DNA of 64,000 nt from contig CAMCVO010000001.1 of assembly GCA_945881945.1 (NCBI GenBank), forward strand, positions 1-64,000, read 5' to 3'. Below the pieces are notes generated by a model that saw only the letters and a program-made list of their open reading frames with translations, was not told the DNA's origin and ran no database searches. This DNA comes from Bifidobacterium breve (lineage in GTDB: Bacteria; Actinomycetota; Actinomycetes; Nanopelagicales; Nanopelagicaceae). Below, in pieces: positions 1 through 64,000 of the stretch (within the stretch, counting starts at the first letter, position 1; each line of letters begins with the position of its first letter). The position numbers and the translations under genes are program-made.

Positions 1-1143
1 GTAGATATTTTTACCAGAGCAAATAAACCAGATCTGCCAGAGAGTATTGAGATTGCAGATGGGGTAAGTGTTAAATACCTACAAGCAGGCCCTGTTGAGG
101 GATTTTCTAAAGAGGAGCTGCCTAGCCAATTAGGAGCGCTAACTAGTGCTTTTATGAATTACCAAAAACAATTACCTAAAGATTATTACTCTCTGCTTCA
201 CTCGCACTACTGGATCTCAGGCCAATTAGGTTGGGTGGTAAGTGAGGCAACTGGAACTCCTTTAATTCACACCATGCACACCACTGCAAGGGTTAAGAAT
301 TTAAATTTGGCAGATGGTGAAAAACCAGAGCCACAGGTTAGAGCAATTGGTGAGGAGCAGGTGGTAAAGGCTGCAACTGGATTAATTGCAAACACAGATG
401 CTGAGGCTGCATCTTTAGTCTCACTTTATGGTGCCTGCCCAGATCGAGTTTTTGTTGTCGCCCCTGGTGTTGATCTACAAAGTTTTTCACCCTCCGATGG
501 CAAGGCCGCTGCACGTGCGCGATTAAATATTGCACCAGATGCCCTCCTGCTTACCTTTGTGGGCAGAATTCAACCGCATAAGGGTCCTGATGTGTTGCTT
601 AAGGCAGCAGCTGAAATGCTCTCCCACTCACCATATCTGCGGGCAAAGCTTGCGGTGGTAATTATTGGTGGTGCCTCTGGTTATGTAAATGAGTTAGAGA
701 AATTAAAATCACTTGCTAAGTTTTTAAAGATTGAAGATATTACACATTTTGTAGACCCTGTATCACGATCAGTATTACCTGATTGGTATCGCGCAACTGA
801 TTTAGTATGCGTGCCAAGTTACTCTGAATCATTTGGCTTAGTTGCCCTTGAAGCCCAAGCTTGTGGCACACCAGTTGTTGCAACCGCTATTGGTGGGCTT
901 CGCACCGCAGTCTCAGATGGCATCTCTGGCTCACTAGTTGATGGCCATGATCCAAAGGCTTGGTCTGCTGTAATCTCCAGATTAATTGCAGAGCCTGCCC
1001 GTAGATTGTTGCTATCAATGGGCGCAGTTGAGCATGCTAGCCACTTTGGTTGGGAGATGAGTGCTAGAAAGACTTTAGATGTATATGACTGGGCATTATC
1101 TAAGAAAGCTAAATCCTCACTTCGGTTGGCAGAGGATGCTTGA
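1..1143 (+). CDS. mshA: D-inositol-3-phosphate glycosyltransferase (5' end cut by window)
   Basis: GT4-family glycosyltransferase that joins GlcNAc to inositol phosphate in the first step of mycothiol synthesis; cytoplasmic. The frame is already open at base 1 and reads VDIFTRA, a typical internal MshA segment, so roughly 60 N-terminal residues lie outside the window; the ATG at 154 is internal. The visible 380 residues show the C-terminal Rossmann half with GRIQPHKGPD and the nucleotide-sugar motif ESFGLVALEAQACGTP. The next gene overlaps its stop codon. The order mshA, YbjN gene, gpm, senX3-regX3 resembles the Mycobacterium Rv0486-Rv0491 block, which supports MshA over another GT4 enzyme. 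Confidence 0.88.
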   Translation, partial: VDIFTRANKPDLPESIEIADGVSVKYLQAGPVEGFSKEELPSQLGALTSAFMNYQKQLPKDYYSLLHSHYWISGQLGWVVSEATGTPLIHTMHTTARVKNLNLADGEKPEPQVRAIGEEQVVKAATGLIANTDAEAASLVSLYGACPDRVFVVAPGVDLQSFSPSDGKAAARARLNIAPDALLLTFVGRIQPHKGPDVLLKAAAEMLSHSPYLRAKLAVVIIGGASGYVNELEKLKSLAKFLKIEDITHFVDPVSRSVLPDWYRATDLVCVPSYSESFGLVALEAQACGTPVVATAIGGLRTAVSDGISGSLVDGHDPKAWSAVISRLIAEPARRLLLSMGAVEHASHFGWEMSARKTLDVYDWALSKKAKSSLRLAEDA

Positions 1144-1612
1144 TCCAAATGCGGTAATTGATGATTTTTTATCATCACATGATTTAGATTATGAACAAAA
1201 GGATGAAAATACTTATCTAATTACCTTGCCAGGGCAGGCTAAGCAGCAAACCCATTGCGCATTGGTAGTTGGCGATCACTCCTTGAGTATTAATGCATTT
1301 GTGATTAGAAAGCCAGATGAGAATAAGGCGGCGGTCTTTGAGTACTTGCTAACTAAAAACGCCGCGATGTATTCAATTGCATTTGCAGTAAATGAGTTGG
1401 GTGATATTTATCTGGTGGGTAGGTTGCCACTTGATGCAGTTAATGAGCGACAGATTGATCGCATCTTGGGCGCAGTACTGCAGTATGCCGACTCATCCTT
1501 TAATCCACTGCTTGAGTTGGGATTTTCATCAGCTATCAGGCGTGAGTGGGCTTGGCGAGTCTCTCGGGGTGAATCCCTAGCTAATTTAAAAGCCTTTGAG
1601 CATCTAATTTAA
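1136..1612 (+). CDS. YbjN-domain protein
   Basis: A 158-residue protein of the YbjN family, which has a fold resembling type III secretion chaperones; its biochemical role is unknown. The start chosen is the ATG at 1136, giving [12 protein letters not shown]; an upstream in-frame ATG at 1079 lies deep inside mshA and would add a sequence with no family resemblance. The gene overlaps the mshA stop by 8 bases, so the two are probably translationally coupled. The same family sits between mshA and gpm1 in mycobacteria (Rv0487). No signal peptide or membrane segment is visible. Family assignment rests on context plus the alternating hydrophobic pattern, so it is moderately secure. Confidence 0.72.
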
Positions 1613-1635
1613 CCCACCATGAAAGGATTATCACT

Positions 1636-2382
1636 ATGGCATATAAGTTAATTTTATTGCGACATGGTGAGAGCACATGGAATGCAAAAAATCTCTTTAC
1701 CGGTTGGGTTGATGTTGATCTATCTGAAAAAGGGTTGGTTGAGGCGGCAAGGGCTGGGCAATTACTAAAGGAGGCAAATTTACTTCCTGATGTATTACAC
1801 ACCTCACTTCTTAAACGTGCGATAAATACTGCAGATATAGCACTTAGTAACTGTGGCAAAACTGGAGTACCAACAGATAGATCTTGGCGATTAAATGAGC
1901 GACATTATGGTGCGCTGCAAGGAAAGGATAAGGCGAGCACCCTTGCTGAGTATGGCCAAGAACAATTTGATCTATGGCGCAGGTCCTTTGATATCCCACC
2001 TGCTGCAATTGCAGATGATGATCAGTACTCACAAAAAAATGATCCACGGTATGCAGATTTAGGTGATTTACTTCCAAGAACTGAGTGTTTAAAGGATGTA
2101 GTGGCAAGAGTTATTCCCTACCTAACTGGTGAGGTAAAAAAGGATTTGGTAGCAGGTAAGACAGTCTTAATTACCGCTCACGGTAACTCACTGCGTGCAA
2201 TTGTTAAATACCTTGATCAGATCTCAGATAAGGATATTGCCAAGGTAAATATCCCAACTGGAATTCCATTATTTTATGAGCTTGATGAAAGCTTAAGACC
2301 AATTACTAAAGGTGGTCGATACCTAGATCCAGTTGCTGCCCAGGCGGCAATTCAAGCGGTGGCAAATCAGGGTAAGCGGTAA
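1636..2382 (+). CDS. gpmA: 2,3-bisphosphoglycerate-dependent phosphoglycerate mutase
   Basis: Glycolytic and gluconeogenic enzyme interconverting 3- and 2-phosphoglycerate. At 248 residues it has the normal length. The phosphohistidine motif LRHGESTWN is at residues 8-16 (catalytic H10), followed by [24 protein letters not shown] and the second histidine in [11 protein letters not shown] ribosome-binding site (gaaagga, 1621-1627) sits 8 bases before the ATG. It follows the YbjN gene by 23 bases and ends one base before the convergent phoU stop, so transcription termination must occur inside the neighbour. Confidence 0.95.
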
Positions 2383-2383
2383 G

Positions 2384-3037
2384 TTAAGAGTTTTCATTTG
2401 CATAGCGACCGGTGACCAGGAAATAAACTCGGCGGGCGATAGATACTGCATGATCGGCACATCGCTCGTAGTATCGACCAAGCAATGTCATATCAATTGC
2501 AGTCTCTACGCCATGTTTCCAATTTGGATCAAGCAAGGTTTGAATAATCTTTCTGTGTAAGCCATCAATCTCATCATCATCTCTTTCAAGCTCAAGAGCA
2601 CGTTCAGTATCTCGATTTTTTATTACCAAGGCAACTTTTTCAATTATTTTTACACAAACCCGACTCATCTCCTCAATCGTTAAAGATAGTTCAGGAGGCA
2701 CAGCAGTTGATGGATATCGCATGCGAGCAGATTTAGCTATGTGATGGGCCAAATCACCCATTCGTTCAAGATCAGCGCTCATTCGTAAAGATGTAACTAA
2801 GGTGCGAAGATCTGTTGCCACTGGACCTTGTTGTGCAATTAAAGATATGGTTCTAGCATCTAAATCATGTTGAATCTGATCAATAACTAAATCCTCAGCG
2901 ATCACCTTTTCCGCCAAGGTTAAATCAGCCGTTAACAAAGCGGTGGTGGCATTTTCTATTGCGATCTTAACCAGTCCAGCCATCTCAACTAAGGTAGAAC
3001 TAACGCCATCTAGCTCTTCCTGAAATCTCTCACGCAT
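2384..3037 (-). CDS. phoU: phosphate-specific transport regulator PhoU
   Basis: PhoU links the Pst phosphate transporter to its sensor kinase and represses the Pho regulon when phosphate is plentiful; cytoplasmic. The 217-residue product has the two repeated three-helix PhoU bundles, with LERMGDLAHHIAKSA in the first and YERCADHAVSIARRV in the second, the paired acidic E/DxxxD metal-binding motifs of the family. It is divergent from senX3 with only 27 bases between start codons, the same arrangement as phoU / phoR-phoP in Streptomyces. No pst genes are in the window. ATG start; a promoter must overlap the 5' end of senX3. Confidence 0.93.
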   Translation of the reverse strand: MRERFQEELDGVSSTLVEMAGLVKIAIENATTALLTADLTLAEKVIAEDLVIDQIQHDLDARTISLIAQQGPVATDLRTLVTSLRMSADLERMGDLAHHIAKSARMRYPSTAVPPELSLTIEEMSRVCVKIIEKVALVIKNRDTERALELERDDDEIDGLHRKIIQTLLDPNWKHGVETAIDMTLLGRYYERCADHAVSIARRVYFLVTGRYANENS

Positions 3038-3064
3038 TAGCCAAAGGTAATCGTAATTGCCCGC

Positions 3065-4279
3065 TTGTGCGGGGAGGTGAGTGAACAGGTCTTTAATAAT
3101 TGGTTAAAAGCAGGGATTAGGTCGGGCCAGGGCAGCATTTGGTTATCTAAAACACCCCATGCCTCATACCATAAGGGGGTGATCTGGAGATTTAAGCAAA
3201 AGCTGGAAGTTGATTCAGTAATTCCAAATATTCAGACAGATCTATCCACACAAAGTTATGATCTACTGCGCGCAATTGACGCCGAATCAATTGTGGTCAC
3301 TCTCACCGACAAGGTCATTTACTATTCTGAGAAAATAACAAACTTAAATCTTATAAAAGATGAACGAATTCAAAACAAAGAGTTAAGTAATTTAGTTAGA
3401 GCAGTTCGAAGGTCTGGCATCTCCCAAGATGCCACCATGGAGTTACCACGAGGTCCAATTGGTGCCGGAACTCATGATTTATTGGTGCGAGTGACATCGA
3501 TAGGTGATGCAGGACTAATTGCGATTTTAATATTTGATGATAGTGAAATGCGACGCTTAGATTCAATCAGACGAGATTTTGTTGCCAACATCTCCCATGA
3601 GTTAAAAACACCGATTGGGGCACTTTCTATCTTGAGTGAGGCAGTTCTTGAGGCAAGTAATGATCCAGAGGCGATTGCAAAATTTGCCTCACGAATGCAA
3701 TCTGAAGCTAAACGTTTATCAGGTTTAGTCCAAGAAATTATTGATCTCTCTCGCTTACAAGATGATGATCCACTGAAAAATGGTAAACCAGTTGATCTAT
3801 CTGAAGTAATTGCTGAAGCAACGGACCAATCAAGGTTGCATGCAGAAAATCGTAAAATCACCTTAGTTTTTGAAGGCATCTCTGATATCAAAGTTATTGG
3901 CGATAGAGCACAGATCAGCATGGCAGTTAATAACTTAATTGAAAATGCCATCAACTACAGTTCAGATGGCACCAGAGTAGCTATTACATTAAAGGTAGCT
4001 GATGCCATTGCAGAGATTGCGGTCTCTGATCAAGGGATTGGGATTCCAGAGAAAGATCTTGAGCGAATTTTTGAACGTTTTTATCGAGTAGATCCGGCTA
4101 GATCTCGATTGACTGGCGGTACAGGACTTGGCTTATCAATTGTTAAACACATAGCAATAAATCATGGTGGCGATGTCTCGCTTTGGTCGGTTGAAGGCGC
4201 CGGCAGTACATTCACCCTGCGATTTCCACTGTCTGCTAAAAATATGTTGCCAAATCAAACACAAATTGAGGGTAAGTAG
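3065..4279 (+). CDS. senX3: SenX3/PhoR-like sensor histidine kinase lacking membrane segments
   Basis: Sensor kinase of the phosphate two-component system; autophosphorylates and passes phosphate to RegX3. A PAS-like region (about residues 65-165) contains ELPRGPIGAGTH, then the H-box DFVANISHELKTP (H178 counted from the TTG at 3065), N-box NLIENAINY, G1 DQGIGIPEKD, F-box FERFYR and G2 GTGLGLSIVKH. Family members start with two transmembrane helices; here the first 60 residues are polar and no hydrophobic segment exists in this frame, while the other forward frames hit stops within about 50 bases. An in-frame TAG at 3038 bounds the gene. The start is uncertain (TTG 3065 or GTG 3077). Its stop overlaps the regX3 start by one base. 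Confidence 0.88.
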   Translation: MCGEVSEQVFNNWLKAGIRSGQGSIWLSKTPHASYHKGVIWRFKQKLEVDSVIPNIQTDLSTQSYDLLRAIDAESIVVTLTDKVIYYSEKITNLNLIKDERIQNKELSNLVRAVRRSGISQDATMELPRGPIGAGTHDLLVRVTSIGDAGLIAILIFDDSEMRRLDSIRRDFVANISHELKTPIGALSILSEAVLEASNDPEAIAKFASRMQSEAKRLSGLVQEIIDLSRLQDDDPLKNGKPVDLSEVIAEATDQSRLHAENRKITLVFEGISDIKVIGDRAQISMAVNNLIENAINYSSDGTRVAITLKVADAIAEIAVSDQGIGIPEKDLERIFERFYRVDPARSRLTGGTGLGLSIVKHIAINHGGDVSLWSVEGAGSTFTLRFPLSAKNMLPNQTQIEGK

Positions 4280-4959
4280 TGACCAAAATATTGGTTGTAG
4301 AAGATGAGGCATCATTTGCAGAGGCACTGTCATATGTTCTGGGCAAGGAGGGTTTTGAGGTTGAAGTTGCCGAGACTGGTGATGGCGCAATTGCTGCGTT
4401 TGATAAAAATGGAGCGGATTTAATACTTCTTGATTTGATGTTGCCAGGCTTATCTGGAACTGAGGTGTGTAAGCAACTGCGATCTAGATCTGATGTGCCA
4501 ATCATTATGGTAACCGCTAAAGATACTGAGGTAGACAAGGTGGTTGGACTTGAGCTTGGTGCAGATGATTATGTAACCAAGCCTTACTCAAAGGCTGAGT
4601 TAGTGGCCCGCATAAGGGCAGTACTTCGCCGACGGAGTGATCCCTCAGATAGTAATGATTCATTATTGAACGCTGGTCCAGTGAAGATAGATGTTGAACG
4701 ACATCAGGTCAGTATTAATTCTGAAATTGTCTCACTGCCATTAAAAGAGTTTGAGCTGCTCGAGTTTTTGATTCGAAACAGTGGTCGGGTATTAACGAGA
4801 TCTCAGTTAATTGATCGAGTTTGGGGATCAGATTACTTTGGCGACACTAAAACGCTAGATGTTCATATCAAAAGATTGCGGGCGAAGATAGAAAAAGATC
4901 CAGCTAATCCAGTTTATATTCAAACAATCAGGGGTCTTGGTTATAAGTTTGAGAATTAA
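4279..4959 (+). CDS. regX3: OmpR-family response regulator RegX3/PhoP
   Basis: DNA-binding response regulator paired with SenX3, controlling genes for phosphate starvation. 226 residues: receiver domain at 1-120 with the acidic pair in VVEDEAS, phosphoacceptor D52 in LLDLMLPG, T in MVTAKD and the conserved lysine in VTKPYSKAEL; winged-helix domain from about 130, with LLEFLIRNSGRVLTRSQLI and IQTIRGLGYKF. GTG start at 4279 overlaps the kinase stop (TAGTG), so the pair is translationally coupled. The 3' end shares the tetranucleotide TTAA with the convergent lipoprotein gene. A PHO-box-like triple repeat before ppk1 (10352-10384) is a candidate target. Confidence 0.95.
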   Translation: MTKILVVEDEASFAEALSYVLGKEGFEVEVAETGDGAIAAFDKNGADLILLDLMLPGLSGTEVCKQLRSRSDVPIIMVTAKDTEVDKVVGLELGADDYVTKPYSKAELVARIRAVLRRRSDPSDSNDSLLNAGPVKIDVERHQVSINSEIVSLPLKEFELLEFLIRNSGRVLTRSQLIDRVWGSDYFGDTKTLDVHIKRLRAKIEKDPANPVYIQTIRGLGYKFEN

Positions 4960-5450
4960 GGAGTAACTACTTCGCTAGGTTGATAGCGAAGAAGATCTTT
5001 ATACCACTCAAGATTTTCAACTATTAAGGCATCTAAGGTGACCGGGGATGCTTTTTCAAAGGTAAAAACTATTGGAACTCTCTGACCTGCACCTTGAGTA
5101 AGTGTTGTAAATGCATCTGCATTTGCTGTTTCACCAGCAAAGATAACTGGCTTATTTCTAGCTAATTCATATCGTGGCGCGGACTGAGTAACCGCTACAC
5201 CATTGATTGTGATACCAGTAATAGCATCTATTTCATCTGACCAATTAACTAAGGTACCAACTAAAACTCCATCAGAGTTTTCATTTTTAACAATTAAAAC
5301 ATTACGTAATCTAATCTCATTACTTTGCCCTTCAACACCATCAGTTACTTGTTTAATCATTCTTGTTTCAGCAGTTCGTCCAGAACCACAAGCTGTCAAT
5401 GTTGCAGCAACCAGGGTTAGTACAAGTAATTTTTGAATGCTCTTTATCAT
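4956..5450 (-). CDS. LpqE-like lipoprotein
   Basis: Secreted lipoprotein of unknown biochemical role. 164 residues: basic N-terminus, hydrophobic stretch and lipobox LTAC with the acylated cysteine at C21. The mature part has the pattern IRLRNVLIVKNENSDGVLVG followed by beta-strand-rich sequence and VPIVFTFEKA near the end, as in mycobacterial LpqE (Rv3584), a family with an immunoglobulin-like fold. Like lpqE it is divergently arranged upstream of carD, which is the main support for the assignment. The ATG is followed by basic residues as expected for a signal peptide. Stop codon shared in a TTAA with regX3. Confidence 0.7.
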   Translation of the reverse strand: MIKSIQKLLVLTLVAATLTACGSGRTAETRMIKQVTDGVEGQSNEIRLRNVLIVKNENSDGVLVGTLVNWSDEIDAITGITINGVAVTQSAPRYELARNKPVIFAGETANADAFTTLTQGAGQRVPIVFTFEKASPVTLDALIVENLEWYKDLLRYQPSEVVTP

Positions 5451-5567
5451 GGCTAAAGGTTATCGATAGGGGCGTAATTTCCTCAAAAATTAGAGCCAAT
5501 TTAGGCAGGTGAAATGGGTCGCAAAATGCTGGTATTATTGGCTCCTATCGAAAGGCCTTTTCCTCAT

Positions 5568-6050
5568 ATGACATTTAAAGTTGGCGAAACTGTTGTCTAT
5601 CCACACCACGGAGCAGCACAGATTGAAGCAATCGAAAAGCGCACAATCAAAGGTGAAGAGAAGATCTACCTCGTTTTAAAGGTAGCCCAAGGGGATCTAA
5701 CAGTTCGAGTTCCAGCTGAGAATATTGATCTAGTCGGCGTTCGAGATGTCGTCGATAGCGCAGGATTAGACCGAGTATTTAATGTATTGCGCCAGCCATA
5801 TACCGAGGAGCCAACTAACTGGTCTCGTCGCTACAAAGCAAATGTTGAAAAATTAGCATCTGGTGATGTTATTAAGGTTGCCGAAGTCGTAAGAGATCTA
5901 TACCGACGCGATTTAGACCGTGGATTATCAGCGGGTGAAAAGCGAATGTTGGCAAAGGCAAAGCAAATTTTAGTTTCAGAGTTAGCTTTGGCTGAGCGAA
6001 CAGATGAAGAAAAAGCAGCGACCTTGCTAGATGAGGTTCTCGCCTCTTAA
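5568..6050 (+). CDS. carD: RNA polymerase-binding transcription factor CarD
   Basis: Essential global regulator that binds the RNA polymerase beta subunit and stabilises open complexes, strongly at rRNA promoters. The 160-residue product starts at the ATG at 5568 ([15 protein letters not shown]), matching the conserved family start; an in-frame ATG at 5514 would add 18 residues with no counterpart. N-terminal RNAP-interaction domain at 1-60 ([15 protein letters not shown]), then the helical DNA-binding domain with [21 protein letters not shown] and [17 protein letters not shown]. ispDF follows after 20 bases, as in most Actinobacteria. Upstream 117 bases hold the divergent promoters for this gene and the lipoprotein. 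Confidence 0.97.
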
Positions 6051-6070
6051 CTGGCAGTACCTACACTGTC

Positions 6071-7210
6071 ATGATTAATAAAACTGCCGCAATTATTGCA
6101 GCAGCAGGTGCTGGAAATCGCTTAGGTGCAGATCTGCCAAAGGCTTTAGTTAAATTAGTTGATAAAACTTTAGTTGAGCATGCGGTTGCAAATTTAGCCC
6201 CGATTGCCCAGTTAATTATTGTTACATCCCCTGCTGGTTTTGTTGATGAGTATAAGAAAATACTTGGAGATTCAGTAGAAGTTATTGAGGGTGGCGTGCT
6301 GCGAAGTGACAGTATTCGAATTGCTTTATCCCACATACCAAATCAATATGAGTATGTATTAGTCCATGATGCGGCAAGAGCACTTGCATCAACCACACTT
6401 GCTGCCACAGTAATTGCTCAATTAATCAATGGTGAACAAGCAGTAATTCCAGCTCTTGATGTAATTGACACAATCAAAGAGGTAGATAACAAAGGTTATG
6501 TTCGAAATACTCCAGATAGATCATCTTTGAAAGCTATTCAAACCCCACAAGGATTTACTAGATCTGTTTTAGAACGAGCTCATGCAGCCTCTAGTGATGC
6601 AACAGATGATGCAGTATTAGTTGAGGCAATTGGTGTTGCAGTTAAAGTCATTGCTGGAGAGGCACGAGCAGTTAAGATCACCACAAAATCAGATCTTGCA
6701 CTTGCCACAACACTTCTACTACCAAATACCGAGAAACAGATCAGGGTTGGCATTGGTGTTGATGCACATGCTTTTGGGAATGACAAATCTAAAAAACTAT
6801 CTCTGGCATGTTTAGTATGGGATGAGGTGGCATTGGATGGTCATTCAGATGCGGATGTGGCTGCACACGCAATTTGTGATGCACTTTTATCAGCTGCAAA
6901 TCTTGGTGATTTAGGAAGTAATTTTGGAGTTTCAGATGAAAAATACGCTGGTGCATCGGGTGCTCAATTATTAGGTGAAACATTGGTAAAGATCAAAGCT
7001 GCTGGTTTCGTCATTGAAAATGTTGCAGTTCAAATAGTTGGCAATAAACCAAAGATTTCTCTAAGGCGCCCGGAAGCAATTGCCGCACTTTCAAAGGCCT
7101 TAGCTGGCGCAAAAGTTTCAGTATCTGCCACCTCAACTGATGGTTTGGGCTTTACCGGTGAAGGCAAAGGTTTATCGGCGATTGCAACTGCTTTGATAGT
7201 TAGCGCCTAA
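6071..7210 (+). CDS. ispDF: bifunctional IspD/IspF isoprenoid enzyme
   Basis: Fusion of two non-adjacent steps of the MEP pathway. Residues 1-220 are 2-C-methyl-D-erythritol 4-phosphate cytidylyltransferase, with the nucleotide-binding AAIIAAAGAGNRLG and LVHDAARAL. Residues from about 224 are 2-C-methyl-D-erythritol 2,4-cyclodiphosphate synthase, starting IRVGIGVDAHAF (zinc-binding D and H) and GHSDADVAAHAICDALL. At 379 residues both domains are complete. ispE for the same pathway is at 51829. The gene lies 20 bases after carD and 15 bases before cysS, so the three are likely one transcript. Confidence 0.96.
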   Translation: MINKTAAIIAAAGAGNRLGADLPKALVKLVDKTLVEHAVANLAPIAQLIIVTSPAGFVDEYKKILGDSVEVIEGGVLRSDSIRIALSHIPNQYEYVLVHDAARALASTTLAATVIAQLINGEQAVIPALDVIDTIKEVDNKGYVRNTPDRSSLKAIQTPQGFTRSVLERAHAASSDATDDAVLVEAIGVAVKVIAGEARAVKITTKSDLALATTLLLPNTEKQIRVGIGVDAHAFGNDKSKKLSLACLVWDEVALDGHSDADVAAHAICDALLSAANLGDLGSNFGVSDEKYAGASGAQLLGETLVKIKAAGFVIENVAVQIVGNKPKISLRRPEAIAALSKALAGAKVSVSATSTDGLGFTGEGKGLSAIATALIVSA

Positions 7211-7225
7211 AGGTAAAATTCAGTA

Positions 7226-8599
7226 ATGAGTTCATTAAATCTTTATGACACTAAAAGCCGAAAGGTTTCATCCTTTAAGCCAATCAAAAAAGGCGAGGTT
7301 GGAATATATCTATGTGGAGCAACAGTTCAGGCACCTCCTCATATTGGTCATATCAGAAGCGGTGTTAACTTTGATATTTTACGTCGTTGGTTAATTACAT
7401 CTGGCTACAAAGTTACCTTTATCAGAAATGTTACTGATATTGATGACAAGATTATTCATAAGGCTACCCATGAGGAGATTCCGTGGTGGCAGGTGGCAGC
7501 AAAGTATGAACGATCATTCACAGATGCGTATAACAAGTTAAATGTCTTACCACCAACCTATGAACCACTAGCAACTGGGCATATCACTCAGATGATTGAA
7601 CTGATTAAGAAGTTGATTGATAACGGCTCTGCTTATGCACCAGGTAATGGTGATGTTTATCTTGAGGTAACAAAAGTTAAGGATTATTTGAGTTTATCCA
7701 ACCAAAAACTTGATGATCTATTGGTGGCAGATGATGCTGATCTTAAGTTTAAAAAAGATCCTAAAGATTTTGCACTTTGGAAGGCTGCTAAAAAAGATGA
7801 ACCATCATGGCCAACACCTTGGGGAGATGGCAGACCAGGTTGGCATATTGAGTGCTCTGCAATGGCACATGCCTATTTGGGTGAATCCTTTGATATTCAT
7901 GGTGGTGGTCTTGATTTAATTTTTCCGCATCATGAAAATGAGATAGCTCAATCAACTGCAGCTGGATTTAATTTTGCAAATATTTGGATGCATAATGCCT
8001 GGGTAACCACAAGTGGAGAAAAGATGAGCAAATCACTTGGCAACTCACTGCAGGTTGCTGAAATATTAAAAAAGGTGCGAGGCATTGAATTACGTTGGTA
8101 TTTAGGTAGTGCTCATTATCGAAGCATGCTTGAGTTTTCATTTGAGGCGTTAGCAGAATCAGCGACCGCGTTTAAGCGGATTGAGGCTTTTTTAAGTAGG
8201 TCTGAGAGTATTTTAGGAAAAGAGGTTGAACTGTTGATTGCAGATGAATTTGCAAAGGCGATGAATGATGATTTGGCAGTTCCACAAGCTCTTGCCTTTA
8301 TCGCTGAAAGTATGCGAATTGGAAATAGCGCAGCTGAGGACAAAAAAATAATTGCTAAAACTGCTGGTGAAATAAGAGGTGCTCTATCAGTATTAGGTTG
8401 TGATCCAAGGGATGCAGCCTTTGCTACAACGCAATCAAAAAATGGTGCAATTGATGGGCTGATCAAATTGGCGTTAGAACAGAGAGAGGCTGCAAGGTTG
8501 CGAAAAGATTTTGTAGCAGCAGATCAAATACGTGATCAGATCGCTTCATTAGGCATTACAGTAGAAGACACATCAAGTGGACCAAGGTGGAGTTATTAA
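7226..8599 (+). CDS. cysS: cysteinyl-tRNA synthetase
   Basis: Class I aminoacyl-tRNA synthetase charging tRNA-Cys. 457 residues; zinc ligand C30 in IYLCGATVQ, HIGH motif at residues 39-42, zinc/active-site segment WHIECSAMA, FPHHENE, and KMSKS at 266-270. The mycothiol paralogue MshC shares many of these motifs, but the C-terminal tRNA-binding region (AARLRKDFVAADQIRDQI) and the ispDF/rlmB neighbours fit CysS. The stop overlaps the rlmB start by one base (TAATG). Confidence 0.95.
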   Translation: MSSLNLYDTKSRKVSSFKPIKKGEVGIYLCGATVQAPPHIGHIRSGVNFDILRRWLITSGYKVTFIRNVTDIDDKIIHKATHEEIPWWQVAAKYERSFTDAYNKLNVLPPTYEPLATGHITQMIELIKKLIDNGSAYAPGNGDVYLEVTKVKDYLSLSNQKLDDLLVADDADLKFKKDPKDFALWKAAKKDEPSWPTPWGDGRPGWHIECSAMAHAYLGESFDIHGGGLDLIFPHHENEIAQSTAAGFNFANIWMHNAWVTTSGEKMSKSLGNSLQVAEILKKVRGIELRWYLGSAHYRSMLEFSFEALAESATAFKRIEAFLSRSESILGKEVELLIADEFAKAMNDDLAVPQALAFIAESMRIGNSAAEDKKIIAKTAGEIRGALSVLGCDPRDAAFATTQSKNGAIDGLIKLALEQREAARLRKDFVAADQIRDQIASLGITVEDTSSGPRWSY

Positions 8600-9570
8600 T
8601 GAAACCAGGTAAAGCGCGCAAGGATCGACCAAAGGGTGCTAAATCTTTCTCCAGAGGCAGCAATAAGAGAGTTGAACGCTCTGCAGTTGCCCGACCTGAA
8701 AAAAGAGATAACCGCCGCGATGATAAGTCAGATGCTCGTAAAGGATTTCGCAAACCCGTTAAATCAAATGATCGTGAGGTGAAAAGAGAGGATCGTAGAC
8801 CCGATCGTCCTGAAAAAAGATTTGATCGAAGAGGATCTAATCAAGATGCAGTAGCTGGCAAGAACTCAGTTGTCGAAGCTTTGCGAGCAAAGGTTCCTGC
8901 CAAAGAGTTAGTTGTTGCCATAAAGGTTGAGTTAGATGAGAAAATCTCTGAAGCAATTAGATTAGCTAAAAATGCTGATCTGCCAATTAAAGAAGTACCG
9001 CGCAGAGCACTTGATGATTTAACCGGTTTTTCAAACCATCAATGTATTGCTTTAGTTATCAAACCCTTTAACTACACAGATTTTTCAAAGTTGCTAGCAA
9101 ATTCTAAAAAACCAATGATGTTAATTGGGTTAGATTCAATTACAGATCCACATAATCTAGGAGCAGTAGTCAGATCAGCGGCAGCCTTTGGCGCAGATGG
9201 TGTGGTTATTCCAGAGCGGCGAAATGCAGCAATGACTGGATCTGCTTGGAAGGCCTCAGCGGGAGCTGCAGCTCGTATGCCAATCTCACAGGTTACAAAT
9301 CTAGTTAGATCAATTGAGGATGCTAAAAAGGCTGGTTGTTTTGTAATTGGCTTAGATGCAGAAGGTGATACCACCTTAGCCAAAATGAATTTGGCAACTG
9401 AATCAATCTTTATTGTTGTTGGTAGTGAAGGAAAAGGGTTATCTAGATTAGTTAGAGAAAAATGTGATCTTGTAGTTTCAATTCCAATGCAATCAACAGT
9501 TGAATCTTTAAATGCCAGCGTGGCAACTGCAATAGTGATGTATCAGGTTGCGGCAGAAAGAAGTAAGTAA
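8599..9570 (+). CDS. rlmB: 23S rRNA 2'-O-ribose methyltransferase, SpoU family
   Basis: TrmH/SpoU-family methyltransferase, most likely modifying the 23S rRNA Gm2251 position. The start at 8599 (MKPGKARKD) overlaps the cysS stop by one base. The first 85 residues are a disordered, very basic tail rich in K, R and D. Then an L30e-like substrate-binding domain (KNSVVEALRA) and the knotted SPOUT domain with motif 1 DPHNLGAVVRSAAAFGADG, motif 2 VVGSEGKGLSRL and motif 3 SLNASVATAI. An upstream in-frame ATG at 8587 is unlikely given the tight coupling. The precise target base is inferred from the family. Confidence 0.92.
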   Translation: MKPGKARKDRPKGAKSFSRGSNKRVERSAVARPEKRDNRRDDKSDARKGFRKPVKSNDREVKREDRRPDRPEKRFDRRGSNQDAVAGKNSVVEALRAKVPAKELVVAIKVELDEKISEAIRLAKNADLPIKEVPRRALDDLTGFSNHQCIALVIKPFNYTDFSKLLANSKKPMMLIGLDSITDPHNLGAVVRSAAAFGADGVVIPERRNAAMTGSAWKASAGAAARMPISQVTNLVRSIEDAKKAGCFVIGLDAEGDTTLAKMNLATESIFIVVGSEGKGLSRLVREKCDLVVSIPMQSTVESLNASVATAIVMYQVAAERSK

Positions 9571-9571
9571 T

Positions 9572-10351
9572 TTGATTTACACCCGCTTTATCGCCCTAGG
9601 TGACTCCATGACTGAGGGCATGTCTGATGAAGTAATTAATGGCAATTACCGGGGCTGGGCTGATCGAGTTGCAGATGAATTAGCCAAGAGTAATCCAGGT
9701 TTTACTTATATGAATTTGGCAATTAGAGGAAAATTACTTAAACAGGTTGTTGATGATCAAATACCGGCAGCAGTTAAATACATTGAAGGAAAGCAAACCT
9801 TAGTTTCATTTCATGCTGGCGCTAATGATGTATTGCGACCTAATTATCAAGCAGAGCTATCTTTGCCACAGTATGAGGAGGGTATAAGGCAGCTAACAGA
9901 TGCAGGAGCTACGGTAATAATTTTCACCGTAATCGATAAGGTTGAAGGTAAAGGGAAAACTGCCACCCTGTGGCACCAGCGATTTAGTAATTTTAATGAA
10001 AATGTCCGAAAGGTTGCAGCAAGGTATCCAGTAATTTTATTTGAGGCCAAAGATGCTGAGTTTTTAAATGATCGAAGATTTCTAGCATTTGATAGATTAC
10101 ATATGAATTCTGAAGGACACCGGCGATTAGCAAATGCGGTATTGCAAGGTTTAGGTTATGAGTTTGATCCAAGTTGGAAAGTTGCCCCAGCTGCTGCTAA
10201 GAAGCAGAACAAAGTAGTTAGAGTTGCAACAAATATTGTTTGGGTTGCCACCTTTCTAATCCCATGGATTTGGCGAAGAATCAGAGGAAAATCCTCCGGT
10301 GATGGTCGAATTGCTAAGTATTCGAAGCCAGTAAAATGGTCATCACGCTGA
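9572..10351 (+). CDS. SGNH/GDSL-family hydrolase
   Basis: Likely esterase or lipase-type hydrolase of the SGNH superfamily; substrate unknown. Starting at the TTG at 9572, one base after the rlmB stop, the protein is 259 residues: block I FIALGDSMTEG with nucleophile S12, block III GANDVLRP, and the Asp-His pair in DRLHMNSEGHRRLA. There is no obvious signal peptide. The C-terminal 70 residues carry a hydrophobic stretch (IVWVATFLIPWIW) that may anchor it to the membrane, followed by a basic tail. The same family follows rlmB-like genes in several Actinobacteria. Its stop codon abuts the PHO-box repeats of ppk1. Confidence 0.8.
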   Translation: MIYTRFIALGDSMTEGMSDEVINGNYRGWADRVADELAKSNPGFTYMNLAIRGKLLKQVVDDQIPAAVKYIEGKQTLVSFHAGANDVLRPNYQAELSLPQYEEGIRQLTDAGATVIIFTVIDKVEGKGKTATLWHQRFSNFNENVRKVAARYPVILFEAKDAEFLNDRRFLAFDRLHMNSEGHRRLANAVLQGLGYEFDPSWKVAPAAAKKQNKVVRVATNIVWVATFLIPWIWRRIRGKSSGDGRIAKYSKPVKWSSR

Positions 10352-10388
10352 GTTAGCCTTCTGATTACCACCCGTTCACCTTTATAAA
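10352..10388 (+). promoter_or_regulatory. PHO-box-like triple repeat and -10 element before ppk1
   Basis: Three head-to-tail 11-base units start at 10352, 10363 and 10374. Their first seven bases are GTTAGCC, GATTACC and GTTCACC; the actinobacterial PhoP/RegX3 box is a direct repeat of GTTCACC-like heptamers every 11 bases. The third unit is a perfect heptamer, the others match 5 of 7. TATAAA at 10383-10388 looks like a -10 box, 14 bases before the ppk1 ATG. Binding by the RegX3 encoded at 4279 is an inference. Confidence 0.62.
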
Positions 10389-10401
10389 GCAAAATACCTA
10401 T

Positions 10402-12486
10402 ATGAATCAACACTTGATATCGGTTAACCCCAGAGAGCGGTTGATTGATCGAGAGTTAAGTTGGCTAGCATTTAATGAACGAGTTCTTGAGTTAGCTGAG
10501 AATCAAAGTAACCCATTACTTGAGCGATGTCGCTTTCTGGCAATATTTTCCTCAAACCTTGATGATTTTTATATGATCCGAGTTGCCTCAGTTAAGCGAA
10601 AATTAGAGAGCGGGGTAACAAAGAAAAATACTGCCGGTTACTCACCCTTTGAATTACTAGCCGAGATATCTAGGAAGACTCAGGAGTTAATCGTCCGTAA
10701 AACCAAGTTATTTCATCAAGAGTTAATGCCACAATTAAAGCAAAATGGAATTGAGATAGTTGACTGGGACAAACTTACTCAAACTGAGATTGAGTACATT
10801 AACAAGATATTTACTCAGCGAATCTTTCCAGTCTTAACCCCACTTGCAGTAGATCCCTCCCACCCATTTCCATATATCTCAGGGCTATCCCTAAACCTGG
10901 CTGTTCTAGTTAAGCAACCAGATACCAATGAGGAGTTATTCGCCAGAGTGAAGGTGCCAGCCTCACTTCCTAGATTTATTGAAACAGCTGAGTTTGTTGG
11001 TTCAAGATTTATCCCACTTGAAAAGGTAATTATCGCAAACCTTGATCAATTATTTCCAGGTATGCAGATTGAGGATTACTACACATTTCGAATCACGCGA
11101 AATGCCGATCTTGAGTTAGAGGAGGAGGAATCTGAAAATCTTCTTGAATCAATGGAGCAGGAGTTGTTAAGAAGAAAGTTTGGTCCACCGGTCAGACTTG
11201 AGGTAGCAAGTGAGATTGACTCTGAGTTATTAACTAAATTAAAAGTAGAATTATCAATTAGAGATGAGGATATTTCTCACTACAAAGAGCCGCTGGATCT
11301 TACCGGTTTAAATAAAATCGCTGATTTAGATAGACCAGAGTTAAAGTTTGCTCCCTTTAGAAATCAAATAGTGCAGGAGCTGCGCGAGGTTGATTTAGAA
11401 TCAAATGATGAGTACTTCGCAGCGATTAGGCGAAATGAAATACTTCTTCACCACCCATATGATTCATTTAACTCATCCGTTGTTAGGTTTTTAGAGGCAG
11501 CAGCAACTGATCCACATGTGTTAGCAATAAAGCAGACTCTCTATCGAACCTCAGGTGATTCACCAATTGTTAATGCCTTAATTGAGGCAGCCGAGGCTGG
11601 CAAGCAAGTACTTGCAGTAATTGAAATCAGGGCACGTTTTGATGAGCAGGCAAATGTTAGATGGGCTAGAAAGTTAGAAGATGTTGGCGTTCATGTGGTT
11701 TATGGCTTAGTAGGTTTTAAAACTCATGCAAAGTTATCTTTAATTGTTAGGGAGGAGGGTGATTCAGTTCGGCGCTATAGCCATGTTGGAACTGGTAATT
11801 ACAATCCAAAGACCGCCCGTACGTATGAGGATTTAGGAGTCCTTAGTGCTGATGATGCCTTGGGTGAGGATTTAAATAAATTATTTAATCAACTATCTGG
11901 CTTTGCACCGCATTATTCATATAACCGGTTACTGGTAGCACCAAGAAGCATCAGGCCAGGCTTACTGGAGAAGATTGATCGCGAGATTAGAAACAAACAA
12001 TCTGGCAAACATGCATTTATTAGATTAAAGCTCAACTCATTACTGGATGAGGAGTTTGTTGAAGCGCTATATAAAGCATCAAGTGCTGGAGTAGAGGTTG
12101 ATTTAGTAATTAGAGGAATTTGCTCACTTGTTCCTGGAATTACTGGGCTCTCTGAAAATATTCGAGTGCGCTCAGTATTAGGCAGATTCTTAGAGCACTC
12201 TCGCATATTCCACTTTGCCAATGGTGGCGATGATGAGATTTATATCGGAAGTGCGGATTTAATGGATAGAAATCTAAATCGTAGAGTTGAATCATTGGTC
12301 AAAATAATTAGAGATGAGCACAAGAAATCATTGATGAAGATTTTTGATCAATACACCGCATCAACAACTGCCGCCTGGCACCTGCTGCCAACTGGTAAAT
12401 GGCTGCAAGTAGATAAGGATTCAAATGGTGAGCCATTATCAGATTTACAGGCAATGATTATTCAGGCTTATCGAGCTAAGGTATGA
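10402..12486 (+). CDS. ppk1: polyphosphate kinase 1
   Basis: Reversibly polymerises the gamma-phosphate of ATP into polyphosphate. 694 residues, normal family length: N-terminal helical domain (ELSWLAFNERVLELA), head domain, and two phospholipase-D-like C-terminal domains. The autophosphorylated histidine is H442 in FKTHAKLSLI, followed by HVGTGNYNPKTARTYEDLG; the second active-site histidine is H599 in LEHSRIFHFAN. Start ATG lies 17 bases after the PHO-box repeats, suggesting induction on phosphate limitation. The stop overlaps the mutT1 start (ATGA), so the two are coupled, as in Mycobacterium (Rv2984-Rv2985). Confidence 0.97.
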   Translation: MNQHLISVNPRERLIDRELSWLAFNERVLELAENQSNPLLERCRFLAIFSSNLDDFYMIRVASVKRKLESGVTKKNTAGYSPFELLAEISRKTQELIVRKTKLFHQELMPQLKQNGIEIVDWDKLTQTEIEYINKIFTQRIFPVLTPLAVDPSHPFPYISGLSLNLAVLVKQPDTNEELFARVKVPASLPRFIETAEFVGSRFIPLEKVIIANLDQLFPGMQIEDYYTFRITRNADLELEEEESENLLESMEQELLRRKFGPPVRLEVASEIDSELLTKLKVELSIRDEDISHYKEPLDLTGLNKIADLDRPELKFAPFRNQIVQELREVDLESNDEYFAAIRRNEILLHHPYDSFNSSVVRFLEAAATDPHVLAIKQTLYRTSGDSPIVNALIEAAEAGKQVLAVIEIRARFDEQANVRWARKLEDVGVHVVYGLVGFKTHAKLSLIVREEGDSVRRYSHVGTGNYNPKTARTYEDLGVLSADDALGEDLNKLFNQLSGFAPHYSYNRLLVAPRSIRPGLLEKIDREIRNKQSGKHAFIRLKLNSLLDEEFVEALYKASSAGVEVDLVIRGICSLVPGITGLSENIRVRSVLGRFLEHSRIFHFANGGDDEIYIGSADLMDRNLNRRVESLVKIIRDEHKKSLMKIFDQYTASTTAAWHLLPTGKWLQVDKDSNGEPLSDLQAMIIQAYRAKV

Positions 12487-13370
12487 GTGAGATAATTTTG
12501 GCAGCCGGCGCGATTGTCTGGCGCAAAGATAAAGATGAATCAATTGAGGTAGCGGTAATTCACCGGCCAAAATATGATGACTGGAGTTTTCCAAAGGGAA
12601 AGTGTGAGATTGGTGAAGAGTTAATTGCCTGCGCACACCGGGAGGTACTAGAGGAAACCAATATTGCAACAGAGTTTGGTCCATTTTTAGGAACTGTTGA
12701 TTACCAAACCTCACTAGGCCCTAAACAGGTCCTTTTTTGGTCAGCAAAATCTATCGATGAAAAGATATTTACTCCCAATACTGAAGTTGACCAACTTAAA
12801 TGGGTGGGGCTAAAGAAGGTAAAGCAGTTGCTTAGCATGGAGTCAGATAAAGAAATTTTAGATAAATTCAGTAAATTAAATTTAGACACTAAGCCATTAG
12901 TTCTTCTTCGCCATGCAAAAGCGGTTTCAAGGGATGAGTGGCAAGGTGATGATGATGATCGACCACTAGATGATTTAGGGGAAAATCAAGCAAGAAGAAT
13001 GCTTGCCATCTATCAAGTATTTAACTTGTCCCAGATCCACACCTCAGATGCGGTGCGTTGTTTCAGCACAGTTGAACCCATGGCAAAGGGATTGGCAATA
13101 AAGCTGGAGGTGACGGGTAAGTTAAGTGAGAGTGGATATCGCAAAGATAAAGAGAGAGCATTTGATTACGCAAAGGAGTTATTGAAAGAGGGTTCAAACT
13201 CACTTATCTGTAGCCACAATCCGATCCTGCCAAAGATGCTAAATAAACTAAGCAAGAAGTCAGATGTTGAGGCAGATGAAGAGAAATTATCACCAGCAGA
13301 TGGTTGGGTTCTGCATAGGATTGGCAGAGAGATAATTCAAATAGATCGCCTTGATGCCCCGCGAGTTTAA
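12483..13370 (+). CDS. mutT1: MutT1-like Nudix hydrolase / histidine phosphatase fusion
   Basis: Two-domain enzyme resembling mycobacterial MutT1, which hydrolyses 8-oxo-(d)GTP and diadenosine polyphosphates. Residues 1-125 form the Nudix domain with a full Nudix box: G39, E45, R53-E54 and E57-E58. Residues 136-295 are a histidine phosphatase domain with catalytic R143-H144 in LLRHAKAVS and a second histidine in CSHNPIL. 295 residues is near the mycobacterial length. Coupled to ppk1 by a 4-base overlap. The stop sits in a TTAA shared with ppx on the other strand. Substrate is inferred from the family. Confidence 0.9.
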   Translation: MSEIILAAGAIVWRKDKDESIEVAVIHRPKYDDWSFPKGKCEIGEELIACAHREVLEETNIATEFGPFLGTVDYQTSLGPKQVLFWSAKSIDEKIFTPNTEVDQLKWVGLKKVKQLLSMESDKEILDKFSKLNLDTKPLVLLRHAKAVSRDEWQGDDDDRPLDDLGENQARRMLAIYQVFNLSQIHTSDAVRCFSTVEPMAKGLAIKLEVTGKLSESGYRKDKERAFDYAKELLKEGSNSLICSHNPILPKMLNKLSKKSDVEADEEKLSPADGWVLHRIGREIIQIDRLDAPRV

Positions 13371-14284
13371 GCCTCCATCCAATCTAGCCACTTTAATACC
13401 ACTCCTTCTCTAAGTGCCCAAGGGCAAATTTCTAACTCAGCAATATCTAAATTGCGCATAACACTCTCAGCTACAAAGGCTCCTGCCACAATTTGTGAAG
13501 CTCGATTTTCAGAGACTCCAGGTAATTTTGCCCGCTGACTATTATCCATCTCTGATAATTTAGCCGATAACTTTCTAATCGCATCAGCTGTAATATTTTT
13601 CCCATCTCCATCAAACCAATCACCAGTTAACCTTGCCAAAGTCCTAAGTGTTTTACTGGTCGCAATTGCTCGATCACTCTCTTGATGTTTAACTAAGGTT
13701 GCTAAAATTTGCTCAAGCTTTTCTTCAATATGATCTCGCAGCGCCCTGATGCTTTTGTCGGTATAAGGGTCCCCTTTTAGAAATCGTTGAGTTAACCGTG
13801 CTGCACCTAAAGGAAGGGAAACTGCAATTTCAGGTGATTCATCAACACCTACCGCCATCTCAAGTGAGCCACCACCAATATCGACAACTAACAATCGGCC
13901 ACTTGACCAGCCAAACCATCTACGCGCTGCTAAAAAAGTCAGACGTGCTTCCTCTTCCCCAGATAAAACCTGTAAATCTATATGGAAATCCTTATTGATA
14001 GCTTTAATTATCTGCTCGCCATTTTCTGCTTCCCGCAGTGCGGAGGTTGCAAATGGCAACAACTCTTGAGTTTGCACAGAGAGTGACTGTTCTATTGCAC
14101 GCTTAATACTGCCTCTCAATTTATCTATTCCTTCTTGCGATACTAGGTTTTCTTCTGAGATGTATTGGGTTAAGCGAAGCTCCTCTTTGTAATTAAAGGT
14201 TGGATTTGGTCGAGCACCAGGGGCGGTGTCTACTACTTGTAAATGAACAGTATTTGAGCCAACATCTAAGATTCCAAGGCGCAT
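13367..14284 (-). CDS. ppx: Ppx/GppA phosphatase (exopolyphosphatase)
   Basis: Removes terminal phosphates from polyphosphate or converts pppGpp to ppGpp. 305 residues, the short two-lobed actinobacterial form, with the actin-like ATPase-fold motifs LGILDVGSNTVHL (residues 3-15), ATSALREAENG, VVDIGGGSLEMAVG and ATSKTLRTLARL; the C-terminal HD-like domain of E. coli Ppx is absent. Convergent to ppk1-mutT1, so polyphosphate synthesis and breakdown genes face each other. Which substrate dominates cannot be told from the sequence. Confidence 0.9.
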   Translation of the reverse strand: MRLGILDVGSNTVHLQVVDTAPGARPNPTFNYKEELRLTQYISEENLVSQEGIDKLRGSIKRAIEQSLSVQTQELLPFATSALREAENGEQIIKAINKDFHIDLQVLSGEEEARLTFLAARRWFGWSSGRLLVVDIGGGSLEMAVGVDESPEIAVSLPLGAARLTQRFLKGDPYTDKSIRALRDHIEEKLEQILATLVKHQESDRAIATSKTLRTLARLTGDWFDGDGKNITADAIRKLSAKLSEMDNSQRAKLPGVSENRASQIVAGAFVAESVMRNLDIAELEICPWALREGVVLKWLDWMEA

Positions 14285-14344
14285 ATGGGCAACCTACTAG
14301 ATTTTATTGCTCAAATCCTTGCGGGTGTGATGGTGATTTATTCA

Positions 14345-14353
14345 TGGCATAAT
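14345..14353 (+). promoter_or_regulatory. extended -10 element before tRNA-Thr
   Basis: TGGCATAAT fits an extended -10 box (TG-N-TATAAT type) and lies 17 bases before the mature 5' end of tRNA-Thr. No -35 hexamer at a normal spacing is apparent. Confidence 0.4.
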
Positions 14354-14369
14354 TGCGCCCGCATACCAC

Positions 14370-14444
14370 GCCTCTCTAGCTCAGTGGTAGAGCAGCCGCC
14401 TTGTAAGCGGCAGGTCGTCAGTTCAATCCTGACGGGGGGCTCCA
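14370..14444 (+). tRNA. tRNA-Thr(TGT)
   Basis: 75-base cloverleaf. Acceptor arms 14370-14376 and 14434-14440 pair over all seven positions (three G-U/C-G type). Anticodon loop cttgtaa gives TGT, reading ACA and neighbouring Thr codons. T-arm gtcag-ttcaatc-ctgac is perfect. The 3' CCA is encoded. It stands alone between the divergent ppx gene and the GMC oxidoreductase gene. Confidence 0.97.
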
Positions 14445-14490
14445 GAATTTGCTACTTATTATTTCTATTTAATCAAAGTAGAGTTTCATT

Positions 14491-16167
14491 ATGAAATCCG
14501 CTGATTTTGATGTGGTGGTAATTGGTTCTGGATTTGGTGGCTCAGTTGCTGCCCTTCGCCTTACTGAAAAGGGCTACAAGGTCGCTGTCCTTGAGGCAGG
14601 TAGGCGTTTTTCAGATAAAGATTTCCCAAAAACCTCCTGGCGATTGAGTAGATTTTTATTTATGCCCCGGCTTGGATTGCGAGGTATTCAAAGAATTCAT
14701 GTTCTGCCAGATGTTTTAGTTTTAGCAGGTGCTGGTGTTGGTGGTGGCTCATTAGTTTATGCAAATACCTTGTATAAACCACCTGCTTCATACTTTAAAG
14801 ATAAACAGTGGAAAGATATAACTGATTGGGATAGTGAGTTATCTCCTTGGTATGACCAAGCATCAAGAATGTTGGGAGTGGCGCAAAATCCTTACTTTTC
14901 ACCATCTGATAAAGCGATGAAGCAGGTGGCAGATCAAATGGGGGTTGGCCACACCTTCAAACTTGCACCCCTTGGCGTTTACTTTGGCGATGGCGCAGCT
15001 ATTAAATCAAAGGATCCATTTTTTGGTGGGGTTGGACCTGATCGAGATGGTTGTTTGCAATGTGGAGCTTGTATGACAGGGTGCCGGCATAATGCGAAAA
15101 ATACCTTGCCAAAAAATTACTTAGGATTGGCAGAAAAATTTGGCGCAAAGGTATTTGCTGAGCACACAGTTGTTAAAACTGAAAAACTCTCAGATGGTAG
15201 TTGGAAGGTAACAGCACGCAAAAGCTCTGCTTGGTTTGGTGGCAAGCGAGTATTTACCGCATCCCAGGTAGTAGTTGCAGCTGGCACATATAACACCCAA
15301 AAGTTATTACATAAAATGAAAAACCAATCAGTACTGCCTAAGATCTCTGATCAATTAGGCAGGTTATCTAGAACCAATAGTGAAGCACTCACCGGCAGCA
15401 TCATGCCTAAGGGTGGAACTGATTTTAGTAAGGGCTCTGCTATTACCTCATCCTTTTTCCCAGATGATCACACCCATGTTGAGCCAGTTAGATATGGCAA
15501 GGGCAGCAACTTTATGGGATTACTACAAACTGTAATGACAGATGGCACAAATATTAAGGATCGGCGTAAGCAATGGCTACGCCAGGTTATTACCAGGCCA
15601 TCTTTGGTATTAAAGATTTTAGATGTTAGAAAGTGGAGTGAGCGCACAGTAGTTGCATTAATAATGCAAAATGTTGACTCTGCTATCTCAGTTAAGGGTA
15701 AGAAAGGTTTATTAGGGTTTCGATTGACCTCAAAAAATGATTCAACAACACCAAATGCTACCTACATACCAGCGGCCAACGAGGTAGCAAGACGGATTGC
15801 AGAAAATAATGGTGGTATTGCAGGTGGTCATATTGGTGATTTAGTAAACGCACCATTTACTGCCCACTTTGTTGGCGGTTGTGTAATTGGAGATTCCACA
15901 AGTACTGGTGTGATTGATCCATACCATCGTCTATATAACTATCCAACTATGCATGTAGTAGATGGTGCTTCAGTTACAGCAAACCTTGGAGTTAATCCAT
16001 CACTAACAATTACCGCTCAAGCAGAGCGAGCCTTTTCTATGTGGCCAAATAAAGGTGAGGCAGATATGCGCCCTGCGCAAAACTCACCATACAAAAGAGT
16101 TAATCCAGTTATGCCAAATAAACCAGTGGTACCAAAGGGTGCGGTGGGTGAGTTAAGAGTTTCTTAA
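14491..16167 (+). CDS. GMC oxidoreductase, cholesterol-oxidase-like (ChoD type)
   Basis: FAD-dependent oxidoreductase of the glucose-methanol-choline family, closest in layout to mycobacterial ChoD; the true substrate (sterol, alcohol or other) is unknown. 558 residues. FAD-binding VVVIGSGFGG at residues 8-17, second FAD motif AGAGVGGGSLVYAN, and the C-terminal GMC signature with VGGCVIGDS and VVDGASVTANLGVNPSLTI. A cysteine set C188, C191, C194, C198 (CLQCGACMTGC) precedes RHNAKNTL, as in ChoD-type members, and resembles an iron-sulfur ligand pattern. No secretion signal. ATG start, 46 bases after tRNA-Thr. The 3' end overlaps the convergent hydrolase gene by 15 bases. Confidence 0.85.
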   Translation: MKSADFDVVVIGSGFGGSVAALRLTEKGYKVAVLEAGRRFSDKDFPKTSWRLSRFLFMPRLGLRGIQRIHVLPDVLVLAGAGVGGGSLVYANTLYKPPASYFKDKQWKDITDWDSELSPWYDQASRMLGVAQNPYFSPSDKAMKQVADQMGVGHTFKLAPLGVYFGDGAAIKSKDPFFGGVGPDRDGCLQCGACMTGCRHNAKNTLPKNYLGLAEKFGAKVFAEHTVVKTEKLSDGSWKVTARKSSAWFGGKRVFTASQVVVAAGTYNTQKLLHKMKNQSVLPKISDQLGRLSRTNSEALTGSIMPKGGTDFSKGSAITSSFFPDDHTHVEPVRYGKGSNFMGLLQTVMTDGTNIKDRRKQWLRQVITRPSLVLKILDVRKWSERTVVALIMQNVDSAISVKGKKGLLGFRLTSKNDSTTPNATYIPAANEVARRIAENNGGIAGGHIGDLVNAPFTAHFVGGCVIGDSTSTGVIDPYHRLYNYPTMHVVDGASVTANLGVNPSLTITAQAERAFSMWPNKGEADMRPAQNSPYKRVNPVMPNKPVVPKGAVGELRVS

Positions 16168-16962
16168 AATCTTTGCCTGCTGCTTGGCCCTGCGATTTGG
16201 CATTCTAGTTATTGGAAAATCTTGAGATTTGTAAAAATCCTTGATCACATTCTGCATCAACTTATTTTTTTCTCTAACTAAATTATGGGAGGCCCCTGGA
16301 ATTACTGCCAATCTGCCATTTGGAATTGCCTCATACATCTGCCAAGTCATCTGAGAATTAAATGGTTCATCATCACCTGCCAGTATTAATACTGGGCATT
16401 TAATTTTCTTTAACTGAGAAACTCTTAACTTTGGCTCAGTTTGCCAAACTTTAAATGCTTTAGCCTTAATCTCAAGCAAGAGTTTTGGATCTTGCTTGGT
16501 CATCTTTTTAAACTCAGCAAACTCCTCAGCACTTGCCTCTACATTATTTAGATCAAAAGATAACCCGGCGTTATATGTGTAGTTAGCGCCAATTGCCACC
16601 AAGGATTTTATTAATTTTGGATACTTAACAGCTGCAATAAGTCCAATATTTCCACCATCACTCCAACCAATAATGTGAGCAGGCTTTTTTACTACCGTCT
16701 TCAGATAAGAAATTAACTCTTCAACTTGAAAGTCAAAGTGCATATAACCTTTGCGAAGCTTGGTGTAGCCATGAGCGGTTCGATCATAGGCAAATGGTTC
16801 ATGAGTTTTACTTACCGCAGGCAAAATATCTCTCTGCCATTTTGCAGTGTGGCTAAGCCCGCCATGCAGTAATACAACTGGCTCACCATTCTTGTTCCAC
16901 TTAAGGCACCAAATATCATGGCCACCAACCTTTATAAACTTCTTATACACCGGCTTTGACAT
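16153..16962 (-). CDS. alpha/beta-fold hydrolase
   Basis: Hydrolase of the alpha/beta superfamily; substrate unknown. 269 residues with the oxyanion-hole motif LLHGGLSH (31-38), nucleophile elbow GWSDGG with S101, an acidic residue in LAGDDEPF, and the catalytic histidine in GASHNLV. No signal peptide. It starts 5 bases after the NDH-2 stop on the same strand, so it is cotranscribed with that gene. The lysine-rich C-terminus overlaps the end of the GMC oxidoreductase gene on the opposite strand. Confidence 0.85.
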   Translation of the reverse strand: MSKPVYKKFIKVGGHDIWCLKWNKNGEPVVLLHGGLSHTAKWQRDILPAVSKTHEPFAYDRTAHGYTKLRKGYMHFDFQVEELISYLKTVVKKPAHIIGWSDGGNIGLIAAVKYPKLIKSLVAIGANYTYNAGLSFDLNNVEASAEEFAEFKKMTKQDPKLLLEIKAKAFKVWQTEPKLRVSQLKKIKCPVLILAGDDEPFNSQMTWQMYEAIPNGRLAVIPGASHNLVREKNKLMQNVIKDFYKSQDFPITRMPNRRAKQQAKILRNS

Positions 16963-16967
16963 GTAAT

Positions 16968-18188
16968 TTATGAATCCATTATGTGGCGATTGCCTCGGTC
17001 AAAGGTTAGGTAATTCCAGGTCCAGTCTGCCAAAGTGCCAATTTTATTTCTGCCACCTAAGAGGTAAAACAGGTGCAGCCAGAGCCAAACCAACCAAGCA
17101 AGTGGTCCTGCTAATTTGAACCATCTAACCTGAACCACCGCTTTATTTCTACCAATCGTTGCCATTGATCCTTTGTCTAGATATTTAAAATTATCCAACT
17201 TTTTACCCTCGATAACTTTTTTAATTTGTTTGGCAATAAATTTACCCTGTTGAATTGCAACGGGTGCAACCATTGGAAGCGGGGATCCATCTTGACCCTT
17301 TGCACCTGCAATATCGCCTAGCGCCCAAAGATATGGATAATTTTTCACCTGCATTGTTGCCTCAACTGCAACTCGATTTGCCTCAACTGGCAGATTTAAC
17401 TGTTTCATTGCATCTGAACCTTTAACACCTGCAGCCCAAATTGTTATTTGTGACGGCAATTCAGTGCCATCTTTTAAAATTACTTTTCCGTCAAGTAACT
17501 CTTTAACAGCTGAATTGAGTAAAACTTGAACATCTAGCTTCTCTAAATCTTTTTTTGTTCTAGCAGATAAAGATGGTGCAAATGGTGGCAGCAATCTAGG
17601 ACCTGCTTCAACTAATGTCACCTGAATATTTTTTGCCACTGTTTCTTGATCTAATTTCAATGGTCCTCTTATCAACTCAGATATAGCCCCGGCCATTTCA
17701 ACTCCAGTTGGCCCCCCACCAATTACAGTTACAAAAAACTTACTGCCATCTTCTAGTCGGCAAAGGTCCTCAAAACGTCGCATGATTTCTGCTCTAATGG
17801 TTAGCGCTTCAGAGACTGATTTCATGCCAAGTGAAAACTCTTTTACACCAGCAATTCCAAAGTCAGCTGTGACAGAACCAAGAGCCACAATTAAGTGATC
17901 AAATTTTAAATTTTCGCTGCTGTCTAACTTCACCTCTTTGGTTTGATGATCGATGCTAATTGGTGAGGCCATTCGAAACTTCACAGAGGTTTTTCTCAAC
18001 GCACCTCGGATTGGATATGCCACATGATCTGCAGCAAGGCCGGCAGTTGAGACCTGGTACAAAAGAGGCAGAAAGGTTTGATAGTTATGGCGATCAACCA
18101 CTGTGACATCGGCTGCACCAGAGAGCGCACGAGCGGCGGCCAAACCGCCAAAACCGCCACCTAAAATAACTATCTTTGGTCTATTCAT
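16968..18188 (-). CDS. ndh: type II NADH:quinone oxidoreductase
   Basis: Single-subunit, non-proton-pumping NADH dehydrogenase feeding electrons to the quinone pool at the inner face of the membrane. 406 residues. FAD motif VILGGGFGGLAAARAL (5-20), NADH-binding VTVIGGGPTGVEMAGA, the AAGVKGSD stretch and WALGDIAGA. The C-terminal region has a hydrophobic, amphipathic segment (LAWLVWLWLHLFYLLGGRNK), the usual membrane anchor of NDH-2. Divergent from the next gene with only 24 bases between starts. A related sulfide:quinone reductase is less likely because the redox-cysteine pattern of that family is not seen. Confidence 0.88.
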   Translation of the reverse strand: MNRPKIVILGGGFGGLAAARALSGAADVTVVDRHNYQTFLPLLYQVSTAGLAADHVAYPIRGALRKTSVKFRMASPISIDHQTKEVKLDSSENLKFDHLIVALGSVTADFGIAGVKEFSLGMKSVSEALTIRAEIMRRFEDLCRLEDGSKFFVTVIGGGPTGVEMAGAISELIRGPLKLDQETVAKNIQVTLVEAGPRLLPPFAPSLSARTKKDLEKLDVQVLLNSAVKELLDGKVILKDGTELPSQITIWAAGVKGSDAMKQLNLPVEANRVAVEATMQVKNYPYLWALGDIAGAKGQDGSPLPMVAPVAIQQGKFIAKQIKKVIEGKKLDNFKYLDKGSMATIGRNKAVVQVRWFKLAGPLAWLVWLWLHLFYLLGGRNKIGTLADWTWNYLTFDRGNRHIMDS

Positions 18189-18212
18189 CCAATTAAGTCT
18201 ACTGTTTTCACC

Positions 18213-19703
18213 ATGGATAGTGCGCGAAAGATTCTAGTCACCGGTGCCTCTGGCTATGTTGGTGGTCGGTTAGTTACCGCATTGTTAGAAGATGGCGCAA
18301 AAATAAGAGTCTTTGTTCGAGATAAAAATAAAGCCCAAAGTCACACCTGGGCCTCTCAGGTTGAAATTGCTGTTGGAAATGCATCTAATTATCAATCAAC
18401 CGTCCAAGCTCTGACTGGCATTCATACTGCCTTTTATTTACTCCACTCCATTAATTTAGGTCCAAACTTTGACAAGATTGAATCAGAGATGGCGCAAAAC
18501 TTTGCTAAAGCTGCGGCTGAGTGTGGTGTTAAACAGATAGTTTATTTAGGTGGAATTAATAATGATGCCAAATCATCAAAGCATTTATCCTCACGGGCAA
18601 ATACTGGTAAGAGTTTGGCAAGTTCAACTGTTCCAGTAATGGAGTTGCGTGCTGGAATAATTATTGGTTCAGGATCAGCCTCCTTTGAAATGCTTCGTCA
18701 CCTAACTCATCGCTTGCCAGTTATGACAACGCCTAAATGGGTAATGAATAAAACTCACCCAATAGCAGTCAGAGATGTACTTTGGTATTTAAGGAATACG
18801 GCAAAATTAGAAAAACCAATCTCAGGTATTTTCGACATAGGTGGCCCAGAAATTCTTTCCTATGCAGATATGATGCAAAAATTTGCCAAACTCTCAGGAT
18901 TAAGAAAGCGTTTAATAATTAAGGTGCCCGTACTAACACCAAATCTTTCTAGTCTTTGGATTGGTTTTGTAACTCCAGTTCCAACCTCACTTGCCCGCCC
19001 ATTAGTAGGTTCATTAATCAGTGAGGTAGTAGCAGATCCTGCTAAATCAATTGATCAAATAATTCCAAAGCCCGCCGAAGGATTAGTTGATGTTGAAGGT
19101 GCGATTACTTTGGCATTAAGTAATGTTTCAAGCAATACAGTCAAAACACGCTGGTCAGATGCCACATCTGCAACTGCGCCTTGGCAAAAAGCTCAAAGTG
19201 ATCCATCTTGGGCAGGTGAGGCTCTATATAAGGACACCAAGGTAAGAATTACTGATGCAAGTTTAGAAAGTTTATGGTCTGCGATTGAAGAAATTGGCGG
19301 CGTTAATGGTTGGTACGGTGCTGATTTTCTCTGGTATTTACGTGGCTTACTAGATCGAATGATTGGTGGGGTTGGCTTACGAAGAGGAAGAAGGGATCCA
19401 ATTCATTTAAGAGTTGGTGACAGTTTAGATTTTTGGCGGGTGGAGTCACTGCTACCAGGTGAATCATTAAAACTTTATGCTGAAATGATTTTGCCAGGCA
19501 AAGCTTGGCTTGAGTTTAGAATTAAGAAATTATCAAATGGTCAAAGTGAGGTAACTCAAGAAGCCTCTTACTCCCCACGCGGTTTGGGTGGCCAGCTCTA
19601 CTGGTATGCAGTATTGCCATTTCATTCATTAGTATTTCCAACTATGATTAGAAATCTAATTCGTAGCGCCAATCGGAAAGATTACGCAGCGCGTAATGCA
19701 TGA
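18213..19703 (+). CDS. NAD(P)-binding SDR fused to DUF2867
   Basis: Two-part protein of 496 residues. Residues 1-300 form an atypical short-chain dehydrogenase of the NmrA/complex-I-assembly type with ILVTGASGYVGGRLV and VYLGGIN. Residues 330-490 match the DUF2867 pattern (WYGADFLWYLRGLLDRMIGG, then GDSLDFWRVE), a helix-grip-like domain. The combination is common in Actinobacteria but no reaction is established. Start ATG at 18213; the 3' end overlaps the PLP decarboxylase gene by 8 bases, so the pair is translationally coupled and probably acts together. Confidence 0.8.
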   Translation: MDSARKILVTGASGYVGGRLVTALLEDGAKIRVFVRDKNKAQSHTWASQVEIAVGNASNYQSTVQALTGIHTAFYLLHSINLGPNFDKIESEMAQNFAKAAAECGVKQIVYLGGINNDAKSSKHLSSRANTGKSLASSTVPVMELRAGIIIGSGSASFEMLRHLTHRLPVMTTPKWVMNKTHPIAVRDVLWYLRNTAKLEKPISGIFDIGGPEILSYADMMQKFAKLSGLRKRLIIKVPVLTPNLSSLWIGFVTPVPTSLARPLVGSLISEVVADPAKSIDQIIPKPAEGLVDVEGAITLALSNVSSNTVKTRWSDATSATAPWQKAQSDPSWAGEALYKDTKVRITDASLESLWSAIEEIGGVNGWYGADFLWYLRGLLDRMIGGVGLRRGRRDPIHLRVGDSLDFWRVESLLPGESLKLYAEMILPGKAWLEFRIKKLSNGQSEVTQEASYSPRGLGGQLYWYAVLPFHSLVFPTMIRNLIRSANRKDYAARNA

Positions 19704-21048
19704 GTTCACCCCTGAGGTTGAGGAGTTAGCTAAAGAAATATTAGATTACTCATTAATTAGACTTCGCACCGATCCACCTCTTGATGGTCCAAAAACTGCG
19801 CAAGAGTTATATGAATTGGCTGGCAATACCATTACCGCTAGCGGCTTAGGTGGTCATGAAACACTTAAATTATTTAAAGAGGTATTAGCAACTGCATGTA
19901 TTTCAACTGATCACCCAAGATATTTAGCATTCATACCATCTGCTCCGAGTGAGTACGCAAACCTTTTTGATTTAGTAGTTGGTGCTAGCGCACTTTATGG
20001 CGGCTCATGGCTAGAAGGAGCAGGCGCGGTTTTTGCAGAAAACCAAGCACTTAAATGGATCTCAGATCTAGCTGGTATGCCAAATACTGCCGGCGGGGTA
20101 TTTGTACAGGGTGGCACAATTGGAAATCTATCTGCATTAGTAACTGCTCGAAATACATTTAGAGGCAAACGAAAAGATGTAATCAGATGGGTACTTGCAG
20201 CAAGTGCTGATTCACACTCTTCAATTAAATCAGCTGCTCAGGTTATGGATGTTGAGATCTTACTTATCAAGCCAGACAAAGATGGCGCGCTTCAGGGAGA
20301 TTCCTGCGCGCAAGCTATTGATAAGTACCATAGTGAAAACCCAGGACACCAAGTTTTCGCTCTTGTGGCAACCGCAGGAACTACCAACCTTGGAATTATC
20401 GATAACTTAGAGAGCATTGCTACTTGTGCGAAAGAAAGAGGGATTTGGTTTCATGTTGATGGTGCTTATGGCCTTGCCGCACTTTGCGCACCATCGGTTC
20501 GACCATTATTTAATGGGGTTGAGTTAGCAGATTCATTTATTGTTGATCCACATAAATGGTTATTTGCACCATTTGATGCCTGCGCCCTTATTTATCGCAA
20601 TCCAAAATTAGCTAAACGAGCCCACCTACAAAAAGCTGCTTACCTAGAAACTTTAGATGAGGATGATGAATGGAATCCATCTGACTATGCAATCCATCTA
20701 ACACGCAGAGCTAGAGGATTACCATTTTGGTTTTCACTCGCCGCCCATGGCACCGATGAGTATGCAAGGGCAATGGAGCGCACCATGGCGGTGGCAAAGG
20801 ATGCGGCTGAAGCGGTTCGTAATCACCCAAACCTTAAGTTGGTAATAGAGCCATCACTTTCAATTGTGGCATTTGAAAGAGTGGGCTGGGAGAGTAATGA
20901 TTATGAAAAGTGGAGTGATAAATTATTAGCAGATCAAATTGGCTTTGTAACACCATCTGCTCATAAGGGTAAGCCAATTCTCCGGTTTGCAATTGTTAAT
21001 CCATGGACAAATGAGTCAGACATATCAGCAATTCTCGCCACGCTGTAA
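19696..21048 (+). CDS. group II PLP-dependent decarboxylase
   Basis: Pyridoxal-phosphate enzyme of the aromatic-amino-acid/glutamate decarboxylase family. 450 residues. Substrate-side motif HPRYLAFIPSAPS, cofactor-stacking region SADSHSSIKSA, ATAGTTNLGIID, WFHVDGAYG and the Schiff-base lysine K287 in DPHKWLFAPFD. Which amino acid is decarboxylated cannot be read from the sequence; aromatic, 2,4-diaminobutyrate or other substrates are possible. Overlaps the upstream SDR-DUF2867 gene by 8 bases, implying a shared pathway that I cannot name. Confidence 0.85.
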   Translation: MHEFTPEVEELAKEILDYSLIRLRTDPPLDGPKTAQELYELAGNTITASGLGGHETLKLFKEVLATACISTDHPRYLAFIPSAPSEYANLFDLVVGASALYGGSWLEGAGAVFAENQALKWISDLAGMPNTAGGVFVQGGTIGNLSALVTARNTFRGKRKDVIRWVLAASADSHSSIKSAAQVMDVEILLIKPDKDGALQGDSCAQAIDKYHSENPGHQVFALVATAGTTNLGIIDNLESIATCAKERGIWFHVDGAYGLAALCAPSVRPLFNGVELADSFIVDPHKWLFAPFDACALIYRNPKLAKRAHLQKAAYLETLDEDDEWNPSDYAIHLTRRARGLPFWFSLAAHGTDEYARAMERTMAVAKDAAEAVRNHPNLKLVIEPSLSIVAFERVGWESNDYEKWSDKLLADQIGFVTPSAHKGKPILRFAIVNPWTNESDISAILATL

Positions 21049-21092
21049 GTTAAAATCACACCTTTGTCAGTGATCTCTTTTAAGATGTGCCT

Positions 21093-21380
21093 ATGTCTGA
21101 ATTTATGCCCACAGGTGATCTTGTTAACTCTGGTTTGTCAGAGTTAGAAACGCAGATCTTAGAGTTTGAGCGAACTTGGTGGCGCCATGCTGGGGCTAAA
21201 GAGAGTTCAATAAAAGAGTTATTTAATCTAACGCCCCCTGCTTACTATCAAATGCTAAATAATTTAATTGATCGACCAGCAGCGTTAATGGCGCAGCCAT
21301 TGCTGGTTAAGCGCTTGCTACGGCTTAGAGATCAGCGCACCACCACCCGCAGCAGCACCAAACTCGGCTTTACTCTCTAA
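21093..21380 (+). CDS. DUF3263 protein
   Basis: 95-residue actinobacterial protein of unknown function. The DUF3263 core is visible: ILEFERTWWRHAGAKESSIKE followed by FNLTPPAYYQMLN, a helix-turn-helix-like pattern in which an upstream aromatic/basic helix is followed by a probable recognition helix. Start taken at the ATG at 21093; a GTG at 21087 would add two residues. In many Actinobacteria this gene sits with a LytR C-terminal-domain gene near groEL or csp; the LytR partner is missing here. Confidence 0.8.
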   Translation: MSEFMPTGDLVNSGLSELETQILEFERTWWRHAGAKESSIKELFNLTPPAYYQMLNNLIDRPAALMAQPLLVKRLLRLRDQRTTTRSSTKLGFTL

Positions 21381-21392
21381 AGCCTGTAACTA

Positions 21393-21409
21393 CCCCAGTT
21401 GATCTGGGG
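21393..21409 (+). terminator. hairpin after DUF3263 gene
   Basis: CCCCAG and CTGGGG form a perfect 6-bp GC-rich stem with the 5-base loop ttgat, 13 bases after the DUF3263 stop, followed by caattt. The T-run is weak, so it may be an imperfect terminator insulating the groEL promoter. Confidence 0.45.
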
Positions 21410-21448
21410 CAATTTGGCGCATCTGGAATAAATCCTCTAGATTTGGCT

Positions 21449-23148
<1,700 letters not shown>

Positions 23149-23168
23149 AAGTTCATAACCAAATTAAC

Positions 23169-23200
23169 AAAAAGCCCCCGCTTAAAATCGGGGGCTTTTT
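23169..23200 (+). terminator. intrinsic terminator of groEL
   Basis: The arms aaaagcccccg and cgggggctttt pair perfectly around the loop cttaaaat and are followed by T residues; it begins 20 bases after the groEL stop. This is the clearest rho-independent terminator in the window. Confidence 0.93.
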
Positions 23201-23232
23201 CATTTTAGCCATTAGCAGATTACAATCTGCCT

Positions 23233-24108
23233 ATGGCAAAAAAGAAATCACTATTTAAAAAGCTCCGTAAGAGTGAGAGCTCACTGGTAGCAGAACCTGA
23301 GGCACCGGTTGATGAAGCGATTTTAGAAGCTATCACACAACCAAAGGTTGAAGAGATAGTAAAGCCAGTAATTGTTAGAAAGCCTTACATTGCTCCGGAA
23401 AAAACCTATCCTGCCAAGATTGTAATCGAACCAAATAAGAGTGATATTTTTGGTGTGCTTGCTATTGCAAAACAAGCTGCAATTGAAGATGCTGGTAATA
23501 GTGATTTTGTGGGTGAGTTTTACTCGATAGATTCAGATGAAGAAAGAGTTGCTACATATTTGTTTCATGCAAAACTACCTGGCTATAACGGCTGGATGTG
23601 GGCGGTAACAGTTGCAAAAACTGATGAACAAAGTCAGGCAACAATTTGTGATGTAGTTTTACTTCCTGGTGCTAAAGCTTTGCTGGCGCCAAATTGGGTG
23701 CCATACTCACAAAGAATTCAACCAGGAGATCTTGGTATCGGCGATGTTGTACCAACCTCACCAGATGATGAACGTTTAACCCAAAGTTATGCAGCTTTGC
23801 CAGAGGAAGAAGAGTTGGATATCGCACAATTGTTTGAGTTTGGATTAAGTAGAGCTAGAGTTTTATCAATTGTTGGTCGAGATGCAGCAAGTAAGAGATG
23901 GTATGAGGGCGATCGTGGACCAAAAGCTCCTATTGCCCAAGCTGCTCCAAAACCTTGTTCATCCTGTGGTTTCTTTATCCCAATAGCTGGCTCCCTTAGA
24001 AGTGCATTTGGAGTTTGCTCAAATGCAATCTCTCCTGAGGATGCCCGAGTGGTTTCCTTTGATCATGGCTGTGGCGCCCACTCCGAGGCCTTAATCAAGG
24101 CTGAATAA
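23233..24108 (+). CDS. DUF3027 protein
   Basis: 291-residue actinobacterial protein of unknown function. A lysine-rich start (MAKKKSLFKKLRKSE) and a flexible acidic linker to about residue 60 precede the DUF3027 core: EFYSIDSDEERVATYLFHAKLPGYNGWMW, VVLLPGAKALLAPNWVPYSQRIQPGDLG. The C-terminus holds a likely zinc site with PCSSCGFFIP, a third cysteine in GVCSNAI and HGCGAHSE. Neighbouring groEL and cold-shock genes match the usual Streptomyces context. Independent transcription is likely since a terminator precedes it. Confidence 0.8.
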   Translation: MAKKKSLFKKLRKSESSLVAEPEAPVDEAILEAITQPKVEEIVKPVIVRKPYIAPEKTYPAKIVIEPNKSDIFGVLAIAKQAAIEDAGNSDFVGEFYSIDSDEERVATYLFHAKLPGYNGWMWAVTVAKTDEQSQATICDVVLLPGAKALLAPNWVPYSQRIQPGDLGIGDVVPTSPDDERLTQSYAALPEEEELDIAQLFEFGLSRARVLSIVGRDAASKRWYEGDRGPKAPIAQAAPKPCSSCGFFIPIAGSLRSAFGVCSNAISPEDARVVSFDHGCGAHSEALIKAE

Positions 24109-24203
24109 TCCACTAACACCGATCTGCCTAGTTGGGTTAAACTACTCACCTGCCCATCTAAAGATGGCCTAAACGAATACTAAACTTTTGAAGGGAGTTG
24201 CCA

Positions 24204-24590
24204 ATGCCTACTGGTCGAGTTAAATGGTTTAGCTTAGAAAAAGGTTTTGGATTTATTTCCAATGATGAGGGCGAAGATGTTTATTTAGCAGCTGCAGCAC
24301 TGCCTGAAGGTGTAGCAACTGTTAAGCCTGGTACAAAGCTTGAGTTCTCAATTGCAGATGGTCGTCGTGGCCCTCAAGCACTTTCAGTTTCAGTTGTTGA
24401 GGCACCACCAACTATTGCAACTGGATCACGTGGCAAAAATGATGATTTAGCCGCAATGATTGAAGACACTATCAAGATCCTAGATCGTTATGGCAACGGG
24501 TTGCGAAGTGGTCGTACTTCAACTGCTGCTGATGGTGAACGGTTAGCTAAAGTTTTGCGTGGGATTGCATCCCAGATTGATGGAAACTAA
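24204..24590 (+). CDS. cold-shock domain protein (long actinobacterial type)
   Basis: 128-residue nucleic-acid chaperone. The cold-shock domain is at 1-68 with GRVKWF and RNP1 KGFGFI; the RNP2 site reads DVYLAA instead of the classic VFVH, as in the long actinobacterial group. Residues 75-128 are the extra C-terminal helix region of that group (LAAMIEDTIKILDRYGNGLR). ATG at 24204 is preceded by aagggag (24191-24197); the TTG at 24198 is too close to that site. The 95-base leader holds a small hairpin (CCATC/GATGG, 24154-24167). Stop codon in a CTAA shared with the opposite-strand gene. Confidence 0.92.
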   Translation: MPTGRVKWFSLEKGFGFISNDEGEDVYLAAAALPEGVATVKPGTKLEFSIADGRRGPQALSVSVVEAPPTIATGSRGKNDDLAAMIEDTIKILDRYGNGLRSGRTSTAADGERLAKVLRGIASQIDGN

Positions 24591-24763
24591 AGCAAACCTT
24601 TTCGACTTCGTTTGATTGTGTAGCGAAGCCCAACTGCACCTAACACCGCTCCAATTGCACAAATCCAAAGCACATTGCTATCGGCATTCATTACGACTGC
24701 AAATACAAATCCAATGATCCAAAGCACAATACCAAGTGCAATAATAAAAATTGCTTGTTTCAT
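24587..24763 (-). CDS. small two-helix membrane protein, DUF2530-like
   Basis: 58 residues that begin MKQAIFIIALGIVLWIIGF and end GLRYTIKRSRKGLL. Two membrane helices (about residues 4-24 and 31-48) are joined by the short polar loop MNADSN and end in a basic tail, placing both ends in the cytoplasm. The size and the terminal RYTIKRSR pattern resemble DUF2530, an actinobacterial membrane family of unknown role. It is the third gene of the serC operon, 15 bases after a 27-codon gene, with aagaag before the ATG. Confidence 0.7.
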   Translation of the reverse strand: MKQAIFIIALGIVLWIIGFVFAVVMNADSNVLWICAIGAVLGAVGLRYTIKRSRKGLL

Positions 24764-24778
24764 GGATTAATTTTCTTC

Positions 24779-25989
<1,211 letters not shown>

Positions 25990-26640
25990 TTAGGGGTTAA
26001 GCCGTTTAAGGTGCCAATTATTATCTTCTTTTACATAACGAATTCGATCATGCAGACGGGAATATCGACCTTGCCAGAACTCAATTGATTCTGGTTTAAC
26101 CACATATCCGCCCCAAAAATCTGGTCTTGGAATCTGCTCACCGATTGGCCACTTTGCTTCAAAGTTTGCAAATTTTTCCTCAAGCTCTGCCCTAGAGGAC
26201 AATTCAGTAGATTGCGCACTTGCCCAAGCACCGATTTGTGAACCACGTGGTCGGCTAGCAAAGTATTTTTCAGATTCTTCTTTCGAAACCTTGCTAGCAC
26301 TACCAATCACAATTACTTGTCGCTCTAGCGGATACCAAGGAAATACCAGTGAAACATTTGCATTCTTCTCAATCTGCTGAGCTTTTCTAGAGTTGTAATT
26401 TGAAAAAAAGGTAAAGCCATCTTGGGTCAAATCCTTAAGCAAAACTGTTCGGCTAGAAAGTCGACCATCCGCTGCGGTTGAAAGCACCATGGCATTTGCC
26501 TCAACTACAATCTCATTGGCGGCGGCATCCTTAAGCCAGGAATCAAATAGTGTAATTGGATTTGCCGGTAGGTTAGCCTCAACCAAGCCAACCTCACCAT
26601 ACTGCCTACGCATTGCTGCGATATCTTCTCGATTGCTCAT
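25990..26640 (-). CDS. pdxH: pyridoxamine 5'-phosphate oxidase
   Basis: FMN enzyme making pyridoxal 5'-phosphate. 216 residues from the ATG at 26640 (MSNREDIAAMRRQYG), the conserved start; the frame stays open to 26685 but with no family sequence. Motifs: FDSWLKDA, AMVLSTAADGRLSSRTVLLKD, FFSNYNSRKAQQIE, FPWYPLERQV and the C-terminal WQGRYSRLHDRIRY with WHLKRLNP. It is divergent from citrate synthase across 95 bases that must hold both promoters. Confidence 0.95.
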   Translation of the reverse strand: MSNREDIAAMRRQYGEVGLVEANLPANPITLFDSWLKDAAANEIVVEANAMVLSTAADGRLSSRTVLLKDLTQDGFTFFSNYNSRKAQQIEKNANVSLVFPWYPLERQVIVIGSASKVSKEESEKYFASRPRGSQIGAWASAQSTELSSRAELEEKFANFEAKWPIGEQIPRPDFWGGYVVKPESIEFWQGRYSRLHDRIRYVKEDNNWHLKRLNP

Positions 26641-26735
26641 GGTTGTATCCAACCTCACTTTAGATCTAGTTTGGTGCATTAGCACCTCAAGTAGCAGAAT
26701 AGGACACAGAAACGGATAACTAAAGGAGCACTCAA

Positions 26736-27851
26736 GTGAGCGATGATTTCAAACCCGGTTTAGAAGGTGTAATTGCTTTTGAGTCCAAGATTGCAGAACC
26801 AGATAAAGAGGGCAGCGCGCTTAGATACCGTGGTGTTGATATTGATGATTTAGTTGGTCGAGTTACCTTTGGAAATGTTTGGGGATTATTAGTTGATGAT
26901 GAGTTTAATCCTGGATTGCCCCCTGCTGAACCATTTTTAATTCCAGTACATACCGGTGATGTTCGAGTTGATGTGCAATCTGCGATTGCAATGCTTACCC
27001 CTGCTTGGGGATTAAAGCCATTATTAGATATTTCAGATGAAGAGGCACGAAATAATTTAGCCAGAGTTTCAGTCATGGTGCTCTCATATGTTGCCCAATC
27101 TGCCCGTGGAACAATTGCACAAGCAATTCCACAATCAGAAATTGATAAAGCCCATACTGTTATTGAGCGAATGATGATTCGCTGGCGGGGTGAACCAGAT
27201 CCAGTGCATGTTCGGGCAATCGATGCTTACTTTGTATCGGCTGCAGAACATGGAATGAATGCCTCCACCTTCACCGGAAGAGTTATTGCCTCTACTGGCG
27301 CCGATGTTGCAGCATCGATCTCTGGTGCGATTGGTGCAATGAGTGGTCCACTACATGGTGGTGCACCTGCTCGAGTATTGAGCATGATTGAAGCGGTAGA
27401 AAAGAGTGGCAATGCTGAAAGTTATGTGAAATCAATTTTAGATAAGGGTGAGCGATTGATGGGCTTTGGTCACCGGGTTTATCGCGCTGAGGATCCACGC
27501 GCTCGCACATTAAGGCGCACTGCGCAAGAACTAAATGCACCAAGGTATGAAGTTGCGCTAGCACTTGAAAAGGCTGCACTTGCCGAACTAAAACAACGTC
27601 AACCAGATCGAGTTTTGGAAACAAATGTTGAGTTCTGGGCTGCGATTATTTTAGATTTTGCACAGGTTCCCGCCAATCTATTTACCTCAATGTTTACGGC
27701 AGCAAGAACAGCCGGATGGTCTGCTCATATCTTGGAACAAAAGAGAACTGGTCGAATTATTCGCCCGTCAGCTAGATATGTTGGACCTGGTCCTAGAAAG
27801 CCTAAGGATGTTAAGGGCTGGGATTCCACAGTGGAATCTCTTCATAATTAG
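26736..27851 (+). CDS. citA: citrate synthase
   Basis: Condenses oxaloacetate and acetyl-CoA to open the TCA cycle. 371 residues with GVIAFESKIA and LRYRGVDIDDLV near the start, the first catalytic histidine region SGPLHGGAP, and GFGHRVYRAEDPRA with the second histidine, then EFWAAIILDFAQVP. GTG start at 26736 with aaaggag at 26722-26728. The short type II-like form and position near serC match CitA (Rv0889c) in mycobacteria. A 2-methylcitrate synthase is possible but no prp genes are nearby. Confidence 0.92.
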   Translation: MSDDFKPGLEGVIAFESKIAEPDKEGSALRYRGVDIDDLVGRVTFGNVWGLLVDDEFNPGLPPAEPFLIPVHTGDVRVDVQSAIAMLTPAWGLKPLLDISDEEARNNLARVSVMVLSYVAQSARGTIAQAIPQSEIDKAHTVIERMMIRWRGEPDPVHVRAIDAYFVSAAEHGMNASTFTGRVIASTGADVAASISGAIGAMSGPLHGGAPARVLSMIEAVEKSGNAESYVKSILDKGERLMGFGHRVYRAEDPRARTLRRTAQELNAPRYEVALALEKAALAELKQRQPDRVLETNVEFWAAIILDFAQVPANLFTSMFTAARTAGWSAHILEQKRTGRIIRPSARYVGPGPRKPKDVKGWDSTVESLHN

Positions 27852-27906
27852 GCCTGAACTTTAAGTTCAAATTGTTTATTTGCCTTAGCAAAAGCACAAT
27901 AGCGTA

Positions 27907-29271
27907 ATGGCTGGCAATTCAATTTTTTGGTTTCGTAGAGACCTGAGATTAAATGACAATCCAGCACTGCTGGCTGCAATTGCTGAAAGTGATGAAATTA
28001 TTCTGGTATTCATCTTAGATCCAAGGCAGATTAAAAAATTAGGTGACAAGGGTAAGGCGTATCTTGCGCAATCACTTCAACTTCTTGATCAGTCATTAGA
28101 TAACAATCTGCACGTAATTGCTGGTGATCCACTAACAGTGCTTAAAAATTTAATAAAAAAACATAGCGCAACTTCAGTGCATATTTCAGCTTCATATGAA
28201 CCAATTGATTCAAAAGAAGATCTAAAGATTGAGTCAGCTGGTGTGAAATTAATAAGAACTGGCTCACCTTATGCAGTTGCACCTGGGCGAGTTAGAAAGC
28301 CAAGTGATGACACTCCATACCGGGTGTACACACCTTTTTATAAAGCATGGTCGTTGCATGGATGGCGAAAACCAGCTGATAAGCCAAAAAGTATTAATGC
28401 TATAAAACCAAGCAGTGATGCCAGAGCATTTCCTGATTGGAAAGTGCCTAATGGCGTAACGATAACTCCAGCAGGTGAGGCTGCGGCCTTAGAGCGTTTC
28501 AAATACTTTCAAAAAAATGGATTAAACGATTACGATCAAGCACGAAATCTTGCTGGAATTGATGGCACAAGCAAGATGAGTGCTCATTTAACTTGGGGTG
28601 AGATACATCCAAGAACTTTGCTAGCCCCACTTGGTGAAAGCAAAGCACATGATGTATTTCGCAAAGAGATTGCTTGGCGTGAGTTTTACGCTGATGTTTT
28701 ATTCCATAATCCACACACTGAAACAGATTATTACGCACCACAGTTTGCCAGTATGCGTTATGACAAACCTGGTGAGAAATTTAAAGCATGGTGTGAAGGA
28801 AAGACAGGCTACCCATTTGTTGATGCTGCAATGCGCCAACTTGTATCTGAGGGTTGGATGCATAATCGCACCCGCATGGTGGTGGCATCATTCCTAGTTA
28901 AAGATCTACACCTTGAATGGCAATTAGGAGAGCGTTTTTTTAGAGAGCATTTAGTTGATTATGACGTGGCATCTAATGCACATGGCTGGCAGTGGACAGC
29001 AGGTTGTGGAACAGATGCCTCACCTTATTACCGAATATTTAATCCAATTGAACAAGGAAAACGATTTGATGAAAATGGTGATTATGTTCGTAAGTATGTG
29101 CCAGAGCTAGCCCACATTAAAGGCATTGAGGTGCAAGAGCCATGGGAGGCACCTGATGGCTATTCAAAAGGTTATGTTAAGCAATTAGTCGATCACAAAG
29201 CAGAGCGAAGTGAATCTTTAGCCAGGCTTGAGGAGATAAAAGTTAATAAACCTGCCTACCCAAAGGATTAA
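27907..29271 (+). CDS. phr: deoxyribodipyrimidine photolyase
   Basis: Light-driven repair of cyclobutane pyrimidine dimers using FAD. 454 residues: N-terminal antenna domain (IFWFRRDLRLNDNPALL), linker, and the helical FAD domain with KEIAWREFYADVLF, GKTGYPFVDAAMRQL, GWMHNRTRMVVASFLVKDL, DYDVASNAHGWQWTAGCG and ASPYYRIFNP. These conserved W and N residues favour CPD photolyase over a signalling cryptochrome. The next gene starts two bases after this one ends, so the pair is one operon. A photolyase fits life in sunlit surface water. Confidence 0.94.
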   Translation: MAGNSIFWFRRDLRLNDNPALLAAIAESDEIILVFILDPRQIKKLGDKGKAYLAQSLQLLDQSLDNNLHVIAGDPLTVLKNLIKKHSATSVHISASYEPIDSKEDLKIESAGVKLIRTGSPYAVAPGRVRKPSDDTPYRVYTPFYKAWSLHGWRKPADKPKSINAIKPSSDARAFPDWKVPNGVTITPAGEAAALERFKYFQKNGLNDYDQARNLAGIDGTSKMSAHLTWGEIHPRTLLAPLGESKAHDVFRKEIAWREFYADVLFHNPHTETDYYAPQFASMRYDKPGEKFKAWCEGKTGYPFVDAAMRQLVSEGWMHNRTRMVVASFLVKDLHLEWQLGERFFREHLVDYDVASNAHGWQWTAGCGTDASPYYRIFNPIEQGKRFDENGDYVRKYVPELAHIKGIEVQEPWEAPDGYSKGYVKQLVDHKAERSESLARLEEIKVNKPAYPKD

Positions 29272-29272
29272 T

Positions 29273-30805
29273 GTGAGTCAGTATGAGGTTGTAATTGTTG
29301 GTGGCGGTCACAATGGATTAGTTGCAGCTTGCTACCTTGCCAAAGCTGGCAAAAAAGTTTTGGTATTAGAGGCGAACAAACAGGTAGGAGGTGCTTCAAC
29401 ATCTGAGTATGTATTTGCTGGTTTGGGGGCAAAGTTATCTAGATACTCATATTTAGTATCACTTTTGCCTGATCAAATAATCACAGATCTTGGCTTAAAC
29501 TTTAAAACAATCTCTAGAAAAGTTTCCTCATACACTCCTTATCAAAATATGGATGAGGACTCTGGCCTGTTAGTAAACCGAGTGTGGGATGAGAGCAACA
29601 GAGAATCATTTTTTCAGCTAACTAAATCAAATAATGAAAGTGATGCTTGGCTTAAGTTTTATGATCAGGTGAGCCAGTTAGCTAAGGTAATTGCGCCTAC
29701 CTTACTAAAGCCACTGCCAACAATGGGTGAGCTAAAGAGGCAGTTAAACGATGATCAAATCTGGAAAATTATGATTGAGCAATCCTTAGGAAAAACTCTA
29801 GATGAGTACTTTAAAAATGATCTAGTAAAGGGCGTGGTGTTAACCGATGGATTAATTGGCACATTCACCTCAGCCTATGAGATGCAGACAAATATTTGCT
29901 TTCTCTATCACTTAATTGGAAATGGCACGGGTGAGTGGAAGGTGCCTCAAGGGGGCATGGGAGCACTTGTAAGTGAGCTTGAAAATAAAGCTATCTCACT
30001 TGGAGTTGAGATTAAAGTTAACTCAAAGGTGAAATCAATTAATGCTGAGCCTAATCAAGTCAGTGTTGAATTAGAGAATGGGCAAAATTATCAAGGGCGG
30101 TATTTGCTCTCAAATATGGCTCCACAAGTCCTTGCTAAGTTGCAAGGTGAGTTAGTGCCTGATTCATTAGAGGGCTCACAAGTTAAGATCAACATGTTAC
30201 TTAAAAGCTTACCTAAATTTAAGTCTGGAGTATCTGCCAGCGATGCCTTCGTCGGAACTCTTCACATCAATGAAAGCTTTGCTCAGCTAGAGCGGGCATA
30301 TCAGCAGGCAAAGGCAGGATCTTTGCCAGATGAGCTACCACTGGAGATGTATTGTCACTCATTATCTGATAACTCAATTCTTTCTGATGAATTAAATCAG
30401 CAGGGCTTTCACACATTAACCATTTTTGCTCTCCACACACCTGCAAAATTATTTGATTCAGACCCAGAAAAAGTCAAAGAAATTGCAAAGCAAAAAGCAC
30501 TATCTGCTTTAAACCAATACTTAGTTGATCCAATTGAGGATCATTTAGCAATAGATGCAAATGGCAAATTGTGTATTGAGGTTAAGTCACCAATTGACCT
30601 AGAAAATGAGATTAATCTGCCACGTGGAAACATATTTCATAAAGATCTTTCAATGCCATTTAAAGATGATGACTCCACAATTAAATGGGGGGTTGAAACA
30701 AATCACCCAAGAGTTTTCCTATGTGGTGCTGGTGCTATTCGTGGCGGCGGTGTGAGTGGTATTCCAGGACACAACGCCGCTATGGCAATTTTGGAGTTAA
30801 ACTAA
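29273..30805 (+). CDS. PYROXD2/phytoene-dehydrogenase-like FAD oxidoreductase
   Basis: FAD-dependent amine-oxidase/desaturase superfamily protein, 510 residues. N-terminal VVIVGGGHNGLVAACYLAKAG and EANKQVGGASTSE bind FAD. The C-terminal part has GNIFHKDLSMPF and VFLCGAGAIRGGGVSGIPGHNAA, a pattern typical of the PYROXD2 branch rather than the carotenoid desaturases CrtI. Substrate unknown. GTG start at 29273 in the sequence taatgtgag right after the photolyase stop. The end overlaps the convergent homospermidine synthase gene by 9 bases. Confidence 0.83.
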   Translation: MSQYEVVIVGGGHNGLVAACYLAKAGKKVLVLEANKQVGGASTSEYVFAGLGAKLSRYSYLVSLLPDQIITDLGLNFKTISRKVSSYTPYQNMDEDSGLLVNRVWDESNRESFFQLTKSNNESDAWLKFYDQVSQLAKVIAPTLLKPLPTMGELKRQLNDDQIWKIMIEQSLGKTLDEYFKNDLVKGVVLTDGLIGTFTSAYEMQTNICFLYHLIGNGTGEWKVPQGGMGALVSELENKAISLGVEIKVNSKVKSINAEPNQVSVELENGQNYQGRYLLSNMAPQVLAKLQGELVPDSLEGSQVKINMLLKSLPKFKSGVSASDAFVGTLHINESFAQLERAYQQAKAGSLPDELPLEMYCHSLSDNSILSDELNQQGFHTLTIFALHTPAKLFDSDPEKVKEIAKQKALSALNQYLVDPIEDHLAIDANGKLCIEVKSPIDLENEINLPRGNIFHKDLSMPFKDDDSTIKWGVETNHPRVFLCGAGAIRGGGVSGIPGHNAAMAILELN

Positions 30806-32227
30806 AAAGTTAGAGAACTGCCAAGGATCACTCTCGTCATACTTGCGATTATTCCAACCCTTAAACAGATCATTTCGATGCATAAGTGGATCCCAATCTG
30901 CAGCAGCAGAGTGGTAACCGCCCCAATACTTTTCAGCAAATGAAAGAACCTCTCGCCAAGGTAAATCATCTGGCACTAAGTAGCCAGAGTTTGGATTAGC
31001 CATCGCCCAGGCAACAGCTGCATAAACTGCGCTGGCAACTTGAACAGTGGTAGCAGATTGTTTTGGAACAAGCTTTCTTGAATCATGAATATTTAGTAGT
31101 GAACCAGTCCACCATGATTTATAAGGATGACCCATTAGTAATACACCCAATCGATCATCACCATCAATAATCTCTTCATTCATGATTCTCTGATTTTCAG
31201 TTAAATCCCATTGACGCATCTGTAACTCATGCATAGAGGCAACCGCTGCATCAGTTGGGCAGTATGCATAATGAACAGTTGGGCGATAAATCGCTTTGCC
31301 ATTCTCCCAAACTGTTAGGTGATCACTAATTGTGAAAGCCTCGCCATGGCGGATAACCATGCCAGTTGTCTCCATATTTGGTACCCATGATCTAACCCAG
31401 GTTGTAGCTCCTGGCTGGGCAATGCAAATCTGATTTTTTGGGCCATCTAGATGTTGATAAGCATTTACCGGCAGGGTTTTTTCATGAGTTCCCCAACCCA
31501 TCTCAGCAGGTGCAATTCCCTCTTCGTAAAAACCCTCAACTGACCAGGTATTAACAAACTCATTAACCTGCTTTGGTTTATCAGATATTTGCGTATCTCG
31601 CTCTGCAATATGTATTACCTTAACACCAAGTTTTTGCGCAAGAATTGGAAAGTTCTCATCAGCTAAAGCTTCTTCAATACCAGAGACTTTGCCATCTTTA
31701 ATTGCACTAGTTGCAATATCAAACAATGCTTTTTTAGTAAGGTGTGAAACTAAACCAGGGTTTGCGCCATGTTCAACAATTGCAGTAGGTCCTTTTCCAC
31801 CCCAAGTATCAGTTAGCTTACGAAGTTTCATATGGCGCCAGTAAAGTGTGCGCTCTGTTGGATTACGTGTAGCCCCTGCTGCGTATGGCTCCCACTCCTC
31901 GATAGATGTGTTTAAGTAGATAACGCCATGATCATGTGCCCAACCAATGATTGCATTAGCATCAATATTCCAAGCTAAATCTAAGAGAAAATCTCCAGCT
32001 GATAAGTATTTTGATAAAAACTGATCCATGTTTTCACGGGTAAGTTGATCCTGCACATATGTAGCACCCGCAGTTATTGCATCTGAAACTCGGCTTCGAT
32101 TATCACGCATATCTGCAATCGTGATCTGTTTTGCATCTACCAGATGCTCAATTAGAAGTGGTAATACACATTGTGAAACTGAACCTGCACCTAAAACTAG
32201 AACTCGATTTGAAAAGCGTGCTGCCAA
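30797..32227 (-). CDS. hss: homospermidine synthase
   Basis: NAD-dependent enzyme making sym-homospermidine from two putrescines or from spermidine and putrescine. 476 residues, the length of the alphaproteobacterial enzyme. Rossmann motif VLVLGAGSVSQCVLPLL, then GANPGLVSHLTK, HIAERDTQ, FVNTWSVEGFYEEGIAPAEMGWG, VHYAYCPTDA, GVLLMGHPYKSWWTGS and the ending SDPWQFSNFLV all follow the bacterial Hss pattern. Saccharopine-dehydrogenase fold. A second protein of that fold is at 35033. Putrescine-forming genes are not in the window. Confidence 0.9.
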   Translation of the reverse strand: MAARFSNRVLVLGAGSVSQCVLPLLIEHLVDAKQITIADMRDNRSRVSDAITAGATYVQDQLTRENMDQFLSKYLSAGDFLLDLAWNIDANAIIGWAHDHGVIYLNTSIEEWEPYAAGATRNPTERTLYWRHMKLRKLTDTWGGKGPTAIVEHGANPGLVSHLTKKALFDIATSAIKDGKVSGIEEALADENFPILAQKLGVKVIHIAERDTQISDKPKQVNEFVNTWSVEGFYEEGIAPAEMGWGTHEKTLPVNAYQHLDGPKNQICIAQPGATTWVRSWVPNMETTGMVIRHGEAFTISDHLTVWENGKAIYRPTVHYAYCPTDAAVASMHELQMRQWDLTENQRIMNEEIIDGDDRLGVLLMGHPYKSWWTGSLLNIHDSRKLVPKQSATTVQVASAVYAAVAWAMANPNSGYLVPDDLPWREVLSFAEKYWGGYHSAAADWDPLMHRNDLFKGWNNRKYDESDPWQFSNFLV

Positions 32228-32271
32228 TTAGGACCTCCTAGATTCTTGCTAACCTCTTTAGCCAGTGAAGA

Positions 32272-33744
32272 TTAACCTATATTTTCACTCTCGCTGCCCC
32301 ATCGAAGTGATCCGCTGCCACTTCGCTTTGCTTCATACATCACCAAATCTGCTCGCCGAAGTGAGTCAACTGGATCTGGGAAATCTCCAATTTGCGCAAA
32401 ACCGATACTAACTTTCACCTTAACCTGGCCAGTTAGCAGCGAAATTGGATAGCTCAAGGTTGCTGCAAGTGCTTGGGCTAACTCACCAGCCTCTGTTGAA
32501 TCAATTGGCGCAAGTACTCCAAACTCATCCCCGCCCAGGCGAGCAAGTTGTGCACCTACTGGTATTACTCGAGCAAATCTACCTGCCACCTGCCTTAACA
32601 ACTCATCCCCAGCAGCATGGCCCAAGGAGTCATTAATCTTTTTAAAACCATCTAGGTCGAGTAGATATATGTAACCTGATTTCAACTGGGCTAGATGAAG
32701 TAAGAAGTTGCGGCGATTGGATAATCCAGTCAACTCATCTGTTCTAGCTAATGCTCTTTCCGTTGCAGCAGTGTTTGCCTCCTGTAGAGCAAAACTCATT
32801 CGAATAAAAGCTAATGCAATGGTGATAAAACCTGGAATAAGGACAAAACTTGGGAAGTAGCCAGGGCGAAGTGCTGCCACCCCAAGTAAGCAACTGCTGG
32901 CAATTAAAGCAACCGTTGCACTGTATGAGGAGATTTTCTCTGAAAAAATAGATTCTGGTGATGGATATGCAAGTGCAAGTGAAAGTAAAAGTAAGCCAAA
33001 GATCCAGCCATTATCTGAAGTAGAACCAAATTGATAAGTGCCTTTAAGTGAGGACCAAATAAAGAAAAAATCTGCTGCTATAAAACTTAACAATCCACCA
33101 GCCAATAAAGCTGATCTAATACAAAAAGGAGTAAGCAAGAGATAAACCACAACCATTGCAAGTAAAACTATGTCACCAACTGGATAGAGAATTGAGGTAA
33201 AAACCTGCCATGCCGAACCATCAAAACCAACCATTGCAGGTTTAAGAAAAAACGCAGTTAGCACACTAGTAAATCCAATTGCAATAATTACTGTATCAAG
33301 CAGTTCAAGAGCAGAGATAGATCGCTTTTGGGTAAAGCTCCTAGTTACTCCCACAAAAACTAGGGGATAAAAGATTACATAGCAGAAATCTGACACTCCT
33401 TCGGAAATTTGTAAATCAAAGAAGGAGTTCCATGTTGAAAAAAATGAGCCGAAACTCCAACTTAATGCTGCTAAGCCAAATGAGTTAGCAGAAATGCGGT
33501 CGGTAATCAGAGGGGCATTAAATGCAATCGCAGCTGCTGCTATGCCAATAAGGTTAAAAAGAATTAGGTCAACTACAACATTATTCTCAGGAAGTACCCA
33601 ACCTAAGATCAGATGTGCGGTAAAAACAGATCCGGTGAGCCATTTCAACCCCAGATAAGGCCGTTTTAAATTCACGATTAATAGTAAAATAAAGTCAACG
33701 GTTAAAAAAGAGATCTGGGGAAATATAAGTGGCTGCACTCTCAA
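32272..33744 (-). CDS. membrane-bound diguanylate cyclase (GGDEF)
   Basis: Likely synthesises cyclic di-GMP. 490 residues counted from a TTG at 33744. The first 330 residues hold roughly nine hydrophobic helices of an unrecognised membrane sensor region. The GGDEF domain follows: ARTDELTGLSNRRNF, LLDLDGFKKINDSLGHAAGD and an intact GGDEF at residues 404-408; no RxxD inhibitory site is seen before it. The start is uncertain: GTG codons at 33738 and further in are alternatives, and any upstream choice overlaps the 5' end of the divergent Rieske gene. No EAL or PilZ protein is in the window. Confidence 0.87.
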   Translation of the reverse strand: MRVQPLIFPQISFLTVDFILLLIVNLKRPYLGLKWLTGSVFTAHLILGWVLPENNVVVDLILFNLIGIAAAAIAFNAPLITDRISANSFGLAALSWSFGSFFSTWNSFFDLQISEGVSDFCYVIFYPLVFVGVTRSFTQKRSISALELLDTVIIAIGFTSVLTAFFLKPAMVGFDGSAWQVFTSILYPVGDIVLLAMVVVYLLLTPFCIRSALLAGGLLSFIAADFFFIWSSLKGTYQFGSTSDNGWIFGLLLLSLALAYPSPESIFSEKISSYSATVALIASSCLLGVAALRPGYFPSFVLIPGFITIALAFIRMSFALQEANTAATERALARTDELTGLSNRRNFLLHLAQLKSGYIYLLDLDGFKKINDSLGHAAGDELLRQVAGRFARVIPVGAQLARLGGDEFGVLAPIDSTEAGELAQALAATLSYPISLLTGQVKVKVSIGFAQIGDFPDPVDSLRRADLVMYEAKRSGSGSLRWGSESENIG

Positions 33745-34151
33745 GAAGAGGTTTTATTTGTGGTGGCGCTGCGGTTGCTGCGCTGGCTGCGATGCCAGCT
33801 ATTGCTGCAACTGGGGTCAAAACTATATCTAAGGGTCGCACCGAAGTTAATTTGGCAGCTAACCCTGCGCTTTCAAATGTTGGCGGAATTATTGAGTTAG
33901 ATATTAGAAAGTATGGAAAGGTTGCAATTGTTCGCACATCCAAATCAGTAAAGGGTTTTTCAGTCTTTAATCTTTCATGTCCACATGCCGGAGTCCGAGT
34001 AACTCAATCATCAGGTGGCTGGGTTTGCCCTGGTCCAAGAGGACATGGATCTGAGTTTGCGTTAAATGGCGCGCTAAAAGTTGGGCCAGCTACCTCTGCC
34101 TTACGTGCAATTAAATTTACAGCAACAAGCAAGGCTGTAACGATTGCCTAG
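33729..34151 (+). CDS. Tat-exported Rieske-type protein with altered cluster motif
   Basis: 140-residue small Rieske-fold protein. A twin-arginine signal SRRGFICGGAAVAALAAMPAIAA at the N-terminus (positions 5-27) implies folded export. The first ligand pair is C84-x-H86 in SCPHAG. The second motif reads CPGPRGHGSEF, C100-x5-H106, where Rieske proteins have C-x2-H; removing three codons would give the normal CPGHGSEF. GTG start at 33729. The gene stands alone, divergent from the GGDEF gene, with no cytochrome b or oxygenase partner. Cluster binding is therefore uncertain; an electron-transfer role is only inferred. Confidence 0.82.
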   Translation: MAALSRRGFICGGAAVAALAAMPAIAATGVKTISKGRTEVNLAANPALSNVGGIIELDIRKYGKVAIVRTSKSVKGFSVFNLSCPHAGVRVTQSSGGWVCPGPRGHGSEFALNGALKVGPATSALRAIKFTATSKAVTIA

Positions 34152-34231
34152 TTTTCAATAATTAGATTTGTGGACCCAGTAATTAATTAACCAAAGCATT
34201 ACCTTCTATTTCTAGATAAAACACTAGTAGC

Positions 34232-34250
34232 TCACCAGTTAATTTGGTGA
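34232..34250 (+). terminator. possible hairpin terminator between convergent genes
   Basis: TCACCA and TGGTGA pair as a 6-bp stem with a 7-base loop and are followed by aaaagttgttt, in the 107-base gap between the Rieske gene and the convergent SDR gene. The stem is short; nothing else is recognised in that gap. Confidence 0.3.
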
Positions 34251-34258
34251 AAAGTTGT

Positions 34259-35032
34259 TTATTTAATCCGCTGCTTGCTTCTTACGTTCATACCGATTTT
34301 GCGCACTATTGGGCGTGGGGCGATTCTGGCAACGATACTCAAAAGTAAATACTGCCAACCCGGAACACAAATAACTTTGCCAGCTTTTGCATAACGCCAG
34401 GATTTTTTCACAACCTGATCAGTAGTGCACCACATGTAATTTGGTAGCTTGGTCATATTCATCTTGCCTCTGGAATGAAATTCAGTTCTGGTAAATCCTG
34501 GGCATAATGCTGACACCCTAATATTTGTCTCCCGTAGTTCGGTGTGTAGATATTCAGAGAATACAGTCAGATAAGATTTTGCAGCTGAGTATGTTCCACC
34601 GGCGATAAAACTAGCCACGCTACTTACGTTGACAATTACACCAGAATCTCGCTTAACCATCCCTGGCAGAACTGCGTGGGTTAACCTCATTGGAGCAGTC
34701 ACCAGCACATCTAATAACTCTTGCTCTTTTGCTACTGAACTAAGAACAAAGCTGTCTTTAATCCCAAAACCTGCATTGTTTATTAATACTTCAATTGGCT
34801 TCACAGTGCTTGCTAACCGCTTTTCAACCTTAGTAAGTTGTATGGGCATTGTTAAATCAGCCTTTAAGCATTCAACTTTTACTCCAAAGGTTTTGCTTAA
34901 TTCTTTTGCCACTTTATTCAATCGTGGAAGGTCTCGAGCCACTAGAACTAAATCAAATCCCTCTTTTGCTAGTAATTGTGCGTATGAGTAACCAATTCCT
35001 GCTGTTGCCCCAGTTACTAACGCGGTGGCCAT
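34259..35032 (-). CDS. short-chain dehydrogenase/reductase
   Basis: Classical SDR of 257 residues, NAD(P)-dependent; substrate unknown. Cofactor motif TGATAGIGYSYA (7-18), NNAG in LINNAGFG, catalytic serine in VNVSSVASF and the YxxxK pair in TYSAAKSYL. A hydrophobic C-terminal stretch (WQYLLLSIVARIAP) resembles membrane-associated long-chain ketoacyl or sterol SDRs. The arginine in ARDLPR after the second strand favours NADP. The gene starts directly at the stop of the saccharopine-dehydrogenase-like gene upstream, so the two are cotranscribed. Confidence 0.88.
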   Translation of the reverse strand: MATALVTGATAGIGYSYAQLLAKEGFDLVLVARDLPRLNKVAKELSKTFGVKVECLKADLTMPIQLTKVEKRLASTVKPIEVLINNAGFGIKDSFVLSSVAKEQELLDVLVTAPMRLTHAVLPGMVKRDSGVIVNVSSVASFIAGGTYSAAKSYLTVFSEYLHTELRETNIRVSALCPGFTRTEFHSRGKMNMTKLPNYMWCTTDQVVKKSWRYAKAGKVICVPGWQYLLLSIVARIAPRPIVRKIGMNVRSKQRIK

Positions 35033-36259
35033 TTACTTAGTGATTCCTGCCGTATCTTCCTCGCGGATATGCCATGAGGTGCCATACTCTTCAAGTAGAT
35101 CTAAGTACGGCTTTGATTCAAACCACTCTGGTCCATTTACACCTCTTGGCTTCCAAAGACCGTTGTGAATTAACTCCAATGCAATTACAGGATTGATTGC
35201 AGTTTGCCAAACAACTGCTTGGTCTCCGAACTCCTTCATTGACCATGCATTATCTACTACGTTGTAGATATAAACAGCTTTTGGATTTCCTTGTTTATCT
35301 AATCCCTTAATTAATGCACCAGCACAGGTCTTGCCACGCATGCGTTCGCCTAAGGTAGCTGGATCTGGAAGTGATGCTGTAAGTAGATCTCGAGGTGAAA
35401 CTGAAACACCTTGAACCTCAACTGTTTCTTTTCTATCCATTCCAAGCATATTAATTGTCTTTAAAATAGTAATAAACTCCGCACCAAGGCCATACTTAAA
35501 GTTAACTTTTTTGGCATCAATTTTTTGTGGGATCAGTACGACCTCTTCGTGCTCAACATTGACACATTCAACTGGGCCGATTCCTTCTGGGAAATCAAAT
35601 ATCTCAAGCTCTGAAAATGGTGTAGTGGTGTACCAGCCGCGGCCATCCTCCCAAACAAGTGGTGGATTTAAGCACTCTTCAATGGTGGTCCAAATTGAAA
35701 AGGAGGGTGCAAAATCTAATCCTTCAACTGTGATGTTTGAGCCATCTAAAATAGTGCAGGAATCAATTCGGCTAAACAAATGCTCACTGGCATACTTGGC
35801 AAAGACATCACTCATTCCAGGTTCAACTCCCATGCCGATTAAGGCAAAGATTTTTCGTTCATCCCAGTTGTAGTCACGGGCAAATTGCTCATCTCCCAAC
35901 TTCACTCCAGTTTCGGTGTATGGATAATGAGGGTGCTTACGAGAAAGTGACATCGCCATATCAATGTAATTTGTATTCTCGATCTCACAAGCTAGGAATA
36001 TAGGCATAACAAATCGCGGATCTACTGCATTGATTACTACATCAGGATCTGCTTTACGGATTAGCTCTCTAACATCTTCTAGCTCTGCCGCATTCACCAT
36101 GGCAGCTGAAAATCGAGGATCTTTTACGCGCGCTACAGCCTCTTCTGCTCTTGCAAGTGTGCGGTCGGCAATCACCATTGATTCAATAAATGACCTACGA
36201 GAAGCGATATTAGCTATCGCTCTACCAACTCCACCGGCGCCTATAACGAGGGCCTTCAT
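35033..36259 (-). CDS. saccharopine/carboxynorspermidine dehydrogenase-like protein
   Basis: Member of the saccharopine dehydrogenase superfamily, 408 residues from the ATG at 36259 (MKALVIGAGGVGRAIANI); a GTG at 36268 sits only 2 bases from ggag and is less likely. Features resembling Vibrio carboxynorspermidine synthase include GMGVEPGMSDVFAKYASEHLF, LTASLPDPATLG with CAGALIKG, and VYIYNVVDN. That enzyme condenses aspartate semialdehyde with a diamine. A saccharopine reductase or lysine-dehydrogenase role is also possible. The homospermidine synthase gene nearby favours polyamine chemistry, but this is inference. Confidence 0.75.
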   Translation of the reverse strand: MKALVIGAGGVGRAIANIASRRSFIESMVIADRTLARAEEAVARVKDPRFSAAMVNAAELEDVRELIRKADPDVVINAVDPRFVMPIFLACEIENTNYIDMAMSLSRKHPHYPYTETGVKLGDEQFARDYNWDERKIFALIGMGVEPGMSDVFAKYASEHLFSRIDSCTILDGSNITVEGLDFAPSFSIWTTIEECLNPPLVWEDGRGWYTTTPFSELEIFDFPEGIGPVECVNVEHEEVVLIPQKIDAKKVNFKYGLGAEFITILKTINMLGMDRKETVEVQGVSVSPRDLLTASLPDPATLGERMRGKTCAGALIKGLDKQGNPKAVYIYNVVDNAWSMKEFGDQAVVWQTAINPVIALELIHNGLWKPRGVNGPEWFESKPYLDLLEEYGTSWHIREEDTAGITK

Positions 36260-36406
36260 GATATTCACAACTCCAAACGAATTACTTAAATACTATCTCA
36301 GCATTAAATTAAAGACAAATTTACGCATGTTTATTGATTAGTTATCAATTAAACTCAAGTTAAATTACAATAAACCTTCTAATAAAAATTTAATATAAAT
36401 ATTTTT

Positions 36407-36479
36407 GTCCCCGTAGCTCAGTGGATAGAGCAACCGCCTCCTAAGCGGTAGGTCGCAGGTTCAACTCCCGCCGGGGACG
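36407..36479 (+). tRNA. tRNA-Arg(CCT)
   Basis: 73 bases; acceptor arms gtccccg and cggggac pair fully, discriminator G, CCA not encoded. Anticodon loop ctcctaa gives CCT for AGG codons. The T-stem gcagg/cccgc has one A-C mismatch in its middle. It ends 5 bases before the purU stop on the other strand. The 147 bases upstream are very AT-rich and probably contain its promoter. Confidence 0.93.
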
Positions 36480-36484
36480 CGTAA

Positions 36485-37306
36485 TTAATTAAAAATAATT
36501 GTTCTGTTTTTTGTTTGGAAAATTCTATCTTCTGCGAATAATTTAACGGCTTTAGAAAGAACACGCCTTTCGATATCTCTGCCAATTGAAATCAATTCAT
36601 CTGGAGTTGTTGCATGACTAACCTGGGTAACATCTTGCTCAATAATTGGACCTTCATCTAATTCTTGAGTAACAAAATGAGCAGTTGCTCCAATGATCTT
36701 CACACCTTTCTCATATGCCTGGTGGTACGGCTTTGCCCCTTTAAATCCAGGCAAAAATGAATGATGAATATTTATTATCTGCCCACTCATTTTCTCACAC
36801 AAAGATTCAGAAAGTATTTGCATATACCGTGCTAAAACTACAAAATCAATTCCAAAATCTTCAATACTCTTAGATATGACATCTTCATCTTTATCATCAA
36901 TTTTTATAAATCTAGTTCTGTTAGATTCCACTAAATCTCTTAGAACATTATGGTTTGAAATCACCAACGGTATTTCAATTGGGAGCTCACCTAACTCCAT
37001 CAAGTAGAAAAGATCTCGTAAACAATGACTCTCTTTTGAAGCTAAAATCAAAACCTTCTTTTTATTTGAACTTTCTCTTATTAATAATTTTGGAGAAAAC
37101 TTCTGTAAATTTGAAAACAGTTTTTCCTCAGCAACTTTTATGGGTTTATCAGTATCAAATTTTGTCCGCATAACAAAAAGATTTGTTATCGGATCTGTAA
37201 ATTGCTGATTTTCAATAATATTTCCAGCACAGTCAAGAATCGCAGAGGTCATTGCATTCACTATTCCTGGCTGATCTTGGCACTGCAGTGTTGCTATTAA
37301 TTGCAT
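36485..37306 (-). CDS. purU: formyltetrahydrofolate deformylase
   Basis: Hydrolyses 10-formyl-THF to formate and THF, balancing one-carbon pools. 273 residues: an ACT domain at 1-80 (CQDQPGIVNAMTSAIL), then a formyltransferase-type hydrolase domain with VLILASKESHCLRDL, the catalytic region INIHHSFLPGFKGAKPYHQAYE and TAHFVTQELDEGPII. Codon usage looks more AT-rich than in neighbours. It lies 16 bases upstream-side of the MMPL gene on the same strand, though a common function is not obvious. Confidence 0.93.
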   Translation of the reverse strand: MQLIATLQCQDQPGIVNAMTSAILDCAGNIIENQQFTDPITNLFVMRTKFDTDKPIKVAEEKLFSNLQKFSPKLLIRESSNKKKVLILASKESHCLRDLFYLMELGELPIEIPLVISNHNVLRDLVESNRTRFIKIDDKDEDVISKSIEDFGIDFVVLARYMQILSESLCEKMSGQIINIHHSFLPGFKGAKPYHQAYEKGVKIIGATAHFVTQELDEGPIIEQDVTQVSHATTPDELISIGRDIERRVLSKAVKLFAEDRIFQTKNRTIIFN

Positions 37307-37322
37307 ATTTAATCTTATTGAG

Positions 37323-39422
37323 TTAGTGCGAAATTGTAAATTTCCTCATTGCTTTAGGCGCCCACCAATTTCGCTCACCAAATAATCTCATTAATGCAGG
37401 AACCAGCAAAGCTCTAACTAATGTGGCATCTAAAATGATTGCAAATGCAACACCAAAACCAAGCATCTTGATTGAGGTAACACCACTTAATACAAATGAG
37501 GCAAAAACTATTGCAAGCAATCCTGCAGCTGCAGTGATGATGCGGGCTGATCTTTGTAGACCAGTTGCCACCGATTCAATATTTGAACGACCAGCATCAT
37601 GCTCCTCTTTAATTCTAGAGAGCAGGAATAATTCATAATCCATTGATAATCCAAAGGCGACGACAGCAACCAAAATTATTGAGCCAGTATCAACCGAGCC
37701 GGTTGTGGTGAAATCACCCACCAACCACTTCAAATTGCCATCGACAAATATCCAGGTAATAACCCCCAATGTGGCAGCTAGTGAGAGGATATTTAAAATC
37801 ACCGCTTTGATTGGCAGGATTAATGAGCCAGTAAATACAAATAATAGAACTAATACTCCAATAGCAATCCAGGTCAGTGCCCATGGCATTGTTTTTGCAA
37901 TTCCAATTTGAGTATCTGCATAATCGGCTGCCACTCCACCGATCAGGGTTTGATCAGGGGATGGAATTAGCCTAATTTCTTTAATCAATGCCTCCGCCGC
38001 TGGTGTTCGTGGCCCCATATCGTGAACTGCAATAACGCGAACATCATTTCCAAGGATTTGTGGCTCACCAACCCTTACTACACCAGCAACCTTGGCAATC
38101 TCTTGAGTGTAGTTTTTTATTTGTTCAATTTTAGATGCACCACCTGGAATTATGACTTCAATTGGATTTCCTTCTTGCCCTGGGAATCTTTCAGTGATTA
38201 ATTGCGCAGCGTATGCAGCTGGATTGCTGGCAGGTAAAACCCGAGAATCAACCTGCGAGAAAACTATATTTTTAATGGGTGCAGCTAATACCGTTAAAAT
38301 CACAAGACTGAGTACAACTACTGGAACTGGTTTGCGCATTACAAATCTTGCAGTTTGCGCCCACCGACCATCCTCTTTAGGAGTCAGCGCACCTTTGCGC
38401 ACCACAGCTTTATCAATTCGCTTTCCAAGTATCGCAAGCAAGGCAGGTAGTGCAATTAGCGCACCTAGTACTGCCATAACCACCACAGTTACGCCGGCAT
38501 ATCCAAAGGATTTTAAGTACATTAGTGGAAACAACATCAAAGCTGCCAGGGTGATTACAACAGTTAATCCAGAGTAGAAAACAGTTTTACCGGCGGTAGC
38601 AACAGTCTTTTTTATTGCTTCATCAACTGTTTTTCCGGCATGAAGTTCTTCGCGAAATCTGTTTACTACCAATAAGGAGTAATCAATGCCAAGACCCAGG
38701 CCTAGCCCAGTAATCAGATTTAAGGCGAAAACACTCACTCCAGTAAACAAGGTCAAAAGATAAATAACTAAGAGCGAGCCCAGGATTGCAGAAACTCCAA
38801 CTAATAATGGCATTGCACTAGCAACGAGCCCACCAAAAACAAAGACCAGCAAAATAAAAGTCAGTGGGATAGATATTGCTTCAGATAGTTTTAAGTCATC
38901 TGCAATTTTGGTATTGATAGCATGCGCAAATACTCCAGTACCACTGGCATAAACTGCTAAGTTTTCAAATCTGCCATCATACTTTTCCTGAATTCGCTTA
39001 CCTAGTGATTGAACGTTATCCCACTCAATATCCTCAGAATAGATAAATAAAAATGCTGAATTCGAATCTGAGCTTTTAAGCGTTGGTGCTCCACCAGCAC
39101 TCCAATATGACAAAGTCGAACCTACTCCTGGCTCACCCTTAATACTTGTCTCAAGTTTGGCTGCTGCTGCAACAACAGCTGGATCGTTAACTCCTTGAGT
39201 GGTTTCAACCACTAAAACAACAGCTGGATCTTTAACCTTAAACACATCTGTCAGATATTCAAATGCCTTTGCAGAATCACTTTTAGGATCGTTATACCCT
39301 CCGCTATCAAGTTTGCCAAAAACTGAGGTACCGATGGCCCCAGATGAAAAAATAGCTACTATAAATAAGGAAAAGATTAGTCGCTTACGATTGACAATTA
39401 GTGAGCCTAGTTTTTCAAACAT
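37323..39422 (-). CDS. MMPL-family (RND) transporter
   Basis: Membrane transporter of the MmpL/HAE2 branch of RND proteins, exporting lipids or hydrophobic compounds; cargo unknown. 699 residues with the twofold RND layout: one helix, a large outer loop (residues about 35-170), five helices, then the repeat. The diagnostic GLGLGIDYSLLVVNRFREEL and its counterpart FGLSMDYELFLLSRIKEEHDAGRSNIESV are present, as is ATLVRALLVPALMRLFGERNWW at the end. Short compared with mycobacterial MmpL proteins of about 950 residues, but usual for other Actinobacteria. Confidence 0.9.
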   Translation of the reverse strand: MFEKLGSLIVNRKRLIFSLFIVAIFSSGAIGTSVFGKLDSGGYNDPKSDSAKAFEYLTDVFKVKDPAVVLVVETTQGVNDPAVVAAAAKLETSIKGEPGVGSTLSYWSAGGAPTLKSSDSNSAFLFIYSEDIEWDNVQSLGKRIQEKYDGRFENLAVYASGTGVFAHAINTKIADDLKLSEAISIPLTFILLVFVFGGLVASAMPLLVGVSAILGSLLVIYLLTLFTGVSVFALNLITGLGLGLGIDYSLLVVNRFREELHAGKTVDEAIKKTVATAGKTVFYSGLTVVITLAALMLFPLMYLKSFGYAGVTVVVMAVLGALIALPALLAILGKRIDKAVVRKGALTPKEDGRWAQTARFVMRKPVPVVVLSLVILTVLAAPIKNIVFSQVDSRVLPASNPAAYAAQLITERFPGQEGNPIEVIIPGGASKIEQIKNYTQEIAKVAGVVRVGEPQILGNDVRVIAVHDMGPRTPAAEALIKEIRLIPSPDQTLIGGVAADYADTQIGIAKTMPWALTWIAIGVLVLLFVFTGSLILPIKAVILNILSLAATLGVITWIFVDGNLKWLVGDFTTTGSVDTGSIILVAVVAFGLSMDYELFLLSRIKEEHDAGRSNIESVATGLQRSARIITAAAGLLAIVFASFVLSGVTSIKMLGFGVAFAIILDATLVRALLVPALMRLFGERNWWAPKAMRKFTISH

Positions 39423-39471
39423 CTTCGCCTATTCATTAAGTATTTATTTAAGAAGGTAGACTTGTATTCTA

Positions 39472-39630
39472 ATGAGTAACAGCATAAATCATAAAAAAGA
39501 TAAGCCAGTAATGGTTGGTGAAGTTAATCACGAATTACTGCCAAAAGTTACAAGTGATGAGATTGATTTAGAGGTAGATGAAAGACGTGATGAGGAAATT
39601 GCTGAAGATAAACCACCTCACCACGGGTAA
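39472..39630 (+). CDS. small acidic hypothetical protein
   Basis: 52 residues starting MSNSINHKKDKPVMVGEVN and ending in DKPPHHG; the middle is strongly acidic (DEIDLEVDERRDEEIAEDK). No domain is recognised. It fills the gap between the divergent MMPL gene and the convergent fmdB gene, ending three bases before the fmdB stop, which supports it being real in so compact a genome. No good ribosome-binding site is seen at normal spacing, so it may be leaderless or spurious. Confidence 0.42.
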   Translation: MSNSINHKKDKPVMVGEVNHELLPKVTSDEIDLEVDERRDEEIAEDKPPHHG

Positions 39631-39633
39631 TAA

Positions 39634-39909
39634 TTAATCCTTACTTTTTGCCGCAGGTGCACTTTCAGTTTTAGGTGCAGCCTTACTTTCAGTTTTTACC
39701 GCTGGCGTATCATTTTTTGCAGCTGGTGCAGTTGTCCGTGAATCTGTTTTATAAAATCCACTGCCTTTAAAAACAACCCCAACATTGTTATAAACCTTTC
39801 GTACCTGTCCATCACATTTTGGGCAGACCTCAATTGTCAGGTCTGTGAAAGATTGCACGGCCTCAAAGGCATGCTCACACTCATTACACAGATATTCATA
39901 GGTCGGCAT
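39634..39909 (-). CDS. FmdB-family zinc ribbon protein
   Basis: 91 residues. The zinc ribbon uses C8, C11, C29 and C32 (MPTYEYLCNEC and CPKC), followed by the family segment VVFKGSGFYKTD and a low-complexity tail rich in A, K, T and P. Originally named as a putative regulator of formamidase, the family's real role is unclear. In Actinobacteria it commonly sits near the 5-formyltetrahydrofolate cyclo-ligase gene, which here lies 4 kb away. Confidence 0.87.
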   Translation of the reverse strand: MPTYEYLCNECEHAFEAVQSFTDLTIEVCPKCDGQVRKVYNNVGVVFKGSGFYKTDSRTTAPAAKNDTPAVKTESKAAPKTESAPAAKSKD

Positions 39910-39964
39910 AGGAGTAATCTTAAGCAGGTGGGAAGATAAGGGCTAACTGACCTTAGGGGGAAAA

Positions 39965-40540
39965 GTGAAGAAGTATTTGCGCTTACTTTTAACTCTGCTT
40001 ATTTTCGGCATCACCCCATTTTCAAACGCCTGGGCAACCTCGATTGTTAGTACCTCACCAACTGCTGGATCAGTTCTTAGTATCTCGCCAACTGCTGTCA
40101 CAATTAAAGCAAATGCTGATTTGTTAAGTGGCGCTAATGAGATGACTGTTACTGACGCAAAGGGTGTAAGAGTTGATGATGGCTCCCTTCAAGTTCAAGG
40201 GGAGGTTTTAATGGTTGGCATAAAGACCTTAACTAAATCTGGACTTTACACAGTCTCTTACACATTGGTCGCAATAGATCAATCGCCCATCACAGATAGT
40301 TTCACATTTCTTTACAACGCACCAGGTGAGATTGCAGTGGCAACACCAGCTCCATCTACTGAAGAGATACTTAACAAATCACCCAATCGAATTACTGACT
40401 TATTTGTGATCGCATTGATGGTTTTTGCATTTGTTATGATGATTTTCTTATCTCGCTATGCAAAGAAAACTTTTAAGACCCCAGCGAAGCCTCGCCAGCC
40501 TAAGAAAAATAGCAGCACCAGCAAAAAATTTGTAAAGTAA
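39965..40540 (+). CDS. CopC-like exported protein with a C-terminal membrane anchor
   Basis: 191 residues: signal peptide (1-25, cleavage near AWA), a CopC-type beta-sandwich (VSTSPTAGSVLSISPTAVTIKANADL, KSGLYTVSYTLVAIDQSPITDSFTF), one membrane helix (144-164) and a basic cytoplasmic tail. CopC proteins bind copper through an N-terminal histidine and a D-x-H site; here the mature N-terminus lacks histidine and the DGH position reads D105-Q-S107. GTG start at 39965, right after the purine-rich taggggga. It lies 13 bases before a CopD-CtaG gene, so a role in copper delivery to cytochrome oxidase by the pair is suggested by context. Confidence 0.82.
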   Translation: MKKYLRLLLTLLIFGITPFSNAWATSIVSTSPTAGSVLSISPTAVTIKANADLLSGANEMTVTDAKGVRVDDGSLQVQGEVLMVGIKTLTKSGLYTVSYTLVAIDQSPITDSFTFLYNAPGEIAVATPAPSTEEILNKSPNRITDLFVIALMVFAFVMMIFLSRYAKKTFKTPAKPRQPKKNSSTSKKFVK

Positions 40541-40553
40541 TTTTGGTGACTAT

Positions 40554-42374
40554 TTGATAGAGATACTCTCACCATTAGCTAAAGGCCTAATGCAGTTAAC
40601 TGGTGTATTAAGTATTGGATTGTTGATTGCGATTGCTTTCCTAGATTTAGATGTCAAGGGCAAGGTATTGAACACCGGTTTGATAAGAAAAACTCGAACC
40701 TTGATCTACTCATGGCTGGCAGCAACCGTTATTTACATTTTGATTCAGATTACATACCTTCTTGAGCAACCCTTTCTAGCTTCCCTTGATCTAACTGTTA
40801 TTCGCTCATATCTGACTCAAACCTCAATTGGAAAGAGTTATTTGCTTCAGATACTTGGTATTGGATTACTCCTTTTGATTCCACTTAAAAAAGTTATTTC
40901 TACCTATGTGGCTCTTTTGATATCACTAGTTGCAATTACTTCGCCAGTTTTTCAAAGTCATGGCAGCACATCTGGTTATCATGCGCTGGCAATTGGCGCA
41001 CTTGTTGTTCATGTGGTGGCCCTTAGTTTTTGGGTTGGTGGGTTATTTGGGTTAACTCAGCTCTCAAAGGGGAACAAGTTACTGGCATTGCCTAGATTTA
41101 GTGAGATCGCTCTGTGGAGTGCAATTGCAGTTGTTTTAACTGGAGCGGCTACCGCCTGGACCAGATTAGATTCAATTGCAGCTTGGCAAAGTAAGTATGG
41201 CGCTGTGACCTTACTTAAAATATTTTTAGCGATCACCTTAATTGGTTTTGGTGCATTACATAGAAGATGGATCATAAAATCTGATTATCCATCTGTATTT
41301 AGATTAATTACCGCTGAGATATTCATAATGATTTCTACTATTTTTGTGGGAAGCTGGTTATCAACAATCAATCCACCAGCACGTGAGATTGTTTCATCTC
41401 CTGGATTATTAGTTACTGGAATTGAAATGCCTGAACCACCAACTCTCTCTCGAGTTTTGTTGGCTTATGATGCTGATGGGCTAATGCTGGGATTATTAAT
41501 ATTTGCCGTAGCTTTATATATAAAGGGTGTCCTTATTTTAAGTAGGCGAGGTGATAAGTGGCCAGTGGGTAGAACAATTGCTTTCGCGCTAGGTATATCA
41601 GCGATTGATTTCGCAACCAGCGGCGGCCTAGGTGTTTACTCCCGCTTTGCTTTTTCTAATCACATGCTCTCTCATATGGTGCTAGGAATGATTGCGCCAA
41701 TCGGAATTGTGTTAGGGGCACCAATTACCTTAGCCCTGCGCACACTACCTATTGGTCGAAATGACCAAGAACGTGGTATTCGTGGGACATTTATTGCTCT
41801 ACTGCACTCAAAACTTTCAAAGCTTTACACCCATCCCGTTGTTGCACTAGCAATCTTTAATGGCTCACTATTTGCTCTTTACTTCACGCCACTATTTGGC
41901 AATCTAATGCAAGGCCATAGTGGCCACTTCTTTATGTCAATTCACTTTTTATTATCAGGTATTTTATTTTTCCAAGTATTGATCGGTATTGATCCAATGC
42001 CAAGAAAAGTTCCACATATTGTAAAAATGATCATCATCTTTGCCGCAATGAGTATTCATGCATTTTTCTCTATCTCAGTAATGTCAGCCTCAACCTTGCT
42101 TGATAATGGTTACTTTGCATTACTAGAGCGACCTTGGGCCACTGATTTGTTAGCTGACCAAAGATCAGGCGGTGCGATTGGTTGGGCAATGGGTGAGATT
42201 CCAATTCTTTTGGCTTTACTAGCTACCTTTATTCAATGGACAAGGCAGGATAAGAAAGAGGCCGCACGTATTGATCGGGCAGCAGATAGAGCAGCAGCCA
42301 TGGGTGAAAAAGATGATTTAGCCCTTTACAACCAGTACTTGGCTGAGTTAAATCGACGAGATAACTCACAATAG
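40554..42374 (+). CDS. CopD / CtaG fusion membrane protein
   Basis: 606-residue polytopic membrane protein joining an N-terminal copper-resistance CopD domain (about 1-300; FWVGGLFGLTQLS, conserved histidines in FQSHGSTSGYHALAIGALVVH) to a C-terminal caa3 oxidase assembly CtaG domain (about 305-570; FSNHMLSHMVLGMIAPIG, LALRTLP, HSGHFFMSIHFLLSG). Likely moves copper across the membrane for cytochrome c oxidase. TTG start at 40554; an earlier GTG in another frame hits a stop. This fusion is usual in Actinobacteria. Confidence 0.88.
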   Translation: MIEILSPLAKGLMQLTGVLSIGLLIAIAFLDLDVKGKVLNTGLIRKTRTLIYSWLAATVIYILIQITYLLEQPFLASLDLTVIRSYLTQTSIGKSYLLQILGIGLLLLIPLKKVISTYVALLISLVAITSPVFQSHGSTSGYHALAIGALVVHVVALSFWVGGLFGLTQLSKGNKLLALPRFSEIALWSAIAVVLTGAATAWTRLDSIAAWQSKYGAVTLLKIFLAITLIGFGALHRRWIIKSDYPSVFRLITAEIFIMISTIFVGSWLSTINPPAREIVSSPGLLVTGIEMPEPPTLSRVLLAYDADGLMLGLLIFAVALYIKGVLILSRRGDKWPVGRTIAFALGISAIDFATSGGLGVYSRFAFSNHMLSHMVLGMIAPIGIVLGAPITLALRTLPIGRNDQERGIRGTFIALLHSKLSKLYTHPVVALAIFNGSLFALYFTPLFGNLMQGHSGHFFMSIHFLLSGILFFQVLIGIDPMPRKVPHIVKMIIIFAAMSIHAFFSISVMSASTLLDNGYFALLERPWATDLLADQRSGGAIGWAMGEIPILLALLATFIQWTRQDKKEAARIDRAADRAAAMGEKDDLALYNQYLAELNRRDNSQ

Positions 42375-42383
42375 AATATAGGG

Positions 42384-43547
42384 ATGTCGATGAGTTCTGA
42401 TATGCCAGCTTTATATGGCCCGGAGTACCAAGCGTTGCGCGAAAGTGTGAGTGCGCTTGCGCAGAAAAAGATTGCACCGTTTGCTCAAGATGTTGATGAG
42501 AACTCTAGATATCCGCAAGAGGCAGCAGATGCATTGCAATCTGCTGGGCTTGCGGCAGCACATGTGCCAGTTGAGTTTGGTGGCCAAGGAGCTGATGCAT
42601 TAGCTGCGGTAATAATTATTGAAGAGGTGGCAAGAGTTTGTGGCGCTTCATCTTTAATCCCGGCGGTAAACAAATTAGGTTCGATACCTTTAATGATTGC
42701 TGGCAATAATGAGCAGAAGAAAAAGTATTTAACTCAACTAGCTGCTGGTAATGGGTTTTCTTACTGCTTATCTGAGTCAGAGGCTGGATCTGATGCAGCT
42801 GCCATGAAGACTAAGGCAGTAAAAGATGGTGATAGCTGGATTATTTCAGGGAGTAAAAAGTGGATTTCAAATGCTGGGGTATCACAGTTTTACACAGTTC
42901 TAGCATCAACTGACGCAAGTAAAGGTGCCAAAGGAATCTCTGCCTTTATTGTTGAAAAATCAGATGCAGGAGTTTCATTTGGTTCGCATGAGAAAAAGAT
43001 GGGATTTCGAGGATCACCGACTCGTGAGGTCTACTTTGATAATGTAAAAATTAATGATGATCGAAGATTAGGAGAAGTAGGAAGTGGGTTTTCACTTGCT
43101 ATGAAAACTTTAGATCACACCAGAATTACTATTGCCGCACAAGCTTTAGGAATTGCTCAAGGTGCATTTGATGTAGCTAAAAAGTATGCCCATGAACGCC
43201 AACAATTTGGTAAGCCAATATTTGATTTCCAAGCGGTGCAATTTATGTTAGCTGATATGGCGATGCAGATTGAGGCTGCTCGCCAATTAACCTATGCAGC
43301 TGCAGTAAAGAGTGAAAGAGCAGAGAGTGATTTAACCTTCTTCTCAGCGGCCAGTAAATGTTTTGCCACAGATGTGGCTATGAAAGTGACTACTGATGCG
43401 GTTCAGGTTTTAGGTGGGTATGGATATGTAAGTGATTATCCAGTTGAGCGCATGATGCGAGATGCCAAACTAACTCAAATTTATGAGGGCACAAATCAGA
43501 TTCAACGCGTGGTAATGGCTAGAAATTTAGATTCTTTAACTAATTAA
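42384..43547 (+). CDS. acyl-CoA dehydrogenase
   Basis: FAD flavoenzyme of fatty-acid or branched-chain amino-acid oxidation. 387 residues with the N-terminal helical domain, SYCLSESEAGSDAAAMKTKA and WISNAGVSQFY in the beta domain, and DHTRITIAAQALGIAQGAFD, QVLGGYGYVSDYPVERMMRDAK plus the catalytic base E368 in IYEGTNQIQR, the short/medium-chain type position. ATG at 42384 or 42390. Ten bases after the CopD-CtaG stop. It ends in a TTAA shared with the 5-FCL gene on the other strand. No partner CoA-transferase or ETF genes are nearby, so chain length is open. Confidence 0.92.
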   Translation: MSMSSDMPALYGPEYQALRESVSALAQKKIAPFAQDVDENSRYPQEAADALQSAGLAAAHVPVEFGGQGADALAAVIIIEEVARVCGASSLIPAVNKLGSIPLMIAGNNEQKKKYLTQLAAGNGFSYCLSESEAGSDAAAMKTKAVKDGDSWIISGSKKWISNAGVSQFYTVLASTDASKGAKGISAFIVEKSDAGVSFGSHEKKMGFRGSPTREVYFDNVKINDDRRLGEVGSGFSLAMKTLDHTRITIAAQALGIAQGAFDVAKKYAHERQQFGKPIFDFQAVQFMLADMAMQIEAARQLTYAAAVKSERAESDLTFFSAASKCFATDVAMKVTTDAVQVLGGYGYVSDYPVERMMRDAKLTQIYEGTNQIQRVVMARNLDSLTN

Positions 43548-44086
43548 AATCTAACAATAATTTCAGGAGTTGCTGCAGCCTTTACTTTTTGATCATGAGG
43601 TTCAACTGGAAGTGGCTCACTAGTTAATTCACCGCGGTGTAGCAGTGCGATGGTCCAAGCCTTACTTTTTGCCAGCGCCCGATCATAAGAACCACCACCT
43701 TGGCCTAGGCGATTTCCTGCTCTATCAACATGTAAGGCGGGCACGATTATTAGATCAAGGGTCAACTCAGTCTCTGCATCACCAATTGGTTCATAGTTTT
43801 TACCTACTTTTTTAAGATCTGTATTACTTCCGCCCCATTTAACCCAGAGTAGATCATTATCTTTTACAACCTTTGGCAGAAAAACTGTTTTACCAGAAGA
43901 GATTAACTTTTGATTTAGATCACTAGTTTCTGGCTCAAACTCATAGGAGATGTATGAACCAACATTTGTAACATTCTCAAACTCTTTTGCTGAGAGAATA
44001 TGGAGCCAACTATCAGTAATAAATCGATCCGCTCTCTCCTTTCGGTACTGCTTTCGCAGCTGTGACTTATTTTCTTTATTACCCAT
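43544..44086 (-). CDS. 5-formyltetrahydrofolate cyclo-ligase
   Basis: ATP-dependent enzyme turning 5-formyl-THF into 5,10-methenyl-THF. 180 residues with KSQLRKQYRKERADRF near the start, FLPKVVKDNDLLWVKW, and the signature GGGSYDRALAKSK preceded by the segment LIIVPALHVDRAGNRLGQ. It is divergent from glp, as Rv0992c is from the galU-moeA1-rimJ group in mycobacteria. purU at 36485 acts on the same folate pool. Confidence 0.93.
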   Translation of the reverse strand: MGNKENKSQLRKQYRKERADRFITDSWLHILSAKEFENVTNVGSYISYEFEPETSDLNQKLISSGKTVFLPKVVKDNDLLWVKWGGSNTDLKKVGKNYEPIGDAETELTLDLIIVPALHVDRAGNRLGQGGGSYDRALAKSKAWTIALLHRGELTSEPLPVEPHDQKVKAAATPEIIVRF

Positions 44087-44130
44087 GCCCCTTACCTTAA
44101 TTTATGGCTTGGGCAAAGTAGGGTTTAGGT

Positions 44131-45042
44131 ATGGATGAAATGGTGACAGTCGGTGCTTTGCAGGAGCAGTTACTCAATTTAAGTAAGCCATTGGCCGCAC
44201 TTGACCTACCACTTTTAGATGCGCACGGGGCGACCTTGGCTAGTGACCTATTAGTGGATGAAAAACCAGTTATAAAGAGTGGTCAGCTAATAGATTCAAC
44301 TCAAATTGCACTTGTAGCCTCACTTGGCCTAGATAGATTGCCATGTCGTCCCCATCCACGAGTGGTGATAATCAGCGCAGGTGATGACTTAGTTGAGCCT
44401 GGAAGTAAATTGGCAGATGATGAAGATGAGTTTGAGAGCAATTCTTGGTTTTTAACCACCTTTGCTCGCGAGGTGGGAGCACATGCATTTCGAGTCCACA
44501 CTATTCCAGAAACAGCTGAGCAGCTTAAGTTAGTAATTGAGGATCAATTAGTGCGGGCTGATTTGATAGTAATTAGTGGTGAATCAAAAGATGAATCATT
44601 TGATTTAATTACCTCAGTTATATCTAATCTTGGCGAGATCAAAATTGTTACACCAAAACTTGTTGAAAGTAGTAAGCATAGTTTTGGGTTAATTGGTCCA
44701 GATAAAACTCCAGTTGTGGTTCTGCCAGGTGACCCAATTGGCAACTTTCTTTCTGCGGAGTTGTTTATCAGACCCATAATCAAGAAGATGTTAACTGGTA
44801 CCAGCACAGAACGGCTAAGCAAGAAAGTGAAATTAACTAAATCAATTACTTCTCCTTCAAGCAAAGCTCAATATATAAGAGGAAATTTGAACTCAGATGG
44901 TCAGGTATCACCGTTGTCAGATCAAGAATCACTCATGACACTGTCTAAAGCAAACTGCCTGATTGCAATTAGTGAGAAGGAGGAAAAAATAAACTCTGGT
45001 GATCTGGTAAATATAATTAAATTAAATATGGATAAACCTTGA
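44131..45042 (+). CDS. glp: gephyrin/MoeA-like protein Glp lacking domain II
   Basis: Homologue of MoeA/gephyrin, in the position of actinobacterial Glp, which in Corynebacterium binds FtsZ and the membrane receptor GlpR to organise division and polar growth. Only 303 residues, against about 400. After the first helical segment (ATLASDLLVDEKP, residues 35-46) the sequence jumps to LVASLGLDRLPCRPHPRVVIISAGDDLVEPG (61-91), so the MDGYA-containing domain II is missing. The GGVSMG motif is SGESKDES (149-156) and the QPGKP motif is degenerate. The LPGDPIGN segment (198-205) and domain IV remain. Molybdotransferase activity seems unlikely; a structural role is inferred. Confidence 0.78.
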   Translation: MDEMVTVGALQEQLLNLSKPLAALDLPLLDAHGATLASDLLVDEKPVIKSGQLIDSTQIALVASLGLDRLPCRPHPRVVIISAGDDLVEPGSKLADDEDEFESNSWFLTTFAREVGAHAFRVHTIPETAEQLKLVIEDQLVRADLIVISGESKDESFDLITSVISNLGEIKIVTPKLVESSKHSFGLIGPDKTPVVVLPGDPIGNFLSAELFIRPIIKKMLTGTSTERLSKKVKLTKSITSPSSKAQYIRGNLNSDGQVSPLSDQESLMTLSKANCLIAISEKEEKINSGDLVNIIKLNMDKP

Positions 45043-45599
45043 AAAAACTAATTGATAATGAAATTACCTTAAAACCAATTCGTTTTAGAGATAAAGCACA
45101 GTGGGATGCAGTTCGCGCAGTTAACCGAGATTGGTTATCACCCTGGGAAGCAACTAGGCCCAAGATAGAGAGTGATTCACCACTTCCTTCTTACTACGCA
45201 ATGGTGATGCAATTAAATAAGGAGATAAGAGCGCTTCGATCTATCTCGCTAGCAATTTGGCTAGATGAAGCTGGCGAACAGGTATTAATCGGACAGATAA
45301 CTTTAGGCGGAATTATTTTTGGCGCGATGCGAGGTGCCCATATTGGCTACTGGGTAGATCAACGATTTGCTAATCGTGGTTACACCACCAGAGCGGTAAA
45401 ACTATTAACTAAGTTTGGATTTGAGAACCTTAAATTGCATCGAATTGAAATAAACCTGCGCCCAGAAAATGAGGCATCAAAGAAAGTTGCAGCAAAAGCT
45501 GGGTATGTATTGGAAGGGGCTAGAAACAACTACCTTCATATTGCAGGGGATTGGCGCAATCACATTACTTTTGTTAAGGAAAATCCAGAGATAAAATAA
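45039..45599 (+). CDS. rimJ: RimJ/RimL-family GNAT N-acetyltransferase
   Basis: Acetyltransferase of the ribosomal-protein N-acetylating family; actual target unknown. 186 residues with the GNAT acetyl-CoA region ANRGYTTRAVKLLTKFGFENLKLHRIEINLRPEN (positions 110-145 approx.) and AAKAGYVLEGARNNYLHIAGDWRNH at the end. TTG start at 45039 overlaps the glp stop. It sits between glp and glpR as in mycobacteria (Rv0995) and corynebacteria; the conserved position hints at acetylation of something in that system, though this is inference. Confidence 0.88.
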   Translation: MKKLIDNEITLKPIRFRDKAQWDAVRAVNRDWLSPWEATRPKIESDSPLPSYYAMVMQLNKEIRALRSISLAIWLDEAGEQVLIGQITLGGIIFGAMRGAHIGYWVDQRFANRGYTTRAVKLLTKFGFENLKLHRIEINLRPENEASKKVAAKAGYVLEGARNNYLHIAGDWRNHITFVKENPEIK

Positions 45600-45666
45600 A
45601 ATAAATCAAGGACATACCTACTCATTTGCCGTTAAATTCAACCCTTAACATTTATTGTTGTGCTTT

Positions 45667-46389
45667 ATGGGTTCAGGTTTTATCTACTTAATCATCATTG
45701 CCATGTGGGCTGCCTACTTCTTACCGCAATGGTTAAGTAAACACGAAGATAACTCTGGAAAAGCAATTGAGAGATATAAAAATGCCATGCAAGTAGTTGC
45801 TGAGAGCAACCCAAACGTAAAGACTGAACCAAGAAATGAAAATAAAAAAAGAGTTTATTTCCAACGCCAACTTATATTCGGTTCATTATTTTCTTTAAGT
45901 TTTATATCTTTAATTTTTGCAGCTGTTGGATTCTTAGATATAACAACAACATTGATACCTATGACAGCTTTATTAATTTACCTAGTTAATGTCCGAAAAC
46001 AGGTGGTGACTTCACAACTTAAAGCCAGACGATTAAAAGCATTAGAGAAAATCACTAATAGTAAGATCCCAACCACGGTAATCCCAGATCCAGTTACAGA
46101 AAAAAGTAGCAAAGATCATTGGATTCCATTTTCAGAGCGTCCGGAAATTACTGGGGTAGTAGTAGTTCCAAAAGATCGAAATGGTTGGCAACCAACAAAA
46201 TTACCAAAACCTGTCTACACAACAGCTGCCAAGGCAGTTCCAAGTAAGCGAATTATTGATCTAACCACAACTGGTCAATGGAGTGCTGAACAAGAGCGAG
46301 TTAAGGCTTTATCAGGTAGAGATGATGACTTCTTTGATCAAGAGATTGCAGCTGATTACTCTGATAAAAATAAGGCAGTCAACCAATAG
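45667..46389 (+). CDS. glpR: Glp receptor-like membrane protein GlpR
   Basis: 240 residues from the ATG at 45667. One N-terminal helix (4-21) with the family signature WAAYFLPQWLSKHED, then a cytoplasmic linker with ERYKNAMQVV, two further helices (69-89 and 92-108) and a 125-residue hydrophilic C-terminal tail. This matches actinobacterial Rv0996/GlpR proteins, the membrane partner of the gephyrin-like Glp. Third gene after glp and rimJ. In-frame TTG codons at 45655 and 45658 are alternative starts; no ribosome-binding site is obvious. It ends exactly at the convergent mannosyltransferase stop. The name rests on context plus the signature. Confidence 0.75.
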   Translation: MGSGFIYLIIIAMWAAYFLPQWLSKHEDNSGKAIERYKNAMQVVAESNPNVKTEPRNENKKRVYFQRQLIFGSLFSLSFISLIFAAVGFLDITTTLIPMTALLIYLVNVRKQVVTSQLKARRLKALEKITNSKIPTTVIPDPVTEKSSKDHWIPFSERPEITGVVVVPKDRNGWQPTKLPKPVYTTAAKAVPSKRIIDLTTTGQWSAEQERVKALSGRDDDFFDQEIAADYSDKNKAVNQ

Positions 46390-47637
46390 TTAAATCCAAC
46401 TAGGCAACCACATCCGGTCCATCCAATCCGAGTATGGAATTTCTAATCCGATCAATATTGGTAAGAAGTAAATAAAATTAACACCAACTAATAATAGATA
46501 GCCATATATATATTTACGGTCTAAACCTTTCTTTAAGGCCCAATCCAAAAAGTTAATGATGGCCAGTATTAAGAAGGGCAGTATTGAGATTGAGTAAAAG
46601 TAAAAAGTTGTCCGGCCTTGGATAAAAAACCAAGGTAGATATGTGCCAGCAATTCCTGCTAAAACAAAGCCAGAAATACGATCAGACTTTGAGATAAAAA
46701 AGCCAAAAGTAATTGCAATTGCAAAAACTCCAAACCACCATAACATCGGTGTTCCAATCGCCAGAATCTCTTGCGAGCAGGATGAAGCACCGCAGTTTGT
46801 TGGAGTTTCATAGTAAAAAGAGGTGGGACGGCCAAGAACTAACCAATTCCAGGGATTGGCATCATAGGCATGTTCATCTGTTAACTCTCGATGAAAGCTT
46901 AGAATTTCACGATGATAGTTCCAGAGTGAGGAGAATAAATTTGAGCCAGATTCCCTAGCCCAACCTTTAGAGCTAAGTATCCATCCACCCCAAGAAACAA
47001 AGTAAATGCCAAGTGGCGTCAGTATGTATTGCCCAATTCGTTTAACCAATGTACCCCAATGAAATTTACTAAAATTTATGGTTAGTAAAATCAATACTGG
47101 TATTAGGAAAAAAGCACTCCATTTAGTAGCACCAGCAACTCCAATTATCGCACCACTTGCCCATAAATTATTTTGAAGCAATAGATAAAAGGTGAGTAAT
47201 ATAAAAAACATTAAGATGATATCAAGGAGTGCAACTCTTGACATCACTAGGTGTAAACCATCGAATGCCATCAAAGCGGCTGCAGTATTACTTAAGAACA
47301 CCGAGTTAAAAAGTAATTGAGTAATCATGAATATCAACAATACGGAGGCAGTACCAACGAGCGCTGCCGAAATTCGCCAGCCAAACTCATTATCTCCAAA
47401 TGCTTTTATACCTAAACCAATTACCCACTTTCCAAGGGGTGGGTGCACGACAAACTCAGCATCTCCTTGCGAATTTAACTCAACACCATCATTAATTAAA
47501 GAGGCTGCATTTTTTGCGTAGTAGATCTCATCAAAAATATAACCTTTTGGTTGGTTTAGTCGCCGAAGCCGAAGTGTGAGGGCAAAGCCGAGAATTAAGG
47601 TGATGGGTGCAAATTCTCGCAATCGACTCTTATTCAT
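46390..47637 (-). CDS. pmt: protein O-mannosyltransferase (PMT family)
   Basis: Integral membrane GT-C glycosyltransferase that adds mannose from polyprenyl-phosphate mannose to secreted proteins. 415 residues with about ten helices; the catalytic acidic pair is in YIFDEIYYAKNAASL, followed by FVVHPPLGKWVIGLGIK and GRPTSFYYETP. Mycobacterial Pmt (Rv1002c) has about 520 residues, so this is a compact version, mostly shorter in the C-terminal part. It is divergent from rsmI as in mycobacteria, which supports the identification. Confidence 0.87.
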   Translation of the reverse strand: MNKSRLREFAPITLILGFALTLRLRRLNQPKGYIFDEIYYAKNAASLINDGVELNSQGDAEFVVHPPLGKWVIGLGIKAFGDNEFGWRISAALVGTASVLLIFMITQLLFNSVFLSNTAAALMAFDGLHLVMSRVALLDIILMFFILLTFYLLLQNNLWASGAIIGVAGATKWSAFFLIPVLILLTINFSKFHWGTLVKRIGQYILTPLGIYFVSWGGWILSSKGWARESGSNLFSSLWNYHREILSFHRELTDEHAYDANPWNWLVLGRPTSFYYETPTNCGASSCSQEILAIGTPMLWWFGVFAIAITFGFFISKSDRISGFVLAGIAGTYLPWFFIQGRTTFYFYSISILPFLILAIINFLDWALKKGLDRKYIYGYLLLVGVNFIYFLPILIGLEIPYSDWMDRMWLPSWI

Positions 47638-47696
47638 GGGGTCAGCCTAAGACCAGATAGAACATCAGTTGCGAAATAACCTGAGAGAATTAGCAG

Positions 47697-48539
47697 ATGT
47701 TAATCCTGGCCTGCTTACCCATCGGCGATGCACGAGATGCCTCTGCCCATTTAATCCAGGCAATCCAACAGGTGCAGTATGTAGCTGCAGAGGATTCGCG
47801 TAAATTTGCCAGACTCTGCCAAGACTTAAGCATTAAACATAATGCCAAGGTAATTTCATTTTTTGAAGGAAATGAAAGTGAAAAAATTGAGGAATTAACA
47901 AATTTACTGAAGTCACAAAAAGATGTTTTGGTGGCAACTGATGCAGGTGCTCCTGGTATTTCAGACCCAGGGTATCGATTAATAAGAGCTGCCTTGCAAT
48001 CGAATGTAGAGATAAAAGTTTTACCAGGACCAAGTGCGGTCACAACGGCATTATTACTTTCTGGCTTACCAACTGATCGATTTTGTTTTGAAGGTTTTCC
48101 ACCAAGAACTCAAGGTGCCAGAGCAAAATGGTTTGAGGAACTAGCCCAGCAGGAGCGAACCATGATCTTCTTTGAAGCACCACACAGAATTACCGAGTGC
48201 CTAATTGATGCAGGTAATGCCTTTGGATTAGATAGAAGTGGGGCAATCTGCCGTGAAATGAGTAAACATTATGAAGAGGTGGTTCGCGGAAGCGTCACAG
48301 AGTTAATCTCTTGGTCTAAATCAAAAGAGATCTTGGGTGAGATAACAGTTGTGATTGCTGGTTTTGATCCAGCAAGTAGGCAGATTGCTGATGAGGATCT
48401 AATTAAAATGGTTTTAGAGCTTGAAGAATTTGGCGAGAGCCGCAAAGAGGCAATCGCACAAGTAGCGAAGAAATATGCAGTCGCTAAGCGAGTGGTATTT
48501 GATGCCATGGTTACCTACAAGAGTGAGGATAAGATCTGA
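47697..48539 (+). CDS. rsmI: 16S rRNA 2'-O-methyltransferase RsmI
   Basis: Methylates the ribose of C1402 in 16S rRNA. 280 residues of the tetrapyrrole-methylase-like fold: YVAAEDSRKFARLC, ATDAGAPGISDPGYRLIRAAL, VLPGPSAVTTALLLSGLPTDRFCFEGFPP and FFEAPHRITECL. The usual N-terminal TPIGN reads LPIGDA. ATG at 47697. Divergent from pmt and only 2 bases before metG, so rsmI, metG, tatD and rsmA form one compact operon. Confidence 0.94.
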   Translation: MLILACLPIGDARDASAHLIQAIQQVQYVAAEDSRKFARLCQDLSIKHNAKVISFFEGNESEKIEELTNLLKSQKDVLVATDAGAPGISDPGYRLIRAALQSNVEIKVLPGPSAVTTALLLSGLPTDRFCFEGFPPRTQGARAKWFEELAQQERTMIFFEAPHRITECLIDAGNAFGLDRSGAICREMSKHYEEVVRGSVTELISWSKSKEILGEITVVIAGFDPASRQIADEDLIKMVLELEEFGESRKEAIAQVAKKYAVAKRVVFDAMVTYKSEDKI

Positions 48540-48541
48540 TC

Positions 48542-50098
48542 ATGGCTGAAAAAGCTTTTTACTTAACCACACCCATTTACTACGTAAATGATGCCCCTCA
48601 CATCGGTCATGCCTACACAACTGTGGCAGGTGATGTTTTAACTCGCTGGCATCGCCAGAAAGGTGAATCAGTTTGGTATCTCACTGGAACTGATGAGCAT
48701 GGACAAAAAGTCTTAAATACTGCCCAGGCAAATAAGAGTTCACCACAAGATTGGTGTGACAAACTAGTTGAACAGTCTTGGAAACCGGTCTGGAAAGATT
48801 TGAATATTGCTCATGATGATTTCATTAGAACTACTGAAGCCCGACATACCGACCGAGTTCAAAGGTTTTTACAAAGCCTAAAAGATGCTGGCCATATATA
48901 TGCTGGAAAATTTGAAGGCCCATATTGCATAGGTTGTGAAGAGTTTAAGTTACCTGGTGATTTAGATGATGGAAAGTGCAAGATCCACTCAAAGCCAGTT
49001 GAAATGTTAAGTGAGGATAACTGGTTCTTTAAACTATCAGCATTTCGCCAACCCCTTCTTGATTACTACAAATCAAATCCATCAGCATGCCAGCCAGATA
49101 GTGCGCGAAATGAGGTTGTTTCATTTTTAGAAGGTGAGGTTAGGGATCTATCAATATCTCGCTCCACCTTTGATTGGGGAATTCCAGTTCCATGGGATAC
49201 AAAGCAGGTTATATATGTTTGGTTTGATGCTTTATTAAATTATGCAACTGCAGTTGGTTTAGGTGATGAACCAAGTTCACAAGGCGGTAAGAAATTTGCG
49301 GCCACCTGGCCAGCTGATGTGCACCTGGTTGGTAAGGATATTTTGCGCTTTCACGCAATTATCTGGCCGGCCATGCTTATGGCAGCAGGTGTTGCTGTGC
49401 CAAAGAAGATCTTTGCTCATGGTTGGCTATTAGTTGGTGGCGAAAAGATGTCAAAGAGCAAGTTAACTGGCATAGCTCCAGCTGATATAACTAAAGATTT
49501 TGGTGTTGATGCATTTAGATATTACTTTTTAAAGGCAATTCCCTTTGGAAGTGATGGTTCATTCTCTTGGGAGGATATGGCAGCCCGATACACCAGTGAA
49601 TTAGCAAATGATTTTGGCAACCTAGCCTCAAGATTAATTGCCATGATTGAAAAATACTGCGACAACAAGATTCCAAGTGTGGCTCAAAATTCTGAGTTAG
49701 CTTCACTGCTTTCTACCACTGTACAAACTGCGGATAAATCAATCTGTGATTTAGATTTTCAAGGTGGCATAACTGCAATTATGGATTTTTGTAAGCGAGT
49801 TAATGGCTATGTAACCGAGTCAGAGCCATGGGTAGTTGCTAAGGATGCTTCTAGAAAAGCAGAGTTAGATGAAATTTTATACAACACCGCTGAATCACTT
49901 CGTGCTTTAGCAGTTTTACTGCATCCAGTAATGCCTGAGGTAACTACAAAGTTGTGGGTAAGTCTAGGTGCGCAAGAAAAGCTTGGAGATATTTCTACCC
50001 AGAGGATCGATAATCTCTCAAATTGGGGGCAATTACCAGCAGGTAGTACTGTCACAAAAACAGATGTGTTGTTTCCTAGATTAGAAGAGGCAAAGTAA
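48542..50098 (+). CDS. metG: methionyl-tRNA synthetase
   Basis: Class I synthetase charging tRNA-Met. 518 residues with the HIGH motif in NDAPHIGHAYTT, the zinc-knuckle segment GPYCIGCEEFKLPGDLDDGKCKIH (one CxxC pair and a third cysteine), WLTGTDEHG-type sequence WYLTGTDEHGQKV, and KMSKS in GGEKMSKSKLTG. The C-terminal dimerisation domain of some MetRS is absent, as in mycobacteria. tatD begins 3 bases after the stop. Confidence 0.95.
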   Translation: MAEKAFYLTTPIYYVNDAPHIGHAYTTVAGDVLTRWHRQKGESVWYLTGTDEHGQKVLNTAQANKSSPQDWCDKLVEQSWKPVWKDLNIAHDDFIRTTEARHTDRVQRFLQSLKDAGHIYAGKFEGPYCIGCEEFKLPGDLDDGKCKIHSKPVEMLSEDNWFFKLSAFRQPLLDYYKSNPSACQPDSARNEVVSFLEGEVRDLSISRSTFDWGIPVPWDTKQVIYVWFDALLNYATAVGLGDEPSSQGGKKFAATWPADVHLVGKDILRFHAIIWPAMLMAAGVAVPKKIFAHGWLLVGGEKMSKSKLTGIAPADITKDFGVDAFRYYFLKAIPFGSDGSFSWEDMAARYTSELANDFGNLASRLIAMIEKYCDNKIPSVAQNSELASLLSTTVQTADKSICDLDFQGGITAIMDFCKRVNGYVTESEPWVVAKDASRKAELDEILYNTAESLRALAVLLHPVMPEVTTKLWVSLGAQEKLGDISTQRIDNLSNWGQLPAGSTVTKTDVLFPRLEEAK

Positions 50099-50101
50099 TT
50101 T

Positions 50102-50956
50102 ATGGCAGATCGTCATAACCGCGATCTTGATCGAAAACCTGGACCACTTCCGCAAGCGTTAAAAACTAAAACAGTTGATTCCCATGCCCATCTTGAGTTA
50201 ATTCATAACAGTGAACCAGATTCACCCTTAATTAAACAAACTCTTGCTGAGGCAGCATCAGTTGGCATAGATCGAGTTGTTCAAGTTGGTTACTCCGCTG
50301 AACAGTCACTCTGGTCTGTTAAATGTGCTGAAAGTTTTGTTGGCCAGGTATTGGCAGCTGTTGCTTTGCATCCAAATGAAGCACCAGTAGTTGAAGATTT
50401 AGAAAAAGACTTACAAATTATCGAGGAGTTAGCGGCAAATCCTAGAGTGAGAGCAATTGGAGAGACTGGTTTAGATTTTTTCCGCACCCCAGAAAATTTA
50501 CGTGACAGACAAAAATACTCATTCGCCCGCCATATAAAGATGGCTAAAGAACATAAAAAAGCATTAGTGATTCATGATCGTGATTCACACAGAGCTGTCC
50601 TTGATCTTTTGATTCAAGAGGGTGCACCTGCCAACACTATTTTTCACTGCTACTCAGGTGATGCCCAAATGGCTAAGGAGTGCATTGCAAATAAATACAT
50701 TCTCTCCTTTGCTGGCACTGTGACATTTAAAAATGCTCCTGAGCTACGAGAGGCGGTAGTGCTTGTGCCAATTGAGCAGTTATTAGTGGAGACCGATTCA
50801 CCATTTCTTGCACCAATGCCAAATCGTGGGGCACTAAATACTCCAGCCCAAATTCCAAATACTTTAAGAGTAATTGCTGATTTAAGAAATGAATCAGTTG
50901 ATTATCTAGCTGGTGCAATCTCTGAAAATGCTGAACGCATATTTGGAAAGTTTTAA
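50102..50956 (+). CDS. tatD: TatD-family metal-dependent deoxyribonuclease
   Basis: TIM-barrel metallohydrolase with probable 3'-5' DNase activity. 284 residues: metal motif VDSHAHLE near residue 25, AIGETGLDFF, VIHDRD, FHCYSGDAQMA and LVETDSPFLAP. A 25-residue polar N-terminal extension (RHNRDLDRKPGPLP) precedes the domain. It directly abuts rsmA (the next ATG starts one base after the stop). In many Actinobacteria rpfB lies between tatD and rsmA; here nothing does. Confidence 0.94.
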   Translation: MADRHNRDLDRKPGPLPQALKTKTVDSHAHLELIHNSEPDSPLIKQTLAEAASVGIDRVVQVGYSAEQSLWSVKCAESFVGQVLAAVALHPNEAPVVEDLEKDLQIIEELAANPRVRAIGETGLDFFRTPENLRDRQKYSFARHIKMAKEHKKALVIHDRDSHRAVLDLLIQEGAPANTIFHCYSGDAQMAKECIANKYILSFAGTVTFKNAPELREAVVLVPIEQLLVETDSPFLAPMPNRGALNTPAQIPNTLRVIADLRNESVDYLAGAISENAERIFGKF

Positions 50957-51802
50957 ATGAGTAATCTGCTAGGAGCAGTTGAGATTAGAGCTTTAGCTGA
51001 GCAATTGAATTTAAAACCAACCAAAAAGTTGGGTCAAAACTTTGTAGTTGATGCAAATACATGTCGAAAGATTGTAAAACTTGCCTCCGTTGAATCTAGC
51101 GATATCGCACTTGAAATTGGTCCAGGTCTTGGCTCACTCACCTTGGCTTTACTAGAAAAAGCCAAAGAGGTTTTAGCAATTGAAATTGATGATCGATTAG
51201 CAGTTCAATTACCGATAACAGCTGCCCAGCATGGCTTTGATATAAATAAACTTACAGTAATTAGCCAGGATGCAATGCAGCTAACAAAATTGCCTGCTAA
51301 TCCAACTGTCTTAGTCGCAAATCTTCCTTACAACATCTCGGTACCAGTACTGCTCAATATGTTAGAACTATTCCCCACCTTAAATCGCGGAGTGGTAATG
51401 GTTCAAAGTGAGGTCGCTCATCGTTTAGCAGCTAAGCCAAATAACAAGGATTATGGCTCACCTACTGCAAAAGCTAATTGGTGGGCAGATTTAGAGTTAT
51501 CTAGTTCAGTTGGCAGATCAGTTTTTTGGCCAGTTCCCAATGTGGATTCATCTTTAGTTAGTTTTGTTCGCCATCCACCCTTAGGAAGTGAAGATCAAAG
51601 AGTTGCTACCTTCGCTGTGATTGATAAGGCATTTGCGAAACGAAGGAAGATGATGCGCTCTGCCGTAGGTGAGTTATTTGATGATGCAGAGGGGAATTTA
51701 ATCGCAGCTGGGGTGGATCCAACTATTCGCGGTGAGGCATTGGCAATTGCTCAGTTTTTTCAAATTGGTAAGCAATTAATTAAGGACAATTCCACCAAGT
51801 GA
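50957..51802 (+). CDS. rsmA: 16S rRNA adenine N6-dimethyltransferase
   Basis: KsgA-type enzyme dimethylating A1518 and A1519 in the 3' end of 16S rRNA. 281 residues: PTKKLGQNFVVD, SAM motif I LEIGPGLGSLTLALLE, acidic EIDDRL, QDAMQL and catalytic motif IV NLPYNISVPVL, then the helical C-terminal domain with KRRKMMRSA. ATG abuts the tatD stop. ispE starts 26 bases downstream, the conserved actinobacterial order. Confidence 0.96.
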   Translation: MSNLLGAVEIRALAEQLNLKPTKKLGQNFVVDANTCRKIVKLASVESSDIALEIGPGLGSLTLALLEKAKEVLAIEIDDRLAVQLPITAAQHGFDINKLTVISQDAMQLTKLPANPTVLVANLPYNISVPVLLNMLELFPTLNRGVVMVQSEVAHRLAAKPNNKDYGSPTAKANWWADLELSSSVGRSVFWPVPNVDSSLVSFVRHPPLGSEDQRVATFAVIDKAFAKRRKMMRSAVGELFDDAEGNLIAAGVDPTIRGEALAIAQFFQIGKQLIKDNSTK

Positions 51803-51828
51803 GTTATCTAACCAATACGCTCTAGGGT

Positions 51829-52749
51829 ATGAGATCACGAGGAGTTACCGCCCGGGTTCCGGCCAAGGTAAATCTGCAATTATCTGTTGGCCCACTTGGC
51901 AGTGATGGCTTCCATGAGGTGACTACAGTCTTTCAAGCAATCTCCTTATTTGATGATGTCACAGTTGCAACTACCAGTGAAAATGATGGAATCAAGATCA
52001 GTATCACAGGTCAAACCTCAACTGGTGTACCAGTTGATAATTCAAACTTAGCGATTAAAGCCGCACAGTTAATGATTGAAAATTATGATCTGCCAAAAGA
52101 TTTAAGGATTAAGTTGAAAAAAGAGATTCCAGTTGCCGGCGGAATGGCTGGTGGTAGCGCAGATGCAGCTGGGGTAATTGTTGGCCTGGATTCCTTATTT
52201 GAACTTGGTCTTTCTAGAGATGAAATGGAATCAGTAGGGAGCAAGATTGGCTCTGATGTGCCATTTTCAATTTGTGGTGGAGTTGCAATAGGAACAGGGC
52301 GGGGGGATCAGATAACTCCAGCACTTGCTAAAGGAAATTACAACTGGGTGCTTGCCCTTTCAGGTCAAGGATTATCAACTCCTGCTGTTTATGGGGAGTG
52401 TGATCGATTGCGTGAAGGATTATCTATTGCACCACCAGTTGTTAGTGAGCAGTTGATGCAAGCATTACGAGCCGGGGATGCAAAAGCATTAGGTAAAGCA
52501 TTAACAAATGAATTACAACCTGCAGCTTGTTCATTACGACCAGCACTTAGATTGGTACTAGATGTAGGTACAGAATATGGTGCACTTGGCGGGATTGTCT
52601 CTGGTTCAGGACCTACTGTTGCATTTTTAGTATCAGATGATGAGCATGCAATCGACTTAACCGTTGCATTAAGCAGCAGTGGGGTTGTTTCCTCTGTTGT
52701 CAGAGCAAATGGACCTACTCATGGCGCACGAATTATTGAAAGTTTTTAA
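51829..52749 (+). CDS. ispE: 4-diphosphocytidyl-2-C-methyl-D-erythritol kinase
   Basis: GHMP kinase of the MEP isoprenoid pathway. 306 residues with RVPAKVNLQLSVGP at the start, the ATP-binding glycine loop VPVAGGMAGGSADAAGV, SKIGSDVPFSICGG and GIVSGSGPTVAFLV. Together with ispDF at 6071 three of the pathway's activities are encoded in the window. ATG start with no evident ribosome-binding site. Confidence 0.96.
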   Translation: MRSRGVTARVPAKVNLQLSVGPLGSDGFHEVTTVFQAISLFDDVTVATTSENDGIKISITGQTSTGVPVDNSNLAIKAAQLMIENYDLPKDLRIKLKKEIPVAGGMAGGSADAAGVIVGLDSLFELGLSRDEMESVGSKIGSDVPFSICGGVAIGTGRGDQITPALAKGNYNWVLALSGQGLSTPAVYGECDRLREGLSIAPPVVSEQLMQALRAGDAKALGKALTNELQPAACSLRPALRLVLDVGTEYGALGGIVSGSGPTVAFLVSDDEHAIDLTVALSSSGVVSSVVRANGPTHGARIIESF

Positions 52750-52778
52750 TTTAACCAGTTATAAGGGATAATTCAGGT

Positions 52779-52853
52779 TCCGCCATTGTGTAGTGGCTAG
52801 CACATGAGCCTTTGAAGCTCAGGGTCCAGGATCGATACCTGGTGGCGGAGCCA
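52779..52853 (+). tRNA. tRNA-Gln(TTG)
   Basis: 75 bases with CCA encoded. Acceptor arms tccgcca and tggcgga pair fully; anticodon loop ctttgaa gives TTG for CAA; T-arm ccagg-atcgata-cctgg, which has A instead of T at its first loop base. Position between ispE and glmU matches the mycobacterial glnU locus. Confidence 0.96.
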
Positions 52854-52873
52854 CCAAGTTAAGGGGGTAAGAG

Positions 52874-54295
52874 ATGAGTGAGGTATCACTTGTAATTCTC
52901 CTCGCCGCCGGCGATAGCAAACGAATGAAATCAAAACAATCTAAAGTCTTACACAAGATCGCTGGTAGATCAGTTATTGCAAATTTACTCTCCTCAGTTG
53001 AGCAATTAAAGATTAAGAATTTAACAGTAGTAGTTGGCGCTAATAAAGATGAGGTAGTTGAGCATTTATCTAAGATCGCGCCAAAGGCAAAAACCGTATT
53101 TCAAGAAAAACGAGATGGCACTGGTGGTGCGACCCAATTAGCACTAGCTGAATATAAAGGCGATGGCACTGTTCTGATTTTGGCAGGCGATACCCCACTG
53201 CTAACCCATCAAACACTTAGTGAGTTTGTGCAGGTACATCAAAAGGAAAATCAGAGCGCATCTGTTTTATCTGCAATACTGCCTGATCCAACTGGGTATG
53301 GCCGGGTAATTCGAGGTGATGATGGGCAGATTTTAAAGATCGTTGAGGAAAAAGATGCCAGTGAGATAGAAAAAGAGATTGATGAGATCAACACCGGGGT
53401 TTACCTATTTGATCTGGTGCTCCTTCGAGATATTATAAAAAATCTGAAAAGTAATAATGCTCAAAATGAGCTATACCTAACTGATGTAATTGGACTAATT
53501 AATTCAGCTGGTAAAAAATCTTATGCAGTTTTATCCAATGATTACACTGAAACACTAGGAATTAATGACCGTACTCAATTGGCAGAGGTATCGGCAATTA
53601 TGCGGGATCGAATCAATAACCAACATATGTTAAATGGAGTTTCTATTGTGGATCCGACTACTACCTGGATTGATCATGGAGTTGAGATCGCGTCCGATGT
53701 GGTGATTTACCCAGGGTGTGCGATCTCAGGTAAGACTGTAATTAAAACTGGTGCTGTAATTGGCCCACGGACTACCTTAGAAGATTGCATAGTTGATGAG
53801 GGAGCTAAGGTAGTTGAGTCAAATTGCACAGAGTCAAAGATTGGCAAAGATACCAAGGTTGGACCATTTACATATTTACGTAAGGGAACTCTCTTAGCTA
53901 ATGAGAGTAAGGCTGGTGCTTTTGTTGAGATCAAAAATTCCACGATAGGAGAAGGAACAAAGGTTGCCCACCTTTCATATGTGGGCGATGCTGAGATTGG
54001 AAAAGAGAGCAATATTGGCGCTGCCACAATTTTTGTTAATTATGATGGCCAGAGCAAACATAAAACTAAGGTTGGCGATCATGTCAGAATCGGCAGCGAC
54101 ACCATGCTGATCGCACCGGTAAGTGTGGGAGATGGTGCCTATACAGCAGCTGGATCTGTGATTAATGAGGATGTGCCAGCAGGTGCGATTGGTATTGGTC
54201 GCGCTCGCCAGGTAAATATCCTGGGCTGGGTACTTAAAAAACGAAAAGATAGTAAATCAGCGGCAGCGGCAAAAAAAGCCGGGGCAAAAGAGTAA
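52874..54295 (+). CDS. glmU: bifunctional UDP-N-acetylglucosamine pyrophosphorylase / glucosamine-1-phosphate acetyltransferase
   Basis: Makes UDP-GlcNAc, the precursor of peptidoglycan (and the MshA sugar donor). 473 residues. N-terminal uridylyltransferase: LLAAGDSKRMKSKQSKVLHKIAG, FQEKRDGTGGATQLA, LAGDTPLL and INTGVYLFDL. From about residue 255 the left-handed beta-helix acetyltransferase with repeated hexapeptides, VEIKNSTIGEGTKVAHLSYVGDAEIG and NYDGQSKHKTKVGD. A basic, Ala-rich tail ends the protein. ATG preceded by aaggggg (52861-52867), 20 bases after tRNA-Gln. Confidence 0.97.
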   Translation: MSEVSLVILLAAGDSKRMKSKQSKVLHKIAGRSVIANLLSSVEQLKIKNLTVVVGANKDEVVEHLSKIAPKAKTVFQEKRDGTGGATQLALAEYKGDGTVLILAGDTPLLTHQTLSEFVQVHQKENQSASVLSAILPDPTGYGRVIRGDDGQILKIVEEKDASEIEKEIDEINTGVYLFDLVLLRDIIKNLKSNNAQNELYLTDVIGLINSAGKKSYAVLSNDYTETLGINDRTQLAEVSAIMRDRINNQHMLNGVSIVDPTTTWIDHGVEIASDVVIYPGCAISGKTVIKTGAVIGPRTTLEDCIVDEGAKVVESNCTESKIGKDTKVGPFTYLRKGTLLANESKAGAFVEIKNSTIGEGTKVAHLSYVGDAEIGKESNIGAATIFVNYDGQSKHKTKVGDHVRIGSDTMLIAPVSVGDGAYTAAGSVINEDVPAGAIGIGRARQVNILGWVLKKRKDSKSAAAAKKAGAKE

Positions 54296-54347
54296 GTAAG
54301 TTCTAGTAGAGTTAACCTAGATTCACCACAGTGAGGGGGAAGCTAAA

Positions 54348-55328
54348 CTGAACGAGATTCGCTTATCCTCCGAGAAAAGTTTGCGCCTATTTTCAGGACG
54401 CGCCTATCCAGAGTTAGCAGATGAGGTTGCCGCTGAACTTGGCATCCCAATAACACCAACCTCAGCATATGACTTTGCAAATGGTGAAATTTTTATCAGA
54501 TTTGAAGAAAGTGTTCGCGGCAGTGATGCCTTTGTACTGCAAAGCCATAGTGCCCCAGTTAATAAACAAATAATGGAGCAACTAATAATGGTCGATGCAC
54601 TCAAGCGTGCTTCGGCAAAGCGAATTACTGTGGTGCTGCCATTTTATGGGTATGCCAGACAAGATAAAAAACATCGCGGACGTGAACCAATCTCAGCCCG
54701 ATTAATGGCTGATCTATTTAAGACTGCAGGTGCTGATCGATTAATGTGTGTAGATCTTCATACCTCACAAATTCAAGGATTTTTTGATGGACCAGTTGAT
54801 CACCTCTTCGCACTTCCACTATTAACAAATTATGTTGGCAGTAAGGTAGATCGTAAGAACTTAGTAATTGTCTCCCCTGACTCAGGCCGAGTAAGAGTTG
54901 CAGAGCGTTGGAGTGAGTTACTAGGTGGCTGCAGTATCGCCTTTATTCACAAAACTCGTGATCCAAGAGTTCCAAATGAGGCAACTGTTGGCAAAGTAGT
55001 TGGAGATGTTGAGGGAATGACCTGCGTGGTAATTGATGACATGATCGATACCGCTGGCACAGTAACAAAAGCTGTTGATGCCTTAATTGAGGCAGGGGCA
55101 AAGGATGTAATTATTGCCGCTACCCATGCTGTATTTTCTGGGCCTGCAATTGATCGATTAAAGAAATCAAGGGTTTCTGAGGTGGTAGTAACTAATACCC
55201 TGCCTATCTCGGAGGAGAATAAATTTGATAATCTAACTGTGCTTTCAATTGCGCCATTACTTGGACGAGCCATCAAAGAGGTCTTTGAAGATGGTTCAGT
55301 TACTAGTCTCTTTGATGGGCATAGCTAA
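54348..55328 (+). CDS. prs: ribose-phosphate pyrophosphokinase, apparent CTG start
   Basis: Makes PRPP for nucleotide, His and Trp synthesis. 326 residues from CTG at 54348. The conserved family start NEIRLSSEKSLRLFSGRAYPELA begins right after this codon, an in-frame TAG at 54318 blocks anything earlier, and no ATG, GTG or TTG lies between. The purine-rich gaggggga (54333-54340) is 7 bases upstream, an ideal ribosome-binding site. The first conventional start, TTG at 54381, would remove the conserved N-terminus. Motifs: ANGEIFIRFEESVRG, YARQDKKHRGREPISARL and the PRPP loop VVIDDMIDTAGT. It follows glmU as in mycobacteria. Confidence 0.93.
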   Translation: MNEIRLSSEKSLRLFSGRAYPELADEVAAELGIPITPTSAYDFANGEIFIRFEESVRGSDAFVLQSHSAPVNKQIMEQLIMVDALKRASAKRITVVLPFYGYARQDKKHRGREPISARLMADLFKTAGADRLMCVDLHTSQIQGFFDGPVDHLFALPLLTNYVGSKVDRKNLVIVSPDSGRVRVAERWSELLGGCSIAFIHKTRDPRVPNEATVGKVVGDVEGMTCVVIDDMIDTAGTVTKAVDALIEAGAKDVIIAATHAVFSGPAIDRLKKSRVSEVVVTNTLPISEENKFDNLTVLSIAPLLGRAIKEVFEDGSVTSLFDGHS

Positions 55329-55350
55329 AAAGAGTTTTACCGAAAAAATT

Positions 55351-55427
55351 GCGCCCGTAGCTCAACTGGATAGAGCATCTGACTTCGGATCAGAAGGTTT
55401 GGGGTTCGAATCCCTACGGGCGCACCA
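55351..55427 (+). tRNA. tRNA-Arg(TCG)
   Basis: 77 bases with CCA encoded. Acceptor arms gcgcccg and cgggcgc pair fully; anticodon loop cttcgga gives TCG, reading CGA and possibly other CGN codons. T-arm tgggg-ttcgaat-cccta. The body closely resembles actinobacterial tRNA-Arg(ACG), differing at the wobble base. It lies between prs and rplY, 22 bases after prs. Confidence 0.94.
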
Positions 55428-55511
55428 TTGGATTTGTCCTTTTACCCACCCATTAGATAACCTTGCGCCTCATTCCGCGAGGGATCAAACCGTTATCGAG
55501 GGAGAAGTAAA

Positions 55512-56180
55512 GTGGCTGAGATTTCAATTAAGGGAGCACGCCGAACTGAGTTTGGTAAGGGTGCATCTCGTAGATCACGTCGTGATGGATTTATACCGGC
55601 GGTAATTTATGGACATGGCGAGAAGCCACAACATGTAGCTCTACCTTCTCGTGAACTTGGAATTGCATTAAAGACTTCAAACGTTTTGATTGATGTTGTA
55701 TTAGATGATCACACAGAGTTAACACTTCCAAAATCTGTTAGCCGTGATCCATTAACTGGACTTCTTGAACACATTGATTTAGTAATTGTTCGCCGCGGTG
55801 AGCGAGTGGTTGTCTCCGTTCCAGTCCATACTGAAGGTAAGTATGACCAAGATGGAATTTTGGAACACACAAATAACTCTATTGAGGTTGAGACAGATGT
55901 AACTAACATCCCAGCATTCTTAAAGTTAAGCATGGAAGGCATGTTGGCTGGTGAATCTAAATCAGCCGCTGATGTTGTTCTACCTGAAGGCGTTAAGTTA
56001 ATTAGCGATCCAAAGATGACTGTTGTGCACTTGTCAGTTAGATCTGCTGAGGTTGAAGAGGCACCAGTTGTTGCCGCTGCCGCCGAAGGAGATGCCGCTG
56101 CTGCACCTGCTGAAGGAGATGCCGCTGCAACTGCTGCAGCACCTGCCGGTGGCGATGATAAGAAGGACAAAAAGAAGTAA
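55512..56180 (+). CDS. rplY: 50S ribosomal protein L25 (CTC form)
   Basis: Binds 5S rRNA in the large subunit. 222 residues: L25 domain at 1-95 (ARRTEFGKGASRRSRRDGFIPAVIYGHG), the TL5/CTC C-terminal domain at 96-185 (VVVSVPVHTEGK, VETDVTNIPAFLKLSMEGM), and a low-complexity tail of Ala, Glu, Gly and Asp repeats ending in lysines. GTG start at 55512 with agggagaag just upstream. The 84-base leader after tRNA-Arg holds a modest hairpin of cctt-gcg with cgc-aggg. Confidence 0.95.
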   Translation: MAEISIKGARRTEFGKGASRRSRRDGFIPAVIYGHGEKPQHVALPSRELGIALKTSNVLIDVVLDDHTELTLPKSVSRDPLTGLLEHIDLVIVRRGERVVVSVPVHTEGKYDQDGILEHTNNSIEVETDVTNIPAFLKLSMEGMLAGESKSAADVVLPEGVKLISDPKMTVVHLSVRSAEVEEAPVVAAAAEGDAAAAPAEGDAAATAAAPAGGDDKKDKKK

Positions 56181-56200
56181 GTTGGCACTAGCCTTAACTT

Positions 56201-56764
56201 ATGGCTGATCGTTGGTTGGTAATTGGTCTTGGAAATCCTGGACCTGAGTATGAAAAAACCAGACACAATATTGGCCAGCTTGTTTTAGATCAATTATCTA
56301 GTGGTCAAAAATTCACCTCCCACAAATCTCGAATGGAGATTTGCGAGGTTAAATCTGGTGAGCAAACTTTAGTTTTAGCTAAATCTCGTGGATATATGAA
56401 TGAAACCGGCGGACCAGCTAAGGCTTTGTTAGATTTTTACAAAATCGAACCTACCCAAGTTATCGCAGTTCATGATGAACTTGATCTGCCATTTAACGCA
56501 CTGCGAATTAAACAAGGCGGCGGGGATAACGGGCACAATGGACTTAAATCATTGACCTCATCATTTTCAACAGCTGATTACTTTCGAATCAGAATGGGTA
56601 TTGGCCGGCCTATTGCAGATCAGGATCCAGCAGATTTTGTCCTTAAACCTTTTAATAAACAGGAGCGCAAAGAGCTAGATGATTTCATAGCACGTGGTGC
56701 AGATGCAATTACTGCTTTGGTATTAACTGGGATAGATAAAGCTCAAACTGCTTTTAATTCTTAA
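56201..56764 (+). CDS. pth: peptidyl-tRNA hydrolase
   Basis: Releases tRNA from stalled peptidyl-tRNA. 187 residues: LVIGLGNPGPEYEKTRHNIGQLVLD with the catalytic histidine, KSRGYMNETGGPAKALLDFY, VHDELDLPFNALRIKQGGGDNGHNGLKS and FRIRMGIGRP. Follows rplY by 20 bases, the standard order. Its last 11 bases overlap the convergent ppdK gene. Confidence 0.96.
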   Translation: MADRWLVIGLGNPGPEYEKTRHNIGQLVLDQLSSGQKFTSHKSRMEICEVKSGEQTLVLAKSRGYMNETGGPAKALLDFYKIEPTQVIAVHDELDLPFNALRIKQGGGDNGHNGLKSLTSSFSTADYFRIRMGIGRPIADQDPADFVLKPFNKQERKELDDFIARGADAITALVLTGIDKAQTAFNS

Positions 56765-59432
56765 TCACCTTAGCTCTACCTGATTCAAGGCGTGCTACTG
56801 GTACTCGAAATGGTGAGCAGGAGACATAGTCAAGATTTAGGTTGTGGAAGAAGTGAATACTTCTAGGATCTCCACCATGTTCACCACAAACTCCTAATTT
56901 AAAATCCTTTCTTAATGTTCGGGCCTGATCTATGGCAATTTTTACTAACAAACCAACACCATCTTGGTCAAGTGATTCAAATGGATTAAAGGGCAGCAGC
57001 TCTAAATCTAAGTACCTTGGTAAGAATGTTGATTCAACATCATCACGGCTAAATGCCCAAGTGAGTTGAGTTAGATCATTAGTGCCAAATGAGAAAAAGT
57101 CAGCGTAATCTGCCAATCTGCTTGCGGTAATTGCAGCTCGTGGAGTTTCAATCATTGTGCCAATAGGCATATCTAACTGGGCGCCATTTAAGGTTTTCTT
57201 AATCTCATCCTCTAAGCTCTCCCGCAAATACAAGAGCTCACGTTGCGTTGCAACTAGTGGAATCATTAACTCAGGTTTTGGATCAAAGCCTGCCTTTTTA
57301 ACCTCAAGTGAGGCAAGCACTAATGCCCGTACCTGCATCTTAAACAACTCTGGAATTAAAATGCCAAGCCGCACACCGCGAAGCCCAAGCATTGGATTTG
57401 ATTCATGCAAACGCTTTACCGCTGAAAAGATTGCCTTATCTCGTGGGGTAATTGTCGACTCCAACGCCTCCGCTGTTGCCATCTCAGCACTAAGGGTTGC
57501 CAGATCTGGCAGGAACTCATGTAGTGGTGGATCTAATAATCTAACTGTTACTGGGAAGCCTGACATAGCTTTTAATATCCCAACAAAATCTGCCTGCTGC
57601 AGTGGCTGCATCTCAGCAATAACTGCATTTTGTTCACTCTCACTTTCAGCAAGTACTACACGTTCAACAAAACTTCTTCGCTCACCCAAAAACATATGTT
57701 CAGTTCTACACAGACCAATTCCTTGAGCGCCTAAGGTTCTAGCGCGGGTGGCATCCTCTGGCGTGTCAGCATTTGCCCGGACATATAATTTCCTAATCTC
57801 ATCTGCATGTTGCAAAATTCGATCTACCGCTTTGACAACCGGTGTGGCATCTTTTGAAGTAGCAAGCAAACTTCCCTCCAAGTATGAGGTAACGGGAGAT
57901 TGGGTAACTGCTAGCTCACCTAAGTAAACACAACCAGTTGTGCCATCAATTGAGACAACCTCACCCTCTCTGACTATTAAATCACCAACAGTGAATTGCA
58001 GTAACTTTTCATCAACTGTAATACTTTCAGTTCCACAAACAGCAGTCTTCCCCATGCCGCGAGCTACAACTGCCGCATGTGATGTTTTACCACCTCTGCT
58101 AGTTAAAATTCCCTCAGCAGCAACCATTCCCACCAAGTCATCAGGACTAGTCTCTCTGCGAACTAAAATAACTTTGCGACCAGTTTTTGCTAAATCAAAG
58201 GCACGTTTTGAGTTAAAGACAATCTCACCCACCGCTGCACCAGGGGAGGCGGCAATTCCAGTAGCAATTAAATTTCGTTTTGCAGTTAGATCAAATTGAG
58301 GGAACATTAACTGTGCCAGCTGATCTCCGCTGGTGCGCATTAATGCCTCATCCATTGATATCTTTCCCTCATCAACTAACTGGGTAGCAATTCGAAAAGC
58401 TGCTTCAGCAGTTCTCTTTCCAACTCTTGTTTGTAATATCCAAAGCTTTCCACGCTCAACTGTGAATTCGATATCGCATAAATCTCGGTAATGATCCTCT
58501 AATCTCTTCATTAACTGCTCTAGCTCAGCATGAACAACTGGCTCCTTCTTCGACATATCTACTAGCGACATGGTGTTACGAATTCCTGCCACCACATCCT
58601 CACCTTGGGCACGATCTAGGTAATCACCATAACTTCCTTTTTCACCACTTGCAGGATCCCTAGTAAATGCCACACCAGTTCCAGAGTCATCACTTAGATT
58701 TCCAAAGACCATCGATTGGATATTTACTGCAGTTCCTAAATCAGAAGGTATGCGTTCACGTCTGCGGTATAACTGGGCACGTTCTGAGTTCCAGGACTTA
58801 AAGACTGCCTCAATGGATTGTGTTAGATGGTCAATTGGGCTTGTTGGAAATGCTTTGCCCGTGAACTTCTCAACTTCACTGATTAAGTCTTTTGCGAGAT
58901 CTTTTAAACTAGCTACAGGCAGGTCAGCCACAGCTGATACATTTGCCTTTTCTAAATATTTATTTTCAATTTTATGAACGCTCTCATCTGGCAGCTCACA
59001 CACAATTCGTCCGAACATATCAACAAATCTGCGATAAGAATCCCAGGCAAATTTCTCATTACCTGAATCTTTTGCCATTGATTCTGTTACCTCTGGAGTA
59101 ATTCCCACATTTAAAACAGTCTCCATCATTCCTGGCATTGAATGCTTTGCGCCAGATCTGACAGATACCAGCAGTGGGTTCTTTGCGTCACCAAATTTTT
59201 TACCAACAATTTTTTCTAACTTTGAAAGGGATTCCTTAACTTGCGCTACTAATTCAGTTGGAACCAGACCGGTTGCTAAATACTCACGGCATGCCTCAGT
59301 AGTAATAGTGAAACCCGGCGGGACTGGTAAACCCATCTGAACCATCTCAGCGATATTTGCACCCTTACCACCGAGCAAATCAGATTTACTTTTATCGCCA
59401 AATGTGAACGGATAGACGAATTGCTTTGCCAA
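56754..59432 (-). CDS. ppdK: pyruvate, phosphate dikinase
   Basis: Interconverts pyruvate, ATP and Pi with PEP, AMP and PPi, for gluconeogenesis or PPi-dependent glycolysis. 892 residues, full length: N-terminal ATP-grasp domain (VYPFTFGDKSKSDLLGGKGANIAEM), phosphohistidine domain with LTSRGGKTSHAAVVARGMGK, and a C-terminal PEP/pyruvate TIM barrel with RTEHMFLGE, MIETPRAA and the catalytic cysteine in GVCGEHGGDP. Close to the actinobacterial PPDK. ATG start; the 295 bases upstream toward mfd contain its promoter. No regulatory kinase/phosphatase gene (DUF299) is adjacent. Confidence 0.96.
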   Translation of the reverse strand: MAKQFVYPFTFGDKSKSDLLGGKGANIAEMVQMGLPVPPGFTITTEACREYLATGLVPTELVAQVKESLSKLEKIVGKKFGDAKNPLLVSVRSGAKHSMPGMMETVLNVGITPEVTESMAKDSGNEKFAWDSYRRFVDMFGRIVCELPDESVHKIENKYLEKANVSAVADLPVASLKDLAKDLISEVEKFTGKAFPTSPIDHLTQSIEAVFKSWNSERAQLYRRRERIPSDLGTAVNIQSMVFGNLSDDSGTGVAFTRDPASGEKGSYGDYLDRAQGEDVVAGIRNTMSLVDMSKKEPVVHAELEQLMKRLEDHYRDLCDIEFTVERGKLWILQTRVGKRTAEAAFRIATQLVDEGKISMDEALMRTSGDQLAQLMFPQFDLTAKRNLIATGIAASPGAAVGEIVFNSKRAFDLAKTGRKVILVRRETSPDDLVGMVAAEGILTSRGGKTSHAAVVARGMGKTAVCGTESITVDEKLLQFTVGDLIVREGEVVSIDGTTGCVYLGELAVTQSPVTSYLEGSLLATSKDATPVVKAVDRILQHADEIRKLYVRANADTPEDATRARTLGAQGIGLCRTEHMFLGERRSFVERVVLAESESEQNAVIAEMQPLQQADFVGILKAMSGFPVTVRLLDPPLHEFLPDLATLSAEMATAEALESTITPRDKAIFSAVKRLHESNPMLGLRGVRLGILIPELFKMQVRALVLASLEVKKAGFDPKPELMIPLVATQRELLYLRESLEDEIKKTLNGAQLDMPIGTMIETPRAAITASRLADYADFFSFGTNDLTQLTWAFSRDDVESTFLPRYLDLELLPFNPFESLDQDGVGLLVKIAIDQARTLRKDFKLGVCGEHGGDPRSIHFFHNLNLDYVSCSPFRVPVARLESGRAKVIKN

Positions 59433-59505
59433 ATTAACCCCCGTCTAAAACATCCCCGAGCATACTCACCTAAGATCACACACCAGCACAGCACCACATT
59501 TAATC

Positions 59506-59605
59506 TGGGGCTAGCCTAGGCTCACTTTTCAGCCGGTCGCTGCTGGCTACGCCAAATTTATACCAGGTCCTAGCCAGACTCCGAATCCTATGGAGCTAAG
59601 CCCCA
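59506..59605. other. structured non-coding segment between ppdK and mfd
   Basis: The 295 bases between ppdK and mfd are clearly richer in G+C than the surrounding genes. TGGGGCTAGC at 59506-59515 pairs with GCTAAGCCCCA at 59595-59605 (10 bp with one bulged A), and inside it CTGGCTA (59543-59549) pairs with TAGCCAG (59571-59577). Nested long-range pairing suggests a structured RNA or leader, on either strand. It does not match the conserved cores of tmRNA, RNase P or SRP RNA that I know. No protein-coding frame with family resemblance is seen. Confidence 0.4.
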
Positions 59606-59660
59606 TCACGGGATTGGTTCAAAAATACTGCAATGACAGCGGCCCTACACTTTGCACCTC

Positions 59661-59687
59661 ACCCCCCTTCATTTATGAAACGGGGGT
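59661..59687 (+). terminator. GC-rich hairpin 40 bases before mfd
   Basis: ACCCCC and GGGGGT pair, with TTC/GAA extending the stem and a small bulge, giving a stable hairpin. A tttt run comes 9 bases later. It could end a short upstream transcript or act as a leader element for mfd. Confidence 0.35.
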
Positions 59688-59727
59688 AGTTGGCGTTTTA
59701 CTTACAAAAAGCCAGAAGGGAGAGAGC

Positions 59728-62700
59728 ATGAAAGAACTGTTTAATGTATTGAATAACTCAATAGAAACCTATCTTGCAGAGAATAAAAACATGATTGCTC
59801 CTTCGGCAACTCACGCTTTAATTTGTGTAAATCAAAAATCACCAATACTAATTGTGACTACATCCACTTATGCTGCAACCAAATTAGCAGAAGAGATTCA
59901 ATCCCTAGTGGGTTCAAATAAAGTAGTTAGCTTTCCGGCTTGGGAAACTCTGCCACATGAAAGACTTAGTCCAAAACCAGACACCATTACAGAGAGATTT
60001 AAAGCTTTAAATAAAATAAATAGCCATGAAGCAAAATACATAATTTGTTCAATTAGATCCTTACTACAACCGATAATTGCAAATAATCTTCAAAGTTCAA
60101 AACTTAAAATAGAAAAACATGCAAATATAAAAATGCAAACACTGATTGAGCAGTTATCAAAATTTGGCTACATTAGATCTGACATGGTTGAAAAGCGGGG
60201 AGATTTTGCTATTAGGGGCGGAATATTAGATCTATTTCCGCCAGACCAAGAACATCCAATTCGAATTGATTTCTTTGAAGATGAGATTGATGATCTTTCT
60301 TTTTTTGCAATTTCAGATCAAAGATCAATTGAAAAAATCAGCCAAGAAGTATTTGTATACCCATGCCGGGAGCTTTTAATTGATGATAGTGTAAAAAAAC
60401 GTGCAGCAGATCTAGGAAAACTTTTCCCCCAGATCCAAGATTTAGCAGATAAATTGAGTGAAGGCATAACTTTTGAAGGAATGGAATCATTAGCCGCTGG
60501 GGTTGTAAATGAATTTAATTCAATTCTGAGTTATTTACCAAGCGGTTATCAAGTTTGGTTAATTGATGAACCAAGAATAAGAAGTAGAGCTGTGGATCTG
60601 ATCAAGACTAATCAAGAGTTTTTAGAGGCAGCTTGGTCAAACATAGCTTGGTCTGATCAAGAGAGTAAGCAAATCCCATTAGATCTAAGTAAGGAGTTGG
60701 GCCGAGGTGGTTTTTACACCTTGGAGAAAATGGAGCAACAAGCTGCAAACTTAAGTATTCCGTTTCGTTCTCTTAATCTTTATTCAAGTACACCAGAAGA
60801 TGTGCCATTAACTTTAATGACTGAGTTAGACAGCTATGCAAACAACTATGAAAGCGTGCTTGCTGACATACAGCAGTGGCATAGGGATGGATTTCAAGTA
60901 ATCTTCACAGCCTCTGGTAATGGAGTTATAAAACGATTCTCTGAACTATTAAATGGAATAAACCTTCCAAATAAAATTATCACTGATAGTTCCATGATGA
61001 ACAATATGTTGATTAGTTTAATCCAGAGTGATTTAAAACATGGGTTCATAAGTGAAGAGTTTAAGTTTGTGGTAATAACTGACAAGGATGTAACTGGGCA
61101 AAAATCAGTTGATAAAGATCTTGCCAGAATGCCATCACGCAGAAAAAAATCTATTGATCCGCTGCAATTAAAGTTAGGTGATTATGTTGTGCATGAACAA
61201 CATGGTGTTGGCAGGTATTTAGAACTAGTTAATCGTGCTGCAGCAGGAGTATCTCGGGAGTACTTGGTCATTGAATATGCCTCATCAAAGCGTGGTCAAC
61301 CCGCAGATAAATTATTTGTTCCTACTGACACCTTAGAACAGGTAACAAAGTATGTTGGTGGTGAAGCACCTGCTCTTCATCGAATAGGTGGATCTGATTG
61401 GCAAAGCAGCAAACGCAAGGCACGTAAAGCTATTAAACAAATTGCAGCAGAGCTGATACGGCTTTATGCAGCAAGAATGAGTGCCCCAGGTTTTGCATTT
61501 TCACCAGACACTCCTTGGCAAAAAGAGTTAGAAGATAGTTTCGCATTTGTTGAAACAATTGATCAACAAGCAACCATTGATGAGGTTAAGAGTGATATGG
61601 AGAAGCCAAATCCAATGGATCGAATTGTTTGCGGAGATGTTGGATATGGAAAAACTGAAATTGCTGTTAGAGCTGCCTTTAAGGCGGTACAAGACGGTAA
61701 ACAGGTTGCCATCTTGGTACCGACTACTTTGCTAGTCCAGCAGCACTTCAATACATTTTCAAATCGATACTCTGGTTTTCCAATCAAGTTAGCAGCCTTA
61801 TCTAGATTTAACACTCCAGTTCAAAGTAAAGAAATAGTTGCAGGTCTTAAATCTGGTGCCATCGATGTGGTTATCGGAACACATCGGTTGTTATCAAAGG
61901 ATGTGATTTTTGCTGATCTTGGTTTACTTGTCGTAGATGAGGAACAACGTTTTGGAGTTGAGCACAAAGAAGAGTTAAAAAAAGCTCGAACAAATGTAGA
62001 TGTCTTAGCCATGTCGGCTACACCAATTCCTAGGACCTTGGAAATGGCAATTACTGGCATTAGAGAGATGTCAAACATAACAACACCGCCAGAAGAGCGG
62101 CACCCAGTGTTAACTTATGTTGGACCATATGATGACAAGCAGGTAAGTGCGGCAATTAACCGTGAGTTGCTTCGAGATGGTCAAATATTTTTCATTCATA
62201 ATCGCGTTGAGAGCATTGATGCAGTTGCTGAGCGTCTAAAGAAACTAGTACCGGAAGTAAAAATTGGCATTGCTCATGGTCAAATGAACGAGCGGACATT
62301 GGAAGAGGTAATTTTTTCTTTTTGGAATCGAGACTTTGATCTATTGCTTTGCACAACAATTATTGAGAGCGGAATTGATATTCCGAATGCAAACACCTTG
62401 ATTGTTGATCGGTCAGATTTATTTGGTTTATCACAACTGCATCAACTTCGAGGTCGGGTTGGTAGAAGCCGAGAGCGTGCTTATGCCTACTTTCTATATC
62501 CAACAGAGCAACCAATCACAGAATTAGCACATGATCGTTTAACCACGATCGCCACAAATACCGACCTAGGAGCTGGGATGCAAGTGGCACTTAAAGATTT
62601 GGAGATTAGAGGAGCGGGAAATCTTTTAGGTGGTGAGCAATCAGGACATATTGCTGAAGTTGGTTTTGATTTATATATGAGAATGGTCGCCGATGCTGTA

Positions 62701-63222
62701 GAAGAGTTTAAGACCGGCTACTTTGAAGATAAACCAAAAAATAGTGAATGCAAAGTTGAGTTACCAATTAATGCTCATTTGCCGGTGGCTTACATAGAAT
62801 CGGAAAGATTAAGACTTGATCTATATCGTCGGATTGCAGATGCTCACAATGATGAGGAGTTGGCCGACATCAATGCTGAGTTAGTTGATCGCTTTGGGCC
62901 CATTCCTAACCCAGCCCAAGAGTTGTTGGCAGTTGCATCTCTAAGATTATTTGCAAAAAGTTTGGGTCTTACCGATGTTGCAATCTCTGGAAAGAATCTG
63001 CGTCTTACTCCGGTATCTCTTCCTGAATCAGCTCAAATTAAGTTGACTCGTCTGTATCCAGGATCAATATATAAAAATGCGACCCAAATCCTATTAGTAG
63101 CAAGGCCAGTCAGCCCCAATTGGATAGAAAGTGCATCGGTAGGAGATACTTCTACCCTTGCATGGGTTAGATCCGTACTTAATGAACTAATCCAGCCTTT
63201 AAAACTTAGCGGGCAAAGCTAA
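59728..63222 (+). CDS. mfd: transcription-repair coupling factor Mfd
   Basis: DNA translocase that removes stalled RNA polymerase and recruits UvrA. 1164 residues from the ATG at 59728 (MKELFNVLNN), preceded by gaaggga; upstream in-frame codons to 59590 run through the hairpin region and lack family sequence. UvrB-homology region (PAWETLPHERLSP, MVEKRGDFAIRGGILDLFPP), RNAP-interaction CarD-like domain (GDYVVHEQHGVGRYLELV), then the motor with RIVCGDVGYGKTEIAVRAAF, VVDEEQRFG, AMSATPIPRTLEM, LHQLRGRVGRS and the C-terminal TRCF domain. Divergent from ppdK; followed by a SurA-like gene and mazG. Confidence 0.97.
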   Translation: MKELFNVLNNSIETYLAENKNMIAPSATHALICVNQKSPILIVTTSTYAATKLAEEIQSLVGSNKVVSFPAWETLPHERLSPKPDTITERFKALNKINSHEAKYIICSIRSLLQPIIANNLQSSKLKIEKHANIKMQTLIEQLSKFGYIRSDMVEKRGDFAIRGGILDLFPPDQEHPIRIDFFEDEIDDLSFFAISDQRSIEKISQEVFVYPCRELLIDDSVKKRAADLGKLFPQIQDLADKLSEGITFEGMESLAAGVVNEFNSILSYLPSGYQVWLIDEPRIRSRAVDLIKTNQEFLEAAWSNIAWSDQESKQIPLDLSKELGRGGFYTLEKMEQQAANLSIPFRSLNLYSSTPEDVPLTLMTELDSYANNYESVLADIQQWHRDGFQVIFTASGNGVIKRFSELLNGINLPNKIITDSSMMNNMLISLIQSDLKHGFISEEFKFVVITDKDVTGQKSVDKDLARMPSRRKKSIDPLQLKLGDYVVHEQHGVGRYLELVNRAAAGVSREYLVIEYASSKRGQPADKLFVPTDTLEQVTKYVGGEAPALHRIGGSDWQSSKRKARKAIKQIAAELIRLYAARMSAPGFAFSPDTPWQKELEDSFAFVETIDQQATIDEVKSDMEKPNPMDRIVCGDVGYGKTEIAVRAAFKAVQDGKQVAILVPTTLLVQQHFNTFSNRYSGFPIKLAALSRFNTPVQSKEIVAGLKSGAIDVVIGTHRLLSKDVIFADLGLLVVDEEQRFGVEHKEELKKARTNVDVLAMSATPIPRTLEMAITGIREMSNITTPPEERHPVLTYVGPYDDKQVSAAINRELLRDGQIFFIHNRVESIDAVAERLKKLVPEVKIGIAHGQMNERTLEEVIFSFWNRDFDLLLCTTIIESGIDIPNANTLIVDRSDLFGLSQLHQLRGRVGRSRERAYAYFLYPTEQPITELAHDRLTTIATNTDLGAGMQVALKDLEIRGAGNLLGGEQSGHIAEVGFDLYMRMVADAVEEFKTGYFEDKPKNSECKVELPINAHLPVAYIESERLRLDLYRRIADAHNDEELADINAELVDRFGPIPNPAQELLAVASLRLFAKSLGLTDVAISGKNLRLTPVSLPESAQIKLTRLYPGSIYKNATQILLVARPVSPNWIESASVGDTSTLAWVRSVLNELIQPLKLSGQS

Positions 63223-63240
63223 GGCAGAACGGGGATAAAA

Positions 63241-63840
63241 TTGTTTAAGAAATTGGTCTCATCAATACTTCTAGTTGTACTTCTAACTGGCTGCTCAAGT
63301 ATGAGCTCTGGCGTGAAGGTAGGAGATCAAGAGTTCACCTCAGCTTCAATTCAAAAGTCAGTAGATGAAATTTTAGCGGCTCGCAAAACTGTTGATACAT
63401 CACAAATGAAATTAGTTAACGGTCTGGATTTACTCCGAGATCAAGCCCAATTTTTTGTTGTTAAAACTCTCATGGATCAAATTGCGATAGATCTGTCTGT
63501 GGATGTATCCCTTGCAGATGTTGCAGCTCGAAGAACAGATGTTATCGCTAGATTAGCTAGTCCAGCTGAGCTACCTGCCGCCCTAGTCAGTGCAAATCTT
63601 CCAGCATCAAATCTTGATCCATACTTGAGGGTGCTAATTATTTCTGAAAGACTCCAAGATAATTTTGTTAAATCTGGAGCCCCAGAAAGTGAGTTACCAC
63701 TCTATATTGATAAATTAGTTGTTGACACTGCCAATAAATTGGGCGTAAAAGTAAATCCAAAATATGGCAAGTGGAATGCTAAAATCGCATCAATTGAAGC
63801 CAGCGATGTAACCGATGGCGCAGTAGTACCTCTTCCATAA
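63241..63840 (+). CDS. SurA-N-domain-like lipoprotein
   Basis: 199 residues with a lipoprotein signal; lipobox LLTGC with C18 acylated. The mature part begins with GVKVGDQEFTSASIQKSVDEILAARK, the pattern of the SurA N-terminal chaperone domain, and continues as helices to the proline-containing end VVPLP. No parvulin-type isomerase domain follows. In Actinobacteria such lipoproteins commonly sit between mfd and mazG. Likely helps fold or hold exported proteins, but no activity is established. TTG start at 63241, 18 bases after the mfd stop. Confidence 0.78.
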   Translation: MFKKLVSSILLVVLLTGCSSMSSGVKVGDQEFTSASIQKSVDEILAARKTVDTSQMKLVNGLDLLRDQAQFFVVKTLMDQIAIDLSVDVSLADVAARRTDVIARLASPAELPAALVSANLPASNLDPYLRVLIISERLQDNFVKSGAPESELPLYIDKLVVDTANKLGVKVNPKYGKWNAKIASIEASDVTDGAVVPLP

Positions 63841-63848
63841 ATAAAATA

Positions 63849-64000
63849 ATGAGTTCTGAGCTAGTCAGACTTCGCGAAGTAATGAATAAACTTCGCTCAC
63901 CGGGTGGTTGTCCTTGGGATGCCGAACAAGACCATGCATCACTTCTAAAGTATCTTTTAGAGGAATCATATGAATTCATTGAATCAGTTGAGAATAATGA
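63849..64000 (+). CDS. mazG: MazG nucleoside triphosphate pyrophosphohydrolase (3' end cut by window)
   Basis: First 50 residues of MazG, which hydrolyses non-canonical or damaged NTPs. The start MSSELVRLREVMNKLRSP is followed by the family signature GGCPWDAEQDHASLLKYLLEE and SYEFIESVE with the first metal-binding glutamates. ATG 8 bases after the preceding stop; the rest lies outside the window. Order mfd, lipoprotein, mazG is as in other Actinobacteria. Confidence 0.93.
   Translation, partial: MSSELVRLREVMNKLRSPGGCPWDAEQDHASLLKYLLEESYEFIESVENN

Follow-up and report, generated by a model that had tools for sequence, protein, structure and literature searches.

Glp is a gephyrin-like protein of the Actinomycetes that derives from MoeA and serves the divisome, and its hallmark is a set of four domains, I to IV. 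In Corynebacterium glutamicum, domain II comprises residues 46-145 and is inserted in domain I (PMC10522489). The FtsZ-binding loop of Glp, defined in Corynebacteriales, is delimited by M361 and Y369; its deletion in C. glutamicum abolished FtsZ and GlpR binding alike, and FtsZ docks on the protein partly via the main chain in the crystal structure (PMC10522489). Whether Glp is a moonlighting or a repurposed enzyme was left open in 2023, and repurposing was concluded in 2025 from the divergence of its active site.

The window, the whole 64,000-nucleotide stretch of DNA analysed here, carries a glp gene for a protein of only 303 residues (44131..45042, + strand, ATG start), which was delimited from the list of open reading frames, Pfam, NCBIfam, relatives and a structural model. 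Pfam matches MoCF_biosynth and MoeA_C in the protein and finds no MoeA_N (PF03453), and the NCBIfam Glp_gephyrin profile NF045515 aligns residues 46-298 with profile positions 145-403 (E 3.6e-65, 220 bits), a score below the cut-off of 475 bits with about 100 profile positions absent. The gap corresponds to domain II of C. glutamicum Glp, as the first-pass annotation had proposed. That annotation had the protein jump from about residue 45 straight to an LGL segment; the loss of domain II stands but the position of the cut does not, since in the alignment to MoeA of E. coli and Glp of C. glutamicum it follows residue ~43, and the stretch from residue 44 to ~72, LGL included, forms the latter half of domain I, so that this domain is whole. 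At the junction itself, VDEK (residues 43-46; 44257..44268, + strand), located by alignment and flanked in the model by DSSP strands 40-42 and 45-48, a tight turn is predicted to join two strands where full-length Glp/MoeA holds ~100 residues of domain II. Further along, the alignment identifies RPHPRV (residues 73-78; 44347..44364, + strand), the Pro-rich hinge that connects domains I and III and is characteristic of the Glp clade. The AlphaFold model (mean pLDDT 87, pTM 0.86) retrieves C. glutamicum Glp structures as best Foldseek matches by E-value (E 3e-27), so that the structure prediction of Glp alone, suggested as a check in the first-pass annotation, points to the Glp fold. In trees the short protein lies inside the Glp clade, with the Glps of its family and class and apart from E. 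coli MoeA and from the second MoeA copies of its own family (support 99-100), and the short Glps of Nanopelagicaceae are monophyletic (100/100). With domain II absent the four-domain hallmark is incomplete, and we class the protein as a Glp variant and not as a standard member: a scaffold of the divisome minus its enzyme domain, for which a division role is what we can best infer.

The neighbourhood of the gene is that of a Glp locus. The order in the window is CtaG/CopD, acyl-CoA dehydrogenase, 5-formyltetrahydrofolate cyclo-ligase (MTHFS; 43544..44086, - strand), glp, a rimJ-like GNAT acetyltransferase gene (45039..45599, + strand), glpR/sepX (45655..46389, + strand), PMT, TP_methylase (rsmI-like) and metG. 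The divergent MTHFS gene is a syntenic marker of the glp locus and, like the rimJ-like gene, which overlaps the glp stop codon in an operon, was assigned by Pfam, NCBIfam and synteny; glpR, encoding the membrane receptor of Glp, was assigned by NCBIfam NF050099 (E 3.1e-23), synteny and alignment. The trio glp-rimJ-glpR is present in every locus of the family with flanks long enough, and the short-Glp genera share the order of the window, without moaC, mogA and, in most, galU. As for galU, many Actinomycetes have it between MTHFS and glp; the window locus lacks it, and two genera, g9 and g12 (L059, L061), keep it. A different arrangement is found in a sister genus, g5 (L054-L056), which has MTHFS (-), galU, a glp for 404-405 amino acids, moaC, mogA, rimJ and glpR; a second sister genus, g37 (L057), has the same order as far as the contig reaches. 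Since the full galU-glp-moaC-mogA-rimJ-glpR order also occurs in six of eight other long-Glp Actinomycete loci checked, it is taken as the ancestral state. Comparison of the loci therefore indicates that the operon once combined molybdenum cofactor (Moco) synthesis with division, and that the short lineage lost exactly moaC, mogA and domain II.

What the ancestral protein did can be judged from these long relatives. The catalytic positions considered were D59, T100, D142, E188, D228, D259, the GGVSxG, GNP and GSH motifs, and MoeA_N with MDGYA. The Glp-locus proteins of g5 and g37 match 13 of the 13 core positions (SAMDGFA, SGGVSQG, MQPGMPQG, TLPGNPVSA, GQGSH), and in one of these genomes (G028, 99% complete), which also carries MoaA, MoaC and two xanthine-dehydrogenase-type enzymes, the Glp-locus protein is the only MoeA_N protein. 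Because an intact Glp at the same locus is the sole MoeA of this Moco-using genome, the ancestral Glp was probably still an enzyme, against the published view that Glp is repurposed and not moonlighting; the G028 protein may be a bifunctional molybdenum insertase and division protein, and we infer that the long Glps of g5 and g37 are both catalytically active and FtsZ-binding. Across the broader sample of the class, the Glp of Moco-positive genomes retains 12-13 of the 13 positions, with one exception (G039), whose Glp groups with that of C. glutamicum. Four genomes without MoaA (G040, G046, G047, G051) keep a Glp that matches 5-8 positions, and a further one in which MoaA was not found (G050) matches all 13, this genome being 72% complete and having molybdoenzymes. 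On these sequences, other lineages that lack Moco retain a Glp whose motifs are eroded.

The short form is not an artefact. Frames of about 300 amino acids, colinear with the whole query, occur in 12 of 13 genera of the family among 60 relatives sampled, the exception being g5. Closed genomes carry the short form (G001, G005, G014, G032, G135), it is present in three single-contig congeners that are 99-100% complete, and a public scan adds the closed Ca. Planktophila versatilis MMS-IA-79 and IMCC19121. Chance and an assembly error or frameshift are therefore ruled out; the first-pass annotation had named relatives with an intact domain II as a sign of such an error, and most genera of the family share the short form. 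A split gene with domain II encoded elsewhere was also considered, and no MoeA_N match was found in the own genome or its congeners. In one congener (G010; L022 1262-2160), glp appears as two overlapping ORFs, a frameshift or sequencing error. Some public MAGs that the glp locus places in Nanopelagicaceae bear the titles Bifidobacterium breve or Streptomyces griseus (L133, L150, L151, L169, L179, L188).

One may argue that a protein which has lost its catalytic motifs and a whole domain, in a genome of 1.1 Mb and with the ORF of one congener in two pieces, is a MoeA relic decaying under relaxed selection as the genome shrinks. The selection data refute this as a general explanation and make it highly improbable here: dN/dS of glp among close relatives is 0.03-0.10, similar to rimJ and glpR, dS being saturated at larger distances; mean column identity is 57% over 27 short forms; and a match to the Glp locus, in a few cases a long form, is present in 196 of 201 family genomes more than 80% complete.

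Loss of the enzyme agrees with the Moco status of the genus. Profile searches found no MoaC among the genus members of the sample, no MoeA_N in the own genome or the sampled genus members, no MoaA or MoCoBD_1 in the own genome or 24 other genus members, and no xanthine-dehydrogenase-type molybdoenzyme in the own genome or complete congeners. A single PF00384 (molybdopterin-fold) match of the own genome was rejected as a molybdoenzyme and identified as NuoG. The own genome is 86% complete, and the argument from absence is carried by closed congeners, which agree. Across the family, about a third of genomes have MoaC, and all 41 genomes with MoeA_N also have MoaC. A second, distant MoeA is present in 58 of the 60 MoaC-positive short-Glp genomes vs 5 of 137 MoaC-negative ones (Fisher p 3e-41, which overstates independence, the genomes being related). 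In the loci read, these second copies lie away from glp and next to moaC and mogA; in the tree, two of them fall with E. coli MoeA and not within the Glp clade. Hence a complete Moco pathway served by the short Glp as only MoeA, which the first-pass annotation had flagged as evidence against its reading, is not what the Moco-making relatives have.

The active site itself has been rewritten. In place of the expected SGGVSxGxYD, the window protein has SGESKDESFD, part of SGESKDESFDLI (residues 149-160; 44575..44610, + strand), the segment in which the comparison of 111 proteins reveals a new conserved motif where the catalytic SGGVSxG loop would be. Alignments place LVESSKHSFGLIGPDKTPVVVLPGDPI (residues 177-203; 44659..44739, + strand) where MQPGxPQG...TLPGNPV is expected, LVESSKHSFG replacing MQPGxPQGFG and LPGDP replacing LPGNP, and the GSH loop is gone. 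In total the window Glp matches 5 of the 13 core positions, with three domain II positions missing: the equivalents of D59, T100 and D142 are absent from the short Glp, and G252, N300 and S371 are replaced or missing. The presence of MoaC in about a third of family genomes might suggest that the short Glp still inserts molybdenum where Moco is made, or makes a reduced cofactor, but these missing residues, the second MoeA of such genomes and the invariable pairing of MoeA_N with MoaC leave this the least credible of the alternatives. Enzyme loss, as claimed in the first-pass annotation, is thus well supported by the sequences: the protein has lost the catalytic domain and residues, and the genome and its complete congeners lack MoaA, MoaC, MoeA_N and the xanthine-dehydrogenase-type enzymes.

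The same annotation held that the catalytic motifs had disappeared. The replacement of GGVSxG and QPGxP is borne out, whereas the idea of a simple loss is not, since 111 distinct short Glps carry a near-invariant motif, SGE-S/R-x-D-E/D-SF, in the old pocket. S156 (111/111), D191 (111), G150 and E151 (109/109 each) are invariant, and S149 (110), D154 (108), F157 and H183 (107 each) are nearly so, as are G186, P194 and P199. To judge from these counts, the old pocket is not decayed; it is rebuilt around a conserved motif. Mean pairwise identity is 0.74 in short vs 0.59 in long Glps over the C-terminal half of domain I and the hinge, 0.61 vs 0.79 in the pocket, and 0.30 vs 0.45 in domain IV, contrasts that describe a shift in pattern and not in rate, the two sets differing in depth. 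This pattern fits a dimer core and hinge that are still important and an old pocket with a new partner.

As a counterpoint to a scaffold role, so strong a motif could point to some new activity or ligand. If the old molybdopterin pocket now served another small ligand or reaction, a nucleotide for example, the short Glp would be an enzyme or sensor, and pocket loops rewritten to a near-invariant sequence in 111 proteins are what one would expect. Nevertheless, no other known family with the motif was matched in Pfam or NCBIfam, the cleft lacks its second half, formed by the GSH loop and the partner chain's domain II, the locus context is that of the divisome pair glp-glpR, and a second family lost domain II with different pocket residues. 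We regard a new ligand as unlikely, if the least unlikely of the alternatives weighed here, and favour a rebuilt partner site on a scaffold.

That second family, f38, likewise a streamlined one, came from the class search. One of its genera (g85, genomes of 1.5-1.8 Mb) has Glps of 307-318 amino acids without domain II (G329, G497, G527, G539; L213-L216). Their short glp sits between galU and rimJ-glpR in an operon without moaC, and its pocket residues differ from those of the Nanopelagicaceae short Glps. Neither MoaC nor MoeA_N was found in G329; G497 and G527 possess MoaC as well as MoeA copies distinct from Glp. In the sister genus g86 (L217), Glp keeps domain II with eroded motifs (CEGYA, GGVAATS) and looks like an intermediate stage of loss. 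The tree groups the f38 short forms with their own long sister and those of Nanopelagicaceae with the long forms of that family (99 and 99); once the domain II columns are removed, the two short groups still stand apart (100/100 each) and have different sisters. A single shared loss for both was rejected, costing 46.7 log-likelihood units in the all-column tree (AU p 0.016). The f38 deletion is thus an independent replication of the loss of domain II, and such a repeat of the cut in another bacterial family suggests that a part in division is enough to retain Glp.

How far the division partners have followed can be read from GlpR and FtsZ. In the window GlpR, the hydrophobic segments align, and both the RAVN-type C-terminus and the tail motif (PTYVxAPKA, RxIDLTxPGxWS) are kept; the tail motif WQPTKLPKPVYTTAAKAVPSKRIIDLTTTGQWS (46186..46284, + strand) is conserved in the alignment across most Actinomycetes sampled. 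Tail motif and RAVN-type C-terminus, both kept in most Actinomycetes sampled, are candidate Glp-binding sites. The FtsZ partner is there too, with a C-terminus that reads DEIDIPDFMR across most of the genus, DEIDVPDFMK in most short-Glp relatives, and DDLDVPDFLK in g5 and many other Actinomycetes. In other Actinobacteria the FtsZ tail serves SepF as well, so that a conserved tail does not point to Glp alone. The change of the FtsZ tail in most short-Glp genera (L119, L123-L131) is possibly tied to the altered Glp hairpin. This domain IV hairpin (residues 247-262; 44869..44916, + strand), aligned with the FtsZ/GlpR-binding loop of C. glutamicum, is shortened, with M361 replaced by N and no Tyr369, the equivalent of which is absent in all 20 short proteins compared. 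M361 is missing from the other Actinomycete Glps compared too, and the M361/Y369 signature may hold for Corynebacteriales only. Given a changed docking loop whose deletion abolishes both bindings in C. glutamicum, the binding mode must have altered or been lost in part.

It could follow that the short Glp keeps only its link to GlpR and the membrane and acts elsewhere than in Z-ring tethering, as unconserved FtsZ-docking residues and hairpin, a domain IV more diverged than any other part and a kept GlpR tail motif would suggest. Weak conservation of domain IV was considered as proof of lost FtsZ binding and is not decisive, long Glps too being most variable there. Against this alternative, the tail of FtsZ is under strict conservation apart from changes specific to lineages (DEIDIPDFMR vs DDLDVPDFLK), main-chain docking tolerates side-chain change, and one loop deletion abolished both bindings in C. 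glutamicum (PMC10522489), so that they are hard to separate. It is doubtful, a little more so than a new ligand, and retention of the division role is the likelier outcome. The pared-down scaffold proposed in the first-pass annotation accordingly holds as regards glpR synteny, purifying selection and the conserved GlpR tail motifs; the part that concerns FtsZ is more conditional, the docking residues being unconserved.

In our view the window gene is a Moco-independent Glp, a MoeA-derived divisome scaffold of Actinomycetes, to which we assign a probability of roughly 0.7. The sequences show the ancestral state to be a full-length Glp with intact molybdenum-insertase residues in a galU-glp-moaC-mogA-rimJ-glpR operon. 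In the lineage of Ca. Nanopelagicus, Ca. Planktophila and their relatives, the operon lost moaC and mogA and domain II was cleanly excised, domains I, III and IV remaining. Domain II, inserted in domain I, would protrude from the MoeA dimer and serve the cleft of the active site, and without it the homodimer core would stay intact and still link FtsZ to GlpR during division. The rewritten acidic/serine pocket motif is probably a binding site for a protein, be it GlpR or some other component of the divisome, and not for molybdopterin. Lineages that use Moco at present have their own MoeA at another place, within a moaC-mogA cluster. A broader account, to which we give somewhat less than even odds, is that Glp was ancestrally molybdenum insertase and divisome scaffold in one chain within a moaC-mogA operon, and that Moco loss, or its regain with a second MoeA, lets the enzyme half erode and has twice led to its being cut out whole, leaving a minimal scaffold with the old pocket rebuilt as a partner site.

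New here are the catalytic-type sister Glp at the same locus, the second loss of domain II, the rebuilt pocket motif and the eroded Glp of Moco-less lineages. The two roles are separated in both directions, by an apparently catalytic Glp that is the sole MoeA of a Moco-using genome and by a Glp whose catalytic domain is deleted where Moco is absent. The minimal divisome part of the MoeA fold becomes directly testable, with a natural construct of 303 residues for structural work. Moreover, a division protein of one of the most abundant groups of freshwater bacteria (Nanopelagicaceae, acI) scores under the curated cut-off for Glp and can readily pass for a molybdenum enzyme.

Among known systems, E. 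coli MoeA and the gephyrin E domain share the fold of three of their four domains with the short Glp, which has no domain II and has GGVSVG, PGKP, GNP and GSH replaced. The neighbour in the window is a recognisable member of the GlpR/SepX family with a conserved tail (PMC8748795; PMC10522489), although its first disordered loop is shorter than the 192 residues of C. glutamicum GlpR. C. glutamicum Glp (PDB 8bve/8bvf; PMC10522489) shares with the short Glp the rimJ/glpR neighbourhood, the clade, the Pro-rich hinge, the fold of domains I, III and IV and an eroded active site; it alone has domain II and a longer FtsZ/GlpR-binding hairpin (M361-L370, Y369), and C. glutamicum has two further MoeA paralogues whereas the short-Glp genus has no other MoeA. 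The full-length Glp/MoeA of the sister Nanopelagicaceae (L054-L057) occupies the same locus and clade with the same flanking genes but, in contrast to the short Glp, has 404-405 residues with domain II and every catalytic position, and stands beside moaC and mogA.
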